Shown piece after piece: positions 1-36,264 of a DNA stretch of 36,264 nt. Positions within the stretch are counted from its first letter, which is position 1. Each line of letters opens with the position of its first letter. A program made the translations under genes and the position numbers. The notes beneath the pieces are model-generated. The model was not told the origin of the DNA and ran no database searches. It worked only from the letters and a program-made list of their open reading frames with translations. This DNA is from an uncultured Chloroflexota bacterium (GTDB lineage: Bacteria > Chloroflexota > Chloroflexia > Chloroflexales > Roseiflexaceae), in assembly GCA_937859575.1 (NCBI GenBank), contig CALLZL010000595.1, positions 1 to 36,264 on the forward strand. Direction: 5' to 3'.

Positions 1-60
1 CCCCCCCCGCCCCCCCCCCCCCGGCCCTTCCCCCCCCCCCCCCCCCCCCCCCCCCCGGCC
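1..60. other. C-homopolymer low-complexity edge
   Basis: Almost every base is C, with only a few G and T interruptions. Nothing else in the window has this composition and it sits exactly at the window edge. It is probably a sequencing or assembly artefact at a contig end. The frame of the following partial gene stays open through it as a run of proline codons, which should not be trusted as protein. Confidence 0.7.
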
Positions 61-189
61 GCCGCCGCCAATAGCTGCCCCACCTGCGGCCACCCGCTGC
101 GCTTCGCAACCGTTGCCGGGTATCGGGTTGCCTACTGCGATACCTGCCGTTACCATACACAGACCCTGGCCCGCAGCCCGCGTCGCTGA
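61..189 (+). CDS. Zinc-ribbon protein C-terminus (partial), possibly Fpg/Nei DNA glycosylase
   Basis: This is the last 42 codons of a gene whose 5' part is lost at the low-complexity edge; it stops with TGA at 187-189. The peptide has a CPTC pair and a CDTC pair separated by 16 residues. The resulting C-x2-C-x16-C-x2-C spacing is that of the C-terminal zinc finger of formamidopyrimidine-DNA glycosylase and endonuclease VIII. The residues before the second pair (GYRVAYC) resemble the R-x-x-[FY]-C strand of that finger, although the arginine is one position closer to the cysteine than in E. coli Fpg. About a dozen residues follow the last cysteine, more than in most Fpg proteins. A generic zinc ribbon on another protein remains possible, so the family call is tentative. 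Confidence 0.5.
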   Translation, partial: AAANSCPTCGHPLRFATVAGYRVAYCDTCRYHTQTLARSPRR

Positions 190-279
190 CGCAACATCGC
201 TTCCCGGCGCTACGTCATACCCATATGCGGTGCAGCAGGCCCGCGTTGCCCTGATCAACCATCATAAAGCGAGAAACCC

Positions 280-573
280 ATGTCGATCGAACTCTACCGT
301 ACCGAAGCACGCGAGTTGCTGGCCCGCCTGCTCGCCGATACCGAAACCCTCGAACGCGACGAGTTGCTTGATCGCTATACCGATCAGATGGCTGAACTCT
401 ACACGCGTCATTCCCATCAACTCTTCAGTGATATTTTCGAAGATGCCCGAACTCGCCTCGATGCACGCCTCTCGCCGGATCCGGTACGGCAGACAATCGC
501 AACCGTACAGACAACCATGCAGGATGTGCAGAGTACCGTGCAGGATATCTGGAAGAATATCTGGGGGCCATAG
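280..573 (+). CDS. Small helical protein of unknown function (97 aa)
   Basis: I do not recognise a family. The protein is predicted to be almost entirely amphipathic helix, rich in Glu, Asp, Arg and Leu. A C-terminal stretch of Thr, Val and Gln heptad-like repeats (about residues 70-92) could be a short coiled coil. There is no signal peptide or membrane segment. Its TAG stop shares one base with the GTG start of the E1 alpha gene that follows, so the two are very likely co-translated and perhaps functionally linked. The ribosome binding site before the ATG is weak (GCGAG). Codon usage matches the neighbouring genes, which supports it being a real gene. Confidence 0.65.
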   Translation: MSIELYRTEARELLARLLADTETLERDELLDRYTDQMAELYTRHSHQLFSDIFEDARTRLDARLSPDPVRQTIATVQTTMQDVQSTVQDIWKNIWGP

Positions 574-1577
574 TGCAGCAACCTCCTCATATCGCGCTGG
601 GGCTTAGCCCTGAACAGTTGCTGGCCGTTCTGGGCGGCATGCACCGCTCGCGAGCCGTCGATGATCGGCTCTGGCAGTTGAGCCGCCAGGGTAAAGCCCA
701 TTTCGTCATTACCGCTGCCGGCCACGAAGCAACCCAGTTCGGCTGTGCGCTCGCCATCAATGCCGGCCGCGATTATGTAGTTCCCTACTATCGCGACATG
801 GCGCTCGCTATGGCCCTCGGCCAGTCACCACTCGAGATTCTGTTGCATGCCATGGGGCGTCAGGGGGATCCGGCCAGCGGCGGCCGCCAGATGTTTGGCC
901 ATTTCAGTAGCCGCAGCTTGCGCATCGTGAGTGGTTCGAGCAGTGTCGGTAGTCATGTTCCGCATGCCGTCGGGCTGGCCCTCGCCATGCGTATTCGCGG
1001 CGAAGGCAATATTGCTGCGGCAACCTTCTTTGGCGAAGGCGCCACCGCCGAAGGAGCCTGGCACGAAGCCATGACAATTGCCGGAATCCATCAACTGCCG
1101 GTGGTCTTCGTCTGCGAAAATAACTATTATGCGATCTCGGTGCCCCAACCGCGTGAAGTTCCGGTTGAGGATGTGGCCGCCAAAGCCGCCGGTTACGGCA
1201 TGCCGGGGGTGGTTGTCGATGGCAACGACCTGTTTGCGGTGTATGCCGCCGCACGTGCAGCACTGCAGCGCGCCCGCAATGGCGATGGGCCAACGCTGCT
1301 CGAATGCAAAACCTATCGCCTGCGGCCGCATTCCAATGCCGACGACGACCGCAAATACCGTAGTGCTGCCGAAGTCGAACAGTGGCGTCAGCGCGATCCG
1401 ATCCCGCGCCTCGAACGCTATCTGCTCGATCGGCACCTCGCGACCGATGCTGAGATTAGCGCCATCCGGCAGGCAGCACGCGACGAGGTTGATGAAGCAA
1501 CCCGCATCGCTGATGCGACACCACGCCCGGCGGTCGAAACGATTTTTGATCATCTCTATGGTGATCAGCCGGCTTGA
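573..1577 (+). CDS. 2-oxoacid dehydrogenase E1 component, alpha subunit (TPP-dependent)
   Basis: This is the thiamine-diphosphate-dependent E1 alpha subunit of a pyruvate, branched-chain 2-oxoacid or acetoin dehydrogenase complex, which decarboxylates the 2-oxoacid and passes the acyl group to E2 lipoamide. The 334-residue length is normal for the subunit. The TPP/Mg motif is GEGATAEG (residues 154-161) followed by ENN (182-184). The YYRD segment near residue 72 and the RPHSNADDDRKYRS loop, equivalent to the E1 phosphorylation loop, are also present. The start is GTG, overlapping the stop of the upstream small gene by one base. The usual beta-subunit gene is absent: the next 400 bases are non-coding and then a MoxR gene starts. 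Residues that would separate pyruvate from branched-chain specificity were not resolved. Confidence 0.9.
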   Translation: MQQPPHIALGLSPEQLLAVLGGMHRSRAVDDRLWQLSRQGKAHFVITAAGHEATQFGCALAINAGRDYVVPYYRDMALAMALGQSPLEILLHAMGRQGDPASGGRQMFGHFSSRSLRIVSGSSSVGSHVPHAVGLALAMRIRGEGNIAAATFFGEGATAEGAWHEAMTIAGIHQLPVVFVCENNYYAISVPQPREVPVEDVAAKAAGYGMPGVVVDGNDLFAVYAAARAALQRARNGDGPTLLECKTYRLRPHSNADDDRKYRSAAEVEQWRQRDPIPRLERYLLDRHLATDAEISAIRQAARDEVDEATRIADATPRPAVETIFDHLYGDQPA

Positions 1578-1931
1578 TCTAATACGCCGCCCCGCTCCCC
1601 GGAGAATTGCTTCGCTGCGCTCAGCATGACCGTCCAACTCCTCCCGCGCCGCACCCCCTGGGCCAGCATGTCATCCTGAGCCGTGCCAGCGGCGGCGCAC
1701 AAGCATGAGACCGGCTCGGGGGCGCCGGGGGAGATTCAAGCTCGTGCGCCGTGGCGCTGCGGCGCTCGGCTCGCCGGACGAAGCCCGCCGACGCGGCCTG
1801 CACGAGCCCGCGACGGCGGCCTTCGCTGCTGGTAGCCGAAGGCTTCAGCCCGACGCAATCAGCAGCGACGGCACGGGCAGCGCCGCAAAAGATCGAATCC
1901 CACCCGAGGGCAACCCCTCAGCCGCCTGGCA
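1578..1931. repeat. Non-coding repeat-like region with converging CTGAG/GTCAT arms
   Basis: No convincing gene lies here. Reading the minus strand from about 1630, GTCATGCTGAGCGCAGCG appears. Reading the plus strand from about 1669, GTCATCCTGAGCCGTGCC appears. The two arms are imperfect inverted copies around a roughly 40-bp centre. Words of this kind (GTCAT.CTGAGC.AGCGAAG) occur as dispersed non-coding repeats in many bacterial genomes. Further downstream is GC-rich sequence with several short open frames of abnormal composition (Ala/Arg/Pro-rich), which I treat as non-coding. Only one copy lies in the window, so dispersal cannot be tested here. Confidence 0.45.
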
Positions 1932-1940
1932 TGGTATACT
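1932..1940 (+). promoter_or_regulatory. Extended -10 promoter candidate for moxR (TGGTATACT)
   Basis: TGG precedes TATACT, which fits an extended -10 (TGnTATAAT) element. It lies 38 bases before the ATG of the MoxR gene and no good -35 box is visible. A clear GGGAGG ribosome binding site follows at about 1961-1966. The same TGGTATA.T word is found before other genes in this window. Confidence 0.45.
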
Positions 1941-1978
1941 GGTAGATGCCGGGTAAGTAAAGGGAGGCAAAACCGCAT

Positions 1979-2950
1979 ATGGAACAGATCAAGTCGACGG
2001 TCGAACGCATTGCTGCGAATGTCGAGACTGTGATCGTAGGGAAGCGGCGTGCAGTCGATCTCGTACTTGTCGCACTCCTTTGCCGAGGCCATGTGCTGCT
2101 TGAGGATGTCCCCGGTACTGGCAAGACAACACTGGCCAAGGCGATCGCGCGTTCGCTCGGCTGCATGTTCAAACGCATCCAGTTTACCCCCGATCTGTTA
2201 CCTTCGGATGTTACCGGGGTCTCGATCTATAACCAGCAGACGCACACCTTCGAGTTTCGCGCCGGCCCGGTGCTGGCGCAGATCCTGCTGGCCGATGAGA
2301 TCAACCGTGCCACCCCCAAAACCCAGAGTTCACTACTTGAGGCGATGGAAGAACGCCAGGTGACGGTCGACGGTGAAACGATCCAGTTACCGCAGCCGTT
2401 TATTGTGCTTGCCACGCAGAACCCGATCGAATATGAAGGAACCTTCCCGTTACCGGAAGCTCAACTCGATCGGTTTTTGTTGCGTGTGCACCTCGGCTAC
2501 CCCGAGCGCAACGACGAAATCACCATCCTGCGTCGGCAACGTCAGCAGCATCCGATCGATGCGCTCGAACAGGTCATCTCAATCGAAACACTCCTTGAGT
2601 TGCAGCAGCAGATCAAAGAAGTGTATCTTGATGAGTTGATCGAAGAATACATTCTGGCCCTCGTTACCGCCACCCGCAGCCACGAGGATGTCTACCTCGG
2701 CGCAAGTACTCGTGGCTCACTAGCGCTCTACCGCACGGCGCAGGCATATGCCGCCATTGCCGGCCGCGATTATGTCATCCCCGATGATATCAAACTGCTT
2801 GCCGGCCCGGTGCTTGCCCATCGCCTGATCGTGAATCCGTCGGCTCGCATTCGCAGTGTGACGGCCGAAACAATCATCAGTGATATCCTGAATACGGTGG
2901 CGGTTCCCGGTGCTCGCGCCGGCCGCCGTTTCGAACGCGCCGCTTCCTAG
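1979..2950 (+). CDS. MoxR-family AAA+ ATPase (first copy)
   Basis: This 323-residue cytoplasmic AAA+ ATPase belongs to the MoxR group, whose members act as chaperones or activators, often of metal-binding von Willebrand-type proteins. The Walker A is VPGTGKT (residues 44-50), Walker B is ILLADEIN (102-109), sensor 1 is ATQNP (145-149), and the LPEAQLDRF segment (158-166) carries the family signature. The C-terminal lid domain is complete. A GGGAGG ribosome binding site lies upstream of the ATG. MoxR genes usually sit next to a DUF58 or VWA gene; this one is followed instead by a glycosidase and the glucosylglycerate genes. It closely resembles the second MoxR at 21966, which has its DUF58 partner. 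Confidence 0.93.
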
Positions 2951-2993
2951 CGGTATGGGCGGGAACCCCCGCTCGCTACTCTTTATCGATCAT

Positions 2994-3008
2994 GCCGGCC
3001 TGGCCGGC
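2994..3008 (+). other. GC-rich 15-bp palindrome between moxR and GH63 gene
   Basis: GCCGGCC, T, GGCCGGC forms a perfect odd palindrome, with two or three more pairable bases on each side (CAT and GTG). It lies in the 86-base gap between the MoxR stop and the glycosidase start. It has no T-run after it, so it could be an attenuating hairpin or an mRNA stability element rather than a true terminator. Confidence 0.35.
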
Positions 3009-3036
3009 GTGGATCGGTAAATGAACACGAAAGCTT

Positions 3037-4803
3037 ATGTATGTACCACAATCATCGTACCTTCAACTTCTCGAAAACCGCATAAAGATCGAGAGTGTGC
3101 CGTTTAGTGATCGCGGCTCACGCCTGCTCGTCTATGCCCATCACGGCAATACGAGCTCGCTCTATCTCAAGCTCGCCGAACGCCTGACGGCGGTGGTTCC
3201 CGGGCTTTCGACCTACCGCAACCGCCCGCCGTTCATCCAGAACCTGCGTCTTGTCGATGCCGATGGCCAGCCATTGGCCTTCGAAGTCACGACCTACCCC
3301 CATGCACTCGTCTTCCAGACGGTCGTCGGCGAGTTTGTGCTGACATTCCAGGATGAACGAACCCTGAGCTTTGGCGTGCCGGCGATCTCGCCCTGCGGTA
3401 TCAGTTTCAGTGTGTTGCCTGATCTTGCCCGCCCTGATGGCAACGGCGGCGAGTTCAAATCGGTGCGGAACTGCAGCTATTCGACCAATGGCGATACCAT
3501 CCTTAATCGCGTCGAAGACAGTGGCTCGGGCTATAATGTTGCCCTGGTCGTCAGTGGCGATGCCGATACCGCCATTACGCTCCACATCCAGGCCGGGCTT
3601 GATCTCAACCGTACCGTTAAGCCATTCCGCGCCACGCTTCAGGCCGCCGAAGAACGCTGGCACACCTGGTTCCAGACGGTACCATCGGTTGTTGAGCCAT
3701 ATCGCAATCAGTACTACTATGCCTGGTGGGTGCTCGGCAACAATATCCTCTCGCCACAGGGATTCTTCCAGCGCGAAAGTGTTGCGCCAAGCAAGGCTCA
3801 TTATGTTGGTGCATGGCAGTGGGATAACTACTTCCATTCACTGGCGTTCCGCTATAACAACCCCACCCTTGCAGCCGATCAGATCCGCTTCATGCTCGAT
3901 CATCAGCAACCCGACGGCATGATTCCGGATGCCGTCTATGATGAGGGAACGATCACTAATCTCGAAATTCCGGTTGCTGCGGCCGTCACCAAACCACCGA
4001 TCATCGCCTGGTCGGCGATGCATGTTTACGAACAGACCAACGACGAATCGCTATTGCGCGAAATCTACGAGCCGGTCGTACGCTGGAACTCCTGGTGGTT
4101 TGGCCTGAACGATGATGACTCCGACGGCATTGTGCAGTATAGCCACCCCTTCTCATCCGGCCTCGATGATAGCCCGCTCTGGGATTCGGGCGTGCCGGTC
4201 GAAGCGGTCGATCTCAATACCTATCTGTGTATCCAGATGGAGGCGCTGGCCCGTATGGCGCGCATCATCGGCCGCGAACGCGAAACCGAGATGTGGCGTC
4301 GGAAGGCGCGTGCGCTGGCAACCCGCATGATCGACCATTTCTACGATCCGAAAGCCGGCCTCTTCTGGAGCCAGAAAGACCACGAGCCGATCCGGGTCGT
4401 GACACCCTTCAGCCTCTACCCGCTCTGGACGGGCCAGATGCCGCATACTATCAACGAGCGCCTGGTGGCTCATCTCTGCGATCCGCAGCGTTTCTGGGCT
4501 ACCCATCCGCTGCCGACGGTTGCGCTTGATGATCCGACCTACAATCCATCCCAGATGTGGCGCGGCCCGGTCTGGATCAACATTAATCATATTTTTGTCG
4601 AAGCGCTCAAACGCTGCGGCTACGATACGATTGCGCGGGATCTGGCGGAACGAACCCTGCAACTTGTCATGGGCCAGAATGACATCTACGAATATTATCA
4701 TCCGATCACCGGTGAAGCGCCGCCCAAAGCGGCACCAATCTTCGGCTGGTCGGCTTCATGCTTTATCGATCTGGCGATCCGCATGAGTCGCAATGAGATC
4801 TAG
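3037..4803 (+). CDS. GH63-type glycosidase, probable glucosylglycerate/mannosylglycerate hydrolase
   Basis: This 588-residue protein has an N-terminal beta-sandwich-like region (about 1-210) and a C-terminal alpha/alpha barrel typical of the GH63/GH37 group. Bacterial members of similar layout hydrolyse glucosylglycerate or mannosylglycerate. Barrel landmarks are the AWQWDNYFHS, PDGMIPD and GLDDSP segments, a WRGPVWININ strand and YEYYHP near the end. By analogy with the family, D377 in GLDDSP is the likely general acid and E552 in YEYYHP the likely base; these assignments are inferred, not tested. There is no signal peptide, so it should act in the cytoplasm. Two genes downstream lies a glucosyl-3-phosphoglycerate synthase, which makes a glucosylglycerate substrate plausible. 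No strong ribosome binding site precedes the ATG. Confidence 0.82.
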   Translation: MYVPQSSYLQLLENRIKIESVPFSDRGSRLLVYAHHGNTSSLYLKLAERLTAVVPGLSTYRNRPPFIQNLRLVDADGQPLAFEVTTYPHALVFQTVVGEFVLTFQDERTLSFGVPAISPCGISFSVLPDLARPDGNGGEFKSVRNCSYSTNGDTILNRVEDSGSGYNVALVVSGDADTAITLHIQAGLDLNRTVKPFRATLQAAEERWHTWFQTVPSVVEPYRNQYYYAWWVLGNNILSPQGFFQRESVAPSKAHYVGAWQWDNYFHSLAFRYNNPTLAADQIRFMLDHQQPDGMIPDAVYDEGTITNLEIPVAAAVTKPPIIAWSAMHVYEQTNDESLLREIYEPVVRWNSWWFGLNDDDSDGIVQYSHPFSSGLDDSPLWDSGVPVEAVDLNTYLCIQMEALARMARIIGRERETEMWRRKARALATRMIDHFYDPKAGLFWSQKDHEPIRVVTPFSLYPLWTGQMPHTINERLVAHLCDPQRFWATHPLPTVALDDPTYNPSQMWRGPVWININHIFVEALKRCGYDTIARDLAERTLQLVMGQNDIYEYYHPITGEAPPKAAPIFGWSASCFIDLAIRMSRNEI

Positions 4804-4840
4804 CGGCCACTACCCTGGCCCGAGTTATCAGAACAACACC

Positions 4841-6085
4841 ATGAACAGACCCAACCAGTCCATAGCCATATTGCATTATGCCGGGCCGCCGACGATCGGT
4901 GGTGTCGAGGCGACAATCGCGGCCCATGCACGCGTTTTTGCCGCTGCCGGCCACCAGGTACGGATCGTTGCCGGGGTCGCCGGGCCGCTCGCCGGTGCCG
5001 AAGTAATCGTCGATCCACTGCTCGGCTCACGCGGTGAACTGATCGAGCCGGTCAATGCCCGGCTCGCAGCCGGCGATGCCGGCCGCGCCTTTGAGTCACT
5101 CACAGCTCAGATCGCCGAACGCCTCAGCCAGGCGCTTGCGGGGGTCGATATCGCGATCGTCCATAATGTGCTGACGCTCCACAAGAATCTGGCATTTACA
5201 GCAGCACTGCATCGCCTGCACGAGGCCGGCCTCGCCCCACGGCTGCTTGCCTGGTGCCATGATTTTGCATGGGGCGATCCACTCTATCAATCCGATCTGC
5301 ATGCCGGCTATCCGTGGAAGTTGCTGCGCATGCCCTGGCCGAACACAACGTATGTGGTGGTCTCCGATGATCGCCGAAGCCAGCTGGCCGAGTTGCTCAG
5401 CATCCCAATCGAACAGGTGGCGGTTGTCACACCAGGTATTGATCTCGCAGCCTTTCTCAAGCTCGAACGCGAGACGATCACCCTGATCGAGCGCCTCGGC
5501 TTGCTCGAAGCTGATCCGCTCCTCTTACTGCCGGCTCGTATTACCCGCCGCAAAAATATCGAACAGGCGGTCGATATTATCGCGGCGCTTCGCCGGCGTG
5601 GCCAGACGCCACGCCTGATCGTGACAGGCCCACCCGGGCCACACAATCCTTCCAATGCCGCCTACCTTGCCGATCTCCAGCAGCGGCGCACAAGTATCGG
5701 CGACGACAGCGCAGTCGTCTTTCTCTACGAGAGTTGGGTCGATGACGATGATCGCCCGCACCCGGTATCGGATGCGGTCATGTCCGATCTGTTTCGTATC
5801 GCCGATGGATTACTCTTTCCCAGCCGGTACGAGGGGTTCGGTATCCCGATCCTCGAGGCCGGCCTCGCCGGAATTCCGATCTTCTGCAGCGATATCGCTC
5901 CCTTCCGCGAGACGGCCGGCGATGCAACGCTACGCTTCGGTTTCGACGAACCGGCCGATCAGGTAGCCGAGCGTATCGCCGGTGCGCTCACGCAAGATCA
6001 GCGCGCCGCACTGCGGCGGCGTGTCCGGCTGGAATACACATGGGAAGCGATCTACCAACGAGCGATTGTGCCGCTTCTACATTAA
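4841..6085 (+). CDS. GT4 glycosyltransferase, possibly a mannosylglucosylglycerate-type synthase
   Basis: This is a GT-B fold retaining glycosyltransferase of family GT4. The N-terminal domain begins HYAGPPTIGGVE, the acceptor-side glycine-rich loop of GT4 enzymes. The C-terminal domain has the LLPARITRRKNIEQAV donor-site strand and the E-x7-E motif in EGFGIPILE (E331 and E339). An alternative ATG at 4793 would overlap the upstream stop by 11 bases; the ATG at 4841 gives the usual family N-terminus, so I use it, although neither has a good ribosome binding site. It sits between a GH63-type hydrolase and a glucosyl-3-phosphoglycerate synthase. A role in extending glucosylglycerate, as the mannosyltransferases do in Petrotoga, is therefore plausible but unproven. 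Confidence 0.85.
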   Translation: MNRPNQSIAILHYAGPPTIGGVEATIAAHARVFAAAGHQVRIVAGVAGPLAGAEVIVDPLLGSRGELIEPVNARLAAGDAGRAFESLTAQIAERLSQALAGVDIAIVHNVLTLHKNLAFTAALHRLHEAGLAPRLLAWCHDFAWGDPLYQSDLHAGYPWKLLRMPWPNTTYVVVSDDRRSQLAELLSIPIEQVAVVTPGIDLAAFLKLERETITLIERLGLLEADPLLLLPARITRRKNIEQAVDIIAALRRRGQTPRLIVTGPPGPHNPSNAAYLADLQQRRTSIGDDSAVVFLYESWVDDDDRPHPVSDAVMSDLFRIADGLLFPSRYEGFGIPILEAGLAGIPIFCSDIAPFRETAGDATLRFGFDEPADQVAERIAGALTQDQRAALRRRVRLEYTWEAIYQRAIVPLLH

Positions 6086-6096
6086 GGAGAATATCC

Positions 6097-7995
6097 ATGG
6101 AAATGCCGCAATATAGCCGAGAAGTGCACGAACGCGATGCCGCCGAGAGCGATTACCTGGTGTTGTTGCCGGTGCTTGATATCGAAGAAGCACGCCAGTT
6201 GTTGCCGTTTGCAATCGCCATCGCTCGCCCGTATGGCGGCCGGGTCGGGGTGTTGAATGTCGTGACGGTTCCCGATGATCAGCCGCTCAGCGAAGGCATG
6301 CTCGAAGCACGGCGTATTCGTGCCAGGCTTGATGAGATCGATGATCTCAATCGCGAAGGTGAAACGACCGTCCGCACGATTGTAACCGTCGCCTATTCAC
6401 TCGAAGAGGGGATCCGTACGGTTGCCGGCGAGCAAGGTGCCGATATCATTCTGATTGGCTGGCAGGAGGATCATTCCTCGTCCGAACGCCTTTTTGGCCC
6501 GCCAATCGATGATCTGCTGCGCAACCCGCCCTGCGATGTGGTCGTGGTGCATGCGCATGATGATCAGCCCTGGCAGCGGCTCTTGCTCCCGGTACGTGGC
6601 GGGCCGCATACCCAGTTGGCATGCTCGATCGCTCTGGCCCTGGCCGATCAGCACGATGCCGCCATCACCGTGCTCTACGCCTCGGATCCACGCCGCCCCG
6701 ATGATATTGCCGTACGCGAGAACCTGCAGTCGTTACGCGCAATGCCGCGGGTCGGTCGCTGGCTCGAACGCGCCATTCCGGCACGTCAGGCGATCCTGGC
6801 CGAATCACCGGATCACCAGGCGATCGTGCTGGGGGTTACCGGCCGTCGGGGTGATCCCGAGGCTCCGATCGGTTCGCTTGCCGACCAGATACTGCGCAAT
6901 GCCGACTCAACCGTGGTGCTGGTGCGCCACCGGCTGGCACCGGCACAAGAACAGGCGCAACAGATCTGGCAGCAGCAGCGCGATCTCTCGGCGACGGTCG
7001 ATCGCTGGTTTGCCGAAAACACCTTCAGCAGCACGGAGTTTGAGGATCCACAACGCCTGCTGGCACTCAAACAGCAGCAGGGAGTCACGATCAGCCTGGC
7101 GCTGCCGGCACTCAACGAGGAAGAGACGATTGGCGAGATTATTGGTATTTTGAAACGTACCCTGATCGACGAACTGCCGTTGATCGACGAACTGGTATTG
7201 ATCGATAGTCGATCGGAGGATCGCACCCGCGAGATCGCCGAATCATACGGTATTCCGGTCTATGTACATCAGGATATCTTGCCGCAGTATGGCTCGTTTA
7301 CCGGCAAGGGCGAAGCGCTCTGGAAGAGTCTGTTTGTCTTGCGCGGCGATATCGTCGCCTGGGTTGATACCGATATCAAGAACTTCCACCCACGGTTCGT
7401 CTATGGCATCCTCGGCCCATTGCTGCGCGAACCGCAGATCCAGTATGCCAAGGGGTTCTATCGCCGGCCGATCCAGATGGGCGAAACGGTGTCGGCCACC
7501 GGCGGCGGGCGTGTGACCGAGCTTACTGCTCGCCCACTTCTGAACCTGTTCTACCCCGAACTATCGGGGGTGGTTCAGCCGCTATCGGGCGAATATGCCG
7601 GCCGGCGCGAAGCACTCGAAGGGGTGCCGTTCTTTACCGGGTATGGTGTCGAGACCGGATTGATCATCGATCTGCTCGAACAGTATGGCCTGGGCGCACT
7701 GGCGCAGGTCGATCTGCAGCAGCGCATCCACCGTAATCAGGAGCTCATCCCGCTCTCGAAGATGGCGTTTGCTATCATCCAGGTGATCATTCAACGCCTC
7801 GAACAACGCCAGCGCGTTCAGCTCGTCGAACCGGTCAACCAGAGCATGAAGTTGATCCGGTATGGCGAAGGCGAAGGCTTCCACCTCGATGTGCGCGAGA
7901 TCCGCGACCACGAACGCCCACCGATGTCGTCGATCCCCGAGTATCGCCGGCTGCGCGGCATGCCGCCATTGCCGCGTAACCGCCGGACGCTCTGA
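6097..7995 (+). CDS. gpgS: Glucosyl-3-phosphoglycerate synthase fused to two N-terminal universal-stress domains
   Basis: The C-terminal part (about residues 320-600) is a GT-A enzyme of the GpgS family (GT81), which transfers glucose from an NDP-glucose to 3-phosphoglycerate, the first step of glucosylglycerate synthesis. Key landmarks are PALNEEETIGE (337-347), VLIDSRSEDRT, KGEALWKSL, the metal-binding DTD (424-426) in AWVDTDIKN, GGGRVTELTARPLLNLFYPE and GEYAGRR. Ahead of it lie two UspA-like domains (about 20-155 and 160-280), each with a beta-strand/loop layout like nucleotide-binding stress proteins (for example ADIILIGW and APIGSLADQILRNAD). Stand-alone GpgS is only about 300-330 residues. 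AAGGAG lies 8 bases before the ATG at 6097, and this start is preferred over an in-frame upstream one inside the GT4 gene. The gap to the GT4 gene is 11 bases. Confidence 0.9.
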   Translation: MEMPQYSREVHERDAAESDYLVLLPVLDIEEARQLLPFAIAIARPYGGRVGVLNVVTVPDDQPLSEGMLEARRIRARLDEIDDLNREGETTVRTIVTVAYSLEEGIRTVAGEQGADIILIGWQEDHSSSERLFGPPIDDLLRNPPCDVVVVHAHDDQPWQRLLLPVRGGPHTQLACSIALALADQHDAAITVLYASDPRRPDDIAVRENLQSLRAMPRVGRWLERAIPARQAILAESPDHQAIVLGVTGRRGDPEAPIGSLADQILRNADSTVVLVRHRLAPAQEQAQQIWQQQRDLSATVDRWFAENTFSSTEFEDPQRLLALKQQQGVTISLALPALNEEETIGEIIGILKRTLIDELPLIDELVLIDSRSEDRTREIAESYGIPVYVHQDILPQYGSFTGKGEALWKSLFVLRGDIVAWVDTDIKNFHPRFVYGILGPLLREPQIQYAKGFYRRPIQMGETVSATGGGRVTELTARPLLNLFYPELSGVVQPLSGEYAGRREALEGVPFFTGYGVETGLIIDLLEQYGLGALAQVDLQQRIHRNQELIPLSKMAFAIIQVIIQRLEQRQRVQLVEPVNQSMKLIRYGEGEGFHLDVREIRDHERPPMSSIPEYRRLRGMPPLPRNRRTL

Positions 7996-8001
7996 ACAAA
8001 C

Positions 8002-8033
8002 ACAACGCCGGTGGCAGCTGCCACCGGCGTTGT
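8002..8033. terminator. Perfect 32-bp palindrome between convergent genes
   Basis: Each 16-base arm (ACAACGCCGGTGGCAG and its exact complement) gives a fully paired hairpin, only 7 bases after the gpgS stop and 30 bases from the end of the opposing gene. The position suggests a bidirectional terminator, but no T-run of note follows on either strand. Confidence 0.7.
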
Positions 8034-8062
8034 ATCTTACCTCTTGATGCTAGAACAGGCGC

Positions 8063-9274
8063 TCAGGCCGTTGGGCGCTGCTGTTGCTCAATGGTGATCT
8101 GATCCGGCCACTCGCCACCGGCAGCGATCTGCCGCAGTGTGGTGCCCAGCATGCCGGTACGCCCGATGCGCCACAGGATCGGCCCCAGATAACCGCCAAA
8201 ACGATTGACGAAATACTGCCGGCCACGGCTAGTGTGATACTGCTGCCGTGCCAGCATCGCGATCGACTCGATCTCCGGCTGTGATCCAGCCGTTGCCGCC
8301 GGTGCGGCAATCGACTCAACGGCAAACTGCACATCATCAAGCCCGAAGGTTGCCGAGAGATCTACCAGTACCGGCATCGAACTGTAGCGCGTCTCAAGGC
8401 CGATCTGCGCCCGCACCTTGATGCCTGCCGCATGTGCCGATTGTATCGCATGCTGCAGCCGATCACGCTGGTCACGATCCGCCAGCACATCAAGCGCATC
8501 AAAACGTACCAGTACCCCTTCACAACCGGCCTGGCGATACAGCTGCAACAGATCGTAGGTCAGCGCATCATAGGCGACCCCGGCCTCCCATGCCGCACCG
8601 GTGCGCGCCGTTGTCAGCAGGTGCAGCAGGTTGCGCGTCCATCCCGGATCAAGCGTGAGATCCGGGCCGATAAACTGAAAATGCCAGATCCCATGTTCGC
8701 TGGCAATACTGCGCAATTCGGCAACGATCTGCATTGGATGACGCAATTCGCTACGACCACCGGGCAGAAATCGCCCGATCACGATCGGCGTCTGCAATTC
8801 GCGGTCAAGGGTGATCAGCGGGTATTTTTCGAGCGGCAACAGATGCCGCGCCGGAAACGGCAAATTGTCAAGGCTCTCGTCGATAGCGACAAGTGCCTCG
8901 ATCATGACTTTCTGTTCATTTACACCATCGGCACCACGAGCCAGAACTTGTACCATATGGGCAAGCGAAACTATTGTGCCCGAAGCTCGCACATCCGCCT
9001 GAAGATGCAGGATGGTCGCTCCACATGTTATCAGTTCGGATTCAATCGTCGCGGCGGCCCTGGCATCGGTGCCGGCAAGCAGGATCACCTGCGGCTTGTA
9101 TAACCGTAATGAGGCAAAACGATCTGTGCCCGACGTCGAACCACGAATCGCCAGGTCATAGATCCGCACGATATGACGTCGCTGTTCAAGCAATGCCGCG
9201 ACATACGCCAATAGTAACGGCGGCGCGACCGGTTCGTCACTATTGCTCGGCATTGCTATCAATGCTATTTTCAC
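8063..9274 (-). CDS. B12-binding/radical-SAM-like protein lacking the Fe-S cysteines
   Basis: The 403-residue protein has the layout of BchE-type B12-binding radical-SAM proteins. An N-terminal Rossmann-like domain (MKIALIAMPS, APPLLLAYVAALLE, VILLAGTD) is followed by the characteristic linker LPFPARHLLPLEKYPL. A TIM-barrel-like part then contains RHPMQIVAELRSIASEHGI and FQFIGPDLTLD. Where active members carry CxxxCxxC after the linker, this one reads TPIVIGRFLPGGRSELRHP with no cysteine. The whole protein has only two cysteines, in unrelated places, and no DxHxxG cobalamin motif. The start is GTG with GGAAGG upstream. It is probably a non-catalytic relative, and its role is unknown. It is a lone minus-strand gene. 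Confidence 0.75.
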   Translation of the reverse strand: MKIALIAMPSNSDEPVAPPLLLAYVAALLEQRRHIVRIYDLAIRGSTSGTDRFASLRLYKPQVILLAGTDARAAATIESELITCGATILHLQADVRASGTIVSLAHMVQVLARGADGVNEQKVMIEALVAIDESLDNLPFPARHLLPLEKYPLITLDRELQTPIVIGRFLPGGRSELRHPMQIVAELRSIASEHGIWHFQFIGPDLTLDPGWTRNLLHLLTTARTGAAWEAGVAYDALTYDLLQLYRQAGCEGVLVRFDALDVLADRDQRDRLQHAIQSAHAAGIKVRAQIGLETRYSSMPVLVDLSATFGLDDVQFAVESIAAPAATAGSQPEIESIAMLARQQYHTSRGRQYFVNRFGGYLGPILWRIGRTGMLGTTLRQIAAGGEWPDQITIEQQQRPTA

Positions 9275-9325
9275 GCGCTAAACCTTCCCATCAGACGTAG
9301 TGCTGTGTATGTGCTCTTCGCCACC

Positions 9326-9334
9326 ATTGTAGCA
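9326..9334 (-). promoter_or_regulatory. Extended -10 promoter candidate (TGCTACAAT)
   Basis: On the minus strand this reads TGC-TACAAT, a good extended -10 match, 51 bases before the GTG start of the radical-SAM-like gene. No clear -35 box is seen. Confidence 0.45.
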
Positions 9335-9431
9335 AACCCACAAGAGTGATTGATGAATGTCACGCTACAGGGCTTAACATTCTGTTCATTTTAAACCTTT
9401 TTTTGCTGTTTCGCCTGGTCTTTCGAGAGCG

Positions 9432-9540
9432 CTAGGGCGTCGTCAAAGCCCTTGAGGCTCCGCCTCAAACTCTGTTTCTGGGTGTTTCTGGCGGCGAAGC
9501 CGCCCCCGAACCCCCACCGGAGGTGACTTTGACGTAGCCC
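9432..9540. repeat. Structured repeat-like element with terminal inverted repeats and three hairpins
   Basis: The outer arms are CGTCAAAG (9441-9448) and CTTTGACG (9527-9534), extended by GGGC on the left and GCCC on the right with small mismatches. Inside are three short hairpins, each with a 3-base loop: TTGAGGC/GCCTCAA (9452-9468), GGCGGC/GCCGCC (9490-9504) and CACC/GGTG (9515-9525). A direct repeat TGTTTCTGG lies between the first two. It fits a small non-autonomous mobile element or a folded RNA. The open frame covering it on the minus strand does not look like a real protein. Confidence 0.55.
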
Positions 9541-9686
9541 CACGTAAGCGTCGGGTGGCGCACATGTTGCTTTATTCTCAATTCGCGATGGTTTCACGAT
9601 TCAGCATAGCGCTATAAAACAAAAGGAGGGCAAAGCCCTCCACTTACTTTGAAGCTAGGTACGTATCCAGCGTGCTGCCGGATCTC

Positions 9687-11888
9687 TTATGCCAGCACCA
9701 GGTCATCGGCGGGCATAATCGGCAATGCAAAGGTGAAGGTCGTTCCGACCCCTTCTTCGCTTTCGACCCACAATCGGCCGCCATGCCCCTCGACGATCTG
9801 CTGGCAGATCGCCAGGCCTAATCCGAGATGATGCTCGCCCTGCCCGCCATCATGCTTCGAAACGCGATAGAAGCGCTGGAAGACCTTGTGCAGCTCGCCG
9901 GATGGGATACCGACCCCGGTATCACCAACGCGCACCCAGATCTCTTGATTGTGCATCTCGGCATTCAGGCTGATCGTACCACCTGCCGGAGTCGCCTTGA
10001 TTGCATTCTCAACCAGATTCGTCAAGACCTGGCCGATGCGTGCTTCATCACACCAGCAATCACCCAGCTCGGCGGGGGCATAGTTTACCAGATTCAGCCC
10101 CGACTGTTCTGCCTGTAACGCCAGGCGGGCTGTGGTCTCGGCAATCACACGGGTCATACTCGTCGGCTGCGGGTTGAGCGAAAGCCGGCCGGCTTTCAGG
10201 CGGTTGAATTCGAGCAGTTCGCCGATCCGCCCTTTCAATTTTTCGATCTGCTCATCCGCCATGGTCAGGAACTCTTTTTGCAGCTCGCTCAGCGCACCGG
10301 CACGCCCCTGCAACACAACTTTCATGAAACCATTGATCGAATGCACCGGGTTGCGCAATTCGTGCGACACCATCGAGATAAACTCGGTGCGCGCTTTTTC
10401 TTCGGCCTTCTGGTCGCTGATATCATGCAACACAATCGCCGTCAGCGTTTCGTGGCCGTCTTCGTGCTGAACCGCCGTGCCGAATGCTTGATAGTAGCGC
10501 TCGGCACCATCGCCGGATTCATTCATGATACGCAATTCGCATGCCATGACCGATTTATTGTCGGCGCGCATGCTATCAACAAGCTGTGTCAGCCGATCAA
10601 TCACCGGCATGGTTGTCGTGTCGGCGGCAATCACACGCCGCCCGATCGGGTTGGCCAGCACAATTTCGCGCTGTGCATTGAAGACCACCAGGCCGTCGTT
10701 GATGTCACGAACCACAGCCTGCAGCAGGCGCTCCTGGCGGCGCAGGCGGCTATGCATTTCGGCATTGCCGATCGCGATCCCGGCCTGTGTCGCAAATGCT
10801 GCCAGATGGCGTGCATCACTACTCGAGAATGCCGCAAATGTGGCGCTCACCAGGGTCAATGCACCACGTGGCGCGCCATCGCCAACAAAGAGCGGCACAC
10901 TCAACACCGAACGGAAGCCGCCCTCGGCTACAACCGCAAGATCGCTATGCAGTGCGGCATCGGCCGAAATAATCGGCACCCGTTGCTGGATGACCTGCCG
11001 CGTCAGCATGGTTGCCCACGAACCACCATTCGTGGTATCGGTCATCACCACCCGGTCGAGGATCTCGCCATCGACATCGATCGAGAGGGCGATCCCGTGG
11101 ATCCGCTCCTGGCCGAACGTCTGCACCGTACTATCGACGATCTGGTTCAGGACATCATCAAGGCTAAGGGTGCTGGTGATGACGCGCAGCCCTTCTTCAA
11201 GGGCGTGTCGCTCGCGCATGCGCACCCGCAATTCGTTGGTGGTACGTTCCAACTCTTCGACCCGTGCTTCACGCGAACTGCGCTCGTTGCGCAACTCATG
11301 CCGCAGGGTGCTGATCGTCCGCTGTTGGAATGCACTCGTCCAGATGGCCGTTACCCCAAACGAAAGGCTACCGCCCAGTAATATGAGCCCGGAAAACTGC
11401 TCGAAGGCGGTAAGCCGGCCGGCCTGCAGGCCGGCCAGGTAGGCATACAGGTAGATCGGGCCAAGGAGGAACGGAGTGATCATGGTATGCGAGATATACC
11501 GTTCGGTTGAGAGTGCCCGCAGAGCGATCAAAATATAGATCGGGAAGATTGCCAGCCCGAGGGTGCCGGCCTGCATAACGGCAAACGCCGCCAGCAGCAG
11601 ATCGGCGCCGATCCGCATCCAATCGAGTGCCTCGATGTTGAATGCCCGCGTCTTCAGGCGCGGCAGGTGCTGTAGTGCGCGCATACCGATCTGGGCAATT
11701 GCATACACAATCAATGCGATCCAGATCAGCGGTGGCAGCGCAAGCGCGACAAACCACCATGCCAGTGCAAGGCTTGCCAATGGCGTCAGTGCCAGGAAAA
11801 TCTCACGTCGACGTGCGATAATCCACGGGCGTGCCCGTTCGAGTCGTACGTTTCCTGCTACCATGGCTGTATCCTGCTGCTTTTGCAT
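9687..11888 (-). CDS. Membrane-bound GAF-PAS sensor histidine kinase
   Basis: From the ATG at 11888 (AGAGGA ribosome binding site six bases upstream) the protein has 733 residues; an in-frame ATG at 11921 is less well placed. Several hydrophobic segments between residues 30 and 190 form a membrane domain. A coiled coil (about 190-235), a GAF domain (about 240-380) and a PAS domain (about 390-495) follow. The kinase core has H509 in SHELRNP as phospho-acceptor, the N box LTNLVENAIK, G1 DTGVGIP and G2 GLGLAI, ending in a complete HATPase domain. It phosphorylates a response regulator, almost certainly the OmpR-type product of the gene 72 bases upstream in the same operon. The sensed signal is unknown; no extracellular loop large enough for a classical sensor domain is obvious. 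Confidence 0.93.
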   Translation of the reverse strand: MQKQQDTAMVAGNVRLERARPWIIARRREIFLALTPLASLALAWWFVALALPPLIWIALIVYAIAQIGMRALQHLPRLKTRAFNIEALDWMRIGADLLLAAFAVMQAGTLGLAIFPIYILIALRALSTERYISHTMITPFLLGPIYLYAYLAGLQAGRLTAFEQFSGLILLGGSLSFGVTAIWTSAFQQRTISTLRHELRNERSSREARVEELERTTNELRVRMRERHALEEGLRVITSTLSLDDVLNQIVDSTVQTFGQERIHGIALSIDVDGEILDRVVMTDTTNGGSWATMLTRQVIQQRVPIISADAALHSDLAVVAEGGFRSVLSVPLFVGDGAPRGALTLVSATFAAFSSSDARHLAAFATQAGIAIGNAEMHSRLRRQERLLQAVVRDINDGLVVFNAQREIVLANPIGRRVIAADTTTMPVIDRLTQLVDSMRADNKSVMACELRIMNESGDGAERYYQAFGTAVQHEDGHETLTAIVLHDISDQKAEEKARTEFISMVSHELRNPVHSINGFMKVVLQGRAGALSELQKEFLTMADEQIEKLKGRIGELLEFNRLKAGRLSLNPQPTSMTRVIAETTARLALQAEQSGLNLVNYAPAELGDCWCDEARIGQVLTNLVENAIKATPAGGTISLNAEMHNQEIWVRVGDTGVGIPSGELHKVFQRFYRVSKHDGGQGEHHLGLGLAICQQIVEGHGGRLWVESEEGVGTTFTFALPIMPADDLVLA

Positions 11889-11960
11889 ACCCGGTCCTCT
11901 CGGGTGGCTGCCGCTGCGCATATGCTGCCGCCGGCTGCCGAGGCCCCTCAGAGCCTCGCC

Positions 11961-12641
11961 TTACACCTCGAACTTGTACCCGAGGTTGCGCACGGTTATC
12001 AAGTGCTGCGGTCGATCGGAATTCGGCTCGATCTTGAGCCGTAATCGGCGGATAAAAACCGCAACCAGGTTGCTCTCGCCTTCGTAATCGTACCCCCAGA
12101 CCTTGCTCAGGATCTGGCTGGTGCTCAGTACCCGGCCCGAATTCTGCATCAGATAGTAGAGCAACCGAAACTCCAGTGGCGTGAGTTCAACCATCCGCCC
12201 ATCGCCGAATAGAACACGATGTTCGACCGGATCGAGCGTAATGTCGCCCTGCGTCAGCCGCGCCGATGGGTTGAGCATCTCGCTGTTGCGCCGCCGTAAT
12301 ACTGCTTCGACGCGTGCCAGCAGTTCGGAAGGCTCAAACGGCTTGATCAGGTAATCATCACCGCCGATCTGTAACCCCATGACCCGATCTTGTAACTGCG
12401 AACGCGCCGATAGAAAAATGATCGGCACATCTGATGTCCGCCGGATCTGCCGGCATACATCAAATCCACTCGATTGCGGCATCGATACATCAAGTAGTAC
12501 GAGATCCGGTGCCCGTTCCTCGATTGATTTGAGAATCCCCGGCCCATCATACGCTTTGACAACCTGATACCCCGCCTCTTCAAGCAGAAATGAGGTGAGC
12601 TTGACACTGGGTAGATCGTCGTCGGCGACGAGAATATGCAT
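11961..12641 (-). CDS. OmpR/PhoB-family response regulator
   Basis: This 226-residue two-component response regulator has a receiver domain (about 1-115) with the acidic pair D8/D9, phospho-acceptor D51 in LLDVSMP, S78 in the switch position and K100 in LIKPFEP. A winged-helix DNA-binding domain (about 130-226) follows, with the family strand VELTPLEFRLLYYLM and a C-terminal wing ending VRNLGYKFEV. An AGGAG ribosome binding site lies 7 bases before the ATG. It is the first gene of a two-gene operon with the histidine kinase. A serine in place of the usual switch threonine is a common conservative change. Confidence 0.95.
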   Translation of the reverse strand: MHILVADDDLPSVKLTSFLLEEAGYQVVKAYDGPGILKSIEERAPDLVLLDVSMPQSSGFDVCRQIRRTSDVPIIFLSARSQLQDRVMGLQIGGDDYLIKPFEPSELLARVEAVLRRRNSEMLNPSARLTQGDITLDPVEHRVLFGDGRMVELTPLEFRLLYYLMQNSGRVLSTSQILSKVWGYDYEGESNLVAVFIRRLRLKIEPNSDRPQHLITVRNLGYKFEV

Positions 12642-12898
12642 TTTACGCTCCTGCTACTTTGTCAATATATTCAACCTACCGCCACCGACTGCATTCCATC
12701 TTGTGCATATCTTGTACGCACTACCATCGTAGCTCCAGACCCCAAACCCAATGTGAGATAGGAATGTGCTGATCGTTTGTATCGCAGCATCCTGCCCCTG
12801 CACCAGACATGGCAAAGCCCTAGATGACAATCTTTCTATAAATACTAACTCATGCAACTCCAAAAAAGTTACGCAAATGTGAGAATATTACAGACATT
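12642..12898. other. Intergenic region upstream of the two-component operon
   Basis: This AT-richer gap lies between the end of murJ and the start of the response regulator, both on the minus strand. It should hold the operon promoter, but I see no convincing -35/-10 pair. A TTGACA at 12656-12661 (minus strand) is too close to the start codon to serve as a -35 for that gene. A 69-codon frame here has no ribosome binding site or family resemblance. Confidence 0.4.
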
Positions 12899-14461
12899 TC
12901 ATTTTTTCGAATCTATATTGTGTCGTAATCGCATACGAATTGCAATCATCACATATTCGATAGCCTCGACGCGCAGTGCTATGCAGACACCGAGGTACGC
13001 GCCGCCGGCGAGTATGCCGCCGCCGGCCAAGGCCAGCAGCGAACCACCGATCGACTCCAGAAGCGGGCTGAGTAGCGCGGTGGCCACAGCCAGCACACCA
13101 CTGGCAATCAAGCACTTGACGAGTGCTTCACCGATCCGTAATCCACGCAAGTCGATCAATCGCCGTGAAAGCAACAGAAGTATGATGACATGGCCGATCC
13201 ACTGAGCGGTGTTGCCGAGTATCAGTGCTTCGATACGTAGTGTACTTAATGACAGTAACCCGATCGCAACCAGCGCATAGATTCCGATTGCCACCCCCTG
13301 CACCAGGTTGGGTGCGAGTGTACGATTGCGCGCATAGAAGGCAAATAGCAACATCTGATCGATTGCGGCTGCCGGCAACCCCGGCAGATAGAAGAGCAAC
13401 GCCCGCGCGGTAGCTGCGGTATCACGCGCCTCAAAAGCACCCCGCTGATACAGTAGTTCGACGATCGGTGTGCCGAGCACCGCCAGGCCGGCGGTTGCGG
13501 GCAGGATCAATAGCGTCACTACCTTGATTCCCATGGCAAGTGTGGCGCGGAACTGCTCTTCGTCGCGGTTGGCCGCCAACCGCGAAAGTGTCGGCAAGAC
13601 GGCAAACGACACGGCTGCGGCGACCAACCCCAGTGGGAATTGGATGAGGGTGGTGGCATAGCGCATGGTCGGGATCGTACCCGGATCGAGCCGTGAGGCC
13701 AGGTTACGGTCGATGATAATACCGGCCACCGAGAAGCCAATACCGAGTGCAACCGGTGCATACAGCTTGAGGATGCGGCGTACTCCCGGATGGCCCAGTT
13801 CGAGGCGCAGGCGGAACGTGACACCCCGTAGCCCGGGCAGTTGCAGGATCACCTGAAGGAACGAACCAGCCAGAACGCCGATCACCAGGCTGAGCGGCCC
13901 GAGGAGCGGCGTCAGCAGTAGTGCTGCGGCAATCACGCCGATATTGAAGGCACTGGTGGTGAATGCCGGCAAGAGGAACTTCTGGCGTGCCTGCAGCAGG
14001 GCCGTGATCAGGCCCGACAATGCCATGGAGATAGTTGCCGGCAGCAAGAGCTGAGTAGTGAGGATCGCCTGTTCACGCAGATCCTCGTTGAAACCGCCGG
14101 CCAGGATGGTGACTGCCAGCGGCGCTTGCCAGATCAACAACCCGGTAACGAATGTGACCGCCGCAAGTGCGATTGTCGTGATACTTGCAGCCACCCGCCA
14201 GAACTCGTCGTCGTCGGCTTCGGCATAGGCGCTGAAGACAGGTACCAGCGCGGCACTGATGGCACCGTTGATCAGCAGATCATAGACGATTGTGGGCATA
14301 GCTGAGGCGGCAGTGAAGACCGCCACATCGGCCCCCCGGCCAAACAGCCAGGCGATCACCGCCTCGCGCACAATACCGATCAGGCGGCTGGCAATATTGC
14401 CGACTGCGATCAGCAGAGCAGCGACGGCAATCCGCCGTGCGGTGCGCGAGTTGGTCTGCAC
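12899..14461 (-). CDS. murJ: Lipid II flippase MurJ (MviN family)
   Basis: This polytopic membrane protein of 520 residues has about 14 hydrophobic segments, as expected for MurJ of the MOP exporter superfamily. It moves lipid II across the cytoplasmic membrane for peptidoglycan synthesis. Family segments include ASRLIGIVREAVIAWLFG near the N-terminus, the PTIVYDLLINGAISAALVPVFS region with its conserved NGAISA-like turn, and FPLGLVAAAVSFAVLPTLS in the middle. The start is GTG, one base after the TAA of the upstream LCP gene, so translation is probably coupled. Pairing of a lipid II flippase with an LCP ligase places both in cell-envelope assembly. Confidence 0.93.
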   Translation of the reverse strand: MQTNSRTARRIAVAALLIAVGNIASRLIGIVREAVIAWLFGRGADVAVFTAASAMPTIVYDLLINGAISAALVPVFSAYAEADDDEFWRVAASITTIALAAVTFVTGLLIWQAPLAVTILAGGFNEDLREQAILTTQLLLPATISMALSGLITALLQARQKFLLPAFTTSAFNIGVIAAALLLTPLLGPLSLVIGVLAGSFLQVILQLPGLRGVTFRLRLELGHPGVRRILKLYAPVALGIGFSVAGIIIDRNLASRLDPGTIPTMRYATTLIQFPLGLVAAAVSFAVLPTLSRLAANRDEEQFRATLAMGIKVVTLLILPATAGLAVLGTPIVELLYQRGAFEARDTAATARALLFYLPGLPAAAIDQMLLFAFYARNRTLAPNLVQGVAIGIYALVAIGLLSLSTLRIEALILGNTAQWIGHVIILLLLSRRLIDLRGLRIGEALVKCLIASGVLAVATALLSPLLESIGGSLLALAGGGILAGGAYLGVCIALRVEAIEYVMIAIRMRLRHNIDSKK

Positions 14462-14462
14462 G

Positions 14463-15557
14463 TTAGGGGATGGGCGGGACGCCGCCTGCAGTCATCTGAT
14501 CCACGATCTGCCGCACGGCGATCGGGTCGGCAGCGAAACGATTGGGGTCGTCAAGCACAACGATCATCTTGGAGTCGATCGCATAGCGTTGGATATTGGC
14601 GGCATCAAGGCGAGTACCAACACGTGCAAGGCGTACCATCTGGCTGCGTGGAATATCGGTACGGATGTAATCGCGCAGGGCATTGGTATAATCATCGATG
14701 CGCGTGATCTGCGAAAGCAGCCCTTGATCGCGGATGCGATTGAAGATCGCCAGCAATACCTGTTGCTGACGCTGGTTGCGCCCGAAGTCGCTGTCGGCAT
14801 GCCGGGTTCGCGCATAAATCAGCGCAGTGTGGCCATCCATGTCCTGTGGGCCGGCAGCAAAGCTCACGCGCATAGTACGCGTATCGCCGGCATACTCATC
14901 AACCGGGTAACGCGGATCGACTATCTCGCGCGGCACGTCGATCGATATACCACCGAGTGTATCAACCACCTTCTCGAAACCGTCGAAGTTGATCAAGACA
15001 AAATGGTGCACCGGAACACCAACCAACTGGCTGACCGTCTCTTTCACAAGCGCCGGGCCATAGCCGATTCCGATGCGCTGCTCGCCGATAGCATAGGCGG
15101 CATTGATCTTGTTGTGGCCATAGCCAGGGATATCAACCCACAGATCGCGTGGTACCGAGAGCATGCTCACACGGTTTTCGCGCGGGTTGAGATGCATCAG
15201 GATGATGGCATCGGTACGGCTGACGGTCTCTCCGGGGCGTGCATCAGTGCCAAGCAACAGGATATTGACCGGATCTTCAAGCTCGGGAATAGCCGTCGGC
15301 AGCGGTAGCGCCAGCGTCGGCACAATATCAGATTCACCACCCGCCTGAACTGTCGCTTCAACAGCTACCGTCGTCGCCGCATTCGGCAGGACGGTAGGCA
15401 ACACTCGCGGCTCGACGATCATGGCATTCACGTCGTCGAGTGCTGATTTCCATTCCCAACCCAGCCGCAATGCCGGGATGATGATGATGCCAGCAATAAG
15501 TGCTAGAAGGAAGATGAGCGCAGGGCGGCGACGCATTGGTCGGGTATGTCGGCTCAA
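14463..15557 (-). CDS. LytR-CpsA-Psr (LCP) family cell-wall glycopolymer ligase
   Basis: A 364-residue protein with a short cytoplasmic N-terminus, one membrane anchor (about residues 12-32), a low-complexity Thr/Val/Pro linker (about 45-95) and an extracytoplasmic LCP domain. LCP enzymes attach anionic or other glycopolymers from lipid carriers to peptidoglycan or protein. Domain landmarks are ILLLGTDARPGETVSRTDAI (the catalytic Asp/Arg region), SVPRDLWVDIPGYGHNKINAAYA and the late motif YARTRHADSDFGRNQRQQ. It is followed directly by murJ. A TGGTATAGT promoter-like motif lies 101 bases upstream on the same strand. Confidence 0.93.
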   Translation of the reverse strand: MSRHTRPMRRRPALIFLLALIAGIIIIPALRLGWEWKSALDDVNAMIVEPRVLPTVLPNAATTVAVEATVQAGGESDIVPTLALPLPTAIPELEDPVNILLLGTDARPGETVSRTDAIILMHLNPRENRVSMLSVPRDLWVDIPGYGHNKINAAYAIGEQRIGIGYGPALVKETVSQLVGVPVHHFVLINFDGFEKVVDTLGGISIDVPREIVDPRYPVDEYAGDTRTMRVSFAAGPQDMDGHTALIYARTRHADSDFGRNQRQQQVLLAIFNRIRDQGLLSQITRIDDYTNALRDYIRTDIPRSQMVRLARVGTRLDAANIQRYAIDSKMIVVLDDPNRFAADPIAVRQIVDQMTAGGVPPIP

Positions 15558-15658
15558 AACAATAGCTCCGCAGTTGTCATACTGTTCGTGTACGAGCGAC
15601 GATAGTCATGGTCGCCAACGTATATACAGGTCACGAGCAGTGCAACGCTTCACATACT

Positions 15659-15667
15659 ACTATACCA
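15659..15667 (-). promoter_or_regulatory. Extended -10 promoter candidate for the LCP-murJ operon (TGGTATAGT)
   Basis: On the minus strand TGG-TATAGT matches an extended -10. It lies 101 bases before the LCP start codon in the 330-base gap that separates this operon from the GNAT gene on the other strand. Confidence 0.4.
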
Positions 15668-15812
15668 TAGTTCAGCGTTCCTATTGCAGGCAGTTGTTAT
15701 GCCTCTCAGGGTTGCTGCGTTCTCGTGACAGATAGGTGCGGGAGGCCGACATGCCACGAGAAAGCATAAGCCCTACCGCCAGCAATCTGTATCATACAGA
15801 CGAAGCTCGGTA

Positions 15813-15821
15813 TGGTATAGT
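15813..15821 (+). promoter_or_regulatory. Extended -10 promoter candidate for the GNAT gene (TGGTATAGT)
   Basis: TGG-TATAGT lies 67 bases before the ATG at 15889. It is the same 9-base word as the divergent LCP promoter candidate on the opposite strand about 150 bases away. Confidence 0.4.
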
Positions 15822-15888
15822 TGCATTCTACATACTGACGGCAGCGGGCCGGAGCGCTCGCCATGCCGACACAACAGGAGGCGGACGT

Positions 15889-16434
15889 ATGACACAGCGC
15901 GTGGAAGCGCCGGTAGCAATGACGCTACGTGATGGCAGGCGCGTACTCATCCGCGCCCTCGGCGAACATGATCGCCCGGCACTGATGGAGTTTGGCGGTG
16001 CGCTGCCGAAAGATGACTGGATCTATCTGGAAGATGACCTGCGCAACCCCGAAATCATTACCCGGTTGGTCAATGCCCACGCTGCTGAAAACTGGCGCCA
16101 GGTGGTGGCCGTCGCCGATAATGGCTGCATCGTCGGTTATAGTGCCGTCAGACGCCTTTCGGGATGGTCGAGCCATGTGGGCGATATCCAGCTGATTATT
16201 GACCCGGCATGGCGGCGTCAGGGTTTGGGAACGGTGCTTGCGCGTGCAATCTGTGATGCTGCCCGGGCGTTGGGAGTCGCCAAGGTGATTGTCGAGATCA
16301 TGGCCGAGCAGGTCGGTGGCCATGCGATCTTCGAACGTCTGGGATTTTCGGTTGAAGGCACATTCGCAAGCCATGCCCGCGATCGGCATGGGCATTGCCA
16401 TGATCTGCATGTTCTGGCACAGCAGATCAGCTGA
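15889..16434 (+). CDS. GNAT-family N-acetyltransferase
   Basis: From the ATG at 15889, which has a strong AGGAGG 7 bases upstream, the product is 181 residues. A longer in-frame start at 15736 is unlikely because it would encode a poorly conserved leader and run through the promoter candidate. The acetyl-CoA binding strand-loop-helix is WRRQGLGTVLARAI (the R-x-x-G-x-G motif), followed by KVIVEIMAEQVGGHAIFERLGFSVEG, the usual GNAT end pattern. It would transfer an acetyl group from acetyl-CoA to a small molecule or protein amine; the substrate cannot be told. A strong terminator follows, so the gene is probably monocistronic. Confidence 0.88.
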   Translation: MTQRVEAPVAMTLRDGRRVLIRALGEHDRPALMEFGGALPKDDWIYLEDDLRNPEIITRLVNAHAAENWRQVVAVADNGCIVGYSAVRRLSGWSSHVGDIQLIIDPAWRRQGLGTVLARAICDAARALGVAKVIVEIMAEQVGGHAIFERLGFSVEGTFASHARDRHGHCHDLHVLAQQIS

Positions 16435-16455
16435 GTATGTTCGATAGATCTGGAT

Positions 16456-16492
16456 GCATGCGGCAGGGCGACTTGCCGCATGCTTTTTGTTT
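16456..16492 (+). terminator. Rho-independent terminator after the GNAT gene
   Basis: Arms GCATGCGGCA (16456-16465) and TGCCGCATGC (16474-16483) flank an 8-base loop and are followed at once by TTTTTGTTT. This is a textbook intrinsic terminator, 21 bases past the stop codon. Confidence 0.9.
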
Positions 16493-16580
16493 CAACCGGA
16501 TGGCGGCTATTGCAGGCAGCTCTGCTTCCCTTCGAAAGCACCCTTGGCAGTGGTTGCGGTATGGCCGGGCCGCACACTAC

Positions 16581-16610
16581 GATATGACATGGTAAGCATG
16601 CGATCATATC
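16581..16610. promoter_or_regulatory. 30-bp dyad upstream of the GGDEF-EAL gene
   Basis: GATATGA (16581-16587) and TCATATC (16604-16610) are exact inverted repeats with a 16-base spacer that itself contains the palindrome GCATGC. The dyad lies 54 bases before the start of the c-di-GMP gene, so a regulator-binding site is possible. Confidence 0.3.
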
Positions 16611-16664
16611 ATCAGTACGACGCATCAACGATCCAGACCGCCATTGCTACATAAGGGTGCATCT

Positions 16665-19292
16665 TTGATACACGAACACGCATATGCTGAACATGATGAT
16701 CACGATGATCTTGTTCGGCTGCACGAAGCATTACGTACCTGCGCCATCGATATCGAGCAGAGTGCAACCCGCCTGCAACAGATCATCGATCAGTACGAGT
16801 CCGCCGCAGTTCTGATCGATCCCTATGCCCCCACGATCATCTGGCCGATTGTTGCCGCTAATGCGGCAGCCGCCCATCTGAGCGGCCGCCCGGCTGCCGG
16901 GTTACAGCAGACACCGCTCAACCTTGTGGTGCAGGAACCATTCGATGCACCGCAGCGGCGGATCCTGCTTGATGCATTGCAGCATGCCGAGTTTGTGGTT
17001 CGCGAATGTACCATCCGCCGCAGCAATGGCTCGCAGGTGCCGATCGAGGCGCATTTTTCGCTGATCGGCCGCCAGGGTACCGATCTGCTGCTCTGTGTGA
17101 TGCGCTACGCAATGACGCAACACTCAACCGAAGCAACCCTGCGGCGGCGGATCGCCGGCGAGCAGTGTGTGGCGGCTATTTCGCAGCAGTTTGTTGCTCT
17201 GCCGCAGCACGAACTCGGGCATGGTATCGAAGCGGCACTCGAACTGCTGGGTGATTTCATTGCCGCCGACCATGCCTTTCTGATCCTCGATCCACCATCA
17301 CAACCGGATCTGAGCCGGGTCTGGCTGCCTTCCGGTATTGCCCCCGCGACACAGATCAGCACGATTCGCAGCGCCTACACAGCTTCGTGGGCCACCGATC
17401 AACTGCACCACGGCACACTCATGATCGATGCCGAAACAGACCCAACCCGGCGTCAGCCGTTGCGTGCCATGCGCCAGAGTAGTGCATGCCTGGTTACGCC
17501 ACTCCTGCACGATACGACCTATTTCGGCATGCTGGGTGTCGAAAGCCGCCAAAGCGAGCGGATCTGGAGCGATACCGACCTGACGGTGATCACCGCCGTT
17601 GGTGCGACAATGGCGCGGGTTCTTTCGCATCAGCGGGATCTGGATCAGCACAACGCCGCAGCCGATCGGTATCGCCAGCTGGCCGAACATGCCACCGATG
17701 TGATTGCCAGCCTTGACCAGCATGGGGTCTGCCTCTACTGTTCGCCGGTGATCCAGGCTCAGCTTGGCTACGATCCGGCAAGCCTGGTTGGCGGCCGCCT
17801 GTACGAACTGGTACACTCTGATGACCGCCCGGCGGTACGGCTTGCGTTCCGCCGGATTGTGCGCTATGCCGAACCAGATACGATTACGTTTCGGATGAGC
17901 CATCGTAGTGGGCGATCGATCTGGTTCGAAACATCATTTCAACCACGGATCAATCCGACTAGTGGTCGTGTCGATGAGGTGATCTGTGTCGGCCGCGATA
18001 TTAGTGAGCGCATGGCCTACCAGACCCAGATCGAGATGCTGGCGTTTTTTGACTCGCTCACCGGCCTGGCTAACCGACGCCGGCTGCAGATGAATGCCGA
18101 AGCGGCGATCGCCGACGCGCGCCGGCAAGGTACCGCTGTGTCGCTCTTATACCTCGATCTGGATCGCTTCAAAGATGTGAACGATACACTCGGCCATGAT
18201 GCCGGTGACGACCTGCTGATGCAGGTGGCGTCGCGCCTGCGTGCCAACACGCGGACCGAAGACACCCTGGCCCGCCTTGGCGGCGATGAGTTTGTTGTAT
18301 TGCTGCCGGGCCAGAACCGCGACCATGCCACGCAGGTGGCGCAGCGCATTCTCGATCAGATCGAACGCCCTTTCGCCCTGCGCGGCCGCATGATCCATCT
18401 GGGCGTCAGCATCGGCATTGCATGCTTCCCCGACGACGGCAGTAACGCCGATGCACTGATGACACATGCCGATATTGCCATGTACCGTGCAAAAGAAGAG
18501 GGGAATACCTTCACGGTGTTTGATGTGAGCCTCAGCAGTTATGCCCAGGCCAGGGTCGAGTTCGAGCGCGATCTGCGGGAAGCCATTGAACACGACACTC
18601 TGACGCTCTTCTACCAGCCGATACTCGAACTCGCCAGCGGTGCGATTGTGGGTGTCGAAGCACTATTGCGCTGGCAGCATCCCGCACGCGGCCTGCTGCT
18701 GCCCGAGGATTTCATGCCGATGGCTGAAGAGATCGGCCTTACCCGCACCCTCGACCGCTGGGTATTGCACGCCGGCATGCGCCAGCTTGTCGAATGGCAT
18801 ACCAGCGGGCGCATGCTCTCGCTGACCCTGAACCTCTCGATGCCATCGCTGCATGATCGGAATCTGCTATCATACCTGGCATCGTGCCTGGCCGAAACCG
18901 GGGCGCCGGCCGCCAGCGTGACGATTGAAGTGACGGAACGGGCTTCGATGCGCGATCCGGAACTCACGGCGCAGTTGCTTGGCCAGATCAAACAACTTGG
19001 TCTGCGTATTGCCCTCGACGACTTCGGTAGTGGGCATGCATCGCTCAACTATCTGAAGGATCTGCCGATCGATGAAGTGAAGATCGATCGATCGTTTATT
19101 GAAGGGCTGGCAACCGATAGTCGTGATGAAGGGGTTGTACGGGCGATCCTCTCACTTGGCCATGCCCTTGGGTTGATGATCGTGGCCGAAGGGGTGACGA
19201 CCGAAGCGCAACGCGAATGGCTGAAGGCAGCCGGCTGCCACATGGCCCAGGGGTATGGCATTGGTCTTCCGGTGGCGCATACCGAGATGTAA
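16665..19292 (+). CDS. PAS-GAF-PAS-GGDEF-EAL cyclic-di-GMP protein
   Basis: This soluble protein of about 875 residues has an N-terminal PAS-like region (about 35-150), a GAF domain (about 160-325), a PAS/PAC domain (about 340-455), GGDEF (about 465-620) and EAL (about 635-870). GGDEF makes and EAL degrades cyclic di-GMP. The signature RLGGDEF is intact (about residue 539), and RTED five residues before it is a product-inhibition I-site. EAL is intact (about 664), with NLS, EVTE, DDFGSG, VKIDRSF, AEGV and QGYG metal and catalytic positions all present. Both activities are therefore plausible. No ATG start exists: TTG at 16665 has AAGGG 7 bases upstream, and TTG at 16644 is the alternative. 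Confidence 0.93.
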   Translation: MIHEHAYAEHDDHDDLVRLHEALRTCAIDIEQSATRLQQIIDQYESAAVLIDPYAPTIIWPIVAANAAAAHLSGRPAAGLQQTPLNLVVQEPFDAPQRRILLDALQHAEFVVRECTIRRSNGSQVPIEAHFSLIGRQGTDLLLCVMRYAMTQHSTEATLRRRIAGEQCVAAISQQFVALPQHELGHGIEAALELLGDFIAADHAFLILDPPSQPDLSRVWLPSGIAPATQISTIRSAYTASWATDQLHHGTLMIDAETDPTRRQPLRAMRQSSACLVTPLLHDTTYFGMLGVESRQSERIWSDTDLTVITAVGATMARVLSHQRDLDQHNAAADRYRQLAEHATDVIASLDQHGVCLYCSPVIQAQLGYDPASLVGGRLYELVHSDDRPAVRLAFRRIVRYAEPDTITFRMSHRSGRSIWFETSFQPRINPTSGRVDEVICVGRDISERMAYQTQIEMLAFFDSLTGLANRRRLQMNAEAAIADARRQGTAVSLLYLDLDRFKDVNDTLGHDAGDDLLMQVASRLRANTRTEDTLARLGGDEFVVLLPGQNRDHATQVAQRILDQIERPFALRGRMIHLGVSIGIACFPDDGSNADALMTHADIAMYRAKEEGNTFTVFDVSLSSYAQARVEFERDLREAIEHDTLTLFYQPILELASGAIVGVEALLRWQHPARGLLLPEDFMPMAEEIGLTRTLDRWVLHAGMRQLVEWHTSGRMLSLTLNLSMPSLHDRNLLSYLASCLAETGAPAASVTIEVTERASMRDPELTAQLLGQIKQLGLRIALDDFGSGHASLNYLKDLPIDEVKIDRSFIEGLATDSRDEGVVRAILSLGHALGLMIVAEGVTTEAQREWLKAAGCHMAQGYGIGLPVAHTEM

Positions 19293-19320
19293 GCGCCGCC
19301 GCAATCATGCGGAGGCGAGC

Positions 19321-20250
19321 ATGCGCTACGATGTGCTGGTAGTTGGCGAACTCAACGCCGATCTCATCCTGCGTGGAGATGTCGAGCCGGCCTGGGGCCA
19401 GGCCGAGAAACTGCTTGACGATGCAACCCTGACCCTCGGCAGTTCGTCGGCGATCTTTGCCTGTGGGATCGCTCGCCTCGGCCTGAAGGTGGCATTTGCC
19501 GGCCTGATCGGCGACGATATGCTCGGCCGTTTTTGCCGCGACGCGCTTGCCGACCGTGGTGTCGATGTCGGCGGTGTGGTGGTTGATCCGGCCCAGCGTA
19601 CCGGCATGACGGTTATTCTGCAACGCCCCGACGACCGAGCCATGCTGACATTCGCCGGTGCAATGGCGCACTTCGGTGCCGCGCATATCAGCACCGACAT
19701 GTTGCGCACCACACGGCATGTCCATGTCGGCAGCTATTACATGCAACCCACGCTGCAGCCGGATCTGCCGGCGATCTTCGCCATGGCGCAGCAGGCCGGT
19801 GCAACAACCTCGCTCGATACCAATTGGGATCCGGCAGGCACCTGGGCCGGCCTCGACACATTGCTGCCGGTTACTTCCTGTTTCATTCCCAACGAAGGTG
19901 AAGCACTTGCGATTGCCGGCACCCTTGCCGGTACGCCGCCGGCCAATGTCGATGCTGCGCTCGACATTCTCGCCGGTCGTGTCTCGCTGGCTGCCGTCAA
20001 GTGTGGCGCCAACCGGGCGATCGCCGCGAGCGGCGATGCCCGCGCCGACATCATGCCGCCGCGGGTTGCGTTTGTAGATGCCGTCGGTGCCGGCGATACC
20101 TTCAATGCCGGATTCGTCTACGGCATGCTGGCCGGCTGGGATCTGGCCGATTGCCTGCGCCTTGCCGTCGCCTGTGGTTCACTCTCGACACGTGCCGCCG
20201 GTGGTACGGCAGCACAGCCGACGCTTGACGAGGCGCTGGCGGCAGGGTAG
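19321..20250 (+). CDS. PfkB-family carbohydrate or nucleoside kinase
   Basis: This 309-residue sugar or nucleoside kinase of the ribokinase/PfkB family phosphorylates its substrate with ATP. It has the N-terminal GELNADLIL strand, a [15 protein letters not shown] segment (first PfkB signature region) and the C-terminal signature [13 protein letters not shown] with the catalytic aspartate. The ATG at 19321 has GGAGG 6 bases upstream, so an in-frame start inside the previous gene is not used. Substrate specificity cannot be read off. A pseudouridine-5'-phosphate glycosidase gene lies 4 kb downstream on the same strand, so pseudouridine kinase is one possibility, but the two are not adjacent. 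Confidence 0.88.
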
Positions 20251-20347
20251 CATGCCAACGCCGCGATCGAAGCAATGCCCAATCTATCAGGCGCTTTTCG
20301 GGTATTGCTGCTGCGTCGTTGCCGCGATGACGCTACGGAGGCCCTTC

Positions 20348-21100
20348 ATGCCGCGAATGATCCTGCTTGGTGTTGGTACGGCGGTTCCTGATTCGGATCG
20401 TGAAAATACGCATATGGTATGGGAAGCATCCGGTGGCTTGTTGCTCATCGACGCCGGCGGCAGCACCTATCAGCGCCTGCTGCGCGCCGGGCTTGATCCG
20501 CTGGCGCTGCGGGGTATCTTCCTTACCCACTCGCATGCCGATCATCTCAACGGCCTGCCGGCGCTGCTGTTTCAACTCAAACTGATGGGGTTTAGCGGGC
20601 CGCTACCGATCTATGGTAATCAACCGACGCTCGACCGGGCGGCGCAGATTATTGCCGCCTTTGATCTGGAAGAGTATCAGGTAGGGGTCGAGTGGGTATC
20701 GCTCAGCGGTGGGCAAGAGGTGCCGCTCAGCGGCGTGCCGTACCGCCTGCATGTCGCCGATACGATCCATTCGCGGCCATGCCTGGCATTACGATTCGAA
20801 CACAATGGCCGCGCGCTTGTCTATTCGGCCGATACCGAACCGTGTGAGGCGGTGCTCGAACTGGCGCAGCAGGCCGATATTCTGATCCACGAGGCAACCA
20901 CGGCCGAGCCGTTCCCCGGCCATACAACACCACGCCAGGCCGGCGAAGTCGCGGCTGCCGCCGGTGTAGGGCGGCTGATCCTGGTACACTTCAGCCCACG
21001 CTTCACCATGAGCGCTGCCGATGCAATCGAGCAGGTTCATGCCGGCGGCTTCCAGGGTGATGTCGAGATCGGGCGGGAATATGGTATCTATACGATCTGA
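20348..21100 (+). CDS. Metallo-beta-lactamase-fold hydrolase, RNase Z-like
   Basis: This 250-residue zinc hydrolase of the metallo-beta-lactamase fold is closest in pattern to RNase Z and related phosphodiesterases. Motif 2 is THSHADHLNG, followed by VADTIHSRP, the SADTEPC metal-bridging aspartate, HEATTAEPFPGHTTPRQAGE and LVHFSPR. The compact length, without the long exosite insertion, resembles short RNase Z-like proteins, so tRNA 3' processing is not certain. The ATG at 20348 has GGAG at a good distance; an ATG at 20327 is a weaker choice. It is close behind the PfkB gene (97-base gap) and 25 bases before the antirepressor-like gene. Confidence 0.88.
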   Translation: MPRMILLGVGTAVPDSDRENTHMVWEASGGLLLIDAGGSTYQRLLRAGLDPLALRGIFLTHSHADHLNGLPALLFQLKLMGFSGPLPIYGNQPTLDRAAQIIAAFDLEEYQVGVEWVSLSGGQEVPLSGVPYRLHVADTIHSRPCLALRFEHNGRALVYSADTEPCEAVLELAQQADILIHEATTAEPFPGHTTPRQAGEVAAAAGVGRLILVHFSPRFTMSAADAIEQVHAGGFQGDVEIGREYGIYTI

Positions 21101-21125
21101 AGCGATCGGCGAAGGATAAGGCTGT

Positions 21126-21893
21126 ATGTCGACCAACCACAAACATTCGAGCGACGGGCTGATCTTCTTCGGTGATGATATTATCGCCACGATCGAACTC
21201 GACCCGAATGTCGCGTATGCGTCGCTTGCCGATCTTTGTGCGGCGCTGGGGCTCGAGCTGCGCCCCCAGGAGCGCCGCATCCGCACGCATGCGATCCTTG
21301 GCGGTGCAACGCGCAGTTTCGCCGATGATCAGGGGCGCCGCGTGTTGCATCTGCGGCTCGACCTGGTGCCGCTCTGGCTGACGGGGCTTGATCTTGCGGC
21401 GGTTGCACCGCACGCCCGCGAACGCCTGGCCATGTACCAGCGCGAGTGCGCCTCGGTACTCTGGCAGTCGTTCCGGCCACAGGGGTTTGTTGCCGAAGAC
21501 GAACTGGCACGTAGCCGCGAGACGCAGACCGGGGCCGAACAGGCCTATGTGGCGGCACTGGCGATGGCCACACTGGCCCGCCATCAGCTTGTGATCGAGC
21601 GTCATATCGATGAACGGGCGGCCGATGGGAATCGGGCGGCTGAATCAGCCATTGGTGCCAGTGCCGACACCCAGGCCGAGCTGTTGGCGCGGGCAGTGCG
21701 GCGGGGGGCAATGGCAGCCGCCGAACGAACCCGCCGCCAAGAATATGGCGGGGTCTTTAGTGGGGGCTATCGCCAGTTTGGCATTTCGTCGTACCGCCGT
21801 ATGCCGCCGGCACGGCTGCACGAAGCGCTTGAATGGCTCGAACGCTGGCGTGGTGATATCATGGGCGAGCCGGAACCACCGCCTGATATCTGA
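21126..21893 (+). CDS. Protein with P22-type phage antirepressor N-terminal domain
   Basis: The N-terminal half (about residues 12-120) resembles the P22 antirepressor N-terminal domain: LADLCAALGLELRPQERRIRTHAIL, then LRLDLVPLWLTGLD, then YQRECASVLWQSFRP. The C-terminal part has a helical Ala/Arg/Glu-rich region (about 135-205) and ends in RQFGISSYRRMPPARLHEALEWLERW, a pattern I associate with antirepressor-like C-termini. No integrase, terminase or structural phage gene is near, and codon use matches the neighbours, so it looks like a resident chromosomal gene. In phages such proteins bind repressors; here the target is unknown. Confidence 0.75.
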   Translation: MSTNHKHSSDGLIFFGDDIIATIELDPNVAYASLADLCAALGLELRPQERRIRTHAILGGATRSFADDQGRRVLHLRLDLVPLWLTGLDLAAVAPHARERLAMYQRECASVLWQSFRPQGFVAEDELARSRETQTGAEQAYVAALAMATLARHQLVIERHIDERAADGNRAAESAIGASADTQAELLARAVRRGAMAAAERTRRQEYGGVFSGGYRQFGISSYRRMPPARLHEALEWLERWRGDIMGEPEPPPDI

Positions 21894-21923
21894 TTTTGCC
21901 TTCCTGCAGCGCTTCTGGTTCGG

Positions 21924-21932
21924 TGCTATAGG
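21924..21932 (+). promoter_or_regulatory. Weak extended -10 candidate before second moxR (TGCTATAGG)
   Basis: TGC-TATAGG lies 33 bases before the ATG of the second MoxR gene. It departs from TATAAT at the last two positions, so it is a weaker example of the extended -10 pattern seen elsewhere in the window. Confidence 0.25.
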
Positions 21933-21965
21933 CTACCTACCCGGCCGAACCGGAAAAGGAGAATT

Positions 21966-22922
<957 letters not shown>

Positions 22923-22924
22923 CC

Positions 22925-24094
22925 ATGCGCGATCTCTTCTGGCCGATTCTGATCCTGCTGATCATTGCCGTCGTACTTCGCAGCGAGCTCTTCTTCGCCA
23001 TGCTCTACCTGATTGTCGGGCTGCAGCTGGCGGCACGGCTCTGGCAGCGGCGTGGTACACGCGGCCTGACATGGCGGCGTGAACTGCCGGCCAATGCCTT
23101 TCCCGGCGAACGCATCCCGGTGTCGATCGAACTGCACAATCACAGCCTGTTGCCGTTACCGTGGATCTCGATCCACGAAAGCCTGCCGCCGGCACTTCAT
23201 TCACCGCCTATGATCCGCGAAGTGATTTCGCTCGGCGCCGGCGAACGGCATACCCTTAACTATACGCTCATGGCACAGCGCCGGGGCTACTATCGGATTG
23301 GCCCATTGGCGCTGCAGACGGGCGATGTGCTCGGGATCGGCGAGCAGTCGCTGGCCGGCGAGGCACCCGGCGAACTCACGATCTACCCGCCATTGCCGCC
23401 CCTGGCCGATCTGGGGCTTCCGGCTTCATTGCCGTTCGGCACCCTGGCGGCACAGCGCCGGCTCTTCAGCGACCCGGCACGCCCGGCGGGGGTGCGCCCC
23501 TACGAGCCGGCTGATGGGATCCGCCGGATCGACTGGAAGTCGACAGCGCGCGCCGGTACACCCCAGGTGCGCCGGCACCAGCCGGCAATCGCACTCGAAA
23601 CCCTGGTGGCGCTGGCGTTTACCCGCGAAGAGTATGGCGGCCGGTTTGCCTATGATGTCATGGAACGTTCACTCACCGCCGCTGCGTCGATCCTGGCGCA
23701 CCTGGCGGCACAACGCCAGCCGATCGGCCTGTGCAGCAGTGGGCGCGACCCGGCACATGAATCAACTAATGTACGGCTCCCGGTGGCATCCGGCCGTTCG
23801 CATCTGATGCTGGCACTTGGCATCCTTGGCCGGCTTGATGTCGGCAATGGCCAGCCGCTCACCGATCAGCTCTCGGAAGCTAGCGCCGGGCTTGGCTGGG
23901 GCAGTACGATTGTTGTCATTACCGGCCAGCGCAGCGAAGAGTTGATTGGCGATCTGCTCGTGCTGCGGCGGCGCGGGCTGAATATTGCGCTCATTCTGGC
24001 TGAACCACAGGCCGAGGAACTGGCTCTGCCGCGCCGCCACGGCATACCAGCCTATGGTATCTGGCGCGATGGGCACCCGCGCCTCGTGGAATAA
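22925..24094 (+). CDS. DUF58 domain membrane protein, MoxR partner
   Basis: This 389-residue protein has two hydrophobic segments at the N-terminus (about 5-20 and 22-40), a beta-rich middle part (about 55-200) and a DUF58 domain whose signature is GVRPYEPADGIRRIDWKSTARAG. The following part resembles a von Willebrand A fold (ETLVALAF, later STIVVITGQR). DUF58 proteins are encoded with MoxR ATPases and are thought to be envelope-associated. The start lies 2 bases after the MoxR stop, so the pair is one transcription and probably translation unit. No transglutaminase-like gene follows, unlike in some larger clusters of this type. Confidence 0.9.
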   Translation: MRDLFWPILILLIIAVVLRSELFFAMLYLIVGLQLAARLWQRRGTRGLTWRRELPANAFPGERIPVSIELHNHSLLPLPWISIHESLPPALHSPPMIREVISLGAGERHTLNYTLMAQRRGYYRIGPLALQTGDVLGIGEQSLAGEAPGELTIYPPLPPLADLGLPASLPFGTLAAQRRLFSDPARPAGVRPYEPADGIRRIDWKSTARAGTPQVRRHQPAIALETLVALAFTREEYGGRFAYDVMERSLTAAASILAHLAAQRQPIGLCSSGRDPAHESTNVRLPVASGRSHLMLALGILGRLDVGNGQPLTDQLSEASAGLGWGSTIVVITGQRSEELIGDLLVLRRRGLNIALILAEPQAEELALPRRHGIPAYGIWRDGHPRLVE

Positions 24095-24135
24095 CCCACC
24101 GCGATCCGAGTGCCGTGGATTGATGACATAACGAA

Positions 24136-24148
24136 GCGGCAGTGCCGC
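24136..24148. promoter_or_regulatory. 13-bp palindrome just upstream of psuG
   Basis: GCGGCA-G-TGCCGC is a perfect odd palindrome ending 21 bases before the psuG start codon. It could be a regulator site or a small mRNA hairpin. Confidence 0.25.
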
Positions 24149-24169
24149 CGATCAGTAAAGGGGTCTCTG

Positions 24170-25057
24170 ATGAAGATACAGCTTTCCGACGAGGTGCAGC
24201 AGGCGCTGGCGACCGGGATCCCGGTGGTTGCGCTCGAAAGCACGGTGATCTCGCATGGCTTGCCGTTCCCGCATAACCTCGACCTGGCGCATGCCATGGA
24301 GCGCGAGGTGCGTGACGCAGGTGCGGTGCCGGCCACGATTGGCGTCGTCGAGGGCATGCCGACGGTTGGTATGAGCGCCGAGCAGATCGAGATCTTTGCC
24401 CAGGCCAGCGGCATCCTCAAGCTCTCGCGGCGCGATATTGCCTATGCCGTTGCCCAGCAGCGCCACGGGGCAACTACCGTAGCAGCGACGATGGCATTGG
24501 CGGCGCTGGCGGGGGTGCATGTCTTCGCGACCGGTGGTATTGGTGGGGTGCATCGCGGCGCACGTGAGACATGGGATATCTCGGCTGATCTGACCGAACT
24601 GGCCCGTACGCCGGTGCTGGTTGTGTGTGCCGGTGCCAAGGCGATCCTCGATCTGCCGGCGACCCTGGAGTATCTCGAAACCTCGGGTGTGCCGGTGCTG
24701 GCACTTGGCACCGACCAGTTCCCGGCATTCTACAGTGCCGAGAGTGGATTACAGGTAGCCCGGGTCGATGATCCGGCCGCTGCTGCGGCCGTCTGGCGGG
24801 CGCACCGCGCACTGAATGGCGCCGGTATGCTGCTCACCGTTCCGCCGCCGGCCGAGGTAGCACTCGATCGTGGTGCGATCGACGCCGCGATCGAACGAGC
24901 GGTTCGCCGCGCCGACGATGCCGGCATTCGTGGCCAGGCGGTGACGCCCTTCCTGCTTTCAGCGGTGGCTGAAGAGACGCATGGCGAGAGCATGCGTACT
25001 AATATCGCCCTGCTGCGCCAGAACGCCCGTGTGGCGGCATGGGTCGCACGTGGGTAA
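24170..25057 (+). CDS. psuG: Pseudouridine-5'-phosphate glycosidase
   Basis: This 295-residue enzyme of the PsuG/IndA family reversibly splits pseudouridine 5'-phosphate into uracil and ribose 5-phosphate. It starts with the conserved PVVALESTVISHGLPFPHN strand and contains GMPTVGM, KLSRRDI, ATGGIGGVHRGARETWDISADL and CAGAKAILD. K157 in that last motif corresponds to the Schiff-base lysine of the family; E23, K84 and D137 occupy other conserved active-site positions. AAGGGG lies 9 bases before the ATG at 24170, preferred over a longer frame from 24110. The usual partner PsuK is not adjacent; the nearest PfkB-type kinase is at 19321. Confidence 0.94.
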   Translation: MKIQLSDEVQQALATGIPVVALESTVISHGLPFPHNLDLAHAMEREVRDAGAVPATIGVVEGMPTVGMSAEQIEIFAQASGILKLSRRDIAYAVAQQRHGATTVAATMALAALAGVHVFATGGIGGVHRGARETWDISADLTELARTPVLVVCAGAKAILDLPATLEYLETSGVPVLALGTDQFPAFYSAESGLQVARVDDPAAAAAVWRAHRALNGAGMLLTVPPPAEVALDRGAIDAAIERAVRRADDAGIRGQAVTPFLLSAVAEETHGESMRTNIALLRQNARVAAWVARG

Positions 25058-25121
25058 CAACGAGAAATGAGTCGCCAATGATAATGACATGGATGAAAAC
25101 TCGGATTCTCGCAACACGATT

Positions 25122-26435
25122 ATGAACCGAACGCTCCCTGGTCTGCTCCTGATCTGCATCCTCGCACTCTTTGCCCCAATTATGCCCACCGCCAGCGCGG
25201 CATGCAGCCGGTATAACCCGGTTGCATGCGGCCAGGTACGGATCGGCGGCGACGGCTATTTCTACGATAACACCGGCCGCTGGGCGATGCGCGGAATAGC
25301 ATTCTTCCTGCCGCAGTTCGGCATCAACGGCCGCACATTCCACGACACCAACTACGCATCAGCCATTGCCGACGGCTCGCTTGATGCATGGCTCAACCAG
25401 GCCGCATGGTATCTGGGGGCCAACTTACTGCGCAATTTCGTCGATCTGCCATACCGCAATTCGGCGGGTGCCGTGATCACGCCCACCAGCCATGCAACCT
25501 TGCTCGATTACGCCGAGCGCGCCAACGCACGCGGCATGCGGCTTGGCCTGGTGCTGCATAATAGTGCCGACTGGGCCATGACACCCGAGCGAGCGGCATG
25601 GATCAGTGGGCTGATCGACAGCTTCGCTGCCCGCGGCATGCTCCCGATCATTGCGTATCTGTCGGCCGACAACGAGATCAACAACCACTGTTCGAATGGC
25701 GGGTTCGACTGTTTCGATAATCTGGCTGGGTATAATGCGCGGCCGTATATCGATGGCGCACTCGAATGGACGGCGCAGTTTCGGAGTGTGGTGAAGGCGC
25801 GTGCGCCCCAACTGCCGATAACGGTCGGGATCACCACCGAACTGCGCGATGGCGACAATACGCGGGCAGCCTTTAACTTCTTCCGCAGTGATAGCCGTGG
25901 GCGAACCCTGGCAAGCCTGGTCGATTTTCTGGCACCCCACAACTTCGGCGGCGGTGCGGCCGGTGTGATCGACGACATTCGCTTTCAGCGCTATACCCGC
26001 CCGGTGGTGCTCGAAGAGTTCGGCTTCCCATCCGATCCCTTCCCGCGTAATCGGCTCTGGACCGAAGGGGCGCAACGATGCCGGGTGGCACCGCATAGTG
26101 CCGAATGTTTCGAAACCGCTCCCTTCTTCGTCGAGGAGAATATTCGTGCGCTGCGCACCAGAAGTTATGCCGGTGGCGTCGCCTGGATGCTGGCCGACAT
26201 CCGCGAGAAGAATGGTACGAATGCATGTACCGATCCAACCAAACCGTTCGACCTCTGGACGGGTATCATCGCAATTGGGGGTTCGTACTGCGACGGCGGT
26301 ACTTACAGCCGGAATCCCGGCCAACCTAAAGCCACAGGGGTGCGTATCTGTTACTACTACACCGGCAACCTGACACGCTGTGACGGTGGGGTTATGATGC
26401 GGCTCAGGGCATATCTCCCGACGATTTCGCGCTAG
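25122..26435 (+). CDS. Secreted glycoside hydrolase of the GH5-like (clan A) fold
   Basis: From the ATG at 25122 the 437-residue product has a clear signal peptide, with hydrophobic core LLLICILALFAPI and a cleavage site after PTASA. An upstream ATG at 25089 adds 11 polar residues. The mature part looks like a TIM-barrel glycosidase: RGIAFF, LGANLLRNFVDLPYR, an acid at E185 in LSADNEIN and a nucleophile at E299 in VLEEFGFP. These two glutamates on strands 4 and 7 are typical of clan GH-A. Several cysteines suggest disulphides outside the cell. The substrate is not recognisable. Its 3' end overlaps the convergent small gene by 32 bases. Confidence 0.78.
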   Translation: MNRTLPGLLLICILALFAPIMPTASAACSRYNPVACGQVRIGGDGYFYDNTGRWAMRGIAFFLPQFGINGRTFHDTNYASAIADGSLDAWLNQAAWYLGANLLRNFVDLPYRNSAGAVITPTSHATLLDYAERANARGMRLGLVLHNSADWAMTPERAAWISGLIDSFAARGMLPIIAYLSADNEINNHCSNGGFDCFDNLAGYNARPYIDGALEWTAQFRSVVKARAPQLPITVGITTELRDGDNTRAAFNFFRSDSRGRTLASLVDFLAPHNFGGGAAGVIDDIRFQRYTRPVVLEEFGFPSDPFPRNRLWTEGAQRCRVAPHSAECFETAPFFVEENIRALRTRSYAGGVAWMLADIREKNGTNACTDPTKPFDLWTGIIAIGGSYCDGGTYSRNPGQPKATGVRICYYYTGNLTRCDGGVMMRLRAYLPTISR

Positions 26436-26649
26436 GCGGCTCGGAGGCTTCGGCATCGCCCGGCGCGAACCGACGTAGCCGTAGTGCGCGTAACAGCGCC
26501 TGTGCCGCACCAAGCAATACCCCGATCAAGAGCAGCGCACCGATCTGGATAAATGACGAACGACCGGCGAGCATGGTGTTGATTAGTAACGCCGTCAGGG
26601 CAACACAGACACCAATAACGGTTATTTCGACTGGATGCGGGCGGATCAT
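26404..26649 (-). CDS. Small two-helix membrane protein of unknown function
   Basis: From the ATG at 26649 the product has about 81 residues with two hydrophobic helices (VEITVIGVCVALTALLI and FIQIGALLLIGVLLGAAQA) and a short charged C-terminal tail. A longer version from 26706 would overlap the upstream rRNA methyltransferase gene by 32 bases. The stop lies inside the end of the convergent glycosidase gene. I do not recognise a family. The clean alternation of hydrophobic helices and the position 25 bases behind the methyltransferase gene support a real gene, but the ribosome binding site is weak. Confidence 0.6.
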   Translation of the reverse strand: MIRPHPVEITVIGVCVALTALLINTMLAGRSSFIQIGALLLIGVLLGAAQALLRALRLRRFAPGDAEASEPPSAKSSGDMP

Positions 26650-26674
26650 GTTGCTCTGCTTATCTTCAGAACTG

Positions 26675-27892
26675 CTACGACCGACTCTCGGCAAGAACTC
26701 GACCAATCACGAATTTCAGATAGCGCCCTTCCGGAAAGTGGGCCGGCACCGGATGATCAAGCGGCTGACCAGCCTCGTGTATGATCTGCAGGCGGCGGCC
26801 GCTCACGGCACCGGCGGCGGCAATCGCCTCTTTGAACTCCTCGGGCCCGATCTGGCTGGTACAACTGGCGGTCGCCAGCAGCCCGCCCGGCACCACACAA
26901 CGCAGCGCCAACGCGTTTAGCTTGACATAGGCGCGTTGCGCCGCATAGCGGCTCTGCCGGCTGCGGGCGAAGCTCGGCGGATCGAGGATCAGCATATCAA
27001 AGCGCTTCCCCTCCTCGGCAAAGCGATTCAAAAGCGTAAAGCAGTCTTCGGTGATGAACCGATGGCGCCCGGCGTCAAGCCGATTCAGTGCGATATTGGC
27101 GGCAGTTGCAGCGGCTAACCCTTTCCCAATATCGACACTCACCACCGATCGTGCGCCGCCGCGCAGCGCATAGAGTGAAAATGCCCCGGTATAGGCAAAA
27201 CAGTTCAGTACACTCCGATCGGCGCTAAACTGCTCGATCAGGCGGCGGTTCTCGCGATGATCGAGAAACAGCCCGGTCTTCTGGCCGATCCGGAGATCAA
27301 CCGCAAATTGCATGTCGTACTCAACGACATCGATGCGCTGTGGTGGCGGGTTGCCCGCCAGCACGGCAAGCGACGAATCGCCGGGCATATCGTCGTCTGT
27401 GGCATCTGTCGCATCAGCGTCGATCCGCCGCACCACCCCGCTGAGTGCCGGATCGCAGGCCATTAACGCTTCTGCAATCTGCGGTGCAAGCCGGGCCGCA
27501 CCACCACCATAGGTACGCATCACCGCATAATCCCCGTAGCGATCGACCGTCATGCCCGGCAGCCCATCGCCCTCGCCGAACAACCAACGGTAGGCTGTGC
27601 AGCCGGCATGCCGCAAGGGTGCCCGCAATTCCCACGCCTCGCGCACCCGTGCTGCCAACCAGGCAGCATCCGGAGGTTGTTGTGCCGCAAACAGCCGGAT
27701 GGCGATCGGCCCGTCGGCATCCCACAAGCCGATCCCCGACCAGCCGCCACACTGCACGCGCACCCAGCTGCCGCTTTCGAGCCGCGGCACAACGGCAATA
27801 TGATTGCGGTAAACCCACGGATGCCCCTGTGCCAGCCGCTCCCTGAGATGCGCCGGCAGCTGAATGTCTGTGGAACGATTTATACGTCTCAT
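26675..27892 (-). CDS. Class I rRNA methyltransferase, RlmI-like (PUA plus SAM domain)
   Basis: This 405-residue protein has an N-terminal PUA-like RNA-binding region (HPWVYRNHI, GSWVRVQCG), a middle domain (YRWLFGEGDGLPGMTVDRYGDYAV) and a Rossmann methyltransferase domain. Motifs are GQKTGLFLDHRENR, VLNCFAYTGAFSLYALRGGA (SAM binding), the DPPSFARS catalytic loop and ASCTSQI, whose cysteine would be the nucleophile of m5C methyltransferases. E. coli RlmI, with the same layout, makes m5C1962 in 23S rRNA. The insertion ADATDATDDDMPGDSS near residue 160 is acidic and probably a loop. Confidence 0.9.
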   Translation of the reverse strand: MRRINRSTDIQLPAHLRERLAQGHPWVYRNHIAVVPRLESGSWVRVQCGGWSGIGLWDADGPIAIRLFAAQQPPDAAWLAARVREAWELRAPLRHAGCTAYRWLFGEGDGLPGMTVDRYGDYAVMRTYGGGAARLAPQIAEALMACDPALSGVVRRIDADATDATDDDMPGDSSLAVLAGNPPPQRIDVVEYDMQFAVDLRIGQKTGLFLDHRENRRLIEQFSADRSVLNCFAYTGAFSLYALRGGARSVVSVDIGKGLAAATAANIALNRLDAGRHRFITEDCFTLLNRFAEEGKRFDMLILDPPSFARSRQSRYAAQRAYVKLNALALRCVVPGGLLATASCTSQIGPEEFKEAIAAAGAVSGRRLQIIHEAGQPLDHPVPAHFPEGRYLKFVIGRVLAESRS

Positions 27893-27966
27893 TAACTACC
27901 ATTCTATAACGTAATCGAAACCGTGTTGTATATATTCTCTGCTACATCATGCCGTATCCTTGAACA

Positions 27967-27975
27967 TGTTGTAAT
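27967..27975 (+). promoter_or_regulatory. Weak extended -10 candidate before the TadE-like gene (TGTTGTAAT)
   Basis: TGT-TGTAAT lies 46 bases before the ATG at 28022 and differs from the extended -10 consensus by one base in the hexamer. It is in the 129-base gap between this gene and the divergent rRNA methyltransferase gene. Confidence 0.3.
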
Positions 27976-28021
27976 AGACCTCGACATCGCAGTCGTTCGT
28001 TGTCGTCCAGAGAGGTCCGTC

Positions 28022-29599
28022 ATGAAGGAATTGTTACGTAAACCAGGTCAGGCACTTGTTGAAGGCGCACTGGCGCTCACCCTCATCCTCTTTCTGTTGC
28101 TGGCGGCAGTTGATCTGGGGTTGATCTTCCTCAACCTGCAGGTGCTGCACAGCGCAGCGCAGGAAGGCGCTCAGTTCGGCAGCCGCTACATCCAGGTCGA
28201 GACCGGTAGTGTTGCCGAACTCAACTACGCCGAGATTCGCATGCGCGTCCGCGATGAGTCGGGCTCGACAGGCGGCATTATTGCCGCCAACATGCACGAT
28301 CTCAACCGCGATGGGATCCTGGATGTGCAGGATACCGACGGGGATGGAATCTATGATTGGTTCCAGATCAATCCGGCAACCGGCAACCCGGTGATCGAAG
28401 ATTATATCCGGGTTTCTGCCGTGCTCGATGCCGACCTCGACGGTGATCCGACCAATGATCCAAACGGCAATCCGTATGATGATCCGGATGGCGTCGATCG
28501 CACCACCCCCTGCCCAACCCTCGGCAACCCGATCTACTCGTGCTATGTGCATGTCTATGTCATTACCGACTACGACATGTTCTTCCCATTTGTTTCGACG
28601 ATCTTCGACGAGAAGGTTCGGCTGCATTCGTCGTTCTTCATGCCGATGCGTACCGGCTTTGTGCAGGCTGGTGCCCCGACGGTGACGCCGGTGGTGGCGA
28701 CCAATACCCCGACCACGACGCCGACACCGACCAGCACCCTGACGCCGACGGCGACGCCGACGGTGACGGCATCGATGACCAGCACCCGTACGGCCACGCC
28801 GACCCGCACACCAACGGCGACGGCAGGCCCAACCCAGACATTTACACCGACCCGTACGGCGACCCGTACGCCGACACCGAGCCGCACACCGACCGCCACC
28901 CGTACGGCTACACCATGCCCGGGCGGTGTCTGCCCGACAGCTACGCCGACCCGCACGGCCACCGCTACACCGACGCGGACGTTAACACCGACGCGGACGT
29001 TAACACCGACGCGTACCGGTACGCCAACCCAGACCGGCACAGCAACCCATACGCCGACGATCACACCGACGGCCACGCCAATGTGCCAGATCTCGGGTGG
29101 TATGAAGACGACCGATATGTACGGTAGTTCGGTGAACTTTAACCAGTACGACTGCCCGTATGGTTGTGTCCGTTCGCCGCACCTGAGCGGCAACCTGACG
29201 GCCGGTATCTACTACTGGTGGATCGAGACTGTCAACCCGCCGAGCGGGGTGATCGTGAGCAGTGGTACGCTGTACCATGCCGGCGGCGATCTGGCACCCT
29301 TCCCGGCAGGGCCGTTCAGCGGTGTTCCGGCCAGCTACTACCCGGGTGTTTTCAAGGCGGGTGTGTCGCAGTTCGAGCTTGGCGACCCACGTACACAGAC
29401 GTGTAATGCCAAGACCGACAACTTCAAGATTGCGGCGGCACTGCCGACGGCAACCCCGACCAATACACCGACGCGCACACCGACGCCGACCAACACGCCG
29501 ACGCGCACACTTACACCGACGCCGACCAATACGCCGACGCCGACCAATACGCCGACACCAACATTCACCCCGACGCGTACCCGCATCACGGGCGGCTAA
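28022..29599 (+). CDS. TadE-like envelope protein with calcium-loop motifs and Thr-Pro repeats
   Basis: A 525-residue protein. The start at 28022 has AGAGAGG upstream and gives an N-terminus typical of TadE pilus-associated proteins: [12 protein letters not shown], then a membrane segment (about 18-38). Residues 93-112 ([20 protein letters not shown]) have Asp/Asn spaced as in thrombospondin type 3 or dockerin-like calcium loops, and [19 protein letters not shown] follows. Two Thr-Pro tracts (about 219-354 and 474-523) flank a cysteine-containing domain of about 115 residues that I do not recognise (begins [14 protein letters not shown]). The tracts look like stalks or O-glycosylation sites. 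No other tad genes are near. Confidence 0.82.
28676..29083 (+). repeat. Thr-Pro codon repeat tract 1, with an 18-bp tandem repeat
   Basis: This run of ACG/ACC and CCG codons encodes TPTxTxTPT-type repeats. Within it an 18-base unit (ACCGACGCGGACGTTAAC) is repeated exactly at 28969-28986 and 28987-29004 and a third partial copy follows, giving the peptide TPTRTL twice. The tract is likely to change length by slippage. Confidence 0.85.
29442..29590 (+). repeat. Thr-Pro codon repeat tract 2
   Basis: The second tract is at the C-terminus of the same gene and encodes [10 protein letters not shown]-like units with ACGCCGACC repeats. The protein ends 9 bases later, so no cell-wall sorting signal follows it. 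Confidence 0.85.
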
Positions 29600-29618
29600 A
29601 CCGGCGGAATAGTTTCGC

Positions 29619-29649
29619 ACAAACGCGGCAGCTCAGCTGCCGCGTTTGT
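29619..29649. terminator. 31-bp palindrome between convergent genes
   Basis: Arms ACAAACGCGGCAGCT and its exact complement flank a single central base. It lies 20 bases after the TadE-like gene and 23 bases from the end of the convergent XRE gene, so it is probably a bidirectional terminator. There is no strong T-run. Confidence 0.75.
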
Positions 29650-29671
29650 TATATTGGTTGCTGATTGCCTA

Positions 29672-29959
29672 CTACTTGCCCGCTTCACGTTCGAGCGGCG
29701 GATCTTCAGCCGCGTAGGGCTGCATCGTTGTGGGGAAAACAAAGCCGGATTGTTCGGCAAGCAGCGTCAGCAGCTTCTGGGTAGAGCGATGCGGCGTGTG
29801 CAGGTTGGTCTCCCATTCACTGATCGTCTGCTGGCGAACTTCGAGTTGTTCGGCGAGCTGCCGCTGCGTCAGGTTCAGGTGGTGGCGCAAAGCACGGATC
29901 GTATCTGCATTCCAACTGAACGAGCGGCCGGTTGCTGCTCTCTTCTTGCCCTGCGACAT
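29672..29959 (-). CDS. XRE-family helix-turn-helix regulator
   Basis: A 95-residue DNA-binding protein with a single HTH_3/Cro-C1 domain (about residues 18-75). The helix-turn-helix runs LTQRQLAEQLEVRQQTISEWE, followed by the usual helix start of this fold. The N-terminus is basic (SQGKKRAATGR) and the C-terminus short and acidic. It is the last gene of the minus-strand block but has its own promoter-like TGTTACAAT upstream. The inverted repeat just before its start codon suggests autoregulation. No toxin gene is adjacent. Confidence 0.88.
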   Translation of the reverse strand: MSQGKKRAATGRSFSWNADTIRALRHHLNLTQRQLAEQLEVRQQTISEWETNLHTPHRSTQKLLTLLAEQSGFVFPTTMQPYAAEDPPLEREAGK

Positions 29960-29975
29960 CTTCCTGCTCCGATAT

Positions 29976-29993
29976 GTGGCGCAGACTGCGCAC
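29976..29993. promoter_or_regulatory. Operator-like inverted repeat before the XRE gene
   Basis: GTG-G-CGCAG, A, CTGCG-CAC forms a near-perfect dyad (one extra G in the left arm) lying 17-34 bases upstream of the XRE start codon and downstream of its -10 candidate. This is a classical position for an autoregulatory operator. Confidence 0.4.
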
Positions 29994-30015
29994 GTACCAC
30001 ACTTCTATTGCTAGT

Positions 30016-30024
30016 ATTGTAACA
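30016..30024 (-). promoter_or_regulatory. Extended -10 promoter candidate for the XRE gene (TGTTACAAT)
   Basis: On the minus strand TGT-TACAAT fits an extended -10 and lies 56 bases before the XRE start codon, between it and the ligA stop. Confidence 0.4.
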
Positions 30025-30100
30025 TGGTCGCAGATCATGGGCAGGAAGTGCGTAGCAGTCTGAAACCCGTGGTTGCAAGTTGTTACGGCATGCGTTCATA

Positions 30101-32185
<2,085 letters not shown>

Positions 32186-32920
32186 TCAGGCACGGACGAC
32201 GAAAATCCCCCAGTTGATCGCCTGGCGTTCCCAGCGCAAATAGCGATCGCGGTTGGCAACCACCCTGGTGACGAGCTGCATGCGATCGGGATGATCCGGG
32301 TTGCGTTCGGCCCATTCGAGCGCGGCACGCCAGTGCAGGCTCTCGTAGTGATCCCAGTCGTCGGGCGATGAGAGGATCATGCCGGTCAGCACCAGATCAT
32401 CCTGTTCGAGCGTTTCGACAAGGCCGGGCATGTCGCGCATGCCGCTGCCCCATTCGGTTGCAAGCGCCGGCGGTAGCGGCAACTGAGTGGCGAATGGCTC
32501 ACCAATGGCGATGGTGCCGCCGGGGCGCACGGCGCGGCGCATCCAGCCGATGGCGGCATCGAATCCACCCAGGGCAAACGAAGCCCCCAGGCAGAGCACG
32601 ATATCGTAGCTCTGAGGCTCGACGGCGATATCGAGTGCTCCGCCTTCGATCAGCGTCAGATGGTTGCTTACATCCTCGGCGGCGGCATGGGTGTGAGCTT
32701 CGGCAAGAAACGCTGCGTTGATCTCGATCCCAGTGCCGGCGATGCCGTAATCGCGTGCCCAGCGGCGTAACAGCCAGGCTTTGCCGCAGCCGATATCGAG
32801 CACCCGTGCCCCGGCGGCAACCCGGCAGTATTCGCCGAGCAGCGCCAGTTTGGCCGGTGAACTTGGATTCTGAATGGTATGATCACGTTCGACAATCGCC
32901 CAGTATTCGGTAAAGTGCAT
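32186..32920 (-). CDS. Class I SAM-dependent methyltransferase
   Basis: A 244-residue Rossmann methyltransferase. Motif I is VLDIGCGKAWLLRRWA, followed by GTGIEIN (motif II acidic residue), DIVLCLGASFALGGF (motif IV) and VRPGGTIAIGEP. The start at 32920 has AAAGAGGAA ten bases upstream; a frame from 32953 would add 11 residues without a better site. The C-terminal half (HYESLHWRAALEWAERNPDHPD) resembles small-molecule methyltransferases of the UbiE/Coq5 type, but no substrate can be named. It sits between coaE and ligA on the same strand. Confidence 0.85.
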   Translation of the reverse strand: MHFTEYWAIVERDHTIQNPSSPAKLALLGEYCRVAAGARVLDIGCGKAWLLRRWARDYGIAGTGIEINAAFLAEAHTHAAAEDVSNHLTLIEGGALDIAVEPQSYDIVLCLGASFALGGFDAAIGWMRRAVRPGGTIAIGEPFATQLPLPPALATEWGSGMRDMPGLVETLEQDDLVLTGMILSSPDDWDHYESLHWRAALEWAERNPDHPDRMQLVTRVVANRDRYLRWERQAINWGIFVVRA

Positions 32921-33005
32921 CAAATGGTTCCTCTTTAAGCCCTTGCTGCTCACCAGGGGGCCGAGCAGTTGGGCGATGCGGGGATCTCTGCCAACCGCCG
33001 AACCG

Positions 33006-33635
33006 CTACCCCTGGCGGCGATTGGCCTGCAGCGCCTGCCAACCGGCCGCTACCTGGGCTGCCGTTGCGGCCAGCGAACCGCTATTGTCGATCACGAGAT
33101 CGGCCTGGGCAACACGGGCTGCCTGGGATGGCTGGGCGGCGATACGCTGCTCGGCTTCGGCAGGTGTCATGCCGCGCGATTCCACCAGGCGTGCCAGTTG
33201 CTGTTCGGGGGTGCATGTTACAACCCACACCGCATCACAGAGCGGTTTCCAGCCGGCTTCGAGCAGCTTGACGGCATCAATCACCGCGACACTGCCGGGG
33301 GCTTCGGCGGCACGTTGTGCAAGCCAGGCATGCAGATGGGCATGCACAGCCGGATGCACAATCTGTTCGAGGCGACGCAGTTCGGCCGGATCGGCAAAGA
33401 CGATCGCCGCGAGGCGCCGCCGGTCGATCGGGCCGCCGGGCGCGCTCAGGATCGCATCGCCGAAGGCCGCCACGATCGCCTGATACACCGGCTGCCCCGG
33501 TTGCTGCAAGGCATGGGTGACGGCATCGGCGTCAATGGTTGCCGCACCATGGGTATGCAGCAGTTGCAGCACCGTGCTTTTACCACAGGCGATATTGCCC
33601 GTCAGGCCGATCAGTGTTAATCCCCGGTATGGCAT
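33006..33635 (-). CDS. coaE: Dephospho-CoA kinase
   Basis: A 209-residue P-loop kinase that phosphorylates the 3'-hydroxyl of dephospho-CoA, the last step of coenzyme A synthesis. The P-loop is GNIACGKST (13-21). It is followed by the DADAVTH substrate motif, the LEQIVHPAVHAHLHAWL helix and the VWVVTCTPEQQLARLVESRGM lid region, where R-x-x-x-R-x-G-like residues bind ATP. Its ATG overlaps the TGA of the upstream amidohydrolase gene by one base (TGATG), so translation is coupled. Confidence 0.95.
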   Translation of the reverse strand: MPYRGLTLIGLTGNIACGKSTVLQLLHTHGAATIDADAVTHALQQPGQPVYQAIVAAFGDAILSAPGGPIDRRRLAAIVFADPAELRRLEQIVHPAVHAHLHAWLAQRAAEAPGSVAVIDAVKLLEAGWKPLCDAVWVVTCTPEQQLARLVESRGMTPAEAEQRIAAQPSQAARVAQADLVIDNSGSLAATAAQVAAGWQALQANRRQG

Positions 33636-35611
33636 CAGAGTTCAACATACTCCTGTTTGACGAGCGCCGTCTCATCGATTTCGAACAACTGCAGCAGTTC
33701 ACCAATCAGGGCTGCCTTGGTATCGGCATCCTTATGGCTCCAGGTGCGGCTCTTGATCTCGATATACGGTCCGGGGCGTTGGTGGCCGACGAGTGTATCG
33801 ATGTTGATGGCGAAATCTTCGCCCTTATAGATAATGCGCCAGCGGCGGCGGCGCTTTTCGAGATCGACAACCCGATCAGGGGCGAAATATTCGCGGTAGA
33901 AGCGCATGGTACGCACGGCAGGTGCGGTATAGCGCGCCCGGCCGATCAGAATTGCCGATGGGTATTCGTCGAGGCGCGCCGGTACGGTGAGGGTGATCGT
34001 ATACTTCGGCTCGGCGCGGGCACCCGGATCAATGCGATGGTCTTCCCGTAACCGCAACCGCCCACGCGATTCGTCATGCCAGAGGAAGAAGGTATCGTAC
34101 TGGGTGCGTTCGCTGGCTTTCGTAATCGTAAACGGTTCGTGCGCGAGTGCTTCGATAATACGTTCGGCATTTTGCGGATCGCCGATCAGCGCCTTTACCT
34201 GCACTTCAAACTGTTCGTTCTGACGCACACCGCCGACCGCCAGGATCTTGTCGAGCAAATTGTCTTCGCGTTCGGCAAGAAAGGTGTTGATCTGTTCGGC
34301 AATGGCCCGGGCTTCCTGCAGAATTGCCCCTGCGTCGAGAGTTTGCAGTGCGCCGTTGCGCAACAGGGCATGCCCATCGACGAAGACATCACGCACATCG
34401 GCCGAGCGGGCGGCATAGACCAGGTACGAATAGATCGCGTTGATGTCGTAGGTATAGCGTGGTGAAGAGTGGAGTTGATCGAGTTCGACCACCACCACAT
34501 CGGCGCGGCGACCGGCGGTGAGCGAGCCGATGATGTGATCGAGATGGATGGCCTTTGCACCCGATGATGTTGCAAGCGCGAAGGCATCCCGCGCCGGAAC
34601 AACCGTCGGATCGCCGCTGACCCCTTTGGGGAGCAGGGCGGCGAGGTGGATCTCGGCAAACAGATCCTGGTCGTCGTTTGAGCCGGGGCCATCGGTGCCA
34701 ATACCGGTGCGCAGGCCGGATTCGATGAAGCGCCGGATAGGCGGCAGGCCACTGGCGAGTTTGAGATTGGAAGAGGGGCATGTGACCACACCGACACCAT
34801 GCTGATGCAGGAGCACAATGTCTTCTTCGGTGGCATGAACACAGTGCGCCGCGATACAGTGCACATCAAACGCGCCAACCCCGCGTGCATACGCAATCGG
34901 CGTGATCGAGCGCTCGGCGCGGCTTTCGACCACCTCGCGGGCTGTTTCCGAGAGGTGGGTGACGAGCGGCACATCATAGCGGCGGCAGAGCGCGGCTGCC
35001 TCGTGGTAGATCGAATCGGTGCAGGTATACGGCGCATGCGGGGCTATCGTGGGGATGATGCGCTCGTGGCCATGCCAACGCTCGATGAAGCGCCGCGCCC
35101 GCTCGAGGCCGTCGTCGAATGAAGCGGCGTCAGGCGTCGGCAGACGCATGACCGTCTGGCCGCAGATGGCACGCATGCCGGAATCGGCCGCCACCTGGGC
35201 GACCTCCTCTTCGAAGTAGTACATGTCGACAAAGGTTGTGATTCCGCCGCGGATCATCTCGGCACAGGCCAACCGTGTGCCGGTGGCGACAAACGCAGCA
35301 TCGCAGAAGCGGCTTTCGACCGGGAACATGTAGCCGAAGAGCCAGACATCGAGCTGTTGATCGGCAACCAGGCCGCGCATGAGGCTCATAGGCACATGGG
35401 CATGGCCATTGATCAGGCCGGGAATGATTGCACATCCCGAGCAATCGATCGTCTCACCGGCAGCGTAGGTGGCAGTGAGCTCGCTTGTCGTACCGACGGC
35501 GACGATCTCGCGGCCACGGATCGCAACCGCACCATCGGCGATCACGCGCTGCTGCGCATCCATTGTGACAACCACACCATGAACCAGGAGCGTATCGCAC
35601 GATTCAGGCAT
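33635..35611 (-). CDS. Amidohydrolase (MTA/SAH-deaminase-like) fused to a C-terminal CYTH domain
   Basis: The N-terminal 450 residues form a metal-dependent amidohydrolase of the 5'-methylthioadenosine/S-adenosylhomocysteine deaminase or chlorohydrolase group. It has the metal ligands H70 and H72 (NGHAH), the PHAPYT motif (H192), H219 in THLSET, H256 in AAHCVH and D307 in GTDGPGSND. Such enzymes deaminate adenosine-like compounds. Residues 465-658 resemble a CYTH/triphosphate-tunnel domain: FEVQVKA (ExQxK in place of ExExK), TQYDTFF, RLRLRED, EKRRRRWRIIYKGEDFAINID and YIEIKSRTW. CYTH domains act on triphosphates or as class IV adenylate cyclases. No frameshift separates the halves, so the fusion is encoded as one protein. 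Confidence 0.85.
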   Translation of the reverse strand: MPESCDTLLVHGVVVTMDAQQRVIADGAVAIRGREIVAVGTTSELTATYAAGETIDCSGCAIIPGLINGHAHVPMSLMRGLVADQQLDVWLFGYMFPVESRFCDAAFVATGTRLACAEMIRGGITTFVDMYYFEEEVAQVAADSGMRAICGQTVMRLPTPDAASFDDGLERARRFIERWHGHERIIPTIAPHAPYTCTDSIYHEAAALCRRYDVPLVTHLSETAREVVESRAERSITPIAYARGVGAFDVHCIAAHCVHATEEDIVLLHQHGVGVVTCPSSNLKLASGLPPIRRFIESGLRTGIGTDGPGSNDDQDLFAEIHLAALLPKGVSGDPTVVPARDAFALATSSGAKAIHLDHIIGSLTAGRRADVVVVELDQLHSSPRYTYDINAIYSYLVYAARSADVRDVFVDGHALLRNGALQTLDAGAILQEARAIAEQINTFLAEREDNLLDKILAVGGVRQNEQFEVQVKALIGDPQNAERIIEALAHEPFTITKASERTQYDTFFLWHDESRGRLRLREDHRIDPGARAEPKYTITLTVPARLDEYPSAILIGRARYTAPAVRTMRFYREYFAPDRVVDLEKRRRRWRIIYKGEDFAINIDTLVGHQRPGPYIEIKSRTWSHKDADTKAALIGELLQLFEIDETALVKQEYVEL

Positions 35612-35646
35612 CTGTGACCTCGCTTCCCGAAAGGATATTGGCGGTC

Positions 35647-35655
35647 AGTATACCA
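35647..35655 (-). promoter_or_regulatory. Extended -10 promoter candidate for the amidohydrolase-coaE operon (TGGTATACT)
   Basis: On the minus strand TGG-TATACT lies 35 bases before the ATG of the amidohydrolase gene. It is the same word as found before the first moxR gene at 1932. Confidence 0.45.
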
Positions 35656-35678
35656 TCTCATGGGGTGGGAAGGAAGCG

Positions 35679-35687
35679 TGGTATGAT
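35679..35687 (+). promoter_or_regulatory. Extended -10 promoter candidate for the Gfo/Idh/MocA gene (TGGTATGAT)
   Basis: TGG-TATGAT lies 165 bases before the ATG at 35853, which would give an unusually long leader of about 150 bases. It diverges from the amidohydrolase promoter candidate 24 bases away. I see no known riboswitch in the leader. Confidence 0.35.
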
Positions 35688-35852
35688 AGGCCGCGAGGCA
35701 GCACGAGCGCGACCACAGGCGGCTTTTTTCTTCTGCGAAGACGCATGCTGCGGTGCCGGCGGGCATGCATGTGGTGGCTGACGCTCAGCACACCTCCGGG
35801 GCGCAGATCACTGCGCACAGAACAGTGGCGTTCAGATTGAGGAGCAACATTC

Positions 35853-36264
35853 ATGACTAATCCACTACGTATCGGGGTTGTCGGCGCGGGCATGATTACG
35901 ACGCGCGGCCATATTCCCACCTTCCGGCAGATTCCGGGGGTCGAGATCGCCGCAATCTGCGACACGAATCTCGAGCGGGCGCAGGCGGCGGCGGCGGAGT
36001 TCGGCATTCCGGCGGCGTATGGCGATTACCGCGAAATGATCGAGAAGAGCCGGCTTGATGCAATTTCAGTCGGTGTTCCAAATGCCTTCCATGCACCGGC
36101 ATCGATCGCCGGGCTCGAAGCCGGCCTGCATGTCATGTGCGAAAAGCCATTGGCGACCTCGCTTGCCGACGGCGAGAAGATGGTCGAGGCGGCAAAGCGT
36201 GCCGGCCGGGTTCTGGCGATCAACATGAGCCAGCGCCCGCGACCCGAGGTCGGCTTTCTGCGGC
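35853..36264 (+). CDS. Gfo/Idh/MocA-family oxidoreductase (5' part, cut by the window end)
   Basis: The first 137 codons of an NAD(P)-dependent sugar or cyclitol dehydrogenase-like protein. The Rossmann motif is IGVVGAGMITTRGHIP, followed by AAICDTN at the end of strand 2 (acidic residue favouring NAD), SVGVPNAFHAPASIAGLEAG and the family signature HVMCEKPLA, whose EKP lysine contacts cofactor and substrate. GAGGAG lies about 10 bases before the ATG. The C-terminal substrate domain is beyond the window, so no substrate can be proposed. Confidence 0.92.
   Translation, partial: MTNPLRIGVVGAGMITTRGHIPTFRQIPGVEIAAICDTNLERAQAAAAEFGIPAAYGDYREMIEKSRLDAISVGVPNAFHAPASIAGLEAGLHVMCEKPLATSLADGEKMVEAAKRAGRVLAINMSQRPRPEVGFLR

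Follow-up and report, generated by a model that had tools for sequence, protein, structure and literature searches.

A gene of 658 codons in the window analysed here (the whole 36,264-nucleotide stretch of contig CALLZL010000595.1, from an uncultured Roseiflexaceae bacterium of the phylum Chloroflexota) encodes a nucleoside deaminase fused to a CYTH (triphosphate-tunnel, TTM) domain: known domains in a new architecture and with a new active-site state. As judged from alignments and structural models, some of the residues of both metal sites are gone from the predicted tunnel, which has become more positive, with K620 and R560 replacing acidic residues.

CYTH/TTM domains are ancient. Their physiological role is still largely elusive (PMC8233210). 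A survey of ten CYTH clusters gives only CHAD and phosphoribulokinase partners among the large multi-domain clusters (PMC8233210); the statement in the initial annotation that CYTH proteins usually stand alone or join HD or CHAD domains was thus incomplete. The literature searched, whose scope did not extend to the 2002 CYTH survey of Iyer and Aravind, contained no relevant paper on a combination of CYTH with an amidohydrolase.

Domain composition of the fusion protein

Frame reading places the ATG at position 35611 and the TGA at 33635–33637, with no internal stop between them (Table 1). The initial annotation had described one uninterrupted frame that joins a complete amidohydrolase of the adenosine-deaminase type, with all its expected metal ligands, to a CYTH-like region. 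Its coordinates and strand are exact, and its account of the deaminase agrees with what follows.

Table 1 Features of the fusion gene and its neighbour (window coordinates)
Feature	Position	Strand	Details
Whole fusion gene	33635..35611	(-)	658 aa; ATG start, TGA stop
N-terminal amidohydrolase half, MTA/SAH/adenosine deaminase type, residues 1-445	34277..35611	(-)	Pfam, NCBIfam, structure match
C-terminal CYTH/TTM-fold domain, residues ~465-645, eight strands and closing helix	33677..34219	(-)	Pfam, AlphaFold2, Foldseek, hhalign
E469-V-Q471-V-K473, ExExK position	34193..34207	(-)	Gln for the second Glu in all fused proteins
R570-F-Y-R-E-Y-F576 helix between strands 5 and 6	33884..33904	(-)	Near-invariant fused-family signature
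E618-I-K620-S-R622, C-terminal metal-binding ExExE position	33746..33760	(-)	Lys for the second Glu and Arg for the third in all fused proteins
coaE (dephospho-CoA kinase)	33006..33635	(-)	Pfam CoaE, E 1.1e-49; context only

Residues 62–415 match Amidohydro_1 (Pfam, E = 7.6e-66), and the full catalytic set (HxH, H, H and D plus the catalytic Glu; that is, H70, H72, H219, E222, H256 and D307) is retained in the deaminase half. Together with D88 and S311, these six residues are unchanging in 70/70 distinct fused proteins. The top NCBIfam model was the TRZ/ATZ hydrolase PRK09045, followed by N-ethylammeline chlorohydrolase and 5′-deoxyadenosine deaminase models; none of the NCBIfam models reached its equivalog cut-off (429 of 540 bits). 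The nearest solved relatives are MTA/adenosine deaminases, with TM-scores of 0.96–0.97 for the N-terminal half against 4dzh, 4gbd and 4f0r. The structures from P. aeruginosa (4gbd/4dyk), C. violaceum (4f0r) and X. campestris (4dzh), of which 4gbd was solved with methylthio-coformycin, share 35–38% identity with the whole N-terminal half, along with the metal ligands and the catalytic Glu, His and Asp. These solved enzymes are stand-alone proteins of about 450 amino acids, whereas the fused clade adds a TTM domain of 200 amino acids and, at residue 88, has an Asp that never varies, in place of the Met of the aligned enzymes. The protein is best explained as a purine-nucleoside deaminase that depends on Zn and falls within the MTA/SAH/adenosine type, these being its predicted substrates.

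The proposed relationship of the C-terminal region to Pfam CYTH (PF01928) was borne out in relatives but fell short for the protein itself. Residues 469–630 of the 658-residue protein matched CYTH at E = 0.0082, scoring a sub-threshold 16.4 bits where the gathering score is 23.2; the C-terminal domain alone matched at E ≤ 0.01 in 25/44 diverse relatives (best, 2e-9), and several genomic copies exceed the Pfam cut-off. AlphaFold2 gave confident models of the whole protein (pLDDT 91.0, pTM 0.85; 44-row alignment) and of the domain alone (pLDDT 91.4, pTM 0.87), both showing the domain as an eight-stranded barrel with a closing helix, as expected of the tunnel that the initial annotation had proposed. 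A Foldseek search of the PDB with this domain returned TTM/CYTH proteins as the nearest solved structures, headed by PH1819 (2een), SaTTM (7ns9, TM 0.65/0.73), AtTTM3, class IV cyclases and ygiF. Identity to the SaTTM-type CYTH triphosphatases (7ns9, 2een) is about 15–20%, and a sequence search of the PDB with the domain profile gave no real match. A chance resemblance to CYTH is ruled out by the matches in relatives and by the fold search. The motifs named in the initial annotation (EVQVK, RLRLRED, EKRRRRW and IEIKSRTW) are all found, with their key charged residues unchanging in the 70 distinct proteins. Because the hallmark ExExK is missing (ExQxK throughout), sequence and model together mark the domain as a divergent relative within the CYTH superfamily rather than a canonical CYTH enzyme.

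Substituted residues of the tunnel

We compared the 70 distinct fused proteins with 34 ordinary CYTH domains from the same class. The canonical domains were picked by matching the pattern E.E.K and by motif score, and 34/35 Pfam-found loci gave one; the β4 Lys and β5 RxExE positions played no part in the choice. Residues were mapped by profile–profile alignment in hhalign (probability 89–94%, E from 2e-6 to 3e-8, as a single comparison). Against only four canonical CYTH domains the alignment was poor and partly out of register, whereas with 34 the domain aligned through.

The position of ExExK reads E/Q/K in 70/70 fused proteins and E/E/K in 34/34 canonical domains, the latter count being circular because E.E.K was the selection pattern. 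At the C-terminal ExExE position, 70/70 fused proteins have ExKxR, compared with E/E/E in 34/34 canonical domains, a count that is partly circular. The RxExE motif of strand 5 has become R558-x-R560-x-562, with R560 in 70/70 and mostly Thr or Leu at residue 562, and the Lys of the strand-4 TLK is lost in the fused proteins, giving way to Thr, Met, Ile, Val, Leu and, once, Arg. Canonical domains keep the Glu or Lys at the swapped places in 34/34 cases, or 31/34 at one place. The swaps fall on residues that, in TTM tunnels, bind the catalytic metals or make up the acidic face. The initial annotation had noticed the change to ExQxK, which proves universal in the fused set; the changes at 560 (Glu to Arg), 620 (Glu to Lys) and 622 (Glu to Arg) and the loss of the β4 Lys go beyond it. 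These further substitutions strengthen its suggestion that the domain may bind a ligand without classical catalysis or may control the deaminase.

Other positions never vary. E469, Q471, K473, E618, K620 and R622 are fixed in the fused set, as are R520, R522, K586, R588, R590, D506, N603 and D605, and the 25 invariant residues of the domain include 7 Arg, 4 Glu, 4 Asp and 3 Lys. A mostly charged set of invariant residues is what a conserved ligand pocket would show, rather than a decaying or purely structural domain.

SaTTM binds its pair of metals with E5, E7, E135 and E137 (PMC8233210). Mutants of AtTTM3 at Glu-2, Glu-4 and Glu-169 and of ygiF at Glu-6 and Glu-160 are impaired in triphosphatase activity; AtTTM3 Glu-4 and ygiF Glu-6 correspond to the second Glu of ExExK, and AtTTM3 Glu-169 and ygiF Glu-160 to the C-terminal motif (PMC4641920). 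That mutating the corresponding Glu cripples known TTM proteins, and that the acidic positions are replaced in all 70 fused proteins, supports retired catalysis. Marker motifs of the established activities are missing as well. The cyclase (CyaB) motif HFxxxxExExK (PMC8233210) is replaced by RQNEQFEVQVK, with HF in none of the rows listed; the W/YxRxR of thiamine triphosphatase (PMC8233210) is replaced by RxRxR, mostly with Arg at the first position and with Trp or Tyr in none of the rows listed; and the C-terminal ExE of TTM triphosphatases, for metals 1 and 2, is ExK in 70/70. The earlier idea of an enzyme that clears a nucleotide signal or damaged nucleotides finds no support, and neither does a clearance pathway for cyclic nucleotides.

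The TTM domain could nevertheless still be an enzyme with altered chemistry: a metal-independent or one-metal pyrophosphatase, lyase or phosphotransferase, acting on a substrate linked to the deaminase's nucleoside and making the protein bifunctional. The domain could conceivably retain some catalysis, or a single weak metal site, because E469, D506, D605 and E618 are invariant in 70/70, together with a dense set of Arg and Lys; moreover, pyrophosphate is the reported substrate of AtTTM1 and AtTTM2, which are also fused and lack ExExK (PMC8233210). However, both metal sites are altered, with a Glu-to-Lys exchange among the changes, at positions equivalent to those whose mutation cripples known TTM proteins (PMC4641920), and the substrate Lys of β4 is gone. 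We regard an active tunnel enzyme as unlikely.

Like the SaTTM-type CYTH triphosphatases (7ns9, 2een; PF01928), the C-terminal domain has the eight-stranded tunnel, the RxR of strand 3, the basic strand 6, the Asp of strand 7 and the first Glu of both acidic motifs; it differs in ExQxK for ExExK, ExK for ExE, RxRx(T/L) for RxExE and the absent TLK Lys. Plant AtTTM1 and AtTTM2 (7z67, Foldseek rank 15) similarly combine a nucleotide-metabolism enzyme with a TTM domain devoid of canonical ExExK and ExE (PMC8233210). Their partner is a P-loop phosphoribulokinase/uridine-kinase-like domain, they occur in plants and Amoebozoa and they keep W/YxRxR; the likeness drawn here is one of motif loss. The ygiF-type CYTH–CHAD proteins are also two-domain proteins with CYTH (PMC8233210), but there the CYTH domain is N-terminal and catalytic, and its partner is CHAD.

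Distribution and genomic neighbourhood

The C-terminal 215 residues were matched in 38/40 related genomes, with all 16 genera represented, and nearly every such match lies in a frame of about 660–700 codons or longer. Among 301 Chloroflexota genomes, sampled evenly, a profile of the C-terminal half found 62: 29/30 of the same order, 1 elsewhere in the class and 32 from other classes. Copies of the N-terminal half with at least 47% identity occur in exactly those 62 genomes, in frames of 658–824 codons, and every copy is fused bar one (genome G007) that is split by contig ends. The remaining N-half matches have at most 40% identity and mostly lie in frames of 440–530 codons; one of 708 codons (G072) carries no C-terminal domain in its sequence. 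Both halves thus occur in the same 62 genomes while less similar deaminases are unfused, which indicates that this deaminase clade and its domain form one evolutionary unit.

This distribution excludes the assembly error that the initial annotation had raised as a concern, and a chimeric contig is ruled out by the architecture shared across the related genomes and the phylum. For the fusion to be an artefact as a whole (a chimeric contig, a missed stop or a chance CYTH likeness), the sub-threshold Pfam score of the protein itself would have to outweigh the 62 genomes with the same architecture, the relatives above the CYTH cut-off and the confident TTM fold; we consider this extremely improbable.

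No match to the C-terminal domain was found among 72,556 plasmids. In a separate contig collection, scanned with peptide patterns from one sequence that reach close relatives only, the named matches are Anaerolineae. One metagenome-assembled contig (BPHZ01000010.1) has a homologue in two frames, broken near query residue 200, probably by a sequencing frameshift.

The start of coaE overlaps the fusion stop (TGATG, 33633–33637), a sign, read from the sequence, of putative translational coupling of the two genes, and most of the Chloroflexales examined have coaE closely downstream of the fusion gene. At five Anaerolineae loci (L077, L079, L083, L085 and L086), the start of the fusion gene lies within a cinA-type gene (MoCF_biosynth plus CinA_KH) or at its stop codon, and genes that by eye resemble glycogen synthase and 4-alpha-glucanotransferase follow closely downstream. 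At three others (L034, L080 and L082), a pyrimidine-nucleoside phosphorylase gene, a nucleoside-salvage neighbour, is divergent to the fusion gene. The neighbours coaE, cinA and glgA are housekeeping genes and give no consistent pointer to the ligand.

Apart from the fusion, the host genome encodes a canonical CYTH protein (L039) in which both ExExK and ExExE are preserved. The genome has an MTA phosphorylase above its cut-off, PNP, AhcY-like loci and two classical adenosine deaminases, so no single missing salvage step indicates the substrate; a second TRZ/ATZ-type deaminase was not found at E = 1e-5. The AhcY-like loci number two (L119 and L120); by eye, the open reading frame downstream of L119 resembles a SAM synthetase. 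Separately, canonical ExExK CYTH domains open frames of about 705–760 codons at L091, L092 and L094.

Proposed role of the tunnel domain

On balance, we lean towards a former enzyme domain that has become a catalytically retired, metal-independent binder of polyphosphate or nucleotide and that regulates the attached nucleoside deaminase. A polyanion, whether triphosphate, NTP, polyphosphate or a nucleotide signal, would be bound in the TTM tunnel by direct contact with Arg and Lys and without a divalent metal, K620 and R560 compensating for the absent metals. The bound ligand would be left unhydrolysed, and opening or closing of the tunnel would be relayed to the adjacent barrel, setting deaminase activity. 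In role, the domain would then resemble ACT or CBS domains. The fusion, the fold, the conservation and the residue swaps are set out above; that binding is metal-free, which ligand is bound and how it acts on the deaminase are inferred from them.

The domain might instead serve assembly or tethering, through oligomer contacts or by holding a macromolecular polyanion such as RNA or polyphosphate granules, with deamination not directly affected. Foldseek also brings up the TTM-like Mediator head subunits Med18/20, which are not known to be enzymes, and the domain is strongly basic and contains the family-specific RFYREYF helix. By the strand assignment, however, positions on the predicted tunnel strands, and not just on the surface, appear to be invariant and charged, and a tethering role seems to us improbable.

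Within the regulatory-binder reading, it is possible, though here we are more tentative, that in a distinct TTM lineage, with Lys and Arg for metal ligands, a triphosphate hydrolase has turned into a sensor of phosphate or nucleotides that needs no metal and is directly connected to a deaminase of SAM-derived nucleosides. SAM synthetase gives off tripolyphosphate-derived products, and MTA/SAH/adenosine-type deaminases act on SAM by-products. Speculatively, PPPi or PPi from SAM synthetase could be the ligand, coupling SAM production to by-product clearance.

The roughly 70 proteins from Chloroflexales and Anaerolineae amount to a natural experiment on the TTM fold without classical catalysis, in which the activity of the attached deaminase offers a built-in readout of the TTM domain's role. 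Were it to act as a sensor, the domain would represent an allosteric form of the TTM module and add a new point of control to purine and SAM salvage.
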